Assembly: GCA_023511795.1 (NCBI GenBank)
Contig: JAIMAU010000003.1
Location: 1 to 64,000 of the forward strand
Origin: Armatimonadota bacterium
GTDB taxonomy: Bacteria; Armatimonadota; UBA5829; DTJY01
Direction: 5' to 3'
Length of the DNA: 64,000 nucleotides
The first letter of the stretch is position 1, and the number at the start of each line of letters is the position of its first letter. Under the pieces are notes generated by a model. It was not told the DNA's origin and made no database searches. It worked only from the letters and a program-made list of their open reading frames with translations. Position numbers and translations under genes: made by a program. Below, one piece after another: positions 1-64,000 of the stretch.

Positions 1-963
1 GCGGCGATTCTTGTTGTGCTTGCAGTTCTAACATGGCGCCAGGGACATGCATATAAAGATGCTGAAACACTTTGGCGCGACAACCTGGCAAAAAACCCTA
101 CTTCCTGGATGGCATACAACAATCTTGCTTCTGTTCTTCTTGAACGTGGGGATGCAGAAAAATCACTGGAATACCATACAAAAGCCCTGGGGATATATGA
201 GAGCCCCGAAGCTCATATTGGGATGGGCGCCGCCCTCACACAGTTGGGCCGCCCACAAGAAGCATTACCCCATTATAGGAAAGCTCTTAATCTTAGGCCA
301 AACGACCCGGATACATACTACAATATGGGCATTGCTTTTGCCGCGATGGGGAATCTAGCAGAGGCAATTGAAAACTATATGAAAGCGCTGGAGATCAACC
401 CACATCATGTAAAGGCTAGAAACAACCTGGGAAGTGCCCTAGCAGCTCAAGGAAATTTCGAGGGTGCAGCCATTCAATATATTAACATTCTTAATGATAA
501 CCCAAACGACGACCGAGCACATACAAATTTGGCTAACGTTCTTGCAGAAATAGGCAAACTTGATGAAGCAGAACAACACTATCGCACAGCGCTCGCACTC
601 AATGCCAGCAATGAGGCGGCACATTACAATTTGGCTAGACTCCTGACCATGAAGGGAAAACTTACAGAGGCAATGCAACATTATCAGAAATCAATTATCC
701 TACAGCCCGACAATGCTGACGCTCATTACAATCTTGCTGGTGTTCTCGGAGCACGAAACCTGATTGACGAAGCGATAGATGAGTATCGAAAGGCAATCCA
801 AATCAAGCCCGATTTTGCTGACGCCTATAACAACTTAGCAGTCATGCTTTATTTGAAGGGCGACTACGCTGGAGCGTGGAAGGAAATTGCGCTTGCTAAA
901 AAGTATGGCGGCAAGCCACACCCCCAATTTCTCAAGGCTCTGACGCAGAAGATGCCGCCGTAA
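1..963 (+). CDS. TPR-repeat membrane protein, 5' truncated by window edge
   Basis: The frame is open from base 1, so the start lies outside the window. The first dozen residues are the end of a hydrophobic segment, followed by an AYKDAETLW-type motif and about eight tetratricopeptide repeats (34-residue units with the N-P-x-D/N-x-A-x-Y-N-L-A pattern) running almost to the C-terminus. The hydrophobic end plus the KDAETLW motif match the same region of the next gene, which is full length, so this is the C-terminal part of a paralogue with an N-terminal multi-pass membrane domain. The repeats would mediate protein-protein contacts on one side of the membrane. A glycosyltransferase role is inferred only from the neighbouring copy. 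The gene ends 26 bp before the next and is probably cotranscribed with it. Confidence 0.8.
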   Translation, partial: AAILVVLAVLTWRQGHAYKDAETLWRDNLAKNPTSWMAYNNLASVLLERGDAEKSLEYHTKALGIYESPEAHIGMGAALTQLGRPQEALPHYRKALNLRPNDPDTYYNMGIAFAAMGNLAEAIENYMKALEINPHHVKARNNLGSALAAQGNFEGAAIQYINILNDNPNDDRAHTNLANVLAEIGKLDEAEQHYRTALALNASNEAAHYNLARLLTMKGKLTEAMQHYQKSIILQPDNADAHYNLAGVLGARNLIDEAIDEYRKAIQIKPDFADAYNNLAVMLYLKGDYAGAWKEIALAKKYGGKPHPQFLKALTQKMPP

Positions 964-989
964 TGAAAACTCTAATCTAGTGTTGTAAA

Positions 990-2795
990 ATGGCTAACAA
1001 GAAAGCAAGACAAAGGCAAAGTCATGCAAGCAACCAATTCTATGCCGGCATGGCAATTGTCGCAATTACATTCCTCATTTACGTCCCCTCAATCAATAAT
1101 GGCTTCATATGGGATGATATCGCATGGATTATTAAGAGCCCCATTATAAACACTAAAGACGCGCTTTACCGGTACTGGTGTACTATGCAGTCGCCGGACT
1201 ATTTTCCTTTCGTGCATACCCTTTTCTGGATTGAATGGAAACTTTGGGGAGCTAACAATGTTTGCTGGCATATTTTCAGCATATTTCTTCATGCTTGTAC
1301 TGCCGTTCTCACGTGGTTGACGTTGCAAAAGCTTAGAATTCCTGGCGGCTGGCTTACTGCAGTCATTTTTGCCGTGCATCCAGTAAACGTAGAAACCGCT
1401 GGTTGGGTATATCAACAGCGTACCATCCTACCGATGCTGCTTATGCTCGCCAGCATACTTGCTTATCTCAGATTTGAAACAGAAAACCAACGCTTCTGGT
1501 ACTGCCTAACGTTATTACTATTCATCCTCGCACTCTTGAGCAAAATTTCAGTTATGATGCTCCCTGCTGTTCTTCTGCTAATCACTTGGTGGAAGCGAGG
1601 CAAGATTGGGCGGCATGATATAGTGTGCATGCTCCCGTTTATTGCGGCTTCCATAATCTCCGGCTTGCTAACAGCTTACGTCCAAACCCACCGGAACATT
1701 GGTGAAGATATCGTTCGTACCGATAGCTTCTTTGCAAGGCTCGCCGGCACCGGCTGGGTAGTCTGGTTCTACCTTTACAAAGACCTTCTCCCAACAAACC
1801 TTCTCTTTGTCTATCCGCGATGGGAAATCAACCCATCATCAATAGTTGCCTGGATACCTCTCGCAACCTTGCTAGGTTGCTTTGCAATATTTTGGTTATT
1901 TAGGCAGTCCTGGGGACGACCATTTTTTGCGGCGCTTGGATACTTTGTGCTAATGCTTTTCCCCGTGCTCGGTTTTGTGAATATCTACTTTATGCGCTAT
2001 TCCTTGGTTGCCGACCACTGGCAGTATTCAGCGATGCTGGGAATTGTCGCCCTTGTTGTGGCTGGGATTTGCCGAATTATAGAACGCCATGGAATGGTCA
2101 AACCAAGCACATTCTCTGCTATTGCAGTCGTTCTCATCCTTGCCTGCCTAAGCTGGAATCAACAGAGGATTTATAAAGACGAAGAAACCCTTTGGAGCAA
2201 TACGATTTCAAGAAATCCACACGCATGGTCGGCCCACGTTAACTTGGGCGTTGTCCTTGCAGAAAAAGGAGAAATTGATAAGGCGATATCACACTATACT
2301 GCCGCTTTACAAATTAACCCCAATTGCCCTGAGGCACACAATTCAATCGCAGCAGCCCTCATTCAAAAAGGTAAGTACAATGAAGCACTGGACCACTTGG
2401 CGAAAGCACTCCACTTGAAACCGAAAAGCGCACGCGCCCACTACAATTTAGGGCGAGTATATGCTGCGCAGGGAAGAATCCATGAAGCGGCTGAAGAATA
2501 TGCAAAGTCACTGGAGCTGAATCCATACTTTGCAGAGGCATATACAAATTTTGGAGCCATACTCATAGATTTTGGAAGAATAGACGAAGCGATGGAATAT
2601 CACATGCGAGCACTCAGCCTAAACCCTGATTTACCAGAGGCCCACAATAATCTGGGCGTTGCCCTGGCTGAAATGGGCAAGTTTGATGAAGCAGAGCATG
2701 AGTTTAGGGAAGCTATCCGGCTCAACCCTAACTATGCAGTAGCAAGGAGAAATCTAAATGAGGTTTGCGCCATGCGTAAGGCGGGGAGATTATGA
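990..2795 (+). CDS. TMTC-like multi-pass membrane protein with C-terminal TPRs
   Basis: This is a 601-residue protein. Residues about 18-395 form roughly ten hydrophobic helices; an early FIWDD motif (Asp42-Asp43) in the first loop resembles the acidic motif of PMT/TMTC-type mannosyltransferases. Residues about 400-590 hold five to six TPRs, the last ones with textbook spacing. The family architecture (GT-C-like membrane domain plus TPR) suggests glycosylation of exported proteins, but no catalytic residue beyond the acidic pair is evident, so the activity is inferred. No clear Shine-Dalgarno precedes the ATG at 990; coupling to the paralogous gene 26 bp upstream is likely. The stop overlaps the next start (ATGA). 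Confidence 0.8.
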   Translation: MANKKARQRQSHASNQFYAGMAIVAITFLIYVPSINNGFIWDDIAWIIKSPIINTKDALYRYWCTMQSPDYFPFVHTLFWIEWKLWGANNVCWHIFSIFLHACTAVLTWLTLQKLRIPGGWLTAVIFAVHPVNVETAGWVYQQRTILPMLLMLASILAYLRFETENQRFWYCLTLLLFILALLSKISVMMLPAVLLLITWWKRGKIGRHDIVCMLPFIAASIISGLLTAYVQTHRNIGEDIVRTDSFFARLAGTGWVVWFYLYKDLLPTNLLFVYPRWEINPSSIVAWIPLATLLGCFAIFWLFRQSWGRPFFAALGYFVLMLFPVLGFVNIYFMRYSLVADHWQYSAMLGIVALVVAGICRIIERHGMVKPSTFSAIAVVLILACLSWNQQRIYKDEETLWSNTISRNPHAWSAHVNLGVVLAEKGEIDKAISHYTAALQINPNCPEAHNSIAAALIQKGKYNEALDHLAKALHLKPKSARAHYNLGRVYAAQGRIHEAAEEYAKSLELNPYFAEAYTNFGAILIDFGRIDEAMEYHMRALSLNPDLPEAHNNLGVALAEMGKFDEAEHEFREAIRLNPNYAVARRNLNEVCAMRKAGRL

Positions 2796-5700
2796 AAAAC
2801 ACACTCGCTAGCTCGCTTGTTTCACTCTTATTAATTCTAACGATTACACAAACAGGAGAAGCTATGTGGAAAGATGATTTAAAAGATTCGTCGGCGTGGT
2901 CGCTGTCGTACCTAGTTGATGAGAAAGAAATAGGCAAAGGTATTATCCGAGCAGATGGCATCCTGCATATCCCAATGGATTTTAGGGATGCTACTACCAA
3001 TCGCCTGAGCCGAGATATTAACCTCATGCGTCCCAGATGGATATCATTCAAGCTCAGGGCAACAGGAAACATCTCTCCTGAAAATCTAAAACTCCGGTTA
3101 TGCCTCAAATCCCCCGATGCTCCGTTTTCCTTCTTTCCGAAGGTCAAGCAAACTTCCAATGAGTGGACCGAATTCGAGGCGGACATCAATCAGCCAGACT
3201 CGCTCGTGAATGTTTGGCGTTTCTATGGACTGCGCCGACTATCACAACTATCGCTAAGCATTGAGAAACCCCCTGGGAATTCAACCTTTGAGCTACAACT
3301 AGCCGACTTAACGTTTCGGTATGGCGAAGACATTGTCGAGAACTACAAGCCGAAAAAGATGAACCTCAAGCCAACGCAGCCGCCGACAATTGCGTTATGC
3401 TTGAACCGTGCTGGTGAATATTACCAAGCCGAGGAAATTTTCAGAATCCATTTTCCAACTGCTAGACTTTCAACCCATGCATTTAGGGGTCCTCACATGC
3501 CACTAGACAACTGGCCGCCCAACCTCAGCCAACTATCACTAGTGGTGATGGTAGACACAGATACCTACGTCCTATCTGACCGAGAGCTTGCCAACTTGGC
3601 TGACTACGTTCACAGTGGTGGTTCCCTCTTAATCTTCGCTGGGCCTAACAGCGTCAATGCCAGCCTCGACGGCCGCCCCTTGGCGAAAGACATTCTCCCA
3701 GCACTTCCTGAGAAACATACAAATGATAGGAGTGAATTGCCTATAATTGCTTCAAAAATAATACCTGCTGAAGAGAATAAACTAGGATATCCCGGGCCGT
3801 TGCAAGAGGTTACTTTAAAGCCTGACTCGCAAGTGATCCTTGAGGATGCAGGAGGCAGACCTGTTATTATCGTTCGTCCATTTGGTAATGGAAAAGTTGC
3901 GCTAGTTACTTGCTGGCCCGATCCGAGCATTGACCGAGGCAAATCTTTATATTGGTCTCAAGAATATACAAAAGTTATTTCATCCTTAATTTCTCATTTG
4001 ACAAACCTTAGGGCTGAACATGAGAAGGAGACGACTATTTTTCAACCGTCTATTAGAGTTGAATTCCGATACCACAAGCGTGTGTTCAAGCCGCTAGGCA
4101 CCTTCGAGTTTAATGTTCATGGACCTGCAGGGGCAAATGTTCAGGCGTCGCTTAGAGATATTCGCACGAGAGTAGTATGGCGAGCGGCTGGCACACTTGA
4201 CGCAACTGGTTCATTGAAAATCCGAGATATACTTCCCGACCTTGCCGATGGCGAGTATACCTTATCCGTTCAATCAAAAGAGACATCAACAAATGTGCCG
4301 ATTGCCATAGCCTCACCTCTTGATATGAATTGCTTTTATCCTATCATTGCCCGAGTCCCAGTCCAGCAAGGTGGCCACTGGCTTGGGCCTAAGACGCTGA
4401 AGTGGATGGTAGAGGATGTCGCCTCCCATGGAATCAACACTATCGCCATCCCGGTTCTCGATGCGATAGCGCGCGAGCCGCAGGGATTTGCTGCAGAAAT
4501 GGCAGGCTTACTTGAATTTTATGCCCAACAGCAGGGAATGGCTGTTATGTACGACTACTCACACTTACCGATATTTGCTCACAAAACCCGTCCGCCCTTT
4601 GACGTGCGATCCCCGAATGCCGAAAGTAAAGCTGCGGAATTGCTAAAACCTTGGACAGAAGTGGCAGACCTTGTCCCCCGATTATTCGCTGTGAAGCATA
4701 TTGATGAGCCTGTCGCAAACTATGCGAATCTTAATCTTGATTTCGACAGCGGCAGAGAATATCTTGAGAAATGTGGTTTTAATGCGCCCGACGCCGAACA
4801 GGAAGCGCCTTTGTGCGGCGAAAATCGGCTGAAACACTGGATTTTTGTTGGGGATTATGCACGCCGCCAATTCCAACTCTCGTATAACATCTGTCAAAAG
4901 CAAGAAAAGCCCTGGGGATTACTTCATACTTTCATGGAGCCAGGATTTGGAAGCGAATCGCCTCAGCGAAGGTTTGAGGATGTCTTCCGCTGGGGTGGCA
5001 CGGCAGACTATCTCGACTTCGACATATACCCATACTGGTATCCACAATCGCATAAACGCCGCTTTGCAAAGGTACACTACGGATTTGCTTTCCAACGTTG
5101 TGTTGTGCAGTTTTATGGAAAGCCAATGGGCTTCTATGTTGAGCTGGACGATAGGAACTGGCCCTTTCAACAAAACCCAAAGGAGGCAACCGGCGAGCTA
5201 GCATATACTGCTGTCGGTGAAGGCTGCCACTATTTGAATACATTTATCTACGGCGTTTTTGGCGCAGGGAATATGGCTCGACCCGAACGCTGGGAGGATG
5301 GCGGGGCAGACCTTCGCGCAATTGCGAAAACCACACCATTTTTGCTGTCAACTGAGCGCGCTAAAGCCCACATAGCTCTCTACTTTCCATATCGCCAATG
5401 GATCATAAATGGAGCTTATTACCCAACGTTCGGCTTAGAATTATTCCGCCGCGAGTTCGGCGAGTGCGACATCCTCCATGAAGAAATTGCCCTCGACCGT
5501 GGATTCGAACCTTACCAAGCAGTCATACTTCTTCAAACCGATATATTACCGCAAAAAGTGGAATCGACTCTAATTGAATTCATCAGGTCCGGCGGAATCC
5601 TTATGCTCGACCACTGTCCATCAATCACCCCCGAAGGAGCACCCCTCACTCAATTAAAGGCACTTGTCGGCGAGATGCCGTCTGCTGAACCATGGCGTGC

Positions 5701-6388
5701 GGAAACAATTCAGGTTGGAAAGGGCTATATAATAAAAGTTCCTGAGGGTTTGGATAATACCTACCGCCTAGCAGTAGAACATGATGATGTGAAAACTGTG
5801 GATATGCTCGAATCTTGGGCTCGGGAAGTCTTCACTAATTATGGGATTCTCCCATGGGCAAAATGCTCGGATGACGAATTTGAAGCTAGTCTCCTGATTG
5901 GCAAGAATGCCTCGGCAGTTGTTGTGGTAAATCACCGGCCGGAAACCGCAACTGCAAAAATTAGCGTGAATCCAAGTCTTAAAGTGGGATATATATGCGA
6001 CCTAGCCACAGGCAAAGCATTTAAATTCCAAAAAGCTGGCGAGAATATAACAATCCCTGTTCAGCTCACCCAGCGACAAGGCGCAATACTTTGTCTATAT
6101 CCGAAAAAACCAGGAAGACCCGAATTCGACGTTCAAGTAGCAAATGGCGAGTTTATTATAAGGCTCGCTGAACCAAGTGGATGTCCAATTCCCATTTTTA
6201 TCGAAGCCATTCGCCCAGATGGCCGCCGAAGTTTTCGACACACGCGGGAAATCTTGCTAACCGGCACAGCTGAATTTCGGATGCCTGCGGCATTAAATGA
6301 CCCTCTGGGTGACTGGAAATTCCGCGCTGTTATTCCAATGCTTGCAACTGAGGTTGACAAAACTGTAAAATTGACGGCCCGGGACTAA
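2792..6388 (+). CDS. Large secreted glycoside-hydrolase-like multidomain protein
   Basis: This 1198-residue protein has a Sec signal peptide (residues 1-24, ending GEA). Regions in order: a beta-sandwich, carbohydrate-binding-like segment (about 25-175); an alpha/beta region resembling the glutamine-amidotransferase-like fold of beta-galactosidase trimerisation domains (about 195-400, with LSLVVMVDTD and GGSLLIFAG); an Ig-like segment (about 415-500); a TIM-barrel-like region (about 505-870, with HIDEP and FYVELDD carrying candidate acidic catalytic residues); a second alpha/beta region (about 880-1000, GGILMLDHCPS); and beta-rich C-terminal segments. The pattern resembles GH42/GH-A-like beta-galactosidases, but I cannot assign a family or substrate. 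The ATG at 2792 overlaps the previous stop by 4 bp and follows GGGGAG, so it is translationally coupled to the TPR gene. Confidence 0.7.
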   Translation: MKNTLASSLVSLLLILTITQTGEAMWKDDLKDSSAWSLSYLVDEKEIGKGIIRADGILHIPMDFRDATTNRLSRDINLMRPRWISFKLRATGNISPENLKLRLCLKSPDAPFSFFPKVKQTSNEWTEFEADINQPDSLVNVWRFYGLRRLSQLSLSIEKPPGNSTFELQLADLTFRYGEDIVENYKPKKMNLKPTQPPTIALCLNRAGEYYQAEEIFRIHFPTARLSTHAFRGPHMPLDNWPPNLSQLSLVVMVDTDTYVLSDRELANLADYVHSGGSLLIFAGPNSVNASLDGRPLAKDILPALPEKHTNDRSELPIIASKIIPAEENKLGYPGPLQEVTLKPDSQVILEDAGGRPVIIVRPFGNGKVALVTCWPDPSIDRGKSLYWSQEYTKVISSLISHLTNLRAEHEKETTIFQPSIRVEFRYHKRVFKPLGTFEFNVHGPAGANVQASLRDIRTRVVWRAAGTLDATGSLKIRDILPDLADGEYTLSVQSKETSTNVPIAIASPLDMNCFYPIIARVPVQQGGHWLGPKTLKWMVEDVASHGINTIAIPVLDAIAREPQGFAAEMAGLLEFYAQQQGMAVMYDYSHLPIFAHKTRPPFDVRSPNAESKAAELLKPWTEVADLVPRLFAVKHIDEPVANYANLNLDFDSGREYLEKCGFNAPDAEQEAPLCGENRLKHWIFVGDYARRQFQLSYNICQKQEKPWGLLHTFMEPGFGSESPQRRFEDVFRWGGTADYLDFDIYPYWYPQSHKRRFAKVHYGFAFQRCVVQFYGKPMGFYVELDDRNWPFQQNPKEATGELAYTAVGEGCHYLNTFIYGVFGAGNMARPERWEDGGADLRAIAKTTPFLLSTERAKAHIALYFPYRQWIINGAYYPTFGLELFRREFGECDILHEEIALDRGFEPYQAVILLQTDILPQKVESTLIEFIRSGGILMLDHCPSITPEGAPLTQLKALVGEMPSAEPWRAETIQVGKGYIIKVPEGLDNTYRLAVEHDDVKTVDMLESWAREVFTNYGILPWAKCSDDEFEASLLIGKNASAVVVVNHRPETATAKISVNPSLKVGYICDLATGKAFKFQKAGENITIPVQLTQRQGAILCLYPKKPGRPEFDVQVANGEFIIRLAEPSGCPIPIFIEAIRPDGRRSFRHTREILLTGTAEFRMPAALNDPLGDWKFRAVIPMLATEVDKTVKLTARD

Positions 6389-6416
6389 CGACTATCTGCA
6401 AACCAAGCGCTAGTCA

Positions 6417-6444
6417 TTGATAATCCACGCAAATGTGGTAAAAT
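6417..6444 (+). promoter_or_regulatory. Promoter of rnpB
   Basis: TTGATA (6417-6422), a 16-bp spacer and TAAAAT (6439-6444) preceded by TGG (extended -10). The seventh base after the -10 is 6451, exactly the 5' end of the P1 helix of RNase P RNA. This calibrates the -10 to +1 distance for other promoters in the window. Confidence 0.75.
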
Positions 6445-6450
6445 AATCTC

Positions 6451-6790
6451 GGAGTAAGCTGGATGATCGCCTCGAGTAATCGGGGAGGAAAGTCCGGGCT
6501 CCGCAGGGCACGATGCTCGCTAATAGCGAGGGGGAGCGATCCCACGGAAAGTGCCACAGAAAAGAAAACGCCCCACCTTCGGGTGGAGCAAAGCTGAAAC
6601 GGTGGTGTAAGAGACCACCAGCTCCGCAGTGATGCGGAGGCTTGGTAAACCCCATCGGGAGCAAGGCCGAATAGGAAGGGGAAGAAGCTGCCCGCTGACC
6701 CTTCGGGTAATGGCCGCTTGAGGCTCGGGGCAACCCGCGCCCCAGAGAGATGATCATCCTCGACAGAACCCGGCTTATAGGCTTACTCCA
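6451..6790 (+). ncRNA. rnpB: RNase P RNA (type A)
   Basis: This is the catalytic RNA of ribonuclease P, which removes the 5' leader of pre-tRNAs. The ends pair as a perfect 9-bp P1 helix (GGAGTAAGC at 6451 with GCTTACTCC at 6781). Conserved core blocks are present: GAGGAAAGTCCGGGCTCC near 6485 with GCAGGGCA after it, GTGCCACAGAAA near 6550, and the 3' ACAGAACCCGGCTTAT block near 6763. The length of about 340 nt fits a bacterial type A molecule. A promoter sits immediately upstream and a strong terminator lies 10 bp downstream. The last bases could differ by one or two from the mature ends. Confidence 0.97.
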
Positions 6791-6800
6791 AAAAGTATAT

Positions 6801-6846
6801 AAAGAGAAATGGCGAGCTTCCTTGCAAAAGCCCGCCATTTCTCTTT
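6801..6846 (+). terminator. Rho-independent terminator after rnpB
   Basis: A perfect 14-bp stem (AAAGAGAAATGGCG paired with CGCCATTTCTCTTT) closes an 18-nt loop and ends in T residues. It lies 10 bp after RNase P RNA. Confidence 0.8.
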
Positions 6847-7380
6847 ATTGCACTTTCAACTTACTCACGTAGCGCCAATCACAGACGAAACTTTAAAGTT
6901 GCGTTTTCTCATCCGAAAATTGATGTTTTTTTTGCCCTCATGTCGTTCGCTTGGTGACAGTTTTTCTAAGTCTCTTCTTGCAAATGCTAGGTTCAGCCGA
7001 ACTCAGCGGCAGGTTATTTTTAAACTCTCTAATGTATTTTGGAAAAACCTTTTGGAACAATATCGTCTATTCGTACAACCGCCTCGGTTTGAACAAGCTT
7101 AATATCTGCGCCAATCTCTTCGCCTAATAAATCAAGATTTTCTTTCATGAAGAGCCAACTCATAAAATCTGTTTCTGACTTAAAACTTCCTGCAGGTAAA
7201 TTTTCTAAGTTTTGCTAGGTTTTTATTCATGGTTTTCTTCTTTATCCCCTGCCTTAAAATAGCTTTCGGGATTATTGCAAAAATTGAATCTACTCTCAAT
7301 ATAGGGCTATCAAATAAAGCAAGCAAGAAAAAAAACAGCCTTTGCTAAAATAAAGCTTGGGTCGAGATAATTGAAAAAAC
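6847..7380. other. AT-rich gene-poor interval
   Basis: About 530 bp between the rnpB terminator and the tRNA hold no intact gene. The composition is more AT-rich than the neighbours. The only coding-like signal is on the minus strand (7029-7214, listed separately). Further minus-strand coding-like stretches at about 6890-7020 occur in other frames, which suggests a decayed gene with several frame breaks. Confidence 0.5.
7029..7214 (-). pseudogene. Relic of a gene, possibly a PD-(D/E)XK/NucS-like nuclease fragment
   Basis: The minus strand is open for 61 codons between a TAG at 7215-7217 and a TAG at 7029-7031. It reads like protein: KSETDFMSWL, then KENLDLLGEEIG, then VVRIDDI. The order 'acidic helix - W-L - ENLDLLGE - beta strand - RIDD' loosely resembles the start of DUF91/NucS-type nuclease domains, where an Asp after the strand is catalytic. 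That resemblance is my inference. There is no good start codon context, the usual downstream ExK motif is absent, and the frame changes just downstream. A fortuitous open stretch cannot be excluded. Confidence 0.3.
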
Positions 7381-7476
7381 TGGCGGAGCGAGTGGGATTC
7401 GAACCCACGAGCGGGATTTGTGTCCCGCTACACGATTTCCAGTCGTGCTCCTTCAACCAAGCTCGGACATCGCTCC
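7381..7476 (-). tRNA. tRNA-Ser (anticodon GGA)
   Basis: Read on the minus strand, the RNA has acceptor GGAGCGA paired with TCGCTCC, the UGUCCGAG...GGUUGAAGGAGC D-arm of serine tRNAs, an anticodon stem-loop CGACTGGAAATCGTG (anticodon GGA, reading UCC/UCU), a long class II variable arm (AGCGGGACACAAATCCCGCT) and a GGGTTCGAATCCC T-arm. The discriminator G is followed by an encoded CCA (7383-7381). A strong promoter lies 22 bp upstream. Confidence 0.97.
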
Positions 7477-7498
7477 GCCGTATTCTGATGGCGAAAAA

Positions 7499-7527
7499 AT
7501 TCTACCATGATGAGGACAAACTGTCAA
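7499..7527 (-). promoter_or_regulatory. Promoter of tRNA-Ser
   Basis: On the minus strand, a consensus TTGACA (7527-7522), a 17-bp spacer and TAGAAT (7504-7499). Predicted +1 is near 7492, about 16 nt before the mature tRNA 5' end. Confidence 0.75.
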
Positions 7528-7533
7528 TGAAAC

Positions 7534-7571
7534 AAAAAGCCGCACTTTAATTTGTATAAGCGTGCGGCTTT
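7534..7571 (-). terminator. Terminator of the secreted-protein gene at 7623-8198
   Basis: On the minus strand, AAAGCCGCAC (7571-7562) pairs perfectly with GTGCGGCTTT (7545-7536) and is followed by a T run (to 7534). It separates the upstream gene from the tRNA promoter. Confidence 0.75.
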
Positions 7572-7622
7572 CAAAACAGCAAGCAATTACTAATACTCAA
7601 ATTTCAATCTGAAAAACGTGCA

Positions 7623-8198
7623 CTATCGTTCAGGCGGCCAGCCGATATCCAAAGCAGCTATTCGCTTTCTGCCTTCTCTATCCCAGAACCAACGCACTGT
7701 TACCTTAGTCTTGGGCGTCAATGCTGCCAGCTTGTTGGAAATTACCGGGTCAGGAACCCATTTGCCTTCAATCAATACGAATCTCGGGTTCATAGTTACC
7801 GTCCCTGGCTCATCTTTTGGCCGGATTACAAGCTGGGTTCGCGATGATGATACAACTACTCCACTTGTGGTACCCTCAAGAGCACTTATTATCTGGATAG
7901 CGTCGACTCTCCTCTTGCCTTCGACATCCATGGTCCAGGTAACACGCACTCTTTCTCCAGACTCGAGGCACGGAAATACCGTCTTTGCTGGGCCGGACGG
8001 AACCCAGGTAGTCCCATTGAAAACGTAATAAGGATTAAACGAAAGCGGCTTATTGTCGGGAGTTCGGATGTAGAGGGTCCATTCCTGTACTGTAATTACC
8101 ATGCCCTCAGAGACAATTGATGCGCCTGCCTCTGCAAGGATTACGCACATCAGCATGGTAATTGCAAGTAAAATAACAATTTGGCGCAAATTCCTCAT
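7623..8198 (-). CDS. Secreted protein with two homologous small beta domains
   Basis: This 191-residue protein has a Sec signal peptide (about residues 1-26). The mature part has two copies of one module (about 30-105 and 112-188). Each module has a 'VVV/VIT..-L.IR' strand, 'NP.YV..G.WVP', and ends with 'V.V.W..D.EGKRR..AI.I'. The modules look like small beta barrels of the kind found in DUF5666-like periplasmic proteins; I do not recognise a named family. The ATG is preceded by AGGAGG six bases upstream. The gene is monocistronic with its own terminator and is divergent from the fucose-isomerase-like gene. Function unknown; probably periplasmic or cell-surface. Confidence 0.75.
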   Translation of the reverse strand: MRNLRQIVILLAITMLMCVILAEAGASIVSEGMVITVQEWTLYIRTPDNKPLSFNPYYVFNGTTWVPSGPAKTVFPCLESGERVRVTWTMDVEGKRRVDAIQIISALEGTTSGVVVSSSRTQLVIRPKDEPGTVTMNPRFVLIEGKWVPDPVISNKLAALTPKTKVTVRWFWDREGRKRIAALDIGWPPER

Positions 8199-8333
8199 TT
8201 TAACCTCCTGCTAAGCTATTTGTTGCCCTAGCATGTGATGGATTGGCCACCTTTCTTCTTTTGACGATTCTCCATTAACATATGTTCTGTTCATTAGCTA
8301 GGTTGTTGATAATTTCAATATACGAAATGACGC

Positions 8334-8362
8334 TTGTCTGACGTATTATCATCTGCTAGAAT
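8334..8362 (+). promoter_or_regulatory. Promoter of the fucose-isomerase-family gene
   Basis: TTGTCT (8334-8339), a 17-bp spacer and TAGAAT (8357-8362). Predicted +1 is near 8369, giving a leader of about 28 nt that contains the GGAGG ribosome site. Confidence 0.6.
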
Positions 8363-8396
8363 ACCAATCGAAACATAATATTTGGAGGACTGCAAC

Positions 8397-10118
8397 ATGG
8401 GAAAAGCGATTGGATTGCCTGATGACGTTCGCAAATTGGAGAAAAATACGCCAGTAATTGGAGTATTCTGTGCTGGCGATCCTCGAATAGATGCTGAAAG
8501 CCGACAAAGATGCAGGAACATTGTAAAAATGACAGCGGACATTCTAGCCGATAGGGTCAAACTGCCCAACGGCTCCCCGGCGAAGGTTGTTTATGCCCCC
8601 ATACTTGTTGATGGTGAAGCCCAAGCGGACATAGTGGCAAAGCAGTTCCAAGACGCCGGAGTGAAGGTGTTGGTTTGCACGCCAGATACTTGGGCATTTC
8701 CTCAATTGAGCGTAATCTCACTTATTCAGCAGTTCCCCACTGACACGCCGATAAACTTCACCTGCGGGAACAGCGGTCCGAAGCCGGGTGTTGTTTTCGC
8801 TCACGCAGTAAATGGTGCTTTGGCGCAATATGGAAGGCTTTCACACCTAAATGTGGGCACATGGCCAGATACAGGCATTGAACCGGTGATGACGGAAGAA
8901 ACCGCTCAAGCCTTAGTAGACTGGGCGTTTGCAGCTGTTACGACGCAAGCGCTAAAAGGCAGCAGGGTTGTAATCTTTGGCCACGACTCAATGGGGATGG
9001 AAACCGCTCTGGCGCATATTCTTCCTACACGCCGACAGTTTGGCATCGAGATAACACGGCTTGACATGAAGCTACTTGCAGATATGCTCCAGAAAAAAGC
9101 CTATGACGCTGAAGAACTCAAGGCATTCCGTGCGTTTATAGACAAACACCTTGGCAGTCGGCTGGAAATAAGAAACGAAGCCGACTCCGAGCGGTTCAAC
9201 CAGAGCCTAGCGCTATATCTCATTACGCGTGACTTGATGGAAGATTTGAACGCTGTTGGCGGTGGATTTATGAGTCAACTTGAGTGGGGCTCAGACAAAC
9301 GAGGCATACCTCTGCCAGTTGCCGACGCAATGGAGTCGTTTTTCAATTCGACATTCGACCACAATGGGCGAAAGGTACCCATTCCATTCGCAACCGAGGC
9401 CGACGTCCAGGGGCTTCTCACCATGCTTTTCATGAGCGCATTAACTGGTGGAAATCCACCGCTGTTTATGGACTTCCGCAAGGTTTGGGAGCAATGGGAA
9501 CTTGAGGCTCTTGCACAAAAAATAGGAGTGAGTCTTCCTGAAGACGAACTTTGGGCACAGAAGGGCCTAGTAGATGGCGACAATTCTGGTAGTGCTTCGC
9601 TTGATTGGGCCGCAAAGCCTGGCGCAAGCATAGAAGAGATAATGTCAAAGGTTTCGATGCCGCTTGCTGACGAAGGATATTTCCCAGGCTTGGGTAATTC
9701 TGTAACGTTCGTCTCGCCGGGCGGGCTTGATGGCATTGCAGGACGGCTTATGTACAGCAGTCTGTCAGGCATATTCAGCATGAGCTGGGATGAGGCGACA
9801 ACAGCAGAAGTGCCCGAAAAGCTTGCAAAGGCACTAGGTGAGTGCACAACACCAACGTGGCCGCACACGTTCGTGGTGCCAAAGTATGCAAGCATGTATG
9901 AATATAAACATTATCCGCCAGCAAACCATTTCCATATGATTCAGGGATTATCGCCTGCAAGACTTGAATACTGGATGGACCTGAACAACGTATTATCGCA
10001 GGCAAATTGGTCGGCTCGTCCGAAGTTTATCGAAGGAGTAGACCGGCCAATCCCACTGCTTTATCTGGCAAACGGAGGAGAAGACAACGCAAAACTTATG
10101 CGACTCAGGAGCCAGTGA
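8397..10118 (+). CDS. L-fucose/D-arabinose isomerase family protein
   Basis: This 573-residue protein is close to the length of E. coli FucI (591). The fold order matches FucI: N-terminal alpha/beta domains, then the motifs FNSTFDHNG, FATEADVQG, FMDFRKVW, GDNSGSASLDWA and a C-terminal WPHTFV...ANHFHM. The three Mn2+ ligands of FucI appear conserved as Glu334, Asp359 and His511. It would interconvert an aldose and a ketose (fucose, arabinose or a related sugar), but the substrate cannot be read from sequence. I chose ATG 8397 because GGAGG lies eight bases upstream; a TTG at 8382 overlaps that site. The gene has its own promoter and terminator and no kinase or aldolase beside it. Confidence 0.85.
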   Translation: MGKAIGLPDDVRKLEKNTPVIGVFCAGDPRIDAESRQRCRNIVKMTADILADRVKLPNGSPAKVVYAPILVDGEAQADIVAKQFQDAGVKVLVCTPDTWAFPQLSVISLIQQFPTDTPINFTCGNSGPKPGVVFAHAVNGALAQYGRLSHLNVGTWPDTGIEPVMTEETAQALVDWAFAAVTTQALKGSRVVIFGHDSMGMETALAHILPTRRQFGIEITRLDMKLLADMLQKKAYDAEELKAFRAFIDKHLGSRLEIRNEADSERFNQSLALYLITRDLMEDLNAVGGGFMSQLEWGSDKRGIPLPVADAMESFFNSTFDHNGRKVPIPFATEADVQGLLTMLFMSALTGGNPPLFMDFRKVWEQWELEALAQKIGVSLPEDELWAQKGLVDGDNSGSASLDWAAKPGASIEEIMSKVSMPLADEGYFPGLGNSVTFVSPGGLDGIAGRLMYSSLSGIFSMSWDEATTAEVPEKLAKALGECTTPTWPHTFVVPKYASMYEYKHYPPANHFHMIQGLSPARLEYWMDLNNVLSQANWSARPKFIEGVDRPIPLLYLANGGEDNAKLMRLRSQ

Positions 10119-10140
10119 AAATCCAGTAATTGCAGTAAAA

Positions 10141-10176
10141 CTCCGCCTCGCAAAGCGCTACGAGGCGGAGTTTTTT
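10141..10176 (+). terminator. Terminator of the isomerase gene
   Basis: CTCCGCCTCG pairs perfectly with CGAGGCGGAG across a 10-nt loop and is followed by six T residues. An A run precedes it, so it may also act on the opposite strand for the PEP-CTERM gene. Confidence 0.9.
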
Positions 10177-10233
10177 AACTCCTGCTATTTAAGATTGGCG
10201 CTATAAAGGAGCGAGGAAGGTTGCTGCTTCGGT

Positions 10234-11001
10234 CTATTTTCTTCGCCGGGCCGCGCCTATCAGGGTTAATACTCCCATGCTGAGCGCCAAAATGCTTGCT
10301 GGCTCCGGAATGATTGTGTAGTTGATTGTTAATTTTGGTCGGACGCCCAGTGAACCCTCCTTGGTTGCAAACACTACAACATCGCCACCGCCATCATGGC
10401 TGTAAGCGCGCATCAACCAACCATTATTTGGCTTGCCTTCTTCCACCCACTTCTTTACGCTGTTAGTAACATTCCAGTTGTAGTAAATACCGGCGGCCAT
10501 GCCGTAATAGAAATAAACTAGCGAGTCTGGATTCGGATACCTATCCCAAGTTGTATTCTCGCATCCAGCCGTAGCCCAATAAGTTGACCCTTTGAAAACA
10601 TTCCAGTTCGCCTGATTTTCAACCCAATCTTTGTAATCTCTTATCATATACGGGCCAATGTACATCCAATCGCCAGACCCGAATTCTTCCAAGCGGACGA
10701 GATATAGCGAAAGCGTAGCACTAGTTATACGCAGCCAAGGATTATTGGGGAGCTGGCCAGTAAGGTCAAATTTAATGAGGCCGCTATTCCTTGGGCTACT
10801 TGAGAACATCTTGACATTCATCTCAGTTGACGAACCATAGTTCGTGCTTGGATTAGAATAGTCAATCCATGTGTCAGTAGTGCCGTAATAACCGCCTGAG
10901 CCATGCTTAAGCACAATCTGTCCGTCGGTTTGGGCTTGTGCAGGAAGTAAAAAGCAGAGGGAAACGGCAAAAACCGCCAGAAAAATATGCAACCTCTTCA
11001 T
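10234..11001 (-). CDS. PEP-CTERM-anchored DNRLRE-domain surface protein
   Basis: This 255-residue protein has a signal peptide (residues 1-23, ending AQA). The mature domain begins 'DTWIDYSNPSTNYG' and contains 'SGLIKFDLTG', 'ATLSLYLVR' and 'W...TNSVKKWVEEG', the pattern of the DNRLRE / CBM96-like beta-sandwich. It ends with a PEP-CTERM sorting signal: IPEPAS, a hydrophobic helix and the basic tail AARRRK. Such proteins are processed by an exosortase and go to the outer surface or matrix; no exosortase gene is in this window. The start has a purine-rich GGAGAGAGATGGG upstream. A consensus promoter lies about 115 bp upstream. Confidence 0.9.
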   Translation of the reverse strand: MKRLHIFLAVFAVSLCFLLPAQAQTDGQIVLKHGSGGYYGTTDTWIDYSNPSTNYGSSTEMNVKMFSSSPRNSGLIKFDLTGQLPNNPWLRITSATLSLYLVRLEEFGSGDWMYIGPYMIRDYKDWVENQANWNVFKGSTYWATAGCENTTWDRYPNPDSLVYFYYGMAAGIYYNWNVTNSVKKWVEEGKPNNGWLMRAYSHDGGGDVVVFATKEGSLGVRPKLTINYTIIPEPASILALSMGVLTLIGAARRRK

Positions 11002-11113
11002 CCCATCTCTCTCCTTTCTTTACCTCTAACTAAAGCGCAACCGGAATGTTTGACGCCAGCTTTAATAACAACCGCCAACGCCGCTATTAAATACAATAAC
11101 CCAGCTTATTGGA

Positions 11114-11142
11114 ATAATATCCCAGAAAGAGCTTGGCGTCAA
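11114..11142 (-). promoter_or_regulatory. Promoter of the PEP-CTERM gene, with distant inverted repeat
   Basis: On the minus strand, TTGACG (11142-11137), a 17-bp spacer and TATTAT (11119-11114). Predicted +1 is near 11107, leaving a leader of about 105 nt. The -35 region TTGACGCCA recurs inverted at 11050-11058, so two 9-bp arms flank a 75-bp stretch covering the start of the leader. Confidence 0.5.
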
Positions 11143-11278
11143 GCCAGTAAATTTACCAGTTTTTTAAAAAATTGCAGTCTTTCCGTTTGCCTAAAGAACC
11201 TAACGAATATTACCAAACTTTTTCGCTTTTCGGGAAGTCTTGGGTAGGAAAAACAGCCAATATGTTTAATTTTAGGGT

Positions 11279-12277
11279 ATGGACTGGATAGATTTCCCCA
11301 ATGACGGCTTCAACGTACATGGGCTCCCATGGTTTGAAGAAGACCGGCCGGTTTTGAGACGCCTCCCTGAGCGACTGAAGGACACTTTTCGTCCGGCCGT
11401 TTGGGAGCTTGCACAATGCCCTGCAGGCGGCAGAATTCTCTTCAAGACTGACTCATGTCAAGTTGGCCTTCGTGCAAAGGTCTCGGATAATGCAGTTATG
11501 AACCACATTACCCGAATCGGGCAGAGCGGCTTCGATATTTATGTAGACGGCTTTTTCATGGGGAGCGTTTCCCCTGATGCTGCCGGAAATATTGAAGCGC
11601 AGTGGAACATTCAAAAGTCCCCAAAGCTTCGGGACATAGTAATCCACATGCCGCTATACAAACCCGTTGAGCTTAGGCAAATCGGGCTAGACGAGGGTTC
11701 TGCCATCAAAGAACACAAGCCCTTTGCAATCAAGAAACCAATCATTTTCTATGGAACTAGCATTACACAAGGCGGTTGCGCCTCGACCCCGGGAACAACT
11801 TACCAAGACTTTATCTCCCGCTGGCTCAATGTGGATTTTGTGAATCTTGGGTTCTCTGGCAATGGTCATGGAGATATTGAAGTGGCAAGGGCTATCGGCG
11901 AGATCGAATGCGCCTGCATAGTCGTTGACCATTGGGCGAATAAGGGGTTGAATTATCGAGAAAATTTGCCGCTTTTCGTTGGCGAACTTCGAAAATCGCA
12001 TAAACTCGTGCCAATTATTGTCACCGGACCATTCTATTACTGTCGAGATGATATTGACGACTCACTTCACGTCGAACAACGAAAGACAGGCGAAGAGTTC
12101 GTTAAGAAAATGAACTGCGAAGGCGACCAGAATATACACTTCTTCGATGGTCGGAAGATGATCTCCAAGAAAACTAGTTTTGGACTAGTGGACGGGGTTC
12201 ATCCGAATTCTCTCGGCTTCTATCTTATTGCTAAAGGCTTCACCCCGTTTTTAAAGCGGGTCCTTGGATTAAGATAA
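11279..12277 (+). CDS. SGNH/GDSL-type hydrolase with N-terminal beta domain
   Basis: This 332-residue protein has an N-terminal beta-sandwich (about 1-145) followed by an SGNH hydrolase domain. Block I is YGTSITQGG with the nucleophile Ser161. Block II is GFSGNGHG with the oxyanion Gly and Asn. Block V is DGVHPN with Asp305 and His308. Block III is unusual (VDHWAN instead of GxND). No signal peptide is visible, so it is probably cytoplasmic. It likely removes acyl or acetyl groups from carbohydrates or similar esters. The start has only a weak AGGG upstream. It converges with the next gene, with a 3-bp gap between stops. Confidence 0.8.
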   Translation: MDWIDFPNDGFNVHGLPWFEEDRPVLRRLPERLKDTFRPAVWELAQCPAGGRILFKTDSCQVGLRAKVSDNAVMNHITRIGQSGFDIYVDGFFMGSVSPDAAGNIEAQWNIQKSPKLRDIVIHMPLYKPVELRQIGLDEGSAIKEHKPFAIKKPIIFYGTSITQGGCASTPGTTYQDFISRWLNVDFVNLGFSGNGHGDIEVARAIGEIECACIVVDHWANKGLNYRENLPLFVGELRKSHKLVPIIVTGPFYYCRDDIDDSLHVEQRKTGEEFVKKMNCEGDQNIHFFDGRKMISKKTSFGLVDGVHPNSLGFYLIAKGFTPFLKRVLGLR

Positions 12278-12280
12278 ACT

Positions 12281-15091
12281 CTACTGCATCATCTCAACAA
12301 CCTCCCGCCGCTTTTCCTGCAGGCGTTTGTTTTTTGGATCAAGGTTGATTGCGCGATCGAGAAGGTCAAGTATAGGAGCGAAGTCCTGCGGCGTAAATAC
12401 CGATTGCCGACGCATGACCTCTGCCAAAAGGATGTCTGCCTCTAACTCCAACGATTGTACGTTTGGTTTGATTTGAACCGCAGAATGTGCCGCTCGTAAA
12501 GCTGCTAATGGCTCGGTCGAGCTCAATGCTTTCGCATATTCAATAAGTATTTCAGGATCATTCGGCCATTCCATTAAATAATGTTTTAGCAGCGCAAGAA
12601 GTAAAGCCGGGTGTTTCATGCGCGAATCAAGGCATGCCGTAATTAGCGACCGATAATCTTCTTTACTAAGTTTACGAAAGCGCATATACTGCACGCTGAA
12701 CAAGTTCTCATTACCCCATTTTCGCTCGTCATTGCTGTTCATGCATTCGGCGACTTCACCAATATAATATGAGCGCGGCGCTTGGTATTCTAGCACAGGC
12801 AAGTCATCACAATTCACCATGCCCACGCCAGCCACCTCTTCCGCGGTCTCCGCTGACATCGTTTGCCGCGAGAGAAGGGCTATTAAAGAAGTTATTGAAA
12901 TCCTTTGGAGATCTCGTTTGACGGAATCAAGCGCTATCCGCTTTTCCATTGCCTCAAAGTCGGGTGATATCGGATCGCGTGAAGCCAAAAGTATGTAATC
13001 GTTCGCTTGGGTTTCGAAGATATACACATAGGGAAAAACCTGCCGCACGGTGCGAATAATTATTGCTACAAGTTCATCTGACATCTCATAGCTATGAAAC
13101 CATTGTGCTAGTACGCCTCCAGGGTTAAGAATTCTATCGAGTGACTGGAAAAACTCAAGCGTGAAGAGGTTGCCTACTCCCGCCATCCAAGGATTGCTCG
13201 GTTCGCTAATTACAACATCGTATTTTTTCTGCGTAACCGCGGCTACCGTCCTTGCATCCTCGATGATTAAGTTGAACCTTGGATTTTTCCTTACCATCCA
13301 GTTTACATCGTCAAAATACTGCAAAGCCCTCGCAACAGCAGGTGATATCTCAACACAATCCACAAGGGTATTCGGATGTGTAAGAACGCTCCCGGCAGTA
13401 GCACCCGTGCCTAGACCGATAACCAAAACATTTCTTGCATCTGGTTTGAAGAACATAGGGATTTGACCAAGCAGCACCTGGGTCGGCATATCTCCCCATG
13501 ATGTACCATCAGGCTTACCATTGATTGTAAGTAGTTTGTCATATCGTCCTTTCAAATTTTCAGCAGAAATAACCGCAACTCTGGCGCTTCCGTCTTCACC
13601 CACATAAAAAACCTTTATCTCCGACAGTAAAGAGCGGAAGGCACGCCAAGTTTCGGGTGGAGGAAGCATTCTCACTCGAAATGTACCCCGGCTAAAACTT
13701 GCTGGATGCCATTGGGGCAACGAGAAAAGGAGCACTGTAATTGCTACTGATGCGCCAACAGTGAAGACCCATTTGCGAGGCAACTTAGAAACCACAAGTA
13801 AAAGTGCGCCCACAATCATATTAAGCGCAACAGCAACTTGGAGAGATTCACGAAGGCCAAGCATAGGAATAAGGACAATGCCTGCCAAGAATGACCCAGC
13901 AAGAGTGCCGACTGTATTCGCACCGTAAACTAGTCCGCTATCTCTACCAATGTCCTCATCCCTTCGCGCGACCGCTTTTATTGCCAACGGAAGTGTCATC
14001 CCAAAAAAGAACGTCGGCACCAACATTACAATAAAACACAGCGAATATTTCAACAGGTTAAACATTCCTAAAGTTTGTTCGGTCGGGAATAAAAGGAAGG
14101 ACCATCGCCAAAAGACGTACGGCAATCTTTCATAATAAGGAATACTTGCAGCCACTGAGAAAGCAATAGCTATTTCGGCAAAAGCAAATGCTAAAAGTGC
14201 CTGCAAACTAAGAGGACGGCAAAGTCCCACTGCAAGGCTTCCTAGTGCCAAACCTGTGATGAATGCCGCCAACATAAGCGTAAATGAGTAGGTGGAGCTG
14301 CCAAGTGTAATGCCAAACATACATATCCAAACCAGTTCGTAGATCATCGCAGTCGCCCCTGACAAAGCGGCTGCAATGCAGATGGGAATAACAAGCGGAT
14401 GCCTTGCCGCACTTCCACTTTTTGCGAGTTCTCTAGCAGAACACGAAGTAACGTCACGCAACATGCCGAGCATCACAGCAATTAACCCCAAAGCAATATT
14501 TACTGCTCCAATGGTCGTCATGGTCATGCGCATGCCAAGTGCCGGTATCAGCATAAAGCCTGCAAGAAGCGTTCCACCGACCGCACCGACACAGTTTGCT
14601 AGGTAAAGCCACTCAGCCTTATCATCCTTTTGCTCAGATTCGGGCTGAAAGTGCTTCATCAACACAGGAAATGTGCCGCCCATGAGAAACGTTGGCAAAA
14701 TCAGCACACCAATTGACGCTGCAAGCTTCACTGCCAGCGCAATTGGACTGCCAAAGTCGGTTCTGGCCGTCGCCACAAGCGCAAAAGACTGAATAGGATG
14801 GATTATTAAAGGAAATATGATTGCATAGAGACCAATTGCTATCTCAAGCCACCCATACACTGCAAGCGGACGACGAAACTGCCGTGTCGCCGCCCCAATA
14901 ACAAAGCTACCTAGTGCAAGACCGCTCATGAATCCAGCCAACACGCACATGTGTGCTAGCGTCGTGTTGCCAAGAAACAACGAAAGGTATCTTGCCCAGG
15001 TAACCTCATACACTAAGCCCCAAGCACCCGAGGCTATGAAAAGCAGGTAGGGTAAAACTCGAACCGATTTGGGCATCTCGTTTGCTATCAT
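12281..15091 (-). CDS. Membrane/spermidine-synthase-like fusion with TPR tail
   Basis: This 936-residue protein has an N-terminal multi-pass region (about residues 10-470) with two related halves, each containing a 'G..LP' and 'L.GM/GG.FP' pattern, as in the fused MFS/spermidine synthase family. A class I methyltransferase-like domain follows (about 495-730): VLVIGLGTGATAGSV and VDCVEISPAV form the nucleotide site, and DVVISEPSNPW is the typical active-site strand. The last 150 residues look like TPR helices. Whether it makes polyamines is unclear; these fusions are mostly uncharacterised. AAAGGAG lies very close (2 nt) to the ATG, so a slightly later start (ATG at 15076) is possible. Confidence 0.8.
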   Translation of the reverse strand: MIANEMPKSVRVLPYLLFIASGAWGLVYEVTWARYLSLFLGNTTLAHMCVLAGFMSGLALGSFVIGAATRQFRRPLAVYGWLEIAIGLYAIIFPLIIHPIQSFALVATARTDFGSPIALAVKLAASIGVLILPTFLMGGTFPVLMKHFQPESEQKDDKAEWLYLANCVGAVGGTLLAGFMLIPALGMRMTMTTIGAVNIALGLIAVMLGMLRDVTSCSARELAKSGSAARHPLVIPICIAAALSGATAMIYELVWICMFGITLGSSTYSFTLMLAAFITGLALGSLAVGLCRPLSLQALLAFAFAEIAIAFSVAASIPYYERLPYVFWRWSFLLFPTEQTLGMFNLLKYSLCFIVMLVPTFFFGMTLPLAIKAVARRDEDIGRDSGLVYGANTVGTLAGSFLAGIVLIPMLGLRESLQVAVALNMIVGALLLVVSKLPRKWVFTVGASVAITVLLFSLPQWHPASFSRGTFRVRMLPPPETWRAFRSLLSEIKVFYVGEDGSARVAVISAENLKGRYDKLLTINGKPDGTSWGDMPTQVLLGQIPMFFKPDARNVLVIGLGTGATAGSVLTHPNTLVDCVEISPAVARALQYFDDVNWMVRKNPRFNLIIEDARTVAAVTQKKYDVVISEPSNPWMAGVGNLFTLEFFQSLDRILNPGGVLAQWFHSYEMSDELVAIIIRTVRQVFPYVYIFETQANDYILLASRDPISPDFEAMEKRIALDSVKRDLQRISITSLIALLSRQTMSAETAEEVAGVGMVNCDDLPVLEYQAPRSYYIGEVAECMNSNDERKWGNENLFSVQYMRFRKLSKEDYRSLITACLDSRMKHPALLLALLKHYLMEWPNDPEILIEYAKALSSTEPLAALRAAHSAVQIKPNVQSLELEADILLAEVMRRQSVFTPQDFAPILDLLDRAINLDPKNKRLQEKRREVVEMMQ

Positions 15092-15155
15092 AGCTCCTTT
15101 CGAAATTGTATGGCAAAATAGTACCTGAATTGGAAAAGCAGTGCAACCCTATGAC

Positions 15156-15184
15156 TTGCTTTCTGCTGGGTAACCTGTTATAAT
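15156..15184 (+). promoter_or_regulatory. Promoter of rpsT (extended -10)
   Basis: TTGCTT (15156-15161), a 17-bp spacer and a perfect TATAAT (15179-15184) with TGT directly before it. Predicted +1 is near 15191, giving a leader of about 80 nt before the UUG start. Confidence 0.75.
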
Positions 15185-15272
15185 CCATTGTCTCAGTCGA
15201 GAACCTTCGCGCCCAAACGGCGTGAGTATGCCTTGAACCTGATTCTTTATTGAAATTTGGGGGTGACATCAT

Positions 15273-15536
15273 TTGCCGAACATCAAATCGGTAATTAAAG
15301 ACGTAAAGAAATCCCGTGAGCGGCATCTTCGCAATGTCGCAGAGAAGTCAAAAATCAAAACCTTTGTAAAGAAAGCTAGAGCTTCCATTGAGTCCGGCGA
15401 CAAAGAGGCGATCCAGCAAGCAATCTCAGCGGCTGCAAGCGTTATCGATAAAGCCGCAGAGAAGGGTATAATTCACAAAAACGCTGCTGCACGCCGCAAA
15501 TCGAGGCTAATGAAAGCAGCAAACAAGGTACTATAA
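15273..15536 (+). CDS. rpsT: 30S ribosomal protein S20, UUG start
   Basis: This 87-residue basic helical protein begins MPNIKSVIKDVKKSRER and has the AARRKSRLMKAANK C-terminus typical of S20, which binds 16S rRNA in the body of the 30S subunit. The start is TTG at 15273: GGGGGTGA lies 7 bases upstream, no ATG fits the conserved N-terminus, and the family's second residues follow directly. E. coli rpsT also starts at UUG, where the codon is tied to autogenous control. A long leader and an extended -10 promoter precede it. The gene runs into the DUF362 gene after 10 bp. Confidence 0.95.
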   Translation: MPNIKSVIKDVKKSRERHLRNVAEKSKIKTFVKKARASIESGDKEAIQQAISAAASVIDKAAEKGIIHKNAAARRKSRLMKAANKVL

Positions 15537-15546
15537 CTAAAGAGCT

Positions 15547-16647
15547 ATGAGCAAGGTCCTCTTTGCTTCTGCACGTATGAGCGAGCTTACCTGGAAGCAA
15601 ACATTGCCGGGTAAGCTTGATATAATCCTGGAGCGTCTCGACTTCGCCGAAAAGCTCAAAGACAAAAAAGTCTGCGTAAAAATGCACCTGGGTGGAAACG
15701 TAGGCTACTCGACTATCCATCCGGTATTTGTGCGCCGTGTCATCTCTTTCATAAAAGCTGCAGGCGGTAAGCCGTTTATTACAGACAACCTCCATTGGGT
15801 GCTCACTGCTGCTGAAAGAGGGTACACACCTGAAGTGCTTGGCTGCCCGATTATTCCAGAGGCTGGTTTGAATGATAAGTACGTTTACACCCACAAGATC
15901 AATTATAAAAATTTGGAGGAATTCCAAATTGCAGGCGAGATATGGGATTCTGATTTCTTAGTTTGCCTTGCCCACGCAAAAGGCCATGGGAACAGCGGAT
16001 ACGGCGGAAGCATTAAGAACATTGCGCTCGGCTCAATGGTGGCAAAATCACGCCATTGTATGCATATGGTCCAACATGCCGAGACCTACTGGGATGCTAG
16101 TAAGTGTACTCATTACATCGACGGATGTAACTTATGTGTAGAAAACTGCAAAGTAAAATGCATGCGTTTTGCTGACGACAAGAAGCTACACGTGGGATTC
16201 CATGAATGCAACTTTTGCTTGGAATGCAACGAAATATGTCCCCAAGGTGCCCTAAGCATCCGCGAAGAAATCGCCCATGATTTTCAAGAGGTCATGGCAA
16301 TTGCAACCGAAATTGTCCTAAATAGGTTCCCTAACGGAAACGCTACATTTATTAACTTTGCAATAGATATAACACCATTGTGCGATTGCGCAGGAATGAC
16401 AACGCCAAGTCTGGTTCCTGACATAGGAATTTTTGCCTCGAATGACATAGTGGCAGTCGAGAAAGCAACTCTGGACAGCATTGATTATCGCAATTTGCTA
16501 CCTAATACAATTATCCCTTGGCTGATTTTGCGCAATATCGAAGGCCACTTGTTTAAGAAGATACACGGCGTTGACCCCTATGTTCAGGTTTATGCCTGCG
16601 AGCGCCGGGGCTTGGGAAGCACTAATTATGAAATAGAGGAAATATAA
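15547..16647 (+). CDS. DUF362 family protein with 4Fe-4S ferredoxin segment
   Basis: This 366-residue protein begins with a DUF362-type alpha/beta region (about 1-180; VKMHLGG, FITDNLHW, AHAKGHGNSGYGGSIKN). A ferredoxin-like cysteine cluster follows: CNLCVENCKVKCM (about 197-209) and CNFCLECNEICPQGA (about 219-233). The C-terminal part returns to DUF362 sequence. Electron transfer or a redox-linked role is inferred from the clusters; substrate and partners are unknown. It starts 10 bp after rpsT with a weak GAG upstream, so cotranscription is likely. A strong hairpin follows. Confidence 0.85.
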   Translation: MSKVLFASARMSELTWKQTLPGKLDIILERLDFAEKLKDKKVCVKMHLGGNVGYSTIHPVFVRRVISFIKAAGGKPFITDNLHWVLTAAERGYTPEVLGCPIIPEAGLNDKYVYTHKINYKNLEEFQIAGEIWDSDFLVCLAHAKGHGNSGYGGSIKNIALGSMVAKSRHCMHMVQHAETYWDASKCTHYIDGCNLCVENCKVKCMRFADDKKLHVGFHECNFCLECNEICPQGALSIREEIAHDFQEVMAIATEIVLNRFPNGNATFINFAIDITPLCDCAGMTTPSLVPDIGIFASNDIVAVEKATLDSIDYRNLLPNTIIPWLILRNIEGHLFKKIHGVDPYVQVYACERRGLGSTNYEIEEI

Positions 16648-16702
16648 AAGCAAAAGCTTACAACAGAGTTTTATTGCAATACCAAGTCCAACTTAAAAAC
16701 AT

Positions 16703-16732
16703 AAAGGGAACTCAATGGGAAGAGTTCCCTTT
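16703..16732 (+). terminator. Terminator after the rpsT-DUF362 unit
   Basis: AAAGGGAACTC pairs perfectly with GAGTTCCCTTT over an 8-nt loop; the T-rich end continues into ATTGTT. Confidence 0.75.
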
Positions 16733-16833
16733 ATTGTTCCATCGAGCCTACTCCAGTGAACAACAACGCATTATATTAAATCAGCAATCATAAAGCTCCA
16801 TCAAGCATTTGCTAACGCCAGCCAATCACTGAA

Positions 16834-16863
16834 TTGACCTTAACGCAAAACAAACCATATAAT
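16834..16863 (+). promoter_or_regulatory. Promoter giving a predicted leaderless mRNA for the HAD gene
   Basis: TTGACC (16834-16839), an 18-bp spacer and a perfect TATAAT (16858-16863). The ATG at 16871 is the eighth base after the -10, so it coincides with +1. An in-frame ATG at 16862 lies inside the -10 box and cannot be in this transcript. Confidence 0.7.
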
Positions 16864-16870
16864 GAATCAA

Positions 16871-17536
16871 ATGACTAATTTGTTTAATGGCATACGTGCC
16901 GCGCTTTTTGATTTAGACGGCACACTTATCGAGACAAACATAGATTTCGCTCGCATGCGTCGCGAGCTCATTGCCCTAGCCAGTAGGCATGGAATCTCGG
17001 AGCATGAGGTTTCTGGTCTAGACCTGCTTGCTATTGTAGATTATGTCATTGCCCATTCGTATGCCCCAGCAGAAGCCATTCGCTCCGAAGCATTTAAAAA
17101 GCTTGAGGAGATGGAACTTGCACGAATAGACGAAGCCAAGGAAATACCTGGAGCTCGAGAACTTATTCAATTTTTGCAGAAAGAGCGCATTGGTGTTGGA
17201 ATTGTCACGCGAAACTCTCGGCGAGCGGTAGAGATATCCCTTGCCAAAGCTGGTATATCAGTGGACGTCTTGCTCACACGCGATGACGTCAAGAACGCCA
17301 AACCGCATCCGGACCATCTGCTCCAAGCACTCAATGCCCTCCGCGCCAAACCCTCAGAAGCTGTGATGATTGGCGACCATTGGATGGATATCCAAGGGGG
17401 CAAAGCAGCCGGCACGCTTACAGTTGGCTTTCTCCGCCCAGACCGACCTGACGACTTCTTTGACAAGGAAAAACCCGACCTCATCGTTCGAAGCCTCTCG
17501 GAACTTTTGGCGCATTTTCAACGTTTCTTTAAATAG
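16871..17536 (+). CDS. HAD-superfamily phosphatase (phosphoglycolate-phosphatase-like)
   Basis: This 221-residue protein is a subfamily IA HAD hydrolase. Motif I is FDLDGT (nucleophile Asp14, acid/base Asp16), motif II is IVTRNS, the Lys of motif III lies in KNAKPHPD and motif IV is MIGDHWMD. A helical cap lies between motifs I and II. Substrate unknown; the family dephosphorylates small phosphosugars. I chose ATG 16871 because the promoter -10 box overlaps the upstream ATG. No Shine-Dalgarno is present, consistent with a leaderless message. It is followed after 9 bp by glycosyltransferase genes, so it may belong to the polysaccharide unit. Confidence 0.85.
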   Translation: MTNLFNGIRAALFDLDGTLIETNIDFARMRRELIALASRHGISEHEVSGLDLLAIVDYVIAHSYAPAEAIRSEAFKKLEEMELARIDEAKEIPGARELIQFLQKERIGVGIVTRNSRRAVEISLAKAGISVDVLLTRDDVKNAKPHPDHLLQALNALRAKPSEAVMIGDHWMDIQGGKAAGTLTVGFLRPDRPDDFFDKEKPDLIVRSLSELLAHFQRFFK

Positions 17537-17545
17537 TTATCTTCT

Positions 17546-18412
17546 ATGGATTTGTCAATTGTTATTGTGAATTGGAACACAAGAGACTATCTAGAGCGCT
17601 GTTTAAAATCGCTCTACACCTACCCGCCACACGCTAAGTTTGAGATATTGGTAGTAGATAATGCTTCAACTGATGGAAGCGCACAAATGGTCAGAGAAAA
17701 GTTTCCCACAGTCACTTTGCTAGCCAACTCGGAGAACGTAGGCTATGCTCAAGGAAACAATCAGGCGATTGAATCGGCACAGGGTGAATTCATACTCCTT
17801 CTTAATCCAGATGTCGAAGTTAAAAACGGAGCACTCGATAATCTTCTAGAATTCGGACAAGCCCACCCTGAAGCAGCAGCTGTGGGGTGCCGACTAGTTC
17901 ACCCAAATGGAAAAGTCCAGCGTTCATGTAGGTCTTTCCCCAAGCCTCTTGGTCTGTTATTTGAATACACCGGCATAAGCAAATTATTTCCCAGAAGCAA
18001 ACTTTTCGGTTCCTACCGAATGAGATATTTTGACTATTCGCATGAGGCTGAAGTAGACCAGCCAATGGGCTCCTGCCTCCTTCTTTCTCGCCAGGCAATT
18101 AAGGATGTAGGCGAGTTTGATAATCAATTCCCGATATTTTTCAACGAAGTTGACTGGTGCTACCGCGCGAAAGAAAAAGGGTGGAAGATATATTTCACTC
18201 CGCTAGCCGAGGTTATTCACCACGGTGGTGCAAGCACAAGTCAAGCACCAGCCCAAATGGCAGTAGAATCACATAGGGCGCTAAAACGCTTCTATGAAAA
18301 GCATTATAGAAATAAACTGCCTATAGTTGTGTATTGGTTCATAATGCTAGCAATCACTGTAAACTCGTTTTTTGTAGCTAGGATGCGCTCCCTTGGAAGC
18401 GAGAAGAAATAG
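17546..18412 (+). CDS. Glycosyltransferase family 2
   Basis: This 288-residue GT-A enzyme begins MDLSIVIVNWNT. The nucleotide-sugar site is indicated by VVDNASTDGS. The DxD-equivalent is NPDVEV. QPMGSCLLLSRQ and WCYRAKEKGWKIYF follow, as in rhamnosyltransferase-like family 2 proteins. A hydrophobic segment near the C-terminus (VVYWFIMLAITVNSFF) suggests membrane association. It probably adds a sugar to a surface polysaccharide. No Shine-Dalgarno is visible; the start is 9 bp after the HAD gene and probably coupled. A close paralogue follows. Confidence 0.9.
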   Translation: MDLSIVIVNWNTRDYLERCLKSLYTYPPHAKFEILVVDNASTDGSAQMVREKFPTVTLLANSENVGYAQGNNQAIESAQGEFILLLNPDVEVKNGALDNLLEFGQAHPEAAAVGCRLVHPNGKVQRSCRSFPKPLGLLFEYTGISKLFPRSKLFGSYRMRYFDYSHEAEVDQPMGSCLLLSRQAIKDVGEFDNQFPIFFNEVDWCYRAKEKGWKIYFTPLAEVIHHGGASTSQAPAQMAVESHRALKRFYEKHYRNKLPIVVYWFIMLAITVNSFFVARMRSLGSEKK

Positions 18413-18413
18413 A

Positions 18414-19358
18414 ATGCAGATTGACTTGTCAGTTGTCATAGTAAATTGGAATACTTGCTCTTATTTGCGGAAATGTCTTGCATCTGTTGAGCTCGATAGA
18501 ATTTCAGCCATGGAGGTTATCGTAGTTGATAATGCATCTGCCGACGGTAGCCAAGAAATGGTGGAGCGTGAATTTCCTCAAGCGAAACTGATTAAAAACA
18601 CCAGCAACTTAGGTTTCTCACGCGCTGCCAATATTGGAATTAAAGCAAGCAATGGACGATATATCTTGCTTCTTAACCCTGATTCTGAAGTCCAGCCTGG
18701 CGCACTTTCTGCATTAGTAAGATTCGCCGATTCAAATCCCAGAGCAGGCTTGCTTGGCCCAAAGATACTAAACGCTGACGGGTCCCTCCAAAGCTCAGCA
18801 AGGCGCTTCCCCACCCCGCTAGCTGCGTTATTCCGAAACACTTTCCTAGGAAGGCTATTTCCAAATAACCAGTATGTTAAGCAATACCTAATGGCAGATT
18901 GGGACCACAGCTCTCCGCGCGAAGTTGACTGGCTTTCGGGTGCAGCGCTTATGCTTCGACGAGAAATGTTGGACGAGATTGGCTTGCTTGACGAGCGCTT
19001 TTTTATGTATTGCGAGGATGTGGATATTGCATATAGGGCAAAACAAAAAGGATGGAAGGCAATCTACTTTTCTGAGGCTAAAATAATCCATTTCCTAGCG
19101 AAAAGCAGTGACCAAGCGCCAAATAAGATGATCTTAACATTTCATCAAAGCATGTATGCATTCTACAAGAAACACTATGCCGATAGGTGGTCGCTCCCAA
19201 TTCGAGTGATTATCCCGATTGGAATTTTCGCACGAGCTACTCTATTCATAGCTAACAACTACATCCAGACATTCTTAAGGCTTCTGACTCTCAGAGGTAG
19301 AAGGGAAGCTATGAAAAAGGAGCAAAGCAGTGAGCCTCAAGCCAATGCCAAAGACTGA
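18414..19358 (+). CDS. Glycosyltransferase family 2 (paralogue of the previous gene)
   Basis: This 314-residue protein begins MQIDLSVVIVNWNT and shows the same motif order as its neighbour: VVDNASADGS, NPDSEV, WLSGAALMLRR and YRAKQKGWKAIYF. A C-terminal hydrophobic stretch (IRVIIPIGIFARATLFIAN) suggests membrane attachment. The ATG directly follows the previous stop; an in-frame TTG at 18393 would add seven residues, but the ATG aligns with the paralogue's start. The end overlaps the next gene by 29 bp. Confidence 0.88.
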   Translation: MQIDLSVVIVNWNTCSYLRKCLASVELDRISAMEVIVVDNASADGSQEMVEREFPQAKLIKNTSNLGFSRAANIGIKASNGRYILLLNPDSEVQPGALSALVRFADSNPRAGLLGPKILNADGSLQSSARRFPTPLAALFRNTFLGRLFPNNQYVKQYLMADWDHSSPREVDWLSGAALMLRREMLDEIGLLDERFFMYCEDVDIAYRAKQKGWKAIYFSEAKIIHFLAKSSDQAPNKMILTFHQSMYAFYKKHYADRWSLPIRVIIPIGIFARATLFIANNYIQTFLRLLTLRGRREAMKKEQSSEPQANAKD

Positions 19359-21393
19359 ACAGCAAGACTATCTGCTGATTTGCCAAGTGTGGATTCTTGC
19401 CATAATTGCATTTCTTGCTCCCTTAATTGGGGGCAAACTCGACCCATTTGGCACAGGAATACTGAGAATACTTGCCCTTTTTACAGGTATGATACTTTTG
19501 GCAAGGGTGTTAAAGAATTCTGCAGAAATAAGAAAAGGCTCTGTGCTTTGGCTCTCTATTATCTTATTTGCTCTAGGACTGCTTTCATTTGCAAACACAG
19601 TATCTATTCACAAAACCCTTTTTTCGGTCCTGAACTTGATGGCATATTTACTGATATTTACAGCTACTGCAAGCCTTCCCGACCAGCGAATGGCGCTCGG
19701 AATACTTGCATCTCTTTTGGCATCCGCATTTATTGTGTCAACACTCGGCGTGAGAGAATACCTTTTGTCCGCAAAGTCAGATTGGCGAACTTTTGCAACT
19801 TTTTTCAACCCAGATTTCCTAGCTGGCTTCATGTCCATGGTCTTGCCAATAATACTGACCTGGTATCTTTCACCAAACCAAAAAGGTATCTCTCTAGCGG
19901 CAGGGGTTGGGTTTCTTGGCATTTTAGGAGCGATATTGCTTACAGGTTCGAGACTCGGCACGCTCTGCGCAATCGGCGGCGTTGTTTTTTGCCTATTATT
20001 CGCGCTAGCCGGCAGATCTTTCCAAAAAACCCAAGCCGCAAAGCTCGTAGCGCTCATTCTACCGTCGCTTTTGGTCCTGACTTTCTTCTCAAAACCCCTA
20101 ACTAGCCGCGTCTCTACACTGCGGTCGGAGTCCTATTCAGGCGCATTTCGCATTGAAACATGGAAAGGCACAATTCGAATTATAAAGGCGCACCCAATTA
20201 CCGGTACGGGACTTGGAACATTTGAGCTGATATATCCCAAATATGCACATGTTGGATTTACGAAGATGGCACATAATAGCTATCTCCAGCTCGCCTCTGA
20301 ATCTGGCATGTCTGCTCCCATCGTTTTAGTGCTACTTATTGGAACTGTTTACCTCTCTCTAATGACTGCTGGGTTAAGACAACAGCAGAGGGATGAATCG
20401 ACCTGTGATGATTGGCTACCGCACAAGCAATTAATGCTTTGTGGCATTCTGGGCGGTGTTGCCGCATCAGTCGCAAGGAATCTTGTTGATTCTGATTGGT
20501 ATATCTCAGCAATTGGTTTCTCATTTGCAGCGATACTTGGCATCGGATTTTCGTTGGCATCAGAACCTTCTTATACTTCCTCAGGACACAAAACACGCAA
20601 AGCTGTAGTAGTTTTCTTATTTTGTCTCACTATCTGCGGCATTATTTTATCGCTACTCGCCATCACGGCACATCAATTTGAGCTTAGAGGAAATTCTTTG
20701 GTGAGAAACGGCAATCTCGACGAAGCAATTTGCGCCTACCGAACCGCCGTGCGGCTTGACTACCTTGACAGTGAGCACATGAGTGTACTTGGGCAAGCAT
20801 ATGCCGCCCGCGCGAGTATTCGGCATGATGCAAGCGACCTTCTAAAAGCAGAACATTTCTTATTGCTTGCTACCAAGCGAACACCAACATCAGCTAAAAG
20901 TTATTATCAACTTGGAAAGCTATATGAGTTTGCCGGCAAAGACAAAGAGGCGTTGAATGCATATCATAAAGCGCTAGCATGGGACCAAAATGCCGTTCAG
21001 GTTCTTTATGCCAAAGCAAAACTTTGCGAACGCATGGGTCGTCCAGACGAAGCTTTAAAGGCCTACCATCGAATGATAGAAATTGAAAACAGCCCATGCG
21101 AGCAAATTAGAGCAATGCCAGAGTTTGTTGAAACTGCATATGTGTTCGCTCATCATGCCATTGCAAAACAACTTGAAAAAGAAGGCAACCTAGTGAGGGC
21201 CGCTCAAGAATACAAACTTTCGCTAGATAGAATAGAACGCTTTGAAAAATCGTTAAAGGAAGTCGGCGATATCCTAGAAGCAAGTGGAAAGCGAGATTTT
21301 CAGCGCGAGTCCGAAATTAGGGAGATTGCTTTAGATTCTCAACGGCGCCTTGATAAACTGAGCAAAGTTGTTATACAATCACCAAACCGCTAG
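19330..21393 (+). CDS. O-antigen-ligase/polymerase-like membrane protein with TPR tail
   Basis: This 687-residue protein has about twelve hydrophobic helices (residues 15-440). The large loop contains GTGLGTFELIYPKYA and HNSYLQLASESG, which match the Wzy_C/O-antigen-ligase signature with its conserved His-Asn. Residues about 445-640 are TPRs. It is expected to polymerise or ligate lipid-linked sugars on the outer face of the inner membrane. I chose the GTG at 19330 because AAGGAG lies 7-8 bases upstream. Together with the two GT2 genes it makes a small surface-polysaccharide unit. The stop is 1 bp from the convergent ZIP gene's stop. Confidence 0.85.
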   Translation: MSLKPMPKTEQQDYLLICQVWILAIIAFLAPLIGGKLDPFGTGILRILALFTGMILLARVLKNSAEIRKGSVLWLSIILFALGLLSFANTVSIHKTLFSVLNLMAYLLIFTATASLPDQRMALGILASLLASAFIVSTLGVREYLLSAKSDWRTFATFFNPDFLAGFMSMVLPIILTWYLSPNQKGISLAAGVGFLGILGAILLTGSRLGTLCAIGGVVFCLLFALAGRSFQKTQAAKLVALILPSLLVLTFFSKPLTSRVSTLRSESYSGAFRIETWKGTIRIIKAHPITGTGLGTFELIYPKYAHVGFTKMAHNSYLQLASESGMSAPIVLVLLIGTVYLSLMTAGLRQQQRDESTCDDWLPHKQLMLCGILGGVAASVARNLVDSDWYISAIGFSFAAILGIGFSLASEPSYTSSGHKTRKAVVVFLFCLTICGIILSLLAITAHQFELRGNSLVRNGNLDEAICAYRTAVRLDYLDSEHMSVLGQAYAARASIRHDASDLLKAEHFLLLATKRTPTSAKSYYQLGKLYEFAGKDKEALNAYHKALAWDQNAVQVLYAKAKLCERMGRPDEALKAYHRMIEIENSPCEQIRAMPEFVETAYVFAHHAIAKQLEKEGNLVRAAQEYKLSLDRIERFEKSLKEVGDILEASGKRDFQRESEIREIALDSQRRLDKLSKVVIQSPNR

Positions 21394-21394
21394 G

Positions 21395-22183
21395 TCAGTG
21401 AACATGGACGCCGAGACTTGATACCACTTCGCTCAAAACAACCATCGAAGCAAAACCTAAGCCAAGGTATATAAAAATTGATATCTTTTCATGCGCAAAC
21501 ATCTCCTTGATGAGAGCAAACCCGACCGTATAAAGGAAGCTCCCAGCCACGAAGCCAAGAATAACGCCTAAGAGCGTTTGCTGTACTTCAAAGAAAAGTA
21601 ATAGCCCGATGAACGCCCCGAAAACGGTTGTAAGTTCAATAAGAAGTGTTATAAAAATTGCCTTTGCCCGCCCATAACCTGAAAGCCGTGCCACACTCAC
21701 AAGTGCAAGCCCTTCGGGGACCTTATGGTACGAGACCGCCAGCAGAATCATTATTCCCACTACAGAAAATGTCCTTGAACCAGCGCTAATTGCCAGGCCA
21801 TCAACAGTGCTGTGGATACTCATTGAAATCATTAGGAGTATCCCCAGCCTCAAATATCCGGTTTCATGTTCGCTTGCCGACGCAGCGCAAGCTGGGCATA
21901 CAAAATATATATACTTTCCAATAGCTGCGAATAAGAGATAACCTGCAACAAGACTCGCTAGCGAAGGCCAGGCGCCAAGAATTTCAACCGTCTCAGGTAT
22001 GATATGCAACACGGTAACCCCAAGAAGTGCACCAGCAGCAAGGCTAACCATTCCACACAACACTTTATGGCTGACTCGGTTCCAGGCAATGCCTACCAAA
22101 CCACCTACCGACGCAGCAGACATTGCAACTACCGCCCGCAAGGCAATTGTATGACTAGGGTCTAATAACGATTGATCATGCAT
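21395..22183 (-). CDS. ZIP-family divalent metal transporter
   Basis: This 262-residue protein has about eight hydrophobic helices. The ZIP signatures are in the middle: IHSTVDGLAIS (HSxxDG) and SYHKVPEGLAL (HKxPEG), whose His, Asp and Glu form the binuclear metal centre. It would move Zn2+, Fe2+ or Mn2+ into the cytoplasm. It begins 4 bp after the P1B ATPase stop, so the two are an operon with opposite transport directions, suggesting metal balance rather than simple resistance. The ATG lacks a good ribosome site, consistent with coupling. Confidence 0.9.
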   Translation of the reverse strand: MHDQSLLDPSHTIALRAVVAMSAASVGGLVGIAWNRVSHKVLCGMVSLAAGALLGVTVLHIIPETVEILGAWPSLASLVAGYLLFAAIGKYIYFVCPACAASASEHETGYLRLGILLMISMSIHSTVDGLAISAGSRTFSVVGIMILLAVSYHKVPEGLALVSVARLSGYGRAKAIFITLLIELTTVFGAFIGLLLFFEVQQTLLGVILGFVAGSFLYTVGFALIKEMFAHEKISIFIYLGLGFASMVVLSEVVSSLGVHVH

Positions 22184-22187
22184 TGGT

Positions 22188-24551
22188 TTATCGAAATCTC
22201 AATAAGCGCATGCCGTTTGCAATGACTAGCAGCGCACTTCCCTCATGGCCAAAGACTCCGAGCGAAAGTTTCAACCACCCTAAGAGTGCCGTACAAACGA
22301 GAACAACAATTATCAACAAAGAAAATGCTATGTTTTCTTTTATAGTAGCAAGTGTTCGCCTACTCAAGCGCATTGCAAAAGGAAGACGACTTAAATCGTC
22401 GGACATCAAAGCAATGTCAGCGGTTTCCAAAGCAATCGGCGACCCTGCCGCACCCATTGCGACACCGAGACTTGCTACTGCCATCGCTGGTGCATCGTTC
22501 ACACCATCGCCAACGACTGCAACTTTATGAAACCTTTCAACTAGCAAACGAACAATATCAACTTTGTCCTGAGGCAGAAGCTCTGCGTAGTACTCGTCTA
22601 CCCCCAAGTCCCTCGCCACTGCCCGCGCGGTAGCCTCATTGTCGCCAGTAATCATCAAAATACGCTCAACCCCTGCGCTTCTCAAGTCCTCGAACGCTCG
22701 CCTAGCCGATTCTCGCACAGTATCCGACAAAGCAATAATTCCCGCAAGCGTTCGATTATAGGCAATCATTACAACAGTCTTGCCATCTTGTTGAAAAGTC
22801 CTGACTTTATCCGTATATTCAGTATACTCTATGCCGAATTGATCCATTAATCGCGTATTACCAACAATGCACACATCGCCGTTTAACTTTGCCGCAGCGC
22901 CCATTCCGGTCAGCGCTTCGAAATCCGTAACCTCATGGGGCTTTATATTCTCCTTACGAGCCTCATGCAAGATCGCCTGTGCCAACGGATGCTCCGACCT
23001 TGACTCTACACCCGCTGCAAGAGACAACACTTGTTCGCGTGTGAAGTTGCCCGCTGGAATAATGTCAGTCACCTTAGCCTCTCCGGTAGTTAGCGTGCCG
23101 GTTTTATCAAATGCCACCACTCGGATTCCACCGGCAGTCTCCAAATGCGTTCCGCCTTTGATTAAGATGCCTTTTTTTGCAGCATTTCCAATCGCCGAGA
23201 CTATTGCCACAGGAGTAGAAATAACAAGCGCACAAGGACAAGCCACAACAAGAAGAGTTAACGCTCTGTAGAGCCAATCTCGAAACATTGCGTTATAAAG
23301 GAGCGGTGGAACCAGAGCAATAACAACCGCCAGCCCAACAACTACCGGTGTATAATACCTGCCAAACAATTCTGCAAATCGCTGAGTTGGCGCTTTTTCT
23401 GCCTGAGCCTCTTCAACTAGATGCAGGATTCTTGCCAGCGTATTGTCTTCGGCGGTGGCAACAGCACGAGCTTCCAATGAACCTCTTTGGTTAATTGTAC
23501 CGGCAAACACCAAGTCTCCAATAGTCTTCTCCACTGGAGTAGACTCGCCAGTAATAGGCGACTGATCTACCGTGGATCTACCCGAGATTACCTCGCAATC
23601 GGTCGGTATTCTCTCACCAGGCCGTATGATTAGAACGTCCCCCGCCTTAACTAAGCTTATATCTACTTGCTCCTCACCACCATTTCGCTTGACAGTCGCC
23701 TTGGTTGGGAAAAGATTAATTAATGAACGAATCGAATCACGCGCTCGTTCAATAGTTCGAGCCTCTAGCGTATTTCCAAGCGAGAAAAGAAACATCACCA
23801 TTGCGGCATCAAACCATTCGCCAATGACAATTGCGCCGATTGCCGCAAGTGTCATTAGAAAGTTCATGTCCAATACGAAGGACCGCAGGCTGTAGAAGGC
23901 ACCCCGAGCCGCATAGTATCCTCCTACCACCACAGAAGCTGCATATAAAATCCGAGCGAGAATGAGCTGATTAGCTGTGGAAAGAGCAATTGCAACTACC
24001 AACAGAAGCCCCGCAATAAATGTTATTGCAACGTGTTTTGTGAAAATTACTTGCTCCGGTGCAATAATCTCGCGTTGCTCACGCTGAGGCTGTCCAGCAA
24101 GCTCAGCCTCTGCTTCCCGAACATCGTAACCTAGCTGACGGATTTTTTTGGCGACGTCTGACGCATTCACAATCCGAGGCTCATACTCCACAGATAGTTT
24201 GGATGCAGCAAAGTTCGTTGAAGCCCATAGAACGCCATTCATGCGGCCAATATTTTTCTCCAGTTTTATGGCACAATCAGGACAGTCAAGGCCAACAAGC
24301 GTAAGCGTCAGGTGCTCAAATCGCTCTCCAATTTCCACTCCTATGTGCTTCGCCCTCCGCTCGACATCTTCCATCCTTGCAAGATGAGGGTCATAAGCAA
24401 GGGTGAGAGTTGAGTTTTCCCTGTCCACCTCAACGGACAAAATGCCTTCTATTTGCAAAAGGGAATCGCGCAACCTGCCCACGCACCGGTCACATTCTTC
24501 ATATGCCGGCGGCAGCAAGACAGGCAGACTTAGCACTTTTTTTTCAGCCAT
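22188..24551 (-). CDS. P1B-type heavy-metal ATPase with two N-terminal HMA domains
   Basis: This 787-residue pump has two N-terminal metal-binding domains, with ECDRCVGRL (about residue 19) and LDCPDCAIKL (about 89). The membrane core follows: ACPCALVIS (the Cys-Pro-Cys of TM6), DKTGTLTTGEA (phosphorylated Asp), RSEHPLAQ (the P1B His-Pro) and GDGVNDAPA. The CPC motif favours Zn/Cd/Pb or Cu transport. TM8 carries GHEGSALLVIANGMRLL, with HEG instead of the DxG of ZntA, and TM7 lacks the ZntA-type Lys; both traits recall P1B-4 pumps. The substrate is therefore open, with Zn most likely given the ZIP partner. A 40-bp palindrome lies upstream. Confidence 0.92.
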   Translation of the reverse strand: MAEKKVLSLPVLLPPAYEECDRCVGRLRDSLLQIEGILSVEVDRENSTLTLAYDPHLARMEDVERRAKHIGVEIGERFEHLTLTLVGLDCPDCAIKLEKNIGRMNGVLWASTNFAASKLSVEYEPRIVNASDVAKKIRQLGYDVREAEAELAGQPQREQREIIAPEQVIFTKHVAITFIAGLLLVVAIALSTANQLILARILYAASVVVGGYYAARGAFYSLRSFVLDMNFLMTLAAIGAIVIGEWFDAAMVMFLFSLGNTLEARTIERARDSIRSLINLFPTKATVKRNGGEEQVDISLVKAGDVLIIRPGERIPTDCEVISGRSTVDQSPITGESTPVEKTIGDLVFAGTINQRGSLEARAVATAEDNTLARILHLVEEAQAEKAPTQRFAELFGRYYTPVVVGLAVVIALVPPLLYNAMFRDWLYRALTLLVVACPCALVISTPVAIVSAIGNAAKKGILIKGGTHLETAGGIRVVAFDKTGTLTTGEAKVTDIIPAGNFTREQVLSLAAGVESRSEHPLAQAILHEARKENIKPHEVTDFEALTGMGAAAKLNGDVCIVGNTRLMDQFGIEYTEYTDKVRTFQQDGKTVVMIAYNRTLAGIIALSDTVRESARRAFEDLRSAGVERILMITGDNEATARAVARDLGVDEYYAELLPQDKVDIVRLLVERFHKVAVVGDGVNDAPAMAVASLGVAMGAAGSPIALETADIALMSDDLSRLPFAMRLSRRTLATIKENIAFSLLIIVVLVCTALLGWLKLSLGVFGHEGSALLVIANGMRLLRFR

Positions 24552-24583
24552 GGATTATCAGACTGCCTCTACGATAGATTGCC

Positions 24584-24623
24584 AAGGCTAAGCATTTGAT
24601 ATGCATATCAAATGCTTAGCCTT
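24584..24623. repeat. Perfect 40-bp palindrome upstream of the P1B ATPase
   Basis: Each half is AAGGCTAAGCATTTGATATG and its exact reverse complement, with no spacer. It lies between the stop of the amidohydrolase gene (24652) and the ATPase start (24551), centred about 52 bp before the ATG. As RNA it would fold into one long hairpin on either strand, but no T run follows on either side. It could be an operator for a metal sensor, a terminator without a T tract, or both. Confidence 0.6.
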
Positions 24624-24651
24624 AGCACTAATTGTGAAAGAGAATTTGATA

Positions 24652-26160
24652 TTAGAGTGTAATGTTGAACACCCGGGTTGCATTCTTATAAAGTATCTTC
24701 TCTTTCTCCTCGAGTGTCAAACCAGCTTCTTCATAGATTCCTGCAATAAAGCCCGGGTGGATGAGGTCGATGTCGCTACCAAAGAGGATTTTGTCTACGC
24801 CTGCAATGTCTATAGAACGTCGGACTTTGTCGTGCTCAAGTACGCTACTGCAAAACTCCATATAAAGGTTTTCCGTACGTCGGGCAGCCTCGGCTGCTTC
24901 GCGCCACGCATCTGCACCTCCATGACCCATAATAATCGGCTGGTCAGGACAGTGTTGTGCAAGCTCTTCTGCCTGACTTGGCATCCCCGCCCCATAAGTA
25001 TGAATGAGGAGGGGCAGGCCAAATTCCTGGATTTTGCGCACCATTGCTTTGGTTTTAGGAGAGTTGATACTGATGCGGCAATAAGCAGGATGAATCTTTG
25101 CGCCGACAAAATTGGGTTTCTTAGCGTATTTTTCCAATTCACGGCATGATGCATCGAAATAGTTTGGGTTTACAGTAATATAGCCTAGAAGCTCTGGATG
25201 ACCCTCAATTGCCTTTTCCATCTGCGCGTTACCCTCAACGAAGTCATAGACAATAGCATAGCTTGATGAAAGAATGACTTTCGAAATTCCACGCCTGCGC
25301 ATTAGGTCAAGGGTGAAATCTACGCCAGTACCTTTCATTGGGAACGGCCACTTGCCATAGTGGGCGTGAACGTCAATAATAGGCGTGCCTTCGAATGGCT
25401 TATCAAGGTTAAGGCTAATCCCACTTCTCGTAGGAAGATCAGGGAAGAGCCTCCGAGCATTTTCAGCGAAAACTAACGCTTTCTGTAAATCTGTAAGATA
25501 TGCCTCGTTGACAGCGTTTAGCGAAGCTCTCATCGAACACGAAGGATGGTTCGACCCAAACAAAAATCGCTCTGCGCCAATAGCTTCAACGCCGACCTTG
25601 AGGGCATCGGGTGTGTCTATAATCTGAGCTTCGATGTAAAGTTGAGGATGTTCGGCACAAACAGCCAGCGCCTCTGCAAGGTTGAAGTAACCAATGCCAC
25701 ACATTATCACAGGGATAGTCGTCCCTTGGACCGCTTGAAGAATTTCAGTAGGGGTTCCACTTCCCGCGCCACTCACAATCAGGGGCATCTGGAGGCTTTC
25801 TAGTGTTCGAAGAATTGGACGGAACATTGCCGACGAAATTCTCCAACCCTGGGCTTCGGGGAAAACTCGGAGAGCCACAAACCCCTGCTTCTTTCGCTTC
25901 TCGATTTCCTCAATGACGCCAATATGCCTGCGGGGATCAACGGTTGCAACTGGCACAAGCTCAGGATGTGCTTGTGCCACCGCATAAGTTTCGTCGTTTC
26001 CCTCCTCTACATCATAACTAACCCCTTTAAGCGAATAGGTTAAGGCAGCAGACACACCGAATTTTCGAAGAGAGTTTAGAAGTGTACCTAGTGATACATC
26101 AGTATCGCGATATGGCAGGAACCCAAAATGGGTGTTTATATCCACAACCGAGAAATTCAT
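24652..26160 (-). CDS. Two-domain amidohydrolase (tandem amidohydrolase-2 fusion)
   Basis: This 502-residue protein consists of two related TIM-barrel amidohydrolase domains. The N-terminal copy (about 1-245) begins VVDINTHFG, where Asn replaces the first metal His, and retains FGSNHPS late in the barrel. The C-terminal copy (about 265-502) has the full motif VDVHAHYG, plus LLIHTYGAG, IIMGHGG and LFGSDID. The C-terminal copy therefore looks active as a metal-dependent hydrolase or decarboxylase, and the N-terminal copy looks degenerate. The start overlaps the aminotransferase stop by 4 bp (ATGA), so the two are translated together. Substrate unknown. Confidence 0.85.
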   Translation of the reverse strand: MNFSVVDINTHFGFLPYRDTDVSLGTLLNSLRKFGVSAALTYSLKGVSYDVEEGNDETYAVAQAHPELVPVATVDPRRHIGVIEEIEKRKKQGFVALRVFPEAQGWRISSAMFRPILRTLESLQMPLIVSGAGSGTPTEILQAVQGTTIPVIMCGIGYFNLAEALAVCAEHPQLYIEAQIIDTPDALKVGVEAIGAERFLFGSNHPSCSMRASLNAVNEAYLTDLQKALVFAENARRLFPDLPTRSGISLNLDKPFEGTPIIDVHAHYGKWPFPMKGTGVDFTLDLMRRRGISKVILSSSYAIVYDFVEGNAQMEKAIEGHPELLGYITVNPNYFDASCRELEKYAKKPNFVGAKIHPAYCRISINSPKTKAMVRKIQEFGLPLLIHTYGAGMPSQAEELAQHCPDQPIIMGHGGADAWREAAEAARRTENLYMEFCSSVLEHDKVRRSIDIAGVDKILFGSDIDLIHPGFIAGIYEEAGLTLEEKEKILYKNATRVFNITL

Positions 26161-27413
26161 GACTTCCTCCCAGCATAGTACCTGGCAACTTTGTTGATTG
26201 CGTGGCCAACATCTTGAATATCTTGCTCGCTAAAAAACTCGTTGCAACCCAGGGTGATAATCCTCCTAAGAATTTCGACGGTATTCGGGCAGTCTTCCTC
26301 ACGATATTGCCTTGGGTTTGCGTTTGGGCACGTGAATGGGCATCCAGATGTCCCATAGGTCATGCGTTCTTGGAAAACCGGCGACATGTATATCAGCTTG
26401 CCGATATACCCCACGCCAGCTGGCACACCTTCTGCCGTCAAAGCTTTGCAAAACTCCTGAGGAGTAACGTTAAGAATCTTCTCATTAATGGTGATAGGGT
26501 ATAACCACCACGAATGCTTGCATCCTTCGCGAACAACAGGAGGATTAACGCCAGGGGCATCAGCAATAAGTTGAGTTATTCCTTCCGCAACTTTGCGCCT
26601 TCGCTCAACTATGCCTTTTACTTTCTCCACCTGAGCGCAAGCCACCGCTCCAGATAGCTCATTCATGCGGTAGTTAATGCCAAGAAACATGTAGTCTCGC
26701 GCACCCGGTTCGCGTGGCCAACCCTTATCCATAAAGAGCCTTGCACGATTAGCAAGATTATCATCATTTGTAATGGTAATTCCGCCGTCGCCAGCAGTCA
26801 TGTGCTTCGACTGTTGAAGGCTGAAGCAGCCAATGTCGCCCATAGTTCCCGCTAGATGCCCTTTGTACTCAGCCAAGTAAGCCTGGCAGCAATCTTCTAT
26901 TACCTTCAAGCCATGCTTCTTTGCTATTTCCAAAATGGGATCCATATCGCACATTTGGCCGAACAAATGAACAGGTATAATAGCCTTCGTTTTGCTTGTA
27001 ATACATGCCTCAACGCTATCTGGTAGGAGGGTGTATGTTTCTGGATCAAGGTCAGCAAAAACAGGAATGGCGTTTTGAAATAAAATTCCAATCAGCGTCC
27101 CCATGTCAGTTATTGGGGATGTTATGATTTCATCGCCAGGGTTGGGATTAATACTAGCGACTGCGATGTGGATTGCTGCCGTGCCAGAAGTAGAAGCAAT
27201 GCCGTGTCTTACTCCCAACATCTCGGCAAATACTTTTTCAAATTGAGCAACAAACTTGCCTCCATAGCGGAAGAGACTACCGGAATTTATCACCTCCGTA
27301 AGATTTGCGATCTCTTCCCTGCCCATATCTCGGCCCGATTTATTGCCAACATTGGGCAGTGGAGTTGTTCGTACAGGGGTTCCGCCTTCAATCGCCAGCT
27401 TTTCAGTACTCAA
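26157..27413 (-). CDS. DegT/DnrJ/EryC1/StrS-family PLP aminotransferase
   Basis: This 418-residue protein has the fold and motifs of sugar/AHBA-type aminotransferases: GTAAIHIAV, DEIITSPITD, ALIPVHLFGQ-like IIPVHLFGQMCD, IEDCCQAYLA and SLQQSKHMTAGDGG with the PLP-binding Lys. It transfers an amino group from glutamate or glutamine to a keto sugar or a related ketone. The start is TTG at 27413: AAGGAGATGG lies 7 bases upstream, and the ATG inside that site is followed by a stop after three codons. It is translationally coupled to the amidohydrolase gene. Family assignment is firm; the substrate is unknown. Confidence 0.9.
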   Translation of the reverse strand: MSTEKLAIEGGTPVRTTPLPNVGNKSGRDMGREEIANLTEVINSGSLFRYGGKFVAQFEKVFAEMLGVRHGIASTSGTAAIHIAVASINPNPGDEIITSPITDMGTLIGILFQNAIPVFADLDPETYTLLPDSVEACITSKTKAIIPVHLFGQMCDMDPILEIAKKHGLKVIEDCCQAYLAEYKGHLAGTMGDIGCFSLQQSKHMTAGDGGITITNDDNLANRARLFMDKGWPREPGARDYMFLGINYRMNELSGAVACAQVEKVKGIVERRRKVAEGITQLIADAPGVNPPVVREGCKHSWWLYPITINEKILNVTPQEFCKALTAEGVPAGVGYIGKLIYMSPVFQERMTYGTSGCPFTCPNANPRQYREEDCPNTVEILRRIITLGCNEFFSEQDIQDVGHAINKVARYYAGRKS

Positions 27414-27570
27414 GACTTTTCCATCTCCTTTTCAACAGAATAACGGTGATAGTAAAATAATCAAGTGCTTGGATTTATGATTTTTTCTCAATATCCACTA
27501 TATGAAGTTTAAACGCGCTACGACCTTTAACCTGCAAAATCAAATGAAATGTGCCCTTAAAATGGAAATA

Positions 27571-27599
27571 GCCCGGTCTTATTAAAGATTACCCCGGGC
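27571..27599 (-). terminator. Probable terminator of the BlaI-type gene
   Basis: GCCCGG pairs with CCGGGC around a 17-nt interior that can extend partly with AATCTTT/AAGA. On the minus strand the stem is followed by TATTTCC. It is weaker than the other terminators in the window. Confidence 0.45.
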
Positions 27600-27640
27600 A
27601 AGTTAAGCGGTGGCCTTTTCCATTTGACGGTAATTTAAAG

Positions 27641-28087
27641 TTATCCTTTGGTCATCTTGCTGATTTTACTCTCAGCATTTTCTATTAGCTTTGCTAGGCG
27701 TTCGAAACTAACCGCACCACCACAGAGGCTTTGAAGCGCCTCATTTAGTGGCTTGCCCAGAACCTTCCGCGCAACTTCATCCATGAGCTTGACCCCCATT
27801 TCCTCACGGCTGATATTTGGGCTATAGACGAATGGGTCGGTCTTTTTGGTTCCCGTTCTTGTCTGAGTCAAAATGCCCTTTCTGGAGAGCTTCGCCATAG
27901 TAAGCATAATAGTAGAATACGAGAGCTCACGGCGCGGATACATTATCTTGAAGACCTGGCTTGAAGTAATAGGAGGTTCAAGATTCCAAACAATATCCAT
28001 TATCTGGGCTTCCAACTCGCCTAGCGAACCCCCGCCCAAACTGCGTCGTATGCCAACGTAGTCGCGGGCGCCTTCGTTGCTACTCAT
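27641..28087 (-). CDS. BlaI/MecI/CopY-family winged-helix repressor
   Basis: This 148-residue protein has the family pattern: LGELEAQIMDIVWNLEPPITSSQVF (helices 1-2), LSYSTIMLTMAKLSRKGIL (recognition helix and wing) and a C-terminal dimerisation helix region. These repressors bind inverted TACA-N-TGTA operators and are usually inactivated by a BlaR1-type sensor protease. No sensor gene or beta-lactamase is nearby. A perfect AAGGAGGT ribosome site lies 4 bases upstream of the ATG. A consensus promoter and a 17-bp palindrome of operator type lie upstream, suggesting autoregulation. Confidence 0.88.
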   Translation of the reverse strand: MSSNEGARDYVGIRRSLGGGSLGELEAQIMDIVWNLEPPITSSQVFKIMYPRRELSYSTIMLTMAKLSRKGILTQTRTGTKKTDPFVYSPNISREEMGVKLMDEVARKVLGKPLNEALQSLCGGAVSFERLAKLIENAESKISKMTKG

Positions 28088-28152
28088 TAGTACCTCCTTT
28101 CTCCTACCGCGGAAGCCGGCACACCGCCGGTCTTCGGATAAATTGCCTTAGT

Positions 28153-28181
28153 AGTATATATAAAGTTAGAAGCTTTGTCAA
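28153..28181 (-). promoter_or_regulatory. Promoter of the BlaI-type gene
   Basis: On the minus strand, a consensus TTGACA (28181-28176), a 17-bp spacer and TATACT (28158-28153). Predicted +1 is near 28146, about 60 nt before the ATG. Confidence 0.75.
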
Positions 28182-28208
28182 GGGGCAATTCGATTATGCT
28201 TTATATAA

Positions 28209-28225
28209 CCTTTACACTGTAAAGG
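28209..28225. promoter_or_regulatory. Candidate BlaI-type operator
   Basis: CCTTTACA-C-TGTAAAGG is a perfect 17-bp palindrome with the TACA/TGTA core known for BlaI/MecI operators. It lies about 28 bp upstream of the -35 box, further out than is usual for direct repression. Confidence 0.5.
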
Positions 28226-28357
28226 CTTTTATACCTCTAAACACCCATATGCTTTCTTGAAAGGGAACATACTTTTTCAGAAGAATTTGTCAAACAATCA
28301 GTGAACGTTTCGGCTTAATATGTGTGGGTGGTATTTAACGCTTAGCCATTTATAAGC

Positions 28358-28389
28358 AAAAAGGGTGTCCTTTTTTATAGGAACACCCT
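28358..28389 (-). terminator. Terminator of the ParB-like gene
   Basis: On the minus strand, AGGGTGTTCCT pairs with AGGACACCCT (one bulged T) around a short A-rich loop and is followed by five T residues. Confidence 0.85.
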
Positions 28390-28417
28390 AACGATTGCTT
28401 GCAATTTTAAATCAGAA

Positions 28418-29569
28418 TTATGCCGCCTTTTTTACCTCAAACCGCGGCTTGTAGTTGCTACATTTATACGACTTTGAATCCTCCCGAGGTGACTCTGCTT
28501 CAGATAAATAAACATAATCTTGAGTTATCGAACACCGCTGATAGGTTTTATCATAATTCCCACAATCAATGCATCGGCGCAAAACACTCCAACAAACGCT
28601 ACATTTGAGACTCCCTATTAATTCGATTCTGCCGCAAAGTGGACAATGAATATAAACTTCTTTAAAGCCATCCTGTCGTTTTTGAAGTGTAATTCTTAGC
28701 CTATTCACAAACTTCTCTAATTCATCCAAACATGTAGCACAGCTACTAAGCAACTGATTCATTGTCTCCACTTTTAGAAATTCAAACAATCGTTCATCCA
28801 GCAATGAGCAAAGCTGATTAGCTGTTTTCTCTAAACTTGCCAAATGTTGTTCTGCAGTCTGTGGTTTAAAGGGTTTGGCTTTCCGATGGGCTTTCCCAAT
28901 TTGCTTTAAGATTTCCTCTGTAACCCTAAGTGGCACGCGAAGGAATGCCTCTTTTTTCTCAGGGACGTTGCTTATTGCATCTATCAAGCGCTGAGTTTCA
29001 TTGACCGATAGGCCCTCGTTTTTTATTTTTTCAACTAGCCGCTGCTGAGTAACAGGGTCGGAGTTAAGAGCGCGCAAGACCCGCGCATGCGCTTCCGTAA
29101 AGCCACTGCAAGAATTCTTATCCCACGAAGCAACCAATTCACGCTGGACAGCTTCTGGTAGCTCGAGCAATTCAAGGTGGCGACGAAGTGTGCTCTCGCT
29201 TACTCCAAGCGTTTTAGCACATTTCTCCCAAGTCATAAAACTAAGAAGCGATTCAATTGCATGTGCACGATCAATAGGGTTTAAGTCTTCACGCTGAAAG
29301 TTTTCAAGCAAAGCATCCGTGGATGCATCCTCATCACTTACTTCGCGGACAATGGCGGGTATCTCTGTTAAGCCTGCAATCTTACTAGCTCTATATCTCC
29401 GCTCGCCCATAATTATCTCATACTTTCCGTCCTTCGGGCGAACCACAATTGGCTCCAGCACACCTCGTTCCTTAATGGACTTGGCAAGCTCCTCCAGACT
29501 GTGGTCATAAAAAGTCCTTCGAGGTTGTTTGGCATTCGCCACGATATCTTCAAGCTTTATCAGTTGCAT
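28418..29569 (-). CDS. ParB/Spo0J-like protein with Cys-rich zinc-ribbon-like C-terminus
   Basis: This 383-residue protein starts with a ParB N-terminal CTPase-type domain: EELAKSIKERGVLEPIVVRP, MGERRYRASKIAG (GERRxR box) and ENFQREDLNPIDRA. A KorB-like helix-turn-helix follows (CAKTLGVSESTLRRHLELLELP). After a helical linker the last 80 residues carry paired cysteines: HCPLCG, CSVCWSVLRRCIDCG and CS, resembling zinc ribbons instead of the usual ParB dimerisation domain. I chose ATG 29569 because AGAGGGG lies 7 bases upstream; an open frame continues 37 codons further but lacks a site. No parA gene is nearby, so it may be a nucleoid-occlusion or regulatory relative. Confidence 0.82.
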   Translation of the reverse strand: MQLIKLEDIVANAKQPRRTFYDHSLEELAKSIKERGVLEPIVVRPKDGKYEIIMGERRYRASKIAGLTEIPAIVREVSDEDASTDALLENFQREDLNPIDRAHAIESLLSFMTWEKCAKTLGVSESTLRRHLELLELPEAVQRELVASWDKNSCSGFTEAHARVLRALNSDPVTQQRLVEKIKNEGLSVNETQRLIDAISNVPEKKEAFLRVPLRVTEEILKQIGKAHRKAKPFKPQTAEQHLASLEKTANQLCSLLDERLFEFLKVETMNQLLSSCATCLDELEKFVNRLRITLQKRQDGFKEVYIHCPLCGRIELIGSLKCSVCWSVLRRCIDCGNYDKTYQRCSITQDYVYLSEAESPREDSKSYKCSNYKPRFEVKKAA

Positions 29570-29691
29570 GTGTTTCCCCTCTGCAAGCCGGCCGTCAAAT
29601 CGTCTCCTATCACAAATTATTGTCATTTTAATGCTACAAATCGAGTGTCTAGAGGTTAAAACAAGCATTTGTACGGGCAAATCTCTTGCGG

Positions 29692-29720
29692 TTGACAGCC
29701 CTTATAAGCAATGCTAGACT
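29692..29720 (+). promoter_or_regulatory. Promoter of the clostripain-like lipoprotein gene
   Basis: A consensus TTGACA (29692-29697), a 17-bp spacer and TAGACT (29715-29720). Predicted +1 is near 29727, giving a leader of about 84 nt. Confidence 0.7.
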
Positions 29721-29810
29721 CATCTCAATCACAATCCAGACATAATCAGTATGGGAAGTCATTTTCACCACTTAGAATAATTGGCGCAAAGAAAAGAAAG
29801 TGAGGAATCT

Positions 29811-31037
29811 ATGCCACGAAATAAGCTAATCTCCGCAACCTTTCTCACCTTCTTAATTGCAATCATCGCTACAGGTTGCGGCGGAAGCAGTGGCTGTGGA
29901 ACCAGCAATATTACCGAAAAATGGACATTTCTAGTTTACATGTGTGCAGATAATGACCTTGAAAAGTACGCTCTCCAAGACCTTAATGAACTAGAAGCAA
30001 TTGGCTCGAATAAAAATGTTGCCATCGTCGTTCAGATTGACCGCTCATCTGGATTTGATTCAAGCGATGGCAATTGGACAACTACACGCCGATACTATGT
30101 CACCCGAGATTCCGACACGTCGCACATTGGTTCCATACTTTTGGATGACATGGGCGAGCTTGATATGTCGTCAGAATCCGTCCTTAGAAATTTTATCCGC
30201 TGGGGTTCAGAAAACTATCCAGCAGATCATTTTGTGCTAGTGCTATGGAATCATGGAAGAGGCTGGCAAACCCGCGCCACAATGTTAACCCCAGAATCTT
30301 CAATCAAAGCCATCAATTACGACCAATCGTCTATGAGGGAAATGAACCTCGAACAGCTTCACTTGGCACTTGTTGCAGGTCCTAGATTGGATATTGTATT
30401 GTTCGATGCATGTCTTATGGGTATGCTAGAGGTTGCCTATGCAATCGATGACAATGCCGACATCATGATTGCATCAGAAGATAATATACCAGCTGCTGGT
30501 CAACCTTACCATTTGCTCCTCTCTGCTTTGCAATCGAAGCCTGGAATGACGCCTTACGAATTCAGCGTTTTAATTGTGAACAATTTCGTTGACTATTATA
30601 TCAATCGCACCTCAGGTCCTATTACTGCCTCAGCTATTGAGCTTTCTGCAATTAAAGAATTGGCCAATGCAACTGACCGCCTTGGAAGCGCCATTCTGGA
30701 GAACTTGAACAATGAGCGCTCGGTCGTCAGGAGTGTGCAACAAACCGTGCAATATTTCGATAGGGAGAGAATGTATTACAACGATTATAAGGATCTCTAT
30801 AATTTTGCTCACCTACTGAGCACTCAAGCAACTACTGAACAGGTCCGGTCGATTGCAAAAGAAGTAACAAATGCTGTTGAAAATTCAATTATCGCAGAGA
30901 GACACGCAGGCAATCAGGTAGCAAATGCACATGGCATTTCAATTTATATTTCCGACCCAGGAGCTTTTTCTGCAAAATATTCACAAATTGCTTTTGCGCA
31001 AAATACGAGTTGGGACGAATTTCTAATGCAGTATTAG
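29811..31037 (+). CDS. Clostripain-family (C11) cysteine peptidase, lipoprotein
   Basis: This 408-residue protein has a lipoprotein signal ending IIATGC (lipobox Cys), so it should be anchored to a membrane after export. The peptidase domain begins WTFLVYMCADNDLE, with the catalytic His in LVLWNHGRGW and the catalytic Cys in IVLFDACLMG, the standard dyad of family C11. It is expected to cut after Arg or Lys. I chose ATG 29811 because GTGAGGA lies upstream and the lipoprotein signal starts there; a TTG 30 bases earlier would add a charged prefix. It is monocistronic and convergent with the competence operon. Confidence 0.88.
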   Translation: MPRNKLISATFLTFLIAIIATGCGGSSGCGTSNITEKWTFLVYMCADNDLEKYALQDLNELEAIGSNKNVAIVVQIDRSSGFDSSDGNWTTTRRYYVTRDSDTSHIGSILLDDMGELDMSSESVLRNFIRWGSENYPADHFVLVLWNHGRGWQTRATMLTPESSIKAINYDQSSMREMNLEQLHLALVAGPRLDIVLFDACLMGMLEVAYAIDDNADIMIASEDNIPAAGQPYHLLLSALQSKPGMTPYEFSVLIVNNFVDYYINRTSGPITASAIELSAIKELANATDRLGSAILENLNNERSVVRSVQQTVQYFDRERMYYNDYKDLYNFAHLLSTQATTEQVRSIAKEVTNAVENSIIAERHAGNQVANAHGISIYISDPGAFSAKYSQIAFAQNTSWDEFLMQY

Positions 31038-31054
31038 TACAAAAAGCATACCTT

Positions 31055-31969
31055 TTATTGCCTAGGATCTTTTATGAAGGAATTAACTTTGCATTCATTA
31101 GGCGTTATTTTTAGGCGTATAGCACCGCCATGATTTGTCCTGTAAACTTTAGCTCCTGCCACCTCAAGACGGCGTAGCACATTGCCTGATGGATGGCCGA
31201 ACGGATTGTTTCGACCTACACTTATCACAGCTACTTTTGGCGAAACTGCCCGAACCCATTCCTCGCTAGTTGCATTCTCGCTTCCATGGTGTGCAACCTT
31301 AAGTACTGTACTTCTTAGCGGCAAACCAGCTGATATCATGCTTTTCTCAGCCTCAATGCCTGCGTCACCAGCAAGAAGGACGCTTTGGTGGCCGTATGTA
31401 AGACGCAGAACAATTGAGTTATTGTTTAGATCGTCTCCAGTTCCTTTAAAATGTAGTTTTGGCGGATTAAGAATTTCTGCTCGCACATCATCGCCAAAGT
31501 CTATCATTTGTCCTCGCAACGCTTTACGATAATCAATTTTCTGTGAGCTGATTACATCTAGAAAAGCCGTATATGCCTGAGACGGATGAGGTACTGCGAG
31601 GTCAAGTACCATTCCAATTTCAAAATCCTTTAGAACCCTGATTAATCCCTGCAAATGATCATCATGGGGATGTGTAAGCACTACTATGTCAACCCGGTTG
31701 AGCCCAATGCTTCGAATAAAAGGAGTGACCACCCGAAGGCCAATAGTTTCGTCCTCAGGCGTATCAGCTTGCCCTCCGCCATCTACCAGCATTGTATGCC
31801 CACTGGGAGTCCGAACAAAAATACAATCACCCTGGCCAACATCTAGAAAAGTTACCTCTAGCACCTTTTCTCTCGGCGACAGTGTAAGTAACCAAATTAC
31901 AAGGATAACAATTGCCAGACTAAGTAAGGTTATAGCTCTTCTGTAGGCATAAAATATTCTTGTGTGCAT
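31055..31969 (-). CDS. comEC: ComEC C-terminal part: membrane-anchored metallo-beta-lactamase-fold protein
   Basis: This 304-residue protein has one N-terminal membrane helix (about 13-30) and a metallo-hydrolase domain: LDVGQGDC, TMLVDGGG, LTHPHDDHLQGL (the HxHxDH motif), VLLAGDAG and VAHHGSENATSE. This matches the extracellular C-terminal domain of single-chain ComEC, thought to degrade the non-transported DNA strand during uptake. Here it is a separate gene. Its ATG lies 50 bp inside the end of the channel gene, in another frame, and has its own AGGAG nine bases upstream. The arrangement may be a genuine split or a single frameshift. Confidence 0.85.
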   Translation of the reverse strand: MHTRIFYAYRRAITLLSLAIVILVIWLLTLSPREKVLEVTFLDVGQGDCIFVRTPSGHTMLVDGGGQADTPEDETIGLRVVTPFIRSIGLNRVDIVVLTHPHDDHLQGLIRVLKDFEIGMVLDLAVPHPSQAYTAFLDVISSQKIDYRKALRGQMIDFGDDVRAEILNPPKLHFKGTGDDLNNNSIVLRLTYGHQSVLLAGDAGIEAEKSMISAGLPLRSTVLKVAHHGSENATSEEWVRAVSPKVAVISVGRNNPFGHPSGNVLRRLEVAGAKVYRTNHGGAIRLKITPNECKVNSFIKDPRQ

Positions 31970-33512
31970 TTTCGAGGACTCCTAACAGCACAGCATAATA
32001 CAGTACAATTATCAACAGAGGTGGCGAACTTACCGAAACCGACGACCATGATTGTCCACCCAATTCACCAGCTACCCCCAGCATGACCGCCGCTATCCAG
32101 CTAGGAAAAACCGCCGCAATGTGACCAAGTGGTGGAATTAGAAAGCCAATTAAAAGCGCTGCTATACTACTAGCGGTTAGTATTAAAACTAAAAGTGCAA
32201 TAAAGGCATTCGCAATAAGAGAAACAAGAGAAAAATAATTGAAATAATAAGCTGTAATCGGCATAGTTCCTAAAGTGGCAGCTATAGACAGAAAAACCGC
32301 CCCACCAATGCTTTTCGCACCCAAGACTATAACCCTGTCCAAGAAAGCCCCGCGGCTGACATTACGGGTTTTTGGGCTACCGAGGACACTCTCTCCCATC
32401 GGCTCAAGTAACGGCATAACGAGTATAATCGCAATCACCGCAACAAATGAAAGTTGAAAATCTACATGATAGAGGCTCAGCGGATTCAAACCCGTCACGA
32501 TTAAACAAGCTAGCATTACAGCATTCGGCAGGTCGGTTGATCTCCAAAATAAATATGATGATAAATGGGCTGTTACCATAACCGCCGCTCTCACAATCGA
32601 TGGACTTGCTCCCACGAGAAGAGTAAAAACCCAAACTGAAGCTATCAAGATTAAATGCCGCCAAAACCTAGGTATCGTGAGCTGAAGCACTATCCAACCT
32701 AAGATTGTGATAATAACCACGCAATTGTATCCGGATGGGGCAAAAAGATGCATAGTTCCGCTACGCATAAACACCGTCTGTATATCCAGCGGCAAGAGCG
32801 AATAGTTGCCAAGCAGTATCCCAAGCAGCAGTTGTCCTTGTACTTGGGGAAACATTTCAGTTGTTTTGGACATTAACGCATCTTTGAACCGCGCTATAAC
32901 CACCGCCAAACCACCGGTATTTTGTTTGTTGATGGCGATGTTATCGTAATAAGTCGAAAGGGTGGAATAAACACGCAATCTTGCCAGATAGCTACGGTAG
33001 TCAACAGCCCCTGGATTCGAAGGCGGAAACGGGTGGCGCAACCTACCGTATATGGTAACCATATGACCAAAGAAGGGCACCTGTTGAGGCTTAGGCATAT
33101 ATTTAGTATGGTAAACGGTCACCATGATTCTCCCACGAACTGGAAACTCGCCTGCGTAAGTCTTTATCCTGCTTGCTTCCAAGATAAAGCGCACTCTGTC
33201 TCCACGTGGTTCCGGGTCAGAAACTATCCTGCCCGCAACATGAACTAGCCTGCCATTAGCAAACAACGATACATCATTATTGGGGATTCTTAGATAAAGA
33301 GAGGTTCGAATGAATCCGACAGTAAATAACAATAATCCTAGAATAAGTGCATAGCGAGGGAAAGGTCCTTTAATGAAAGAAAACCCCAGCAACAAGATGC
33401 ATACACAAATCCAGAAACCGGCTGAGCGAATCATATGCGCTTGGACAGCGCAAATAATGCCTGCGATATAAGTAATCGTAAAAATAAAAAGTGGGCGTTT
33501 ATGTAGGCTCAT
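31920..33512 (-). CDS. comEC: ComEC N-terminal part: competence DNA channel
   Basis: This 530-residue protein has N-terminal hydrophobic helices, an OB-like beta region (about 75-165; LVHVAGRIVSDPEPRGDRVRF and the FFGHMVTIYGRLR segment) and a multi-pass competence domain (about 215-515). The competence domain contains LLGILLGNYSLLP, FAPSGYNCVVI and LLVGASPSIVRAAVM, the motif run of the ComEC/Rec2 channel that carries single-stranded DNA across the inner membrane. The normal C-terminal metallo-hydrolase is absent and is encoded by the overlapping next gene. It starts 6 bp after comEA, so the order comEA-comEC matches other bacteria. Confidence 0.88.
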   Translation of the reverse strand: MSLHKRPLFIFTITYIAGIICAVQAHMIRSAGFWICVCILLLGFSFIKGPFPRYALILGLLLFTVGFIRTSLYLRIPNNDVSLFANGRLVHVAGRIVSDPEPRGDRVRFILEASRIKTYAGEFPVRGRIMVTVYHTKYMPKPQQVPFFGHMVTIYGRLRHPFPPSNPGAVDYRSYLARLRVYSTLSTYYDNIAINKQNTGGLAVVIARFKDALMSKTTEMFPQVQGQLLLGILLGNYSLLPLDIQTVFMRSGTMHLFAPSGYNCVVIITILGWIVLQLTIPRFWRHLILIASVWVFTLLVGASPSIVRAAVMVTAHLSSYLFWRSTDLPNAVMLACLIVTGLNPLSLYHVDFQLSFVAVIAIILVMPLLEPMGESVLGSPKTRNVSRGAFLDRVIVLGAKSIGGAVFLSIAATLGTMPITAYYFNYFSLVSLIANAFIALLVLILTASSIAALLIGFLIPPLGHIAAVFPSWIAAVMLGVAGELGGQSWSSVSVSSPPLLIIVLYYAVLLGVLENAHKNILCLQKSYNLT

Positions 33513-33518
33513 GCGGCC

Positions 33519-34238
33519 TCACAAAGACACGAAAGGCCGAAGCTTCTCAAGTTTTTTAGGGCCTATTCCGCTGACCTCATTAAGTTCATCAATTGATTGG
33601 AAACGCCCATGCTCAGCCCGATAATCTAAGATTCTCTGTGCCATAGCTGGACCGATGCCTGGGAGGCGTTGAAGTTCCTCAAAACCTGCATTGTTGAGAT
33701 TAACGGTTCCCTCCCCAGGTGTTGTTAGTTTTTGTGGACCCTTCTTTTCAGCCCTTTCAGCCTCGCTGCCGACTGAAGTACTTTGTTTTGTAACTTTACC
33801 ACTGCGGACAATGGAAATCTTTGGGGCAGGAATCTCGCCTTTCGCCGCAAGATACAACTGCTGGCCATCCTGAAGCTTCTCGGCGAGGTTTATGCTATCA
33901 AGGTCCGCTTTCCCAATAGGACCGCCTGCTGCTTTGATTGCATCATTAACTCTGCTGTCTAGTTTCAGGAAATAAACGCCTGGTTTCTTTACATTACCAG
34001 CGACATGAACGCATATTTTGGCGCTAACAGGGAGTTCGGGCTTAATATTCTCGCTGGGTTCTGCTGTTTTCGACCCAGCTTCGATAAACTTAATTCCTTC
34101 GTTTGAACTAAACGTTCTCGACCTTGCCACAAGAATGCCTGTACCCAAAAGTGCAAGTCCCACGATTAAATACGCAGCAACAAGTTGGCCCCTGCTGAAG
34201 TTGAACACGGATTGCCCCTCTCCTTTCAAGCTTGCCAA
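33519..34238 (-). CDS. comEA: ComEA-type DNA-binding competence protein
   Basis: This 239-residue protein has an N-terminal membrane anchor (about 20-37), an SLBB domain (about 72-130; ICVHVAGNVKKPGVY and NDAIKAAGGP), a charged linker, and a C-terminal double helix-hairpin-helix (about 175-239; LNNAGFEELQRLPGIG and IDELNEVSGIGPKKLEKL). This is the standard ComEA layout: it binds incoming double-stranded DNA outside the inner membrane and passes it to ComEC. It is the first gene of the three-gene competence unit. Confidence 0.92.
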   Translation of the reverse strand: MASLKGEGQSVFNFSRGQLVAAYLIVGLALLGTGILVARSRTFSSNEGIKFIEAGSKTAEPSENIKPELPVSAKICVHVAGNVKKPGVYFLKLDSRVNDAIKAAGGPIGKADLDSINLAEKLQDGQQLYLAAKGEIPAPKISIVRSGKVTKQSTSVGSEAERAEKKGPQKLTTPGEGTVNLNNAGFEELQRLPGIGPAMAQRILDYRAEHGRFQSIDELNEVSGIGPKKLEKLRPFVSL

Positions 34239-34279
34239 TGGTTAAAATTATATCAGATTCTATTGCAGATTGCTTGAAC

Positions 34280-34852
34280 TTACTGACCAGGAATCGGAGG
34301 CAATGAAGCCGGCTCGTTAGGAATTTGAGTCTGAGTCCGTGCACTGGGAAGCCTTCGAGAGAAATTTTCCCAAAACTTCGAATTCTGCTCTGGCTTGAGG
34401 AGCTTTTCGAACGCAACCCATGCATCAACTTCGATTAACAGAATTGTCTCCTCTTGCTTTGCAATTGCTGCTGCTAACGTTTTTACTCTTGTCGCATCGG
34501 TCGAATCAGCCTTCAACTCACTCACCAAAGCAGACATCTGAGTTCCAGATTGGGTGATTTGCTGGATTTTCTGTTGTGCAGACCTGAAAAGCTCTTCGGC
34601 TTTTCGCAATTGGTCTTCGTCGAGGTTGAGTTCCTCACCGAGCCTCTGGAGAGACTGCAGAGAAGGAAGTGAGAATACCCTAACAGGGCACGGCCCACCT
34701 TGGATAACCGAACGGTCGAGAGGCAGAATAGGCGGAGCAGACTGAACTCCCGATTTATTTCTAACCTGAGCAAGAACAGAAGAAGCGATGATAACAAGAG
34801 CCGCGATAGAGACCAATACAATCACAAATAAAGCAAACCTTTTTGGCAACAC
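34280..34852 (-). CDS. Secreted Spy/CpxP-like helical protein
   Basis: This 190-residue protein has an N-terminal signal or anchor helix (about 8-28). The mature part is helical, with LGEELNLDEDQLRKAEELFRSAQQ, which resembles the LTxxQ-type motif of Spy/CpxP periplasmic proteins, and a second half EVDAWVAFEKLLKPEQNSKF. The start is GTG at 34852: AAAAGGGGG lies 7 bases upstream. Its layout is the same as the next gene (34990-35586), suggesting distant paralogues. Role inferred only: periplasmic chaperone or metal sensor. Confidence 0.65.
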   Translation of the reverse strand: MLPKRFALFVIVLVSIAALVIIASSVLAQVRNKSGVQSAPPILPLDRSVIQGGPCPVRVFSLPSLQSLQRLGEELNLDEDQLRKAEELFRSAQQKIQQITQSGTQMSALVSELKADSTDATRVKTLAAAIAKQEETILLIEVDAWVAFEKLLKPEQNSKFWENFSRRLPSARTQTQIPNEPASLPPIPGQ

Positions 34853-34910
34853 AGTTATTCCCCCTTTTGAGCTTATATTGCTAACGTTGACTTCAATAAT
34901 ACACTAGGAT

Positions 34911-34958
34911 AAAAAATGAGTCCAGGACGAAGATTAACTTTCACCCTCGTCCTGGACT
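34911..34958 (-). terminator. Terminator of the second Spy-like gene
   Basis: On the minus strand, AGTCCAGGACGA pairs perfectly with TCGTCCTGGACT over a 16-nt loop and is followed by CATTTTTT. Confidence 0.88.
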
Positions 34959-34989
34959 AGAAAATTAAAAATTGATGCTTTAATTCAAA

Positions 34990-35586
34990 CTAGGGCTTTG
35001 CAGGAGGCTGAGGCGCACCTGGCGCTGGCGGGCGCGGACCTCCTATCTCTCTCTGCACTTTCTGCTGTAAAAACTGCGCGAAGCCTTGCTGTTGCTGAGC
35101 ATTCAGTATGCCCCTAAACGCCAACCAGAAATCAAACTCAGCATCTAGAATAGCGCTTTCTGCCTGAGAGACCTTATTCGCAGCTGCATTTAGCGCGCCC
35201 TTGTTCGGCGATGGACTCTGCAGTATGTCTAACACTTCTTTCGTTCCGGCTGCTTTCTGTTCAAGTAAGGGTCTAACCTTTTCCATAAACTGCTTGCAGA
35301 GCTCAAGAATTTTCTGCTTCTGCTCCGCGGTCAACCCTATAGTAACAGCAAGCTTTTCAAGCTCGCCTCTTCCAGGCGGTAGCAGATATCTCTGAAGATA
35401 GACATTGCGATAGAACCAATAAGTTTTATCTATGGGTCTCCGCCCTATAAGACCCTGCGGACCAGCAAATCCGCCTACAACCGGCTTCTGTTTTGCCGGC
35501 TTGACCTGCGGCTGATTCTGGGCATATGCCATCAACGCAAACGCCAGAACCAGAACCAAAGCTACTGCAACTACTTTTCTAACCAT
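34990..35586 (-). CDS. Secreted Spy/CpxP-like helical protein with Pro-rich tail
   Basis: This 198-residue protein has a Sec signal peptide (residues 1-22, ending AYA). Its mature part has ITIGLTAEQKQKILELCKQF-like sequence (an LTxEQ motif as in Spy/CpxP), helices with EKVRPLLEQKAAGTKEVLD, an AILDAEFDFWLAFRGIL segment, and a C-terminal Pro-rich tail. Spy/CpxP proteins act as periplasmic chaperones or stress sensors; the assignment here is by pattern only. It has its own terminator. The upstream region holds a 9-bp inverted repeat overlapping the predicted promoter, so its expression may be controlled. Confidence 0.65.
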   Translation of the reverse strand: MVRKVVAVALVLVLAFALMAYAQNQPQVKPAKQKPVVGGFAGPQGLIGRRPIDKTYWFYRNVYLQRYLLPPGRGELEKLAVTIGLTAEQKQKILELCKQFMEKVRPLLEQKAAGTKEVLDILQSPSPNKGALNAAANKVSQAESAILDAEFDFWLAFRGILNAQQQQGFAQFLQQKVQREIGGPRPPAPGAPQPPAKP

Positions 35587-35609
35587 TAGTTTTATCCTCC
35601 TTTCATTGG

Positions 35610-35646
35610 ATTATGTAGTTTGGAATGTACTCAGCAAATTCCAAAC
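35610..35646 (-). promoter_or_regulatory. Promoter/operator region of the second Spy-like gene
   Basis: On the minus strand, TTGCTG (35637-35632), a 16-bp spacer and CATAAT (35615-35610). Perfect 9-bp inverted arms GTTTGGAAT (35618-35626) and ATTCCAAAC (35638-35646) with an 11-nt gap flank the -35 box and lie in the spacer. GGAATTT in the outer arm also resembles an ECF-sigma -35 element. Confidence 0.45.
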
Positions 35647-35673
35647 GCTTTAGACGGGGATTTTGGAAATTTG

Positions 35674-35702
35674 TTCATTTGAATCGCCATTTTGCATATA
35701 AT
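35674..35702 (+). promoter_or_regulatory. Promoter of the UroD-family gene
   Basis: A weak TTCATT (35674-35679), a 17-bp spacer and a perfect TATAAT (35697-35702). The leader would be about 38 nt. Confidence 0.5.
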
Positions 35703-35746
35703 AAAGTAATATAAGGATATGTTTTTATGGGAAGGCGGAATTGTTT

Positions 35747-36775
35747 ATGAAACGGACGCCAGACTTTGAACAATTCCTAAAAGTCCTCCACAGGCAAGGG
35801 AAACCCAATCACCTGCCATTCTACGAGCACATCGCTAGCCCAGGGTTCATTACCAGGCGAACTGGAAAACCGTTCGACAAAATGAACATCGATGACACAG
35901 AGTACTGGCGCACTTATGTTGATTTCTGGCTTGGAATGGGCTTCGACTGCATCCCAATGGAAATCAGCCTTAATTGCCCCCTACCCTCCACAGGCGGTGG
36001 GCTGTCGCATGGAAGCGAGGCACAAGTGGTCATACGTACACTTGAAGACTATGAGAAATACCCATGGCCTGAAGAATCACACCCGATTGAGTTCAAATAT
36101 TTCGAAACAGTGGCCAGCTTACTGCCAGATGGGGTTAAAATTGTCGGCGGGGTCTGCGCAGGCCCCTATGAATGGGTATCTAGGATGATGGGCACAATCG
36201 GGTTATCGTATGCGCTTGCGGATAATCCTGAACTTGTCGCGATGGTTTTCCAAAGGATAGGACGACTCCATATTAGCGCCGTCCGCCAGCTTGCTACTTT
36301 GGATGCAATAGGCGCACTCCGTCAAGGCGATGATCTTGGTTTCAAAACATCAACGTTCCTTAGCCCAGCCGATCTCCGCCGCTTTGTATTTCCCATCTAT
36401 AAGCAAATGGTCGAAGAAGCGCATAAAGCTGGCAAGCCGTTTATACTTCATTCTTGCGGCAATTTAGCGGAAGTTTACGAAGACCTCATTGAATATTGTC
36501 GGATAGATGCCAAGCACTCGTTCGAAGACGCCATTATGCCTGTCCAGGAGTTCAAGCGAAAGTATGGAAGAAAGGTTACTCCCCTGGGGGGGCTAGATGT
36601 AGACGTCATCTGCCGAAGCTCAGAGGAAGACCTTCGCGCATATGCCAGGCGAATGATAGAGGAATGCTTCTATGATGGCTACTGGGCTCTTGGCACTGGC
36701 AATTCTTTAACCGACTACATGCCGGTTGAAAACTACCTAGCCGTCCTCGATGAAGGCGTTCGCATAGCTGGTTGA
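35747..36775 (+). CDS. Uroporphyrinogen-decarboxylase-family protein (methyltransferase-like branch)
   Basis: This 342-residue protein has a UroD-type TIM barrel. It contains ILHSCGNLAEVYEDLIE near the C-terminal third (the HSCGN motif, with a possible metal-binding Cys, typical of the corrinoid methyltransferase and MtaA-like branch), and a C-terminal GTGNSLTDYMPVENY. The N-terminal PxxR motif of true heme-pathway UroD is not evident. In environmental genomes this branch is often annotated for methyl transfer, but the substrate here is unknown and no corrinoid protein is next to it. I chose ATG 35747 because GGCGG lies 8 bases upstream; the TTG at 35741 is too close. Confidence 0.8.
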   Translation: MKRTPDFEQFLKVLHRQGKPNHLPFYEHIASPGFITRRTGKPFDKMNIDDTEYWRTYVDFWLGMGFDCIPMEISLNCPLPSTGGGLSHGSEAQVVIRTLEDYEKYPWPEESHPIEFKYFETVASLLPDGVKIVGGVCAGPYEWVSRMMGTIGLSYALADNPELVAMVFQRIGRLHISAVRQLATLDAIGALRQGDDLGFKTSTFLSPADLRRFVFPIYKQMVEEAHKAGKPFILHSCGNLAEVYEDLIEYCRIDAKHSFEDAIMPVQEFKRKYGRKVTPLGGLDVDVICRSSEEDLRAYARRMIEECFYDGYWALGTGNSLTDYMPVENYLAVLDEGVRIAG

Positions 36776-36926
36776 AAATTCGGCGCCAAGCTATTTAAAA
36801 CTGCACCTTGCATCTGACATCTTCAAAATACCTACTTGCTGAGAATTGAAGGATCGCCGCATGCCCTAGGGCTGGCTTTAGGCAATTGGTTCCAATGGAG
36901 TCAGTATGCGACAAGGCACAATTTGT

Positions 36927-38243
<1,317 letters not shown>

Positions 38244-38407
38244 TTATTGCTATCCACTTTCCTAAACTCCAAGCTTAGCCAGTATACCAACCGACAAGCT
38301 ATTTTGTCAAGGATGCCGTGCATGTTTTTAGCGTTGGAACAGCAAAGCATGCCAAGCCCAGGTTTTTCCAGCAAAAGCAAACTTTACATTAGTTGACGCC
38401 AAGTTTG

Positions 38408-38932
38408 TTACCGAGTCTTCGCAGGGCTTGGTGCCCTAGGAGGTCGATATCCCGCGCCCTCGATGCGGCCATCCTTGCGAAGTCTTATCACCTGCGGCGG
38501 CTGACCTTCAATCAGGATATGATGGCGACATTCCAACACGACGGCGCTATCTGGTGTTTTTGGCGATGGCGGGTAATAGATGTAACTGCTCTCGCCCGAA
38601 TGCGCTTTGTCCGATGGGCAGAAAAGAATCTTTTTGTCCTCCAAATAGTCTGGATAGAGTTTGCCCAGCGAAGAAGGATATTTGCCATTCTTTGCATAAT
38701 ATCTCTCTAACGCCCTGTGAAGCTCTTGAAGCTGTACTGTACATTGTGCCATTGCTTTTGCTTCCTCTATCCCCTTCTTGAAAGCAGGATTGCTTGCAAT
38801 AACCCTATACAGCCAATAACTTCCAACTATTATTACAAAAACAAGTACCAAACACGAAATAGCGCCTATCTTCAGGCAGCTCATTTTTCTTTCCGGCCTT
38901 GGCGGAGGATATTGTGATTCCTGGTTGGACAT
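38408..38932 (-). CDS. Membrane-anchored protein with pseudopilin-like segment
   Basis: This 174-residue protein has a short cytoplasmic Pro/Arg-rich N-terminus, one membrane helix (about 22-44) and an external domain. The external part has LHRALERYYAKNGKYPSSLGKL, the helix plus 'GKYPSSL' loop common to type II secretion pseudopilins (GspG-like), then FCPSDKAHSGESSYIYYPPSP. There is no prepilin peptidase site, so it is not a true pilin. Start ATG with AGGGGTGA five bases upstream. It is divergent from hisD. Function unknown. Confidence 0.7.
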   Translation of the reverse strand: MSNQESQYPPPRPERKMSCLKIGAISCLVLVFVIIVGSYWLYRVIASNPAFKKGIEEAKAMAQCTVQLQELHRALERYYAKNGKYPSSLGKLYPDYLEDKKILFCPSDKAHSGESSYIYYPPSPKTPDSAVVLECRHHILIEGQPPQVIRLRKDGRIEGAGYRPPRAPSPAKTR

Positions 38933-39012
38933 GACTATTCACCCCTAAAGTTGTCTCGTGATTTCACCCATATTATCTACTTTAATGCCAGTAGTCAAGC
39001 AATCAAACCAAG

Positions 39013-39041
39013 TTGCTATCTTATATGGCGTCTGGTATAAT
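39013..39041 (+). promoter_or_regulatory. Promoter giving a predicted leaderless hisD mRNA
   Basis: TTGCTA (39013-39018), a 17-bp spacer and a perfect TATAAT (39036-39041). The ATG at 39048 is the seventh base after the -10, the same distance as from the rnpB -10 to the RNA's 5' end. Confidence 0.78.
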
Positions 39042-39047
39042 CTGCGC

Positions 39048-40337
39048 ATGCGAGTATTAAACACTGAAAAATGCAAACCGGAAGAATTATCAACAATCCT
39101 AGATAAACCGCTTCTTCAGGAAAACCCTGATGTTGAAGCCACCGTTCGCGCAATAATCGCCGATGTAAAAGCTAGGGGCGACGAAGCAGTACTAGAGTAC
39201 ACGAGAAAGTTTGACTGGCCAAATGCAAATGCGATTGCCATTCCACAAAGTGAGGTCAATAACTTAGCTGCTCAGGTTCCAAGCAAACTTATTTCTGCAA
39301 TCAGGGTTGCAAAAGAAAATATAGAGCGATTTCACCTCAAGCAAGTTCAGACCACTTGGTTCGATAGCGAGCGGCCTGGGATTCTCCTTGGGCAAATAGT
39401 AAACCCTGTAGAAAGAGCTGGCATTCACGTTCCCGCCTTCGCCGCGCCTCTCCCCAGCTCGCTTTTGATGTCGGCAATCCCAGCAAAAGTTGCCGGCGTA
39501 CGGGAGGTCTACGTCGCCACTCCACCAAGAAAGGATGGAACAATCCACCCCGCCGTTGCTGCGGCAGCGGTCGAGGCAGGAGTTGATGGCATATTCAGAA
39601 TGGGCGGTGCGCAAGCGGTCGCAGCGCTTGCATATGGCACACAAACCGTTCCCAAGGTGGACGTGATTGTCGGGCCTGGAAACATATATGCAACAATGGC
39701 AAAGCGCTTTGTCTTCGGCGAAGTGGGCATTGACATGCTAGCTGGACCAAGTGAAGTGCTTGTGATTGCAGACGAAACCGCCAACCCGTGCTACGCAGCG
39801 GCGGACATGCTTTCGCAAGCAGAGCACCAAACCGATGCCCGGGCTATTCTAGTCACCACTTCGGCTCTCATTGCAAATGAAGTCAAAGCCGAACTTGAAA
39901 AACAACTAAACTTGCTTTCTAGAAGTGAAACGGCACGAAAAAGCATCGAGGAAAACGGCTTAATAATCATAGTTCCAGATATCGAAAAAGCAATCGAGAT
40001 TGCAAATAGAGTTGCTCCCGAACACCTAGAACTTATGGTTAAAGATGCCCGCCAATACCTAAAATCAATCAAGAACGCTGGGGCGATATTCCTTGGTGAA
40101 TACTCTACCGAGCCAATTGGAGATTACATTGCCGGACCAAGCCACGTACTGCCCACAAGCGGAACAGCTCGCTTCTCTTCACCGCTAACCGTAGCCGATT
40201 TTATCAAGGTTTCGAGCGTAATCATGTATTCTAAAGAAAGCTTGGAAGCCGAAGGACCAACCGCTGTTGAACTTGCCGAGGCAGAGGGCCTTGATGCACA
40301 CGCAAATGCCATTCGACAAAGACTTAAAAACAACTGA
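39048..40337 (+). CDS. hisD: Histidinol dehydrogenase
   Basis: This 429-residue enzyme oxidises L-histidinol to histidine in two NAD+-dependent steps, the last of histidine synthesis. Zn ligands and catalytic residues are present: SQAEHQTDA (Gln and His), NRVAPEHLEL (catalytic Glu-His), GDYIAGPSHVLPTSGTA (Asp) and the terminal DAHANAI (His). I chose ATG 39048 because the promoter -10 box lies six bases before it and the conserved N-terminus starts there; an open frame upstream overlaps the promoter. No Shine-Dalgarno is present, fitting a leaderless mRNA. It begins the partial his operon. Confidence 0.97.
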   Translation: MRVLNTEKCKPEELSTILDKPLLQENPDVEATVRAIIADVKARGDEAVLEYTRKFDWPNANAIAIPQSEVNNLAAQVPSKLISAIRVAKENIERFHLKQVQTTWFDSERPGILLGQIVNPVERAGIHVPAFAAPLPSSLLMSAIPAKVAGVREVYVATPPRKDGTIHPAVAAAAVEAGVDGIFRMGGAQAVAALAYGTQTVPKVDVIVGPGNIYATMAKRFVFGEVGIDMLAGPSEVLVIADETANPCYAAADMLSQAEHQTDARAILVTTSALIANEVKAELEKQLNLLSRSETARKSIEENGLIIIVPDIEKAIEIANRVAPEHLELMVKDARQYLKSIKNAGAIFLGEYSTEPIGDYIAGPSHVLPTSGTARFSSPLTVADFIKVSSVIMYSKESLEAEGPTAVELAEAEGLDAHANAIRQRLKNN

Positions 40338-40363
40338 CAGTGATTCTCAATCAGAGGTGATTA

Positions 40364-41389
40364 TTGAAACTGGTGGTTGACGACAGAATAAGCAAGGTGA
40401 CTGGAGATTATAAAATAATTGAAACAGAGGCTGGAGAAACACTAATCCATCATGACTCAGCGAAATATTTATCAAGTATAGATGGGATTATTTTCGACGT
40501 AGACGGAGTGCTCATAGATGTGAGAGAATCTATCCAGCTAGCGCACGGAAGAGTCGCTGAGATTTACTTCGGCATGCTTGGTTGGACCGACTGCGAAGGC
40601 ATGATTACTCCAGAAGATGTGGACGCCTTTAAACTCGCTCGCGGTTTCAACAGCGACTGGGATCTTGCCACAGCGTGGGTATTGCTTTACCTACTAAAAA
40701 GCGTACGATATTCGAGCACCAAGGGGTCCGAACTAAGAAGCAAGCCGCCAATAATTATGGATTTCACCGAATGTGTGGCAAAACTCGGCGGCGGATTGGA
40801 AAATGCTCGAAAAGCACTACAAAAACTTGCCTCGCAAGAGGAATGGGATGTCCTTTCGGCTTGGTCTGACAGACAGCTGCTTGAAAAGGTATTCCAGGAA
40901 ACCTACTCTGGTGATCTCTGTCCAGAGGTATATGGGTACAAGGCAACTATAGTCGAAGGATTGGGATTGATTCACCGCGACCGGTGCATTCTAAATAAAC
41001 AGTTAGTGCCAAATGGGTTAAAGCTTGGGATTGCTACTGGGCGTACGCTTGGCGAAACTATCACGGGACTTCGACTGATGGGCTTGTCTGATTTGTTTCC
41101 GCCCGCAGTGCTCGTAACGGAGGATGACCACCTTTGGAAGCCCAATCCAGAAGTACTCAGGCTTGCAGTCGAACGCACAAGCTGCAGACTTCCAATGTAC
41201 GTAGGCGACACCCCAGACGACTTGGCTACCGTTCGCAACTATAAAGATTTGGGTTATGAAATAGCATTTTGTGCAGTGCTGACGGGCTTGAATGATCCAA
41301 ATTTGCATAAAGTTTTCATCAGCCAAAGGGCCGATATGGTAGCGGATAATGTGAACGCCGCCCTCTTGGCATTAAGCATGTTACTATAG
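40364..41389 (+). CDS. HAD-superfamily phosphatase in the his operon (TIGR01548-like)
   Basis: This 341-residue protein has a HAD domain: motif I is IIFDVDGVLIDVRES, motif II is GIATGRTLGET, motif III is in KPNPEVLRLA and motif IV is YVGDTPDDLATV. The insert between motifs I and II is large (about 150 residues). This fits a HAD subfamily (IA, hyp1) known from plants, cyanobacteria and some prokaryotes and sometimes associated with HisB. It lies between hisD and hisB, which suggests, as inference, the missing histidinol-phosphate phosphatase. The start is TTG at 40364, with AGAGGTGA five bases upstream. Confidence 0.8.
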   Translation: MKLVVDDRISKVTGDYKIIETEAGETLIHHDSAKYLSSIDGIIFDVDGVLIDVRESIQLAHGRVAEIYFGMLGWTDCEGMITPEDVDAFKLARGFNSDWDLATAWVLLYLLKSVRYSSTKGSELRSKPPIIMDFTECVAKLGGGLENARKALQKLASQEEWDVLSAWSDRQLLEKVFQETYSGDLCPEVYGYKATIVEGLGLIHRDRCILNKQLVPNGLKLGIATGRTLGETITGLRLMGLSDLFPPAVLVTEDDHLWKPNPEVLRLAVERTSCRLPMYVGDTPDDLATVRNYKDLGYEIAFCAVLTGLNDPNLHKVFISQRADMVADNVNAALLALSMLL

Positions 41390-41399
41390 GAGGTGCAAC

Positions 41400-41990
41400 A
41401 TGCCCAGCCGAAAAGCAGAGTTAGAACGGAAGACAAAAGAAACCGAGATCAAAGTAAGCCTAGACCTTGATGGTAATGGAGAATCAAACATCCACACAGG
41501 GGTAGGATTTTTTGACCACATGCTTACAGCACTGGCAAAACATGGCTTATTTGATTTGCAAGTACAAGCAAAGGGCGACCTAGAAATTGACCCGCACCAC
41601 ACAATCGAAGATGTCGGTATCCTTATTGGGAAAGCCATAGACAAGGCGCTCGGCGATAAGGTTGGAATAGCAAGATATGGCTGGGCAATCGTGCCGATGG
41701 ATGAAGCGCTAGTGCTAACATCAATTGACCTAAGCGGGCGCGGCCTTTTATGTTATGATGTTGTTATTGAACAAGAAAAAATCGGCACGATGGATTCAAT
41801 CTTAATTCCCGAATTTTTTGAGTCAGTCGCTCGCAATGCCGGCATAACTTTGCACATTCGCAAGCTTTCCGGTGAAGACCCACACCACACAGCCGAGGCA
41901 GTTTTTAAGTCTTTTGCCAAAGCACTTGAAGCCGCGACACGAATCAGCGAGCGAATCCATGGAGTGCCTTCAACAAAAGGCATGTTATAG
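41400..41990 (+). CDS. hisB: Imidazoleglycerol-phosphate dehydratase
   Basis: This 196-residue enzyme dehydrates imidazoleglycerol phosphate to imidazole-acetol phosphate. The Mn-binding His motifs are complete: GVGFFDHML, DPHHTIEDVG and DPHHTAEAVFKSFAKAL. It is the monofunctional form without the fused phosphatase of enteric HisB, which fits with a separate HAD phosphatase gene just upstream. AGGAGG lies 6 bases before the ATG, which is 10 bp after the HAD gene. Confidence 0.97.
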   Translation: MPSRKAELERKTKETEIKVSLDLDGNGESNIHTGVGFFDHMLTALAKHGLFDLQVQAKGDLEIDPHHTIEDVGILIGKAIDKALGDKVGIARYGWAIVPMDEALVLTSIDLSGRGLLCYDVVIEQEKIGTMDSILIPEFFESVARNAGITLHIRKLSGEDPHHTAEAVFKSFAKALEAATRISERIHGVPSTKGML

Positions 41991-42046
41991 ATTCACTTGA
42001 AGGACAAAGGCTAATCACTACTTGTACCCATCATTTGGAGCTTATA

Positions 42047-42778
42047 ATGATTATTATTCCTGCCGTTGACATACGAAATGGAAAGTGCGTAAGGCTTCTT
42101 CAAGGAGATTTCAACCGTGAGACAGTTTTTGCGGATGACCCAATAGCGATGGCTGAGCACTGGGCATCTCTTGGGGCCGAGCGCGTGCATGTTGTTGATT
42201 TAGACGGCGCAAGAACCGGCAGTCCGCAAAATGTCGAGGTTGTAGCCCGCATTGTTCGAACTCTGAAAATTCCAGTTCAACTAGGTGGCGGTATTCGAAC
42301 TTTCGAAATTGCGCGCGAAATGCTTGACCTCGGTCTTGACCGCATTATAATCGGCACTACCGCGGCGCTTGACAGCAGCCTTGCAGAGGAAATGTTTCGT
42401 AAACTTGGAGAACGTGCAATCCTAGGCTTGGATGCCCGCAATGGCTATGTCGCTACTCATGGATGGCAGGGTAGCACAAACCTAAAAGCTGTTGAATTCG
42501 CTAGGCATATGGAATCGCTGGGCGCACGGCGGATTATTTATACCGACATCAAGCGCGACGGGATGCTTGAGGGCGTAAATATAACTGCAATGGAAGAAAT
42601 GGCTCGAGCGGTTAGCATACCCGTCATTGCATCCGGCGGAGTCTCAAACATTGCCGACATTAAGCAACTTAAAAGCCTCGAATCCATTGGCATCGAGGGC
42701 GTCGTTGTTGGCAAGGCGCTATATACTGGTGCGATTGACCTAAGGGAAGCTATCGCCGCTGCCAGGTCGGATAAATGA
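42047..42778 (+). CDS. hisA: Phosphoribosylformimino-AICAR isomerase
   Basis: This 243-residue (beta/alpha)8 enzyme opens the ribose of ProFAR in histidine synthesis. The catalytic acids sit in PAVDIRNGKCVRL (Asp) and GLDARNGYVATHGW (Asp). The phosphate sites are QLGGGIRT and ASGGVSN, and YTDIKRDGM is typical. I chose ATG 42047 because TTGGAGC lies just upstream and the family starts at MIIIPAVDI; the TTG at 42035 overlaps that site. The usual hisH is missing between hisB and hisA, and hisG, hisC, hisF and hisI are not in the window. Confidence 0.97.
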   Translation: MIIIPAVDIRNGKCVRLLQGDFNRETVFADDPIAMAEHWASLGAERVHVVDLDGARTGSPQNVEVVARIVRTLKIPVQLGGGIRTFEIAREMLDLGLDRIIIGTTAALDSSLAEEMFRKLGERAILGLDARNGYVATHGWQGSTNLKAVEFARHMESLGARRIIYTDIKRDGMLEGVNITAMEEMARAVSIPVIASGGVSNIADIKQLKSLESIGIEGVVVGKALYTGAIDLREAIAAARSDK

Positions 42779-42948
42779 CGTCATGCCTGGCGAGCAAAAT
42801 ATCTCCTGGTATATAGCTTTCCCAGCATACTTTGCTACCAAACACCGTATTATCTATATACCACTTAATTTGCCAGGCTGCGTATTGAAGATAATCCCGT
42901 GCTATTCAGAACCCTAGAAAAGCTTACAGTTTTTGCCCGCGGCGTGCT

Positions 42949-43413
42949 TTACTGCTGATTTGACTCCTCCATGTGGCAGCAGCACCACGCTGGATCGCGC
43001 CTTGCCATTTGCGGTGCACCAACTCTGTGAATATTCACACTATTGCACTTTGGACACTCATCAGGCCTTGGCGTTCCAAAAGGAACTTCCCATACATAAC
43101 CGCAGTCTACACATTTAAACTCGCGCTTTGCCATTTCGTACACGCCCCCTCGGATTACAATACTTTTCCCGCTCACAAGTGCATCTGCAACTTTTGCTCT
43201 GGCCGATTCAACAATGCGCCCGAACGTCTGGCGGGAGACTCTCATAGCACCAGCGGCTTCTTCGTGTGTCTTGCCTTCAAGATCTGCAAGCCTGAGGGCC
43301 TCAAGCTCCTCCACTCCGAGAATTACCTGGCCACTTGGCGGTCTCCCGCAAGGATGGAAATGGTCTACAACCGGAAGCGCTCGAACACATCTGTAAATTC
43401 TTGGCCTAGGCAT
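42949..43413 (-). CDS. DUF134 family HTH protein with C-terminal Cys-rich segment
   Basis: This 154-residue protein matches UPF0251/DUF134: MPRPRIYRCVRALP, then VEELEALRLADLEGKTHEEAA and MRVSRQTFGRIVESARAKVADAL (sigma70 region 4-like HTH). After it comes a zinc-ribbon-like FKCVDCGYVW...DECPKCNS and a terminal WCCCHMEE. DNA binding is likely; the target is unknown. Members often sit near metal or redox genes, but none is adjacent here. Confidence 0.88.
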   Translation of the reverse strand: MPRPRIYRCVRALPVVDHFHPCGRPPSGQVILGVEELEALRLADLEGKTHEEAAGAMRVSRQTFGRIVESARAKVADALVSGKSIVIRGGVYEMAKREFKCVDCGYVWEVPFGTPRPDECPKCNSVNIHRVGAPQMARRDPAWCCCHMEESNQQ

Positions 43414-43518
43414 TTGCTTTCTCCTTTATGAGCATATGCCCATAATATCACTCAAAGTAAACCTTATCAAGCAAATTTTTACTCCCGAATAAAATGCGCA
43501 CGTCAATGACAAGCCGGA

Positions 43519-44397
43519 TTAAGGTTGTTCGACGGAGGCGACGTATCTTCGCAAGTTCTCAAGGCCAATTTCTAGGGCAAGGTGATTATCTTCCATCCCC
43601 TCAAATTCAATCGAAAGGTAGCCATCGTATCCAGCCGATTTAAGAGCAGCAATACACCCACGGACATCTATATTTCCATGGCCAATTATTGCACCTCGAT
43701 ATAGATCGCCTCCTCGTGAGCGTCCCCATCCTCGGCCAGGGTCCTCATATCCAGGCTTTCTATGAAAATCCTTGGCGTGAACATGGAATGCATAGGGAGA
43801 CATCCGAGTTACTGCACGCACGGGGTCATCATCCGCGCAAATAAAGTTGCCGATATCTACAAGCGCACCAAAGTTAGGATGATTAACAGCAATCATTAGT
43901 GCCTCACACCGATCGCTATCCTGCACAAACCGTCCATGGTTCTCAACCATTGTCTTGATACCCTTATCTGCCGCGTATTCGGTAACGGCTCTGCAACCTC
44001 TCTCAAGAATTGGAAGCACCTGGAAAAAGTCCCATGTGCTTAAACGCTCAGGCGCAGGTCCTCGCGTAGCATCATGTCGCATGCGGGGCGCGCCAAGAAC
44101 AGCGGCAATATCTACTTCGCCCTTTAACCGCTCGACCTCTGCTTCCCAACCGCCTTCTGCGTTCAAGAAATCCGCGCCAATTGTGTAGCTTATAATAGGA
44201 AGTCCTGCCTCAGCGCAAGCTTCTTTGATTTTTCTTGCAAAATTCCCAAGGTCAGTAGTTCCCTCCGGCGCATTAAGCCCTGAGAACTCAATGCCATCAA
44301 ACCCCATTGCGGCAGTTTCTTTAATGACGCCAAAAATATCCAGCTTGCCCTCTCTAAGATAGCGCGCCCAGCTGTATGAACTAACCCCAATTTTCAT
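43519..44397 (-). CDS. Sugar-phosphate isomerase/epimerase (xylose-isomerase-like TIM barrel)
   Basis: This 292-residue protein belongs to the AP endonuclease family 2 fold. Metal ligands are visible: Glu in TMVENHGRF, Asp in ALVDIGNF, His in AFHVHAKDF and Glu in LSIEFEGME. No signal peptide is visible. It would isomerise or epimerise a sugar or inositol derivative, with unknown substrate. AGGAGG lies 6-7 bases before the ATG. It is divergent from the sulfatase gene, whose desulfated product could enter such a step (inference only). Confidence 0.82.
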   Translation of the reverse strand: MKIGVSSYSWARYLREGKLDIFGVIKETAAMGFDGIEFSGLNAPEGTTDLGNFARKIKEACAEAGLPIISYTIGADFLNAEGGWEAEVERLKGEVDIAAVLGAPRMRHDATRGPAPERLSTWDFFQVLPILERGCRAVTEYAADKGIKTMVENHGRFVQDSDRCEALMIAVNHPNFGALVDIGNFICADDDPVRAVTRMSPYAFHVHAKDFHRKPGYEDPGRGWGRSRGGDLYRGAIIGHGNIDVRGCIAALKSAGYDGYLSIEFEGMEDNHLALEIGLENLRRYVASVEQP

Positions 44398-44559
44398 TGC
44401 TCAGCCTCCTTTACTTTTCCTGATTATCCCACTTCACGCATAGCTCGGTCAAGGATTTGGCGCAAGCGAACTGATGTAGAATTTGAGCGTCTATTGCATT
44501 GGTAGCCATTTTTGGCTATCCTGAGAAAGGTCTTAGAAAGCCAAGGAGGACAAACAGTT

Positions 44560-46050
44560 ATGACGGAAAACGCAATGAATAGACGCGAATTTTTGAAAAT
44601 CACAGGCATAGGCGCGGCAGCACTAGCTCTACCAAGCTGGCTTCCAAACTCGGCTTTGGGAGACAATAAACCAAACATAATTGTAATTGTCTCTGACGAC
44701 CAGGGCTATGCTGAATTGGGATGTCAGGGATGCAAAGATATCCCTACGCCAAATATTGACTCCATTGCGAAAAATGGAGTCCGCTTCACCAATGGATATG
44801 TCTCATGTCCGGTCTGCAGTCCCACTAGGGCAGGGCTACTCACAGGAAGGTATCAACAAAGATTCGGGCATGAGTTTAATCCAGGTCCAGCCAACTTAGC
44901 AGACACCCAATTTGGGCTTCCTCTTACTGAAACCACTTTGGCTGCACGGCTCAAGACTGCTGGCTATAAAACAGGAATCGTCGGAAAATGGCACCTCGGC
45001 TACAATGAACCTTATTGGCCGCTAAACAGAGGATTCGACGAGTTTTTTGGATTCCTTGGTGGTGCTCACCAATACTTCGGCGAGGGCAAAGAGGCTCGGA
45101 ACCGCATCATGCGCGGAAAAGAACCAGTGGAAGAAAAAGAATACCTAACCGATGCGTTTGCCCGCGAGGCAGTTTCGTTTATTAATAGACATAGCAAAGA
45201 AAAATTTTTCCTCTATCTAGCGTTCAACGCAGTACATTCACCTCTGCAGGCACCCGAAAAATACCTTAGCCGTTTCTCCTCAATCACCGATAAAAAACGT
45301 CGGACATTTGCTGCAATGCTTTCTGCGATGGACGATGCAGTTGGAAAGGTTCTCAACGCTCTTCGAAAGAATAAGATTGAGGAAAATACGCTGATCTTCT
45401 TCATAAGCGATAACGGCGGGCCAACACTAAATACCACTTCGAGAAACGACCCGCTAAGGGGGTATAAAGGCCAAGTCTATGAAGGAGGAATTCGCGTGCC
45501 CTATTTGGTTCAGTGGAAAGGCGTAATTCCCGCAGGTAAGGTTTACGACAAGCCAGTCATATCGCTAGATATTGCACCAACCGCATGTGCGGTAGCAGGC
45601 GCCGACACTAAAGGAGCTAAGTTCGACGGTGTTAACCTGCTTCCGTTCCTGACAGGCAAATCAAAAGCTAATCCACATGATGTTTTATACTGGCGATTTG
45701 GTGCTCAACTAGCAATTCGAAAAGACAATTGGAAGCTTGTGAAATTGGAGGATGGCTACACTGAACTTTATAACTTGGAAGAAGATATCGGAGAGAAGAA
45801 TAATCTCAATTCAAAGAACCAAGAGAGAGTAAAGGAACTTAGTAATTTGCTGGCGAAATGGGATTCTGAGCTTGCTGAGCCCTTATGGAAAGGGCGTGGA
45901 GCAACTAAAAAACGCATGGCAAAACAAAAAGAAAAGCTACAAATCAATAAAGTTTTAAGCCAAAATATGAACAGACTCTCTAGGAGGATAGATGCGTGGA
46001 AGTTAGAGTCGTACAAGGATCTATTACGGAAACACCTAGCGACGCATTAA
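44560..46050 (+). CDS. Tat-exported type I sulfatase
   Basis: This 496-residue protein has a twin-arginine signal (NRREFLKITGIGAAALALP) and then a sulfatase domain. Metal Asp residues lie in VSDDQGYAELG, the formylglycine site is CSPTRAGLLTGRY, and GKWHLG and ISDNGGP carry further active-site residues. The Cys-type site needs a formylglycine-generating enzyme, not in this window. It likely removes sulfate from polysaccharides in the periplasm. I chose ATG 44560 because GGAGG lies about 10 bases upstream; a later ATG (44575) would start nearer the RR motif. It overlaps pepA by 55 bp. Confidence 0.92.
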   Translation: MTENAMNRREFLKITGIGAAALALPSWLPNSALGDNKPNIIVIVSDDQGYAELGCQGCKDIPTPNIDSIAKNGVRFTNGYVSCPVCSPTRAGLLTGRYQQRFGHEFNPGPANLADTQFGLPLTETTLAARLKTAGYKTGIVGKWHLGYNEPYWPLNRGFDEFFGFLGGAHQYFGEGKEARNRIMRGKEPVEEKEYLTDAFAREAVSFINRHSKEKFFLYLAFNAVHSPLQAPEKYLSRFSSITDKKRRTFAAMLSAMDDAVGKVLNALRKNKIEENTLIFFISDNGGPTLNTTSRNDPLRGYKGQVYEGGIRVPYLVQWKGVIPAGKVYDKPVISLDIAPTACAVAGADTKGAKFDGVNLLPFLTGKSKANPHDVLYWRFGAQLAIRKDNWKLVKLEDGYTELYNLEEDIGEKNNLNSKNQERVKELSNLLAKWDSELAEPLWKGRGATKKRMAKQKEKLQINKVLSQNMNRLSRRIDAWKLESYKDLLRKHLATH

Positions 46051-47492
46051 TAGTAAACCTTTTTGAGGGCATCACCGCTCCCGGCGGTGCGACTGGGGCG
46101 GTAGACCGTGCACTTGATGGAGCTATCAGCGAGCTGATCGCCGCAGGTGAAATAAAAGGCAAAATTTGTGAGACTACGCTCATTCATACGCATGGAAAGA
46201 TTGCACCGAAGCGGGTTCTGGTGGTTGGCCTTGGGAAGAGCGATGAATTCGACTTGTATGCCGTCCGCAAAGCTGCTGGCGCCGCAATCCGTTTCTTGAA
46301 AGGCAAAAGCGTGCAGAGCGTCACCACAATAGTCCATGGAGCAGGTGTTGGCGGACTCAATCCCGCCGAAGCTGCGCGGGCCACCATAGAGGCTACAATC
46401 CTTGGCATGTATGAACCCGATCTTTACAAGAAAGAAAAATCTCAAAGGATTGAGACCTTTACATTAGTCGAACGAGACCCCCAGAAGGCTTCCGAGTTCG
46501 AGGCAGCTGCAGCCGAGGGACAAATTCTCGCCGAAGCAACCAACTACGCACGTGACCTGGCAAACGAACCAGCGAACAAGATGACGCCAACTAAACTAGC
46601 CGAGAAGGCACAGGAGATAGCACAAGAATATGGTTTGGAGATAGACATTCTAGACGAGAACCGCATGAATAATCTAGGCATGGGAGCAATCCTTGCAGTC
46701 GCTCAAGGTAGCACACAACCGCCGAGGTTAATTGTCATGCGATATCGAGCTGGCGACGACAAGCCGACAATCGCATTTATTGGCAAAGGGCTGACCTTCG
46801 ACAGCGGCGGCATTTCCATAAAACCAAGCGAAAACATGCGTGACATGAAGTTCGACATGGCCGGCGGTGCCGCAGTGCTTGGTGCCATGAAGGCTATTGC
46901 TCAGCTTAAGCCAGCAATCAACGTTTTGGGTGTTGTCCCTGCATCAGAGAATCTTCCCGACGGGAAAGCATACAAGCCTGGCGATGTGATTACTTGCATG
47001 AGTGGCAAAACCGTGGAGATTATCACAACCGATGCCGAAGGGCGAATGCTTCTAGCAGATGCAATTACTTACGCAAGACAGCTGGGCGCAGACTACCTGG
47101 TGGATATCGCCACGCTGACCGGTTCATGTGTGATAGCCCTTGGGATTGAAATCACGGGTCTCTTTGGAAACAACCGCAAGCTGATTGAGTGTGTTCTCGA
47201 TGCTTCAAAGTCTGCAGGCGAAAAAATGTGGGAACTTCCACTCGAAAAGGATTACATGCGGCAACTCAAGAGTGATATCGCTGATATTGAAAACGCTGGC
47301 GGCAGGTTTGGCGGTGCAATCACTGGCGCCCTTTTCCTGAAGGAGTTTGCCGAGGATACGCCATGGGTCCATCTTGACATTGCCGGAACCTCAGACGTTC
47401 CAGGAGCAGAAGCAGAATCGTACCGAGCTCCAGGTGCAACCGGTGTGGGAGTACGCACTTTTTACCACTTAGTTAAGAAAATAGCCGGCTAA
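45996..47492 (+). CDS. pepA: Leucyl aminopeptidase (M17)
   Basis: This 498-residue protein has the N-terminal macro-like domain (about 1-165) and the catalytic M17 domain. Zn ligands and catalytic residues are in FIGKGLTFDSGGISIKP (Lys, Asp), DMKFDMAGGAAV (Asp) and ITTDAEGRMLLADA, close to the NTDAEGRL signature. It removes N-terminal residues from peptides and may also bind DNA in other bacteria. The start is GTG at 45996: AGGAGG lies 8 bases upstream, and the ATG at 45992 is followed by a stop after three codons. The 55-bp overlap with the sulfatase gene makes coupling likely. Confidence 0.95.
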   Translation: MEVRVVQGSITETPSDALIVNLFEGITAPGGATGAVDRALDGAISELIAAGEIKGKICETTLIHTHGKIAPKRVLVVGLGKSDEFDLYAVRKAAGAAIRFLKGKSVQSVTTIVHGAGVGGLNPAEAARATIEATILGMYEPDLYKKEKSQRIETFTLVERDPQKASEFEAAAAEGQILAEATNYARDLANEPANKMTPTKLAEKAQEIAQEYGLEIDILDENRMNNLGMGAILAVAQGSTQPPRLIVMRYRAGDDKPTIAFIGKGLTFDSGGISIKPSENMRDMKFDMAGGAAVLGAMKAIAQLKPAINVLGVVPASENLPDGKAYKPGDVITCMSGKTVEIITTDAEGRMLLADAITYARQLGADYLVDIATLTGSCVIALGIEITGLFGNNRKLIECVLDASKSAGEKMWELPLEKDYMRQLKSDIADIENAGGRFGGAITGALFLKEFAEDTPWVHLDIAGTSDVPGAEAESYRAPGATGVGVRTFYHLVKKIAG

Positions 47493-47520
47493 CATCAATG
47501 CCTAACGAAACCGCCTATAT

Positions 47521-47542
47521 GAGACTCGGGTCTCGCATTTTT
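47521..47542 (+). terminator. Possible terminator of pepA
   Basis: A small GAGAC-TCGG-GTCTC hairpin followed by GCATTTTT lies between the convergent pepA and glycosidase stops. The stem is short. Confidence 0.35.
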
Positions 47543-47547
47543 CCGGC

Positions 47548-50500
47548 TTAGTACTCAGCGATTACCTCCAGTGCCTCTTTCAGAGGCATTGGAATCGAAA
47601 TTATCTCGGTTGCCATATCAAAGTCTGACCATGGCATTCCATTAATTTTGACAGATTTAATCGGCAGTTTGCTTGGATGGCGCAGTTTAAGTTTCAGACT
47701 TGCCGGCGGATTCCTGCGGGGCGGAGTAATCTCAACAAATATGCGGCCTTTTGAGGCTTCAGATACCACACGGTAGCTTACGGGTCCAAAGTATGTAGGA
47801 GCTTCAGTAATTTCAATCTCTTTCCCGTCGTCCAACCATTTCCTAGGGGTTCCAGGACACAGCAAAAGCGCATCCACACTCTCCATTAGCAAAAGGTACC
47901 TAAACCAGGTAAGGAACGCTGACTCGTCAGGCGTCTTATAAAATGGCCCTGCTCCCCAGCCATAAGCTACGACAGGATGCTCGGTAAAACAACGCACATC
48001 AGCATAGAGATTAGCCGCAAAACTATTATAGAAGGCCCGAAGCGCATGCTCGACTTGCCCGCGAACAAGGTAAACAAGCGGATTCGGTAGTAAGTTTGAC
48101 TGGATGGTAATTCCTCCATGGCTGAACCAGAAACGTTCAAGGTCGACATCCCTACCTAACGACCGTGAGACAAAGACATTATCTTCGTAATCCTTGAGAA
48201 TCCAAGTTGCCTCAATGGAATCTGGCTCAATCAAGCCGCAGTCGATATTGAAAATCGGGCCATAGAGCGAATCTCGAATCCAGCCGACATCACGCCCCCG
48301 CAGGTAGGCACGCACCGGCAAATGTGGAATCCAACTGCCGTCCAAAAGCTTCACGACGGGAGAACGCTCTATCGAAACCGCTATAGCCCGCCGGATATCC
48401 TCGCCATATGCCATCGCTTCGCAGGAAATTCGCTCAGCCTCATGGTGGCCAATTTCTTTTAGCACATCTGCTGTACTTTTCATCCCTTTGTAGCAGAGGG
48501 CATTCACTATGTACCAATACTTCCACTCAGGGTTGTCATCTAGGTGGCATGGCGGCAGAAGTCCATATTCCCACACTTTCGAACCGTCAGGTGCTGTGCG
48601 CATTGAAGCTTGTCGTTCTCTGACCACATAATCGCAAGCATCAACCATATTTTGCGCAATCTTTGACACCCATACCTTATCTCTAGTAAGGCGATAATGT
48701 TCGCCCAGCATCCAAAGAATCGTCCCGTGGTCAAGGCTGTAATCACCTACCTGGTAGTCATAATCCTCACTTACTCGCAATCCATGAAGTGCGCCTTCTT
48801 GCGATTTAAACCGTCCGTCCATTCGGCGGCTACCTTGCAGCTCAACAAAAGGCATGATATATTTGCGCGCACGTTCATGGTAACCCCTTAAGTCAAGGGA
48901 TCTAACTTGGTCAACCGTCTCAGTGCCAAATACCTGATAGTCCCAAGTTCCTGCGCCCAACATATAAAGTCCTGTATCAACATCCTTATCTGCTGTGATA
49001 GCAATATGGCATAGATTGGCGCGGTTGAAATCATTTAGTAACTGCTCTGGCACACAGAAAGCGGCGCCCGAGTTTATCTGAGCCTCCCAGTACTCGATTG
49101 TCTCTGCGAGTTTAAGTTCATAATCAAGAGCCCCGACTGCCTCCACGCCTTCATTGCCAGTAAACGTTATAAATGGGATACGAAATTCAATCTCATGTTC
49201 CTGGTTTGGTTCGAGCTCAATGTCATAGGCAATTGCATTGTTGATGCCAACAACATCCCATGGAGAATATGAACAACACGATGGAGCCACCGCCCCTTTG
49301 CACCTTGTATCTATAAAAGCCCTCATCCGAGGCAAATCGTATGGCTCAACAATCCACTTTTTTGGTTTACTTGGGTCATGCGAATTAGCATCCCTTGCCC
49401 GGCCCATGGCATAAACAAAACCTTTATCGAAAACAAGCAACTCTGGGTTCTCTATCACTAGCCATAAACGACTAGCCTGGCGCCGAGTTCCCACATTGCG
49501 AATGGCAACTCTAGACAATGCAACAACCGGCTCGTCTCCTCGTTTCCTTTCCTCCTGCCAAGGGCTTTCGTACAAAAGAGCGGCAAATGTTGTTTGCTTA
49601 TACTGGATGTCTCCGCTCCCCCATTGGCTCAAGTAAATTGGCAGATAGCCCCTCAGCGGCGACTGGCTGGTTGCATCTTCGCGCTCACGGAAGTCAGGTG
49701 GTTCACCAGAAGGGAATCTGAACCAAATTGCTTTTCCTGGCCAAAGGAGCCTTGCAGCGTCCCTACCGACCAGTTTCAACAAACTCTTGTCCGCAAAGAT
49801 GTCACCATTATATCGAACTGCGAACTCCTGACGGTTAGCATCGCATCCAATTGGACAGTAACGGCCATATGGGCCCTGGCGAGTTTTCCAAAGCTGAGGT
49901 ATCTCTGCGCTGGCACGCTCGTATGTTTGCTCCGGCTCAGTAGCGACCCGGTCGTAGATTGAGACCACCCCTTCTCGACGCCATTGCTTAAATCCTCCTG
50001 AGCCCTCCTCACCAACAAATACCCCAAAATCGGTGATATATACGCCGGTGCTGAGTGCATCGGTTACTTGGAATGAGAAACTCCGTTCCCTACACTTAAC
50101 GGTTACCACTGTCGCATCGGGATGCAGAGGAGCTGCCTTCTCAATAAAACCAGCACCCACATCGGCAAACAAAACCTCAATGACAATTGCCTTCGGATTC
50201 GACTCATCCACCGAAAGCAGATAGCCATTGTAAACCTCCACATGGTCTGCAAAGGTAATACCCCCGTTGTTTATCCCAAATTCCACACGTAGTGTCGCCT
50301 TCCGCCAGATTGAATCTGAAAAGACGCTGATATGCTCAATACGTGGACTAGTATCATGAAAAAGCAGACGGAGCTTGAGCGATTGGCGGAACTTTACTGA
50401 AAAGTCCTCCGCATGCGGAAGCTCAACAATGTCAAGTGGGTCGAAGGTATGTCTCCAAACATTTCCTTCTACTTCAACATTATCGTGGGCTGTTGCCCAT

Positions 50501-50832
50501 TTGCCATTATATGCATCTTCGACAGCAGTCCAGCCTCCCGCCCATTGTTCAGGCCAGGTATGATTCCAATATTGGAGCTTGACCATGCCTGGCGAAGGAG
50601 CTCGCTGTTTGGCATATCTGACTTCAACCATTGAAAAACGGCGAGGGCATTCCCATTCCAACCCAATATGCGGTCCACCATGCTCTGGTACATCAACTGG
50701 AAGCCATGCCGTTCCATCACTCGGAGCGTCATGTCTTTCAATTGTAAACCTATCTGAGCCAGTCCAATAGCTAATTATGCCAAAAGGCGCAATGTCAACA
50801 CGAGAGCCTACAATGTCTGAAGAAATGTGCAT
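47548..50832 (-). CDS. Large predicted (alpha/alpha)6-barrel glycosidase-like protein
   Basis: This 1094-residue protein has no obvious signal peptide. The first 600 residues are beta-rich (several sandwich-like segments, for example WRHTFDPLDIVELPHAEDF). A helical region with pattern VGDYSLDHGTILWMLGEHYRLTRD, EYGLLPPCHLDD and WKYWYIVNALCYKGM (about 640-960) resembles the (alpha/alpha)6 catalytic barrels of rhamnosidase-like families, and a short beta domain closes the C-terminus. Family and substrate are not recognised. It is divergent from the FAH gene and surrounded by sugar-processing genes, suggesting polysaccharide breakdown. Confidence 0.6.
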   Translation of the reverse strand: MHISSDIVGSRVDIAPFGIISYWTGSDRFTIERHDAPSDGTAWLPVDVPEHGGPHIGLEWECPRRFSMVEVRYAKQRAPSPGMVKLQYWNHTWPEQWAGGWTAVEDAYNGKWATAHDNVEVEGNVWRHTFDPLDIVELPHAEDFSVKFRQSLKLRLLFHDTSPRIEHISVFSDSIWRKATLRVEFGINNGGITFADHVEVYNGYLLSVDESNPKAIVIEVLFADVGAGFIEKAAPLHPDATVVTVKCRERSFSFQVTDALSTGVYITDFGVFVGEEGSGGFKQWRREGVVSIYDRVATEPEQTYERASAEIPQLWKTRQGPYGRYCPIGCDANRQEFAVRYNGDIFADKSLLKLVGRDAARLLWPGKAIWFRFPSGEPPDFREREDATSQSPLRGYLPIYLSQWGSGDIQYKQTTFAALLYESPWQEERKRGDEPVVALSRVAIRNVGTRRQASRLWLVIENPELLVFDKGFVYAMGRARDANSHDPSKPKKWIVEPYDLPRMRAFIDTRCKGAVAPSCCSYSPWDVVGINNAIAYDIELEPNQEHEIEFRIPFITFTGNEGVEAVGALDYELKLAETIEYWEAQINSGAAFCVPEQLLNDFNRANLCHIAITADKDVDTGLYMLGAGTWDYQVFGTETVDQVRSLDLRGYHERARKYIMPFVELQGSRRMDGRFKSQEGALHGLRVSEDYDYQVGDYSLDHGTILWMLGEHYRLTRDKVWVSKIAQNMVDACDYVVRERQASMRTAPDGSKVWEYGLLPPCHLDDNPEWKYWYIVNALCYKGMKSTADVLKEIGHHEAERISCEAMAYGEDIRRAIAVSIERSPVVKLLDGSWIPHLPVRAYLRGRDVGWIRDSLYGPIFNIDCGLIEPDSIEATWILKDYEDNVFVSRSLGRDVDLERFWFSHGGITIQSNLLPNPLVYLVRGQVEHALRAFYNSFAANLYADVRCFTEHPVVAYGWGAGPFYKTPDESAFLTWFRYLLLMESVDALLLCPGTPRKWLDDGKEIEITEAPTYFGPVSYRVVSEASKGRIFVEITPPRRNPPASLKLKLRHPSKLPIKSVKINGMPWSDFDMATEIISIPMPLKEALEVIAEY

Positions 50833-50999
50833 TGGCAGAATCCTTGACTTCTAGTTCGAGTGCAATCCTATGGATATCTGGCCTATGTGTTCGACAACCA
50901 GAGATGGCAATCCTTTAGGAGGAGATGAAGAATCATCGCTTGCAAAATAAATACTTTGACCTACTTTCATATAGTCCCATCTCCAATTTTTTCATCCTC

Positions 51000-51029
51000 T
51001 TGACCCATATTCGAAGGCAGTGGTAACAT
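51000..51029 (+). promoter_or_regulatory. Promoter of the FAH-family gene
   Basis: TTGACC (51000-51005), an 18-bp spacer and TAACAT (51024-51029) preceded by TGG. Predicted +1 is near 51036, before a TAGGAG ribosome site. Confidence 0.55.
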
Positions 51030-51062
51030 ACCTCTGCAACCAACTTATTAGGAGTAATAGAT

Positions 51063-51962
51063 ATGAAAATCGCTCGCTTTGCTGCACCAGACCTTGGACC
51101 AGAAAATATTGGAATTGTACTCAACGGCGAAGTATTCAATTTCACTGGTGCCTTCCAGGCATATCAGCTTTTCGAAAAGCAAGTGTGCGAATGCCCCGTT
51201 CATTCACCAATGGAGCTAATGGAAAAAGGATTATTTTCCGTCGAGACATTCCAAAACGTTCTTGATTTCTCCAAAAAACACGGAATGATGGAGCGCTTCA
51301 CCGTGAAGCAATACAAGCTTCTTGCGCCAATCAAAAGACCTTCGAAGATTATCGCCCTGGGACGAAATTATATGGCGCATGCTCTCGAAAGCGGCATGGC
51401 GATACCGACCGAACCAATTATATTCGCGAAGGCAAACTCTGCGGTAATTGGTCCAGATGAGCCGGTTATTTATAAAAAATTCCTTACTCGTGTCGACCCC
51501 GAAGGCGAGCTTGCGGTAATCATCGGCAAGGAAGGCTCAAGCATTCCCGAAAGCGAGGCAGAATCGTATATTGCTGGCTACACGATGATGAACGACGTAA
51601 CAGCTCGTGATTTACAAAAGCATGATTTAAGCATTTCAAGCCCATGGCTTAGGTCGAAAGGGATTGATACCTTCTGCCCTCTCGGACCTTGGATTGTGCT
51701 TCCAGACGAGATTCACGAGCCCGTCGAGCTCGACATTGAGACTCGTGTGAATGGCGAAGTTCGTCAGAAAGACAACACACGCAGCTTGATGTTCAAGATA
51801 CCATACCTTATTCACTGGATATCCCAATATCATACGCTATTCCCTGGCGACGTTATTTCAACAGGCACCCCGGAAGGGATGAAGCCAGTGCTTCCCGGAG
51901 ATATTATGGAAGTCGAGATAGAAAAGATTGGAATTTTAAGGAATCCAGTAGTAAGCGAGTAG
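51063..51962 (+). CDS. Fumarylacetoacetate-hydrolase-family enzyme
   Basis: This 299-residue protein has a divergent N-terminal part (1-95) and the C-terminal FAH domain. Key residues: GRNYMAHALESG, DPEGELAVIIG (metal Glu residues), GYTMMNDVTARDLQ (Asp), KGIDTFCPLGPWI and STGTPEG. Members cleave C-C bonds or hydrate keto acids, such as sugar-acid catabolic intermediates or 2-keto-4-pentenoate. The substrate is not readable. TAGGAG precedes the ATG. It is followed after 77 bp by an M20 peptidase gene in the same direction. Confidence 0.88.
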   Translation: MKIARFAAPDLGPENIGIVLNGEVFNFTGAFQAYQLFEKQVCECPVHSPMELMEKGLFSVETFQNVLDFSKKHGMMERFTVKQYKLLAPIKRPSKIIALGRNYMAHALESGMAIPTEPIIFAKANSAVIGPDEPVIYKKFLTRVDPEGELAVIIGKEGSSIPESEAESYIAGYTMMNDVTARDLQKHDLSISSPWLRSKGIDTFCPLGPWIVLPDEIHEPVELDIETRVNGEVRQKDNTRSLMFKIPYLIHWISQYHTLFPGDVISTGTPEGMKPVLPGDIMEVEIEKIGILRNPVVSE

Positions 51963-52039
51963 TACACGAAAAATCAGGCAGCGGAAGTTTGAGAATTTTC
52001 CACCGCACCATCTTTTGCACTCAGCTCAATTAATAAAAT

Positions 52040-53149
52040 ATGCGCATTGACGATAAGTACTTAATCAACCTGCATACTAAGCTTGTGAACATACCAAGCG
52101 TCTTTCCGAATGAAAAGGAGATCATGCTTTTTCTTGAAGATGAGCTCAAGCGTTTGGGATTTACCCCGCACCGCTTAATGGTAAAGCAAAACCGCTTTAA
52201 CCTTCTAGTACGAATTGGAAATGGAAGCCCCATACTTTGCCTGAACGCTCATTCTGACACAGTTCCTCCTAGTGGGGAGTCAGTACCCAAAGCAAAGATT
52301 AAGAACGGACGCATGTATGGGCTGGGTAGTGCAGATGATAAAGCATCAATTGCCGCCATGGTTGCCGCAATTCGGGCAATCTCCGAATCGGATGTCAAAC
52401 TTAACGGCACACTTGACCTGTTTATTTCCGTGGACGAAGAAGGCGATGCACAAGGCGTTCGGTCGGCAATCGAGAATGGTTATAAGTGCGATATGGTAAT
52501 CACAGGCGAGCCAACCAACCTCCAAATGGTGCCAACCCATTGTGGCTTGCTTATTTTGGAGATCACCACCTATGGAAAATCCACCCATGGTTCAATCCCA
52601 ATGCAGGGCGTCAATGCGATTGACCGAATGTTTGAGCTTATTTCCGGACTTCGCAAAGTAGCGATAGAATACCCATCCCATCCGCTAATTGGGCCAGGAA
52701 CAATGAACTTAGGGATAATAAAAGGAGGCGACCGACCAAACCGCGTACCCAACCGATGTGAGGCGGCAGTAGACATTCGGTTAGTGCCACCAATGACCAT
52801 TAAGGAACTTCTTAATCGCATAAGGCAGTACTTCGACGATTGGGAAGGGAAGGCAGTCTATAATATTGCAAAACAGGGCGAACCGCTTAACACACCGCAT
52901 GATTCAAACCTTGTGCGTGCACTTGCTTCTGCGGGTGAGAAGATTCTCGGGCGTGCACCCGAGATTGTCGGCTGGCGCGGATGGACAGACGCAGAATCAT
53001 TCCAAACAGGCATCGGGGTTGATGCGGTTGTATTTGGGCCAGGCGAGCTTGAACAAGCACATTCGGCAAACGAATATGTTGATCTGGAGCAGGTATGCCT
53101 TGCAGCGCGCATATACGCAGATGTCACAGCCACATTATTAGCAAAATGA
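52040..53149 (+). CDS. M20-family metallopeptidase (ArgE/DapE-like)
   Basis: This 369-residue protein has the two-Zn aminoacylase layout. Metal ligands and catalytic acids: LNAHSDTVPP (His), GLGSADDKAS (bridging Asp), SVDEEGD (catalytic Glu and ligand Glu), ITGEPTNL and a C-terminal EQAHSANEY (His). The dimerisation domain lies at about 175-285. It would deacylate or hydrolyse an N-acyl amino acid or dipeptide; ArgE, DapE and general peptidase functions cannot be separated. No ribosome site is visible before ATG 52040; the 33-bp gap to alr suggests these two are cotranscribed. Confidence 0.88.
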   Translation: MRIDDKYLINLHTKLVNIPSVFPNEKEIMLFLEDELKRLGFTPHRLMVKQNRFNLLVRIGNGSPILCLNAHSDTVPPSGESVPKAKIKNGRMYGLGSADDKASIAAMVAAIRAISESDVKLNGTLDLFISVDEEGDAQGVRSAIENGYKCDMVITGEPTNLQMVPTHCGLLILEITTYGKSTHGSIPMQGVNAIDRMFELISGLRKVAIEYPSHPLIGPGTMNLGIIKGGDRPNRVPNRCEAAVDIRLVPPMTIKELLNRIRQYFDDWEGKAVYNIAKQGEPLNTPHDSNLVRALASAGEKILGRAPEIVGWRGWTDAESFQTGIGVDAVVFGPGELEQAHSANEYVDLEQVCLAARIYADVTATLLAK

Positions 53150-53182
53150 CTATGAAAAGTTACTTTTCATAAGGATTTTATA

Positions 53183-54319
53183 ATGTTTCGACCTACAGTT
53201 GCCGAAATTGATTTAGAAGCAATTGCGTTTAATTTTCGACAAGTTCGAAATCTAGTTGGACCAGAAGTAAAGATATGTCCAGCTGTGAAGGCTGACGGCT
53301 ATGGGCACGGTGCAATCCCCGTAAGCCAAGCAGTCCTCAACGCTGGCGCCGAAATGCTAGGAGTAGCCACACTTGAGGAAGCACTTGAACTTCGGAACGC
53401 GGGTATTAATACACCAATACTAATCCTTCAGTGCGTTCTCCCAGACGGAATTCCGGAGATTATTGCACACAATGTGAGCACAATGGTGTGCGATCTTGCA
53501 TTTGCCACTGAGCTCTCAAAATGCGCTGTAGAAGCAGGCAAACGGATGAAGGTCCATATCAAAGTTGACACAGGCATGGGGCGCCTGGGCATTAGTCTAG
53601 CTGAAGCAGTGGAGTTCTCAATCCAACTCTCAGGAATGCCCGGCTTGGAAATCGAAGGAATTTTTACACACTTTCCGTCTTCTGGCGACCCAGATTTAAG
53701 TTTTTCTCATATCCAGATTGAGGAATTCCGACGGCTCACAGACGAAATTCGCAAAGCAGGCATCCATATCCCTCTTCGACATATGGCAAACAGCGCAGCA
53801 ATTTTAAACTTACCCGAGTCATACCTCGACATGGTGCGGCCAGGAATAATGCTATATGGGCTTCACGACACAAAGCACCTTGTCCGCGACGTTGAGCTTC
53901 GGCAAGCGATGACCCTAAAGACCAAAATTGTTTTCCTAAAGGAGCTCCCCCCTGGTAAATCGGTGGGCTATGGCCGAACTTTTATTGCTAAGAGGCGCAC
54001 TCTGGTTGCCACAATTCCCATTGGCTATGCAGATGGATACAACCGGTTGCTTTCAAACCGAGCACCAGCCCTGGTTCATGGAATAAGAGTACCAGTCATC
54101 GGAAGAGTTTGCATGGACCAAGTGATGCTTGACGTAACCGACGTCCCCGGAGTTTCGACGGGCGACGAAGTTGTCCTCTATGGACGGCAGGGAAACGAGT
54201 TTATTTCCATCGAAGAAATTGCCGACCTTCAGGGCACGATTGCAGACGAAGTCATATGCTCTGTCAGCAAGCGCGTCCCAAGGGTATACGTCCATAGGGA
54301 AAACCATCAGACTACCTAA
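53183..54319 (+). CDS. alr: Alanine racemase
   Basis: This 378-residue enzyme makes D-alanine for peptidoglycan. The PLP-binding Lys is in AVKADGYGHGA near the N-terminus and the opposing catalytic Tyr is in SVGYGRTF. MRPGIMLYG-like MVRPGIMLYGL and RVCMDQVMLDV are typical. The start has AAGGA seven bases upstream. The 3' end overlaps the stop of the terminase gene by 4 bp (convergent). Confidence 0.96.
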   Translation: MFRPTVAEIDLEAIAFNFRQVRNLVGPEVKICPAVKADGYGHGAIPVSQAVLNAGAEMLGVATLEEALELRNAGINTPILILQCVLPDGIPEIIAHNVSTMVCDLAFATELSKCAVEAGKRMKVHIKVDTGMGRLGISLAEAVEFSIQLSGMPGLEIEGIFTHFPSSGDPDLSFSHIQIEEFRRLTDEIRKAGIHIPLRHMANSAAILNLPESYLDMVRPGIMLYGLHDTKHLVRDVELRQAMTLKTKIVFLKELPPGKSVGYGRTFIAKRRTLVATIPIGYADGYNRLLSNRAPALVHGIRVPVIGRVCMDQVMLDVTDVPGVSTGDEVVLYGRQGNEFISIEEIADLQGTIADEVICSVSKRVPRVYVHRENHQTT

Positions 54320-55704
54320 TACCACCCTTTCACTGAATCTCTTATCCGACCTGTGGTTAAAAAGTTACCACCAAACAAATATCTCGGTGCAATGCGCAGT
54401 GCAAGCGCTAGGGCGCAGACGCAGTCGTCAGTATATCCCCTCCGTGCGCTAGTTCTCACGTTCCCCGATTCCTTTAGCTCATATTCATAAAACTGGAGCT
54501 CTTGGACGAGATGTTTAATATACGGAAACCGAAGCTCATTATGGGCAAGGCGGACAGCTAAGTTATCAATCAATTCACGCTTGGTCTTATTCGTAAAGAT
54601 TACGCCCTCAAGCTCTGCGTCTAGCCCATGTTCTTCCCAAAGCACATGCCCGAGGTTTTCCAAAAGCGGGTCGCCAATAGAAGACTGGTCCACAGCAATT
54701 CCTCGAACTCCAAACCGGCAAAGTATGTTTGCAATTCGCTTAACCTGCAACTTCCATTCCATGCGGTTGAAATGGTCTAGGGCAACTACGTGGAATCGGT
54801 GGTCGCCATGCCCAACGCCATCTACTGGCGATTGGTAGCCTACAGCCAACACAACCACCGCGGTGTAGTCTGAGTAACGTGCCCAATCAATACCTGCCAC
54901 AAAGGCCGTCGTTTCAAAGTTGATTTGCTCAGTGCAAACAGCCTTTTGAATGTCCTCCCAGGCGAATACTGAATTTTGGTCGTCAATAAACTCTGCTTCA
55001 TATTCAACTTTAAACTGCCGCTCAGTCAATATTTCTCGCTGGTTTTCTATATACTGTCTGCTGATGTATGGGTTTGCCCACGATGGGAAACGGAACGAAC
55101 GATACGAATATCTGGCATTGGAAATCGGATGTTTGCAGTCAGACTCTGCTATTGTTGACTGGTGATTATTTCCTCGGATGAAAGCACGATAAAAATGATT
55201 TTTACCGAAAGGCGTTGATATCAGCGATAATTGGCCATTTCGATCGGCTAGCATTGGCCTAATAACCTCTTCGACTACTTCATCACGCACAAACGCAGCT
55301 TCATCCACCACAACGCGGTCGGCTGAATGGCCTCGGAGATTCCTTCCATCCTCATCAGCTGTCCGAGCCATGATTCTGCTGTTTCGTAGACAAATTTCAG
55401 TATAAGGTGTTCGAGTAATCTTGGTATACTTTCGGGTTTCAGAATGGGAAAGGAGAAGCCGCTCGACCGTCCGCGAAATCAGCTTGCTCTGGTCATAAGT
55501 GGGAGCAACTATCATTTGGATTGAGCCGTTGTTCGAAATAGCATATGTTGCGACATCAATTGCTGCAGCTTCGGTCTTTCCCCAACGTCTCCCACATGCC
55601 GCCACCTTTACTTGATGATTGTCCAATAACCACTCCTTTTGCGTGGGATGGGGCTTCCAACCCCAAAGCAAATCCGCAAGTTTAATCCTCTTCGCCGGAG
55701 TCAT
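54316..55704 (-). CDS. Phage-type terminase large subunit, intact
   Basis: This 462-residue protein has both terminase domains. ATPase: Walker A GRRWGKT (residues 38-44), Walker B RVVVDEAAF and coupling motif ISTPFGKNHF. Nuclease (RNase H-like): GIDWARYSDYTA, VDQSSIGDP and GYTDDCVCALAL give the three expected acidic positions. Such proteins pump and cut DNA into phage heads. The start chosen is ATG 55704, with AGGTGA five bases upstream; it overlaps the small-subunit gene by 23 bp. No portal, capsid or tail gene is in the window, so this is an isolated or domesticated packaging motor, or the edge of a degraded prophage. Confidence 0.88.
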   Translation of the reverse strand: MTPAKRIKLADLLWGWKPHPTQKEWLLDNHQVKVAACGRRWGKTEAAAIDVATYAISNNGSIQMIVAPTYDQSKLISRTVERLLLSHSETRKYTKITRTPYTEICLRNSRIMARTADEDGRNLRGHSADRVVVDEAAFVRDEVVEEVIRPMLADRNGQLSLISTPFGKNHFYRAFIRGNNHQSTIAESDCKHPISNARYSYRSFRFPSWANPYISRQYIENQREILTERQFKVEYEAEFIDDQNSVFAWEDIQKAVCTEQINFETTAFVAGIDWARYSDYTAVVVLAVGYQSPVDGVGHGDHRFHVVALDHFNRMEWKLQVKRIANILCRFGVRGIAVDQSSIGDPLLENLGHVLWEEHGLDAELEGVIFTNKTKRELIDNLAVRLAHNELRFPYIKHLVQELQFYEYELKESGNVRTSARRGYTDDCVCALALALRIAPRYLFGGNFLTTGRIRDSVKGWY

Positions 55705-56074
55705 CATCCTCACCTGATTCTTTAGCCTCAATCTGCCGGAGAATTTGTTCGATTGAATCATTCTCATGGACATCCGCGTCCTTTAAAAGATTGCTTGCCT
55801 TGAGGAGGTCGATAATTGCTTTGTATTTTATTTTTTCATCTTCCGACTTGATGAGGCTTTCGAGTTCACGGGCAGCCTCTACATAACGCTCAGAAAGTAA
55901 CCGAAGTGCCGTACGGCGATTTTCTTTGACATAATCGCATATGGCGTTGGCAAAATCAGGGCTCCTTTTCCACTCATCAAGCATCCTTTTGCTTATTCTC
56001 AACTTCTCGGCAATCTCCTCATCCGTCAACCTAAAAAGCAGGGGGATAGCCCTGCGCTGAATTGCAGTAAGCAT
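55682..56074 (-). CDS. Terminase small-subunit-like HTH protein
   Basis: This 130-residue protein has an N-terminal HTH (LTDEEIAEKLRISKRMLDEWKRSPDF) followed by long helices and an acidic tail (GEDDDSGEED). The layout matches phage terminase small subunits of the HTH type, which recognise the packaging site. The order small then large subunit, with overlap, is the normal phage arrangement, supporting the call. Confidence 0.75.
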   Translation of the reverse strand: MLTAIQRRAIPLLFRLTDEEIAEKLRISKRMLDEWKRSPDFANAICDYVKENRRTALRLLSERYVEAARELESLIKSEDEKIKYKAIIDLLKASNLLKDADVHENDSIEQILRQIEAKESGEDDDSGEED

Positions 56075-56349
56075 ATAATTACCTCTAAATAACAGGGTTT
56101 AGGAATGAATGTTCACTAATTTTCTCAGCATTCGCAAATTGGAACGTTCGCCAAAGCCTTCCCATTATTACAAGACCTCAGCATATGGGAGAATAAAAGA
56201 ACAAAAAGTGAAGATTTCGTGAACCTTTAGTCAGACAGCCGATTAGCAAAAAAGCTTTATTTTTGGTGCTCAAGTTCATTTCTGCGACTGCACACAAACT
56301 AAACAGGGAATATAAATATCGATGACATCAAGCCTGGGAGGATTAAATA

Positions 56350-56643
56350 GTGCAAAAAGATGATTCAAAGCCACCAAAGGTTACCTCAATTGTGGTACCA
56401 AGCGCCCATGAACCCGAAATCAAGCGACCCATTACTATAACTGCCGAGTAAGAGTCAACTACATTAACCATAAGAGACTATTTGATAACTGAGCCAAAGC
56501 TTGGCGGCGGAAACATCGAAATCCCAGTTGACGGTAACAATATAATTCTCTATAATTCTCTCAGGAAGAGTCATCTCAGAGAAGAAGAGGAAGTTAATCC
56601 TCAAAATAGCCGAACGCTTCGTGGGTCAAAAGCGCTTATTTGA
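56350..56643 (+). pseudogene. Small ORF interrupted by one in-frame stop
   Basis: GTG 56350 has GGGAGG eight bases upstream and opens a frame of 33 codons (VQKDDSKPPKVTSIVVPSAH...) ending at TAA 56449-56451. The same frame then stays open for 63 more codons (ESTTLTIRDYLITEPKLGG...) to TGA 56641-56643. A 10-bp tandem repeat ATAATTCTCT lies at about 56541-56560. Either the gene is broken by a nonsense mutation, or only the 33-residue peptide is made. No family recognised. Confidence 0.4.
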
Positions 56644-56701
56644 GAACTAGAGACTGCCTAGCAGGTTAAACATCGCCTGCAAGTTCTACATAGGATGTCT
56701 A

Positions 56702-59455
56702 ATGAGCAAAACAGAGGATAGAACTGGGGGAATAGGAATAAAAAACTGGCACGCAATGACCGTTAGTGAGGTATTCGAACACCTAAACAGCTCTCCAGAC
56801 GGTCTATCAACTGCTGAGGCACAGGCAAGGTTAGCAGAATTTGGTCAAAATGAGCTCCCTGAAGCTCCCCGGCCTTCACATTTTACAATCTTTTTAGGCC
56901 AATTTCGAAGCCCTCTAATTTACATTTTGCTTATCGCAGCCTCGTTCTCATTTATCACAAACCATCCTATTGATGGCGGAGTGATAATGGCAGTCCTACT
57001 TCTAAACGCATTTATTGGCTTTTTTCAGGAATACAGGGCTGAACGTGCACTTGAAGCTTTAAAAAAGTTGGGTGCACCTCAAGCAACCGTACTGCGCGAT
57101 GAAGAAGAGATGAACATTCCCACTAGTGAACTTGTGCCTGGTGATGTGATACTTCTCACTACGGGTGAGCGCGTGCCAGCCGACGCCCGGCTTTTCGAAG
57201 CAATGAACTTTAAGGTGGACGAGTCAAACCTAACCGGCGAATCATTTGTGGTTGACAAAAGTGTTGAACCACTTCCTCCAGATACACCTTTAGCAGACCG
57301 AAGGAATATGGTTTATTTAGGAACAACAGTCGTCTATGGTCGAGGCAAAGCAATTATTACCGCCACTGGCGTAAATACCGAAATCGGCCAAATTGCTTTA
57401 AACATAGCAGCCGAGCCGAGGGAATTGACGCCAGTTCAAAAGCACCTTGCAGTTCTCGGGACACACCTCGGAATTTTGGGCATCGTCATCGCTGTAATTA
57501 TCATTGCCGCCGGATTGCTTCAAGCATTTAGCCTCTATGACATATTATTTACTGGCGTTGCAGTAGCCGTGTCGTTTATTCCCGAAGGCTTGCCAGCAGT
57601 GATAACCATTGTCCTCGCCGCAGGTGTACAACGAATGGCACGACGCAACGCACTTATCCGCAAGCTCCCAGCGGTCGAGACTCTGGGGTCTGCAACCGTA
57701 ATCTGTACCGACAAGACAGGCACACTAACAAAGAACGAAATGACAGTTCGTGCGGGCTATACCCCAGAGGAAGCGTTCACAGTCACTGGTGAAGGTTACG
57801 CACCAATTGGCAAGTTTCTCATTGGAGACCAAGAAATTGATAAAAATCACGTAGGGATTAGAAAACTCTTTGAGGCACTAGTATTGTGCAATGACGCACG
57901 GCTTCATCTTGAAGATAACACATGGCGCATTGTTGGCGACCCAACTGAAGGTGCACTTGTGGTTGCGGGCGAGAAGCTTGGACTTCGGAAGCATGAATTA
58001 GAAGATGAGCAAAAGAGAATTGGCGAATTACCATTTGATCCCCAAAAAAGATATATGGCTACACTCCACCTTCTGCCAAATGGACGAAAAATCGTATATA
58101 TAAAGGGCGCTCCTGAAAAAATACTTGCAATGAGTGGAACCTACCTTAAAAACAATGAAGTGCTATTACTCACCTCCGACAAAGCCGCTGAATTTGCGGC
58201 TCGAAATGCCAAGATGACGGAGGAAGCTTTAAGGGTCCTTGCGGCTGCCTATAAAGAACTTCCGTCCGAACAGGAAGCAATTAGTCATTCGGATGTCGAG
58301 TCGGGCCTTGTCTTCCTTGGAGCAGTGGGCATGATGGATCCACCCAGAGAAGAAGCACCCATTGCAGTCAAGCAAGCAAGGGAAGCTGGAATTCGCGTCA
58401 TAATGATAACCGGCGACCATGCAAATACTGCGCGTGCAATAGCGGAATCAACCGGCCTTCTAGACAGAGGGATGAGGGTTGTAGAGGGCACGACGTTGGA
58501 TAAGATGAGCGATGAAGACCTTTCACAAGCGATCGGCCGAATTGCCGTAATTGCACGGGCAGAACCGGAGCACAAACTTCGAATTATTAAAGCATTAAAA
58601 GAGCGCGGTCATATTGTGGCTATGACAGGTGATGGCGTAAATGATGCTCCGGCGCTTAAATGTGCTGACATCGGAATAGCAATGGGAATCAGCGGCACAG
58701 ACGTAGCAAAAGAAGCAGCCGACATGATACTTCTTGATGACAATTTCGCAACAATCGTATCAGCTGTCGAAGAAGGCCGTTCTATATTCGCAAATATTCG
58801 CAAAGTTGTTCAATATTTGCTCTCAACAAACACTGGCGAGGTATTCATATACCTAACTACAATTCTGTCTGGTCTTCCATTACCTTTGTTTCCGGTGCAA
58901 ATTCTTTGGATCAACCTAGTCACTGATGGCTTTTGCACAGCTCCACTGTCGTTTGAACCAAAAGAACCAGGCTTGCTAAAAGAACCGCCTAGAGATCCAA
59001 GGGAGCGCATAGTTAACCGCTACGTGGTTAGCAACATAGTTTTTGTGGCACTTTTCATGCTAATTGGAACCTTCTCGCTTTACTACTGGGGGCTTGGAAA
59101 CATAAGCGTATGGAAAGCGCGAACCTACGCCTTTGTAGTTATGGCGCTTTTCCAAGCATTTAATGCGTTGAACGTTCGATCGAGTCGCTACTCACTGTTC
59201 AAAATTGGCGTGCTAACTAATCCATACTTGCTGGCTGGCGCAACTGCATCTGCAGTTGCCCAGATTGCATCAGTGCATTTACCATTTTTCCAAACAATAT
59301 TTCGCACGATGGCTCTGAACCTATCGGAGTGGGCACTTATGGTAGCGGTTTCTAGCAGTGTATTTGTTGTAGAAGAAGCTAGAAAGGCGTTTCTACCACA
59401 CTTATTCGTGCCCCCACAAACGCGCCGCGCTCCTGGAAGTCAACGCTCCCAGTAG
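56702..59455 (+). CDS. P2A-type cation ATPase (Ca2+-ATPase-like)
   Basis: This 917-residue protein has the SERCA/PacL layout: an N-terminal cation-ATPase domain, TM1-4, a catalytic loop with CTDKTGTLTKNEMTV (phosphorylated Asp), KGAPEKILAMSG (nucleotide domain), GDGVNDAPALKCADIGIAMG (hinge), and TM5-10. Ca2+-site residues of SERCA are kept: PEGLPA in TM4 (Glu), NTGEV in TM5 (Asn, Glu) and NLVTDG in TM6 (Asn, Thr, Asp). It should export Ca2+ or a similar divalent cation. ATG 56702 has AGGA seven bases upstream. It faces tsaE with a 3-bp gap between stops. Confidence 0.94.
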   Translation: MSKTEDRTGGIGIKNWHAMTVSEVFEHLNSSPDGLSTAEAQARLAEFGQNELPEAPRPSHFTIFLGQFRSPLIYILLIAASFSFITNHPIDGGVIMAVLLLNAFIGFFQEYRAERALEALKKLGAPQATVLRDEEEMNIPTSELVPGDVILLTTGERVPADARLFEAMNFKVDESNLTGESFVVDKSVEPLPPDTPLADRRNMVYLGTTVVYGRGKAIITATGVNTEIGQIALNIAAEPRELTPVQKHLAVLGTHLGILGIVIAVIIIAAGLLQAFSLYDILFTGVAVAVSFIPEGLPAVITIVLAAGVQRMARRNALIRKLPAVETLGSATVICTDKTGTLTKNEMTVRAGYTPEEAFTVTGEGYAPIGKFLIGDQEIDKNHVGIRKLFEALVLCNDARLHLEDNTWRIVGDPTEGALVVAGEKLGLRKHELEDEQKRIGELPFDPQKRYMATLHLLPNGRKIVYIKGAPEKILAMSGTYLKNNEVLLLTSDKAAEFAARNAKMTEEALRVLAAAYKELPSEQEAISHSDVESGLVFLGAVGMMDPPREEAPIAVKQAREAGIRVIMITGDHANTARAIAESTGLLDRGMRVVEGTTLDKMSDEDLSQAIGRIAVIARAEPEHKLRIIKALKERGHIVAMTGDGVNDAPALKCADIGIAMGISGTDVAKEAADMILLDDNFATIVSAVEEGRSIFANIRKVVQYLLSTNTGEVFIYLTTILSGLPLPLFPVQILWINLVTDGFCTAPLSFEPKEPGLLKEPPRDPRERIVNRYVVSNIVFVALFMLIGTFSLYYWGLGNISVWKARTYAFVVMALFQAFNALNVRSSRYSLFKIGVLTNPYLLAGATASAVAQIASVHLPFFQTIFRTMALNLSEWALMVAVSSSVFVVEEARKAFLPHLFVPPQTRRAPGSQRSQ

Positions 59456-59458
59456 CAA

Positions 59459-59923
59459 TCAAGTAGATATACGCCCAAGCACCTCTTCAGATTGGGTACC
59501 CGTGGCTATTAGGTCAAAACGGCGGGTGGAATTCTTTTCTGAGATACGTATTTCCAATCGGTCGCTTGGTAGTATGCCTGGAATCTTCTCAGCCCACTCT
59601 ATAATTGTAACCCCCTCGCCGCGAAAGTAGCTCTCATAATCGAGATCTTCCATCTCCTCATGACTTTCCAAGCGGTAGAGATCGAAGTGGTATACTGGAA
59701 CGCGCCCTTTGTGCTCGTGGATAAGTGTAAAAGTAGGACTGTGGACAAGATCGGTGACACCAAGACCCCGCGCAATTCCCTTAGTGAGCGTCGTCTTGCC
59801 TGCGCCAAGTTCGCCGATTAGTGCAACAACAACCCCAGGTTGTAGCGCCCGACCGATTTGTTCACCAAGCAACTCGGTCTCCTCAGAAGAGTATGTATAA
59901 AATGTTTTGGATAGACGTGTCAT
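59459..59923 (-). CDS. tsaE: tRNA threonylcarbamoyladenosine biosynthesis ATPase
   Basis: This 154-residue P-loop protein has Walker A GELGAGKTTL, a switch-like region PTFTLIHEHKG and a C-terminal EWAEKI motif, all typical of TsaE (YjeE). It supports TsaB-TsaD in making t6A37 of ANN-reading tRNAs. tsaB and tsaD are not in the window. The gene follows thiL by 39 bp in the same direction. Confidence 0.95.
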   Translation of the reverse strand: MTRLSKTFYTYSSEETELLGEQIGRALQPGVVVALIGELGAGKTTLTKGIARGLGVTDLVHSPTFTLIHEHKGRVPVYHFDLYRLESHEEMEDLDYESYFRGEGVTIIEWAEKIPGILPSDRLEIRISEKNSTRRFDLIATGTQSEEVLGRIST

Positions 59924-59962
59924 CAGTCAAAGGGTAATCCATAGAAATCATCAAGTTAGATG

Positions 59963-60976
59963 TTATCTTTTAAAGTGCTCCCACCCTGCCCACAAAGGCC
60001 TTCTTGAACCATCAGGCATGACGATCTCAACTGTTTTGTCTTCTGTGAACTCTCCAATTTCGGTTACGCGAGTTCCAGTGCCTTCCTTAATAGCCTTAAT
60101 GACCTTCTTAACATCATGTGGTCTAACCGCCATGAGGAGTTCGAAGTCTTCTCCGCCGCCGGCAACGAGCTCGAGTGTATCCATTCCTAGCCTTTCTGCA
60201 GCCGACTGGAGATCACTGCTTATCGGTAGTTTGCTAGCATATACTATTGCGCCAACGCCACTTGCTTTGCACAACTTTGGAAGGTCAGCACCCAATCCAT
60301 CGCTTATATCCATCATCGCCCGAATCGCGTTGGTTGCAACAGCAGCATGAGCTTCGAGCACTCGTGGAATTGGCGTCAGATGCTGGCCCACAAGCCACCC
60401 ATGCAGCTGCGCAGCTTCCTCCGTACCAAACCTCAGCAAGAGTTCCAGGCCTGCCCTTGAGTTCCCAAGCCAGCCTGTTACAAGAATGCGGTCGCCAGGA
60501 CTTGCACCGGACCGTCGTGCGATGAGGTTGGGCTCAATTTTACCCATCTGACATATACCAATCACCGAGTCCTGCCTTACGGAAATAGTATCTCCTCCGA
60601 TAATTTTACTTTCGAATCTCTCGGCACATTCAACAAGGCCCCTGTAAATTTCATCTACGAAGCCGATGTCAGTATCGGGCTTCAATCCGAGAGATATCAG
60701 CGTCCAGGTTGGAAGTCCTCCCATAGCAGCGATATCGCTTATGTTGCTCGCCACCGATTTCCAGCCTAGTTCATATGGAGTGACTAGATCAAGGCGATAG
60801 TGAATGCCTTCAGCAAGCATGTCAGTGGTAATAATCGTAAGCATTGGACCGCCGAGGTCGAGCACAGCCGCATCATCTCCAACGCCAACAACAAGCCCTT
60901 CTGAAGATGTGGGAAGACTAAACTCCTTCATTAGATGCTCAATCAGGACTTCTTCACCGATATCTGCTAGGTTCAT
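59963..60976 (-). CDS. thiL: Thiamine-monophosphate kinase
   Basis: This 337-residue enzyme phosphorylates thiamine phosphate to the diphosphate cofactor. Motifs: GVGDDAAVLDLGG, DMLAEGIHYRLD, IIGGDTIS, AMMDISDGLGADLP and AGGGEDFELLMAV, in the normal PurM/ThiL order. AAGGTAGG precedes the ATG. The start is 6 bp after the stop of the broken DUF4434 gene, so it may share its transcript. Confidence 0.95.
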   Translation of the reverse strand: MNLADIGEEVLIEHLMKEFSLPTSSEGLVVGVGDDAAVLDLGGPMLTIITTDMLAEGIHYRLDLVTPYELGWKSVASNISDIAAMGGLPTWTLISLGLKPDTDIGFVDEIYRGLVECAERFESKIIGGDTISVRQDSVIGICQMGKIEPNLIARRSGASPGDRILVTGWLGNSRAGLELLLRFGTEEAAQLHGWLVGQHLTPIPRVLEAHAAVATNAIRAMMDISDGLGADLPKLCKASGVGAIVYASKLPISSDLQSAAERLGMDTLELVAGGGEDFELLMAVRPHDVKKVIKAIKEGTGTRVTEIGEFTEDKTVEIVMPDGSRRPLWAGWEHFKR

Positions 60977-60982
60977 ATCAAC

Positions 60983-62063
60983 CTACCTTCCCGGCGTTAA
61001 ATTTGACTGGCTGTCTTTTTTTGCCAAAGAAATTACGTAGTTTCTATAGTCATCATACCATTTTTTCGCCACGGGACCGAGAATAGGCCGGCAAAATTCA
61101 CGATAACCCCATGTGACAATACGCTCTGAGAACTCAGCTGCAAGCATTAGCTTCTCTTTCAGACGATTTATTGGCACCGGCCTCCATGAAAGCCCTTTTG
61201 CCTCCGAATGGTGCACGCGTCCATATAATCTAATATACTCTTCTTTATTTTAACAAACGTACTCAGCAGTTTCAACGTTTCCCCAAAACCTTGCATTCGA
61301 ATCACGACAGGCGTTATACATAGCCTCGAAAAAAGGCCTGCGTTGGTCATTTGTGACATAAGAAAAAATGCTCACCGCTGTCTTGAAGCATTATTACGTC
61401 AATGCCACTCTGCTTTATTAGTTTAGTCCAATATTGACGGTACTCATCAGGTTCGTTATACCTAAAATCGCCAAAAACTTTTTCACGGTCTAGAATGAAA
61501 AAGGGCGAAAGTGTAACAGGAAGATTCGCCGCCCTTTTGCAGCTTTCAGTTAGCTTAGAGTAGAAACTTTCAATCAATTCAGCGAATTTGCCCCAACACA
61601 TATAAACCTCATGAGGTATGTACCATGCATAAAATGCAGGATGACCTGCAAAGCGCTCACCAAGTTGCCTAACATTTTTTGTGCAGAATTCTAGTTCGTC
61701 TTTTAAATCGGATTTCATATACCACTTCCCTGTAGAACCGGTATCCAGAATGACTTTTACCTTCCGTTTGGCACACAAGTTCATGAGTTCATCCAAAGGA
61801 TTGCCCTGATGGTCGAGCGCCGAAGGTGCATTGGTAAGCCAAAGAAGGTCGAAGCCGATTCTACGTTGGTGGTCGAGTTCATCCCGCCAGCCTGATATTC
61901 CCCATTTTGCAGACTCGGCAGGATCCATCCACCAAAGCGGACCCAAAATCAATGGCGTGCACTTAAGCTTAGGCGATGCCATCAGATGTTCGCCAACCAA
62001 CAATCCTGCTATTGAACCTAAGATACATCTTCCGATTGCAGAAAGTGCTTCACGACGGTTCAT
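60983..62063 (-). pseudogene. Broken DUF4434-family protein gene (frameshift plus nonsense)
   Basis: The ATG at 62063 begins a Tat-like signal (MNRREALSAIGR) and an open frame of 238 codons with DUF4434-type sequence: LGPLWWMDPAES, HPAFYAWYIPHE and GIDVIMLQDSGEHF. In a six-T run (minus strand, 61368-61363) the frame breaks; shifting by one gives SYVTNDQRRPFFEAMYNA and ARFWGNVETAEYV, the expected continuation. A TAA at 61252-61250 then interrupts this second frame, which resumes as NKEEYIRLYG to the stop at 60983. Intact length would be about 360 residues. A sequencing error in the T run is possible for the first break but not easily for both. Related proteins have TIM-barrel folds of unknown activity. 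Confidence 0.8.
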
Positions 62064-62320
62064 TTTATATGCTTTTTTTTCGAAAAACCAAGCGCAATTC
62101 CCTTTTACTTTTTACCCTAACATGCCAAAGTCAATACCCACTTTTTGCTTGGCCAAACAGCATAAACACTAAATTGGGCTAATAGCTGAACTGCGTTGTC
62201 TTTCGCCAGAAGAAATCAAAGGTTGGTTGTATAATTTCAAAGCAGACTTCTGCGGTTGCCGAGGCTTTTCCTAGCAGCCTGGGTAAAAGTCATTAATTTC
62301 TTATATTCCGAATGCCTTGA

Positions 62321-64000
62321 CTACTCAGACCAAACGCGAAGCACGCCGCCAATAAAAAGCACACACATTCCACCAACAGCCATTGCGGTTGCCAGCGAAA
62401 AACCCCAAGATGCCGAAATAGCTCCAAAAAGAAATGCTAGGAACCCAGCGATTACCAATGATAAACCAATCTTGCCGCGGAAACTGTTTGGAATCAGTAG
62501 AAAAACATCTTTCTCGTCATCAGCACTTTTGCGAAAATACGTCCAAATTCTGACAGGCCCTTCGCTTTGCGCAGGCTTTGTTAGAAGGCTAACGATTGGC
62601 GTAACAATTAATGCCGTTCCCGAGCTAACAAAAGGAGCGATATTCCTGAGGGCGGGCTCTAGATGCTTCAATCTTTCATGCCAGCCGACCGCCCATACAT
62701 CAACTTTGCCAGGGATAGCACTCATCAAAGGATATAGAATATTTTGGAAATACGTTGGAGTCACCACCAGGTATGTAAGAATGCCAGCCAAGCCACCCAT
62801 AAAAAATCCCGCCATTGCCCCCTGCCAGGTTGTACGTTTCCACATCAATCCCCAAATTACTGTGACAACAAATAACGGCAGGTCCACTATTCCAACGACT
62901 GTTAGATTAGCTCTGACAGCACCGGAAACAGAATGCATGAGTAGATAATACGCTACCCAAAGCATAAGCGCTCCACAAATAAGAGAGCTAAATCTAGCTG
63001 CATATATTAACTGGCGCTGGCTTGGCTCCTTTCGCTTCATCGCTCGAAATACATCATTTGCGAATAAAGTAGCGACCGAATTGATATCCGCTGTTATGGT
63101 TGAAACCTGTGCAGCAACCAATCCACAAAGCACAAGACCAAGTATGCCCCTTCCCACCTGCGGCAGATATGTAGCCAAGAACCATGGAATCGCATGATCA
63201 GGGTTCTCTATAGGCCCGGGATGTATTTTTGCCAAAGCGACGCCTGGAAGTATCCAAAGAAAAGCAAGCGGGGTTGTTATCAGGCCCGATAGAACCATTC
63301 CTTGCGCTCCAATTCGAGGGTTCCTTGCTCCAAGTGCACGCTGCAGTATTACTTGGTCTACGGTTGCCCACTTTGTAGAAATTAAGAGTATCGCAAGTAT
63401 AAACAACCAATTGAATTCGCTTGCTCCAGCAGGCACCAGTTGGACATGTACTGGCTTCCCATGGGTTTGAAGCCAATTAATCAGTGTTGGCGTACCTCCT
63501 GCCAAGTGAACAGCGATTGGGAGAGTGATTAACCCACCCAGAATAATCAGCGCAAACTGGAGGGAATCCATAATTGCAACCGCCCATGCGCCGCCAATCG
63601 CAGAATACATGATTGCAATTAGTGAGAAAACCATCAGCCAACCCCATGGGTTGTTCCAGCCGGTGATTTGAATGCCTGTTGTCGTTGCAACATAAAGAAA
63701 AATTCCAAGAAATATGCAAAGCCTAATCCCCCAAAAGGCACCAACCAATACACGCAAAAAGCGACTGTATCGGATTTCTAGAAACTCTGGAATTGAACGT
63801 ACTCGCAAACGACGCATGATTGGTATGACAAAAAGCCCCGACAATACCAACGCCATATTGCCAGTCCAATTTTGCCAGATAATCGAGATGCCCCTCTGAA
63901 ATGCGATTCCTCCCATGGAGATGAAGTGGAACATGCTAAGATTAGTAGCGGTTATCGTAGCCCCGAGGATGAAAGGAGTCAACTGCCGACCAGCCACAAA
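62321..64000 (-). CDS. Sodium:solute symporter family protein, 5' part outside window
   Basis: At least 560 residues with about twelve hydrophobic helices of the SSS family. Motifs include ATITATNLSMFHFISMGG (TM1-like Na+ site), EFLEIRYS, SAIGGAWAVAIMDSLQF, and a long C-terminal extension with extra helices. The frame is open to the window edge; a GTG at 63997 is not the start because TM1 begins earlier in the family. It would import a sugar, amino acid or other organic solute with Na+. Confidence 0.9.
   Translation of the reverse strand, partial: FVAGRQLTPFILGATITATNLSMFHFISMGGIAFQRGISIIWQNWTGNMALVLSGLFVIPIMRRLRVRSIPEFLEIRYSRFLRVLVGAFWGIRLCIFLGIFLYVATTTGIQITGWNNPWGWLMVFSLIAIMYSAIGGAWAVAIMDSLQFALIILGGLITLPIAVHLAGGTPTLINWLQTHGKPVHVQLVPAGASEFNWLFILAILLISTKWATVDQVILQRALGARNPRIGAQGMVLSGLITTPLAFLWILPGVALAKIHPGPIENPDHAIPWFLATYLPQVGRGILGLVLCGLVAAQVSTITADINSVATLFANDVFRAMKRKEPSQRQLIYAARFSSLICGALMLWVAYYLLMHSVSGAVRANLTVVGIVDLPLFVVTVIWGLMWKRTTWQGAMAGFFMGGLAGILTYLVVTPTYFQNILYPLMSAIPGKVDVWAVGWHERLKHLEPALRNIAPFVSSGTALIVTPIVSLLTKPAQSEGPVRIWTYFRKSADDEKDVFLLIPNSFRGKIGLSLVIAGFLAFLFGAISASWGFSLATAMAVGGMCVLFIGGVLRVWSE

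Follow-up and report, generated by a model that had tools for sequence, protein, structure and literature searches.

A terminase pair beside alr in an Armatimonadota bacterium is likely the packaging half of a dispersed, GTA-like phage head module

Alphaproteobacteria and Brachyspira are the sources of the formally recognised gene transfer agents (GTAs); in other organisms very few GTA-like elements have been described (PMC9662315, PMC12946183). The GTAs RcGTA, CcGTA, BaGTA and BhGTA are built on caudoviricete-derived head and packaging genes that are endogenised, dispersed, vertically inherited and accompanied by lysis genes; the module of Armatimonadota genes analysed here is alike in each of these respects, and likewise no replication or integration genes were recognised beside it. 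In contrast to these GTAs, the module belongs to a different phylum and an unrelated lineage (Mu-type portal, gpT-type capsid protein, MCP), its terminase is split from the portal and capsid genes by up to about 1 Mb, no tail genes were recognised, and transfer has not been shown. Its small terminase subunit (TerS) also keeps an HTH, unlike that of known GTAs (GTA TerS is reviewed in PMC11841831).

The nearest precedent is FpGTA of Faecalibacterium, in which a head and packaging operon lies apart from a second operon, by about 125 kb in one strain; it is further comparable in its particles without visible tails and in its occurrence outside Alphaproteobacteria (PMC12946183). FpGTA, however, has a tail/baseplate and lysis operon, a TerS without an obvious DNA-binding domain, and was found in one genus (PMC12946183), whereas in the Armatimonadota module it is the terminase that stands apart, a tail operon was not seen and the distribution is phylum-wide; the likeness is one of organisation, without sequence comparison. 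Capsid-forming PICIs (cf-PICIs) encode head, portal, protease, terminase and neck, and no tail. The module has the same kind of head, packaging and neck set without a tail, but cf-PICIs are compact, integrase-bearing mobile islands, whereas the parts of the module are scattered and pass vertically with the host, and no integrase was recognised. Mu-like and Mushu-like phages are complete, with tail and lysogeny genes. The module shares their portal (PF06074), MCP (PF10124) and protease families, the MCP of the Faecalibacterium phage FP_Mushu being 41% identical, yet comprises head, neck and lysis genes only. The literature searched yielded no report of a GTA in Armatimonadota, an absence that is not proof.

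The window, a stretch of 64,000 nucleotides, comes from an Armatimonadota MAG of 3.09 Mb in 35 contigs (G000); a sister species of the same genus, g1, and family, f1 (G001), served for comparison. A sequence-only reading had claimed an intact pair of large (TerL) and small terminase subunits at 54316-56074 (-), between alr and a Ca2+-ATPase gene, and this held, both open reading frames being as described (Table 1). In profile searches TerL matched PHROG phrog_2 (E 1.3e-46) and Pfam Terminase_6N (E 2.4e-12). It occurs once in the genome and carries a Walker A motif (CGRRWGKT), a Walker B motif (VVDEAA), an STP motif and the nuclease acids D296/D362/D449-D450, all of whose residues were invariant or almost so when 20 relatives were aligned. 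Codons 1-22 of the TerL frame showed no conservation in aligned relatives, homology beginning near 55707, and for this reason translation probably starts at 55707 rather than at 55773. TerS matched its PHROG profile with E 6.8e-14; the HTH region at its N-terminus shows conservation in the window's class and was kept in 17 of 18 aligned sequences, the exception being N-terminally truncated.

alr and terL meet tail to tail with a 4 bp overlap at the terL 3' end, and the GC content of the terminase pair equals that of its surroundings. No Rfam family was found at the terminase locus, and promoter and terminator matches there were at chance level only. The order alr-TerL-TerS-ATPase recurs in an independent sister species of the genus (locus L020). 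A contig misassembly at 54-56 kb, set beforehand as grounds for refutation, was ruled out because that species shows the identical gene order.

Table 1. Coordinates of the terminase locus, the head cluster and the shared upstream element. Positions are those of the window unless a locus (L) or contig (C) is named.
Feature	Coordinates	Strand	Basis or remark
alr, alanine racemase (host flank, outside module)	53183..54319	+	same layout in sister-species locus L020
terL, terminase large subunit (ATPase and RNase H-like nuclease)	54316..55773	-	profile matches
terS, terminase small subunit, conserved N-terminal HTH	55682..56074	-	phrog_7344 match
69-bp element upstream of terS	56160..56228	-	core at 56166-56203
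Cation (Ca2+-type) P-type ATPase (host flank, outside module)	56702..59455	+	divergent from terS
69-bp element upstream of unlinked portal gene	L051:10057-10125 (G000:C2)		ungapped alignment with terS-side copy
Head cluster (~6 kb): portal, protease, 138-aa virion protein, MCP, p113, p145, p103, p89, p104, M15-peptidase endolysin	G000:C2:333159-339100 = L051:10160-16101		different contig from terminase

The same reading had described the pair as standing without any other phage gene, which is true for the window and false for the genome. When G000 was searched with a relative's portal and capsid proteins, one match to each was returned (62% and 75% identity), both on contig C2, where a head maturation protease lies in the same cluster. 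The other half of the head is thus encoded in the same genome on another contig, and the lone terminase is therefore a displaced part of a set; the distance between the two loci in G000 is at least about 65 kb, a lower bound taken from contig ends. Host housekeeping genes border both loci, those at the head cluster being a Gfo/Idh oxidoreductase gene on one side and a sulfotransferase/CysN region on the other. The portal is of Mu type (PF06074) and the MCP of gpT type (PF10124); the 138-aa virion protein belongs to phrog_1731, the M15 endolysin matched phrog_2649 (E 7e-29), and p89 and p104 are holin-like.

Profile searches found no significant PDB relatives of p145 or p103 by sequence. An AlphaFold model of p103 matched lambda gpFII, SPP1 gp16 and other neck proteins (probability ~1, E 0.007-0.1, TM up to 0.64); p103 accordingly models as a neck stopper, which gives the module a neck. 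The model of p145 gave no fold match, and its designation as adaptor-like rests on gene position alone and is no more than a possibility.

In G000 the portal frame is interrupted by an in-frame TAA (L051:10457-10459) and the MCP frame by an in-frame TGA (L051:12966-12968), both frames being open in G001; TerL and TerS are intact in G000 despite these stops. Stops were also present in TerL of G013 and in the MCP of G015. It may be that the G000 lineage has just lost particle production, or that the MAG consensus is wrong.

A survey of 61 relatives located TerL, portal and MCP. Related Armatimonadota have a short conserved cluster after TerS-TerL, made up of portal, protease, 138-aa protein and MCP genes, then small genes and a gene for a lysis enzyme; the order TerS-TerL-portal-protease-deco-MCP-p145-p103 is contiguous in families f2, f4, f5 and most of f3. 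In the window's family, f1, terminase and portal-MCP lie on different contigs in all four module-bearing genomes, which represent three genera; in f8, TerL is on one contig and a protease-MCP group on another, and two genomes have the portal apart; and in f16 and f31 the order protease-138aa-MCP-(p145)-p103 recurs, and in those cases that were read TerL adjoins the portal at a different site. A p145 profile matched 105 of 291 Armatimonadota genomes and the TerL family profile 134 of 291, each almost always in single copy. At a TerL cut-off of E<=1e-60, 100 of the 105 p145-bearing genomes also had TerL (Fisher p 6e-47). The two genes shared a contig in 33 genomes, in 21 of which they were >=12 kb apart, and on closed chromosomes they were separated by 284 kb (G209), 754 kb (G124), 1.01 Mb (G182) and 1.03 Mb (G181).

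One f1 genome (G002, 99% complete) lacked portal, MCP and p145, its TerL match being no more than a distant one; the module appears to have been lost there, and is therefore dispensable. Separately, the first ~50 codons of the MCP open frame of G024 matched nine other places, on several contigs, with many stops, and are probably a dispersed repeat upstream of the MCP gene.

Phylogenies of 24 genomes placed f1, f2, f4, f5 and f8 each in one clade in the rpoB, TerL and MCP trees alike, and the distance matrices of seven module proteins correlated with that of rpoB (Mantel r 0.78-0.91, all p=0.0001); congruence was judged against this single host gene in these 24 genomes. Between G000 and G001, dN/dS was 0.12 for TerL, 0.14 for TerS, 0.046 for the portal and 0.053 for the MCP; most other module genes lay at 0.03-0.13, with p104 at 0.42; dS was 0.09-0.24 across the module and 0.12-0.26 in most neighbouring host genes, the Ca2+-ATPase standing at 0.47. 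Both halves of the head are inherited vertically with the host, are usually unlinked and are under purifying selection, and the module genes show the pattern of residents rather than of recently acquired phage. As to the rpoB frames themselves, those of genus g9 (L182 = G013:C108; G010) are very long, at about 1920-1970 aa where the window's genome has about 1360, and contain large insertions that split the profile match.

These data bear on the readings proposed at the outset. That the pair is a very recent remnant was not supported: it is conserved in relatives, is under purifying selection at a host-gene rate and tracks the host phylogeny, and the head genes that belong with it have been kept at an unlinked locus. 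Absence from all relatives, which would have refuted domestication, was likewise not borne out, since relatives carry the pair. The interpretation as domesticated and GTA-like was supported and sharpened, and no supporting evidence was found for a defence or satellite role.

A broader form of the remnant hypothesis holds that the terminase pair and head genes are not-yet-lost fragments of an integrated phage in decay. In its favour are the premature stops (G000 portal and MCP, G015 MCP, G013 TerL), the presence of lysis and head genes only, the occurrence of related real prophages in f3 genomes, and the classification of such clusters in Fimbriimonadales MAGs as incomplete prophages (PMC8597652); the latter may be the same kind of element, a resemblance by gene names only. 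Against it, the terminase is intact with dN/dS 0.12-0.14, module dS lies near that of host genes, the module is found in single copy with a host-like phylogeny in about 100 genomes of the phylum, and its unlinked parts are kept together in 100/105 genomes, which would not be expected of neutral remnants. Decaying remnants are thus disfavoured as an unlikely explanation.

No close viral relative emerged: identity of TerL to phage records was at most ~31%, and to IMG/VR at most 39%, except for one 4-kb contig at 55% that carries TerS-TerL-portal. The nearest TerL relatives outside Armatimonadota (35-39%; L015-L018, L204-L208, L215-L216) include Archaeoglobales contigs and IMG/VR viral contigs. 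Lower side-chain carbon content has been reported as a GTA trait; that of TerL was 2.97 in the module versus 3.22 in the viral relatives, a set that is compositionally biased, and the difference was not counted as evidence. At L146 (G006:C68) there is what appears to be a real prophage, equipped with a terminase, a portal and a minor head protein of its own; its MCP is about 51% identical to that of the module, and this prophage could be an extant relative of the ancestral phage.

Within the window's genus, one 69-bp element recurs upstream of terS and upstream of the portal gene. The terS-side and portal-side copies of G000 share 50/69 identities without gaps, around a core of TGTTCTTTTATTnTCC-N8-GAGG-N2-TTGTAATA, and their alignment score was 27 against a shuffled maximum of 11.8 (25 against 13.6 in G001). 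The scan covered 884 kb of the 3.09 Mb of G000; within it the exact core was present solely at the terS and portal upstream sites, the next-best site having 32/50 shared positions, and the exact core also occurs at the corresponding two sites of G001. No comparable upstream element was found in the other split genomes. The element is promoter-like, an inference from sequence alone, and may serve to co-regulate the two loci; its absence from other split genomes means that co-regulation is not shown beyond genus g1.

Three common tail families, the tape-measure families PF10145 and TIGR02675 and the baseplate family PF04865, were searched and are absent from G000; the same three were without a match in G001, G003, G004, G005 (one contig), G012 and most others. 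Matches to PF10145 above the family cut-off were confined to f3 genomes, in which second, unlike terminases point to real prophages. A Baseplate_J-like gene was seen in two closed f16 genomes (L291, L292; G182, G181), far from the head module, and is possibly part of a contractile injection system. Since no tail was recognised, DNA delivery is unexplained; a tail of an unsearched or unrecognised type could still be encoded. Among the neighbours of the two G000 loci, judged by sequence and annotation without a dedicated integrase search, none was recognised as an integrase or replication gene.

An ordinary complete prophage was rejected, as terminase and head are on different contigs and G000 has no PF10145, PF04865 or TIGR02675 match. 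A capsid-forming, PICI-type satellite would make its own heads and steal tails from helper phages. Its genes follow the same plan, with terminase, portal, protease, capsid and neck present and the tail missing, and tails could come from resident prophages, which are present in some f3 genomes. However, the neighbours of the module included nothing recognised as an integrase, primase or regulator, parts up to 1 Mb apart could not be excised as a unit, the module co-diversifies with the host, and most bearers, closed genomes included, lack the tail families tested. A compact mobile island with integrase and att sites was not borne out by unlinked loci that are flanked by host genes, inherited with the host and, short of a dedicated integrase search, without a recognised integrase among their neighbours, and we regard the satellite explanation as very unlikely.

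We consider it likely that TerS-TerL is the packaging half of an ancient phage head that was domesticated by Armatimonadota and is now a vertically inherited, dispersed, head-only and GTA-like viriform; particles, host-DNA packaging and delivery are inferred. In this proposal the terminase and head operons would be switched on together, MCP and protease would build a small head, and TerS-TerL would dock on the portal and fill the head with mainly host DNA, host DNA being proposed because no piece of a dispersed module gains by packaging itself. The neck would then be closed by p145/p103 and the producer cell lysed by p89/p104/endolysin, releasing DNA-filled heads that may have a very short or unrecognised tail, or be tailless with another delivery route; the overall mode of action would be like that of a gene transfer agent. 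Given the portal TAA and the MCP TGA, the G000 strain itself may no longer assemble heads, unless the consensus is wrong.

Alternatively, the heads may have been domesticated for a use other than transfer (DNA storage, altruistic lysis, defence or cargo export), being filled with nothing injected. No recognisable tail was found in G000 or most relatives, yet packaging and neck genes are selected and phylum-wide, and the GTA-like element PBSX is described as not injecting DNA (PMC12946183). On the other hand, an HTH-bearing TerS, a nuclease, a neck stopper and lysis genes, as in the window's class, fit packaging followed by release, and unrecognised tail genes could still exist; we judge non-transfer heads to be unlikely.

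Returning to the GTA-like reading, two of the GTA criteria of Kogay et al. 2022 (PMC9662315) are met: endogenisation over multiple loci, which f1 genomes have on different contigs and which closed genomes show separated by as much as 1.03 Mb, and mostly vertical inheritance with host co-diversification, as indicated by the rpoB/TerL/MCP trees, Mantel r and dS. Caudoviricete derivation was shown for TerL, TerS, portal, protease, MCP and stopper, and none of the three tail families searched was found. Carriage of the whole module set in one head is implausible given dispersal up to 1 Mb, head capacity not being known. As these two criteria are met and packaging and delivery are not shown, the module is labelled GTA-like and not GTA; the data nevertheless raise the possibility of an undescribed kind of gene transfer agent. 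A bolder reading, less likely than not, is that a tailless head and motor were domesticated early in Armatimonadota, have passed down through much of the phylum and now act from unlinked, co-regulated operons, with release of DNA-filled heads for tail-independent DNA transfer or sharing.

If the proposal is true, it would represent an independent domestication at the scale of a phylum, and gene-transfer machinery would be able to persist with its parts scattered over the chromosome. The split module offers a clean test, as terL and the capsid genes lie in different places but descend together and, within one genus, have a promoter-like element in common, and the missing tail raises the matter of how, or whether, the DNA in the heads gets out. 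A caution also follows for annotation: a terminase or capsid gene that stands alone and is labelled prophage debris may belong to a dispersed functional system.
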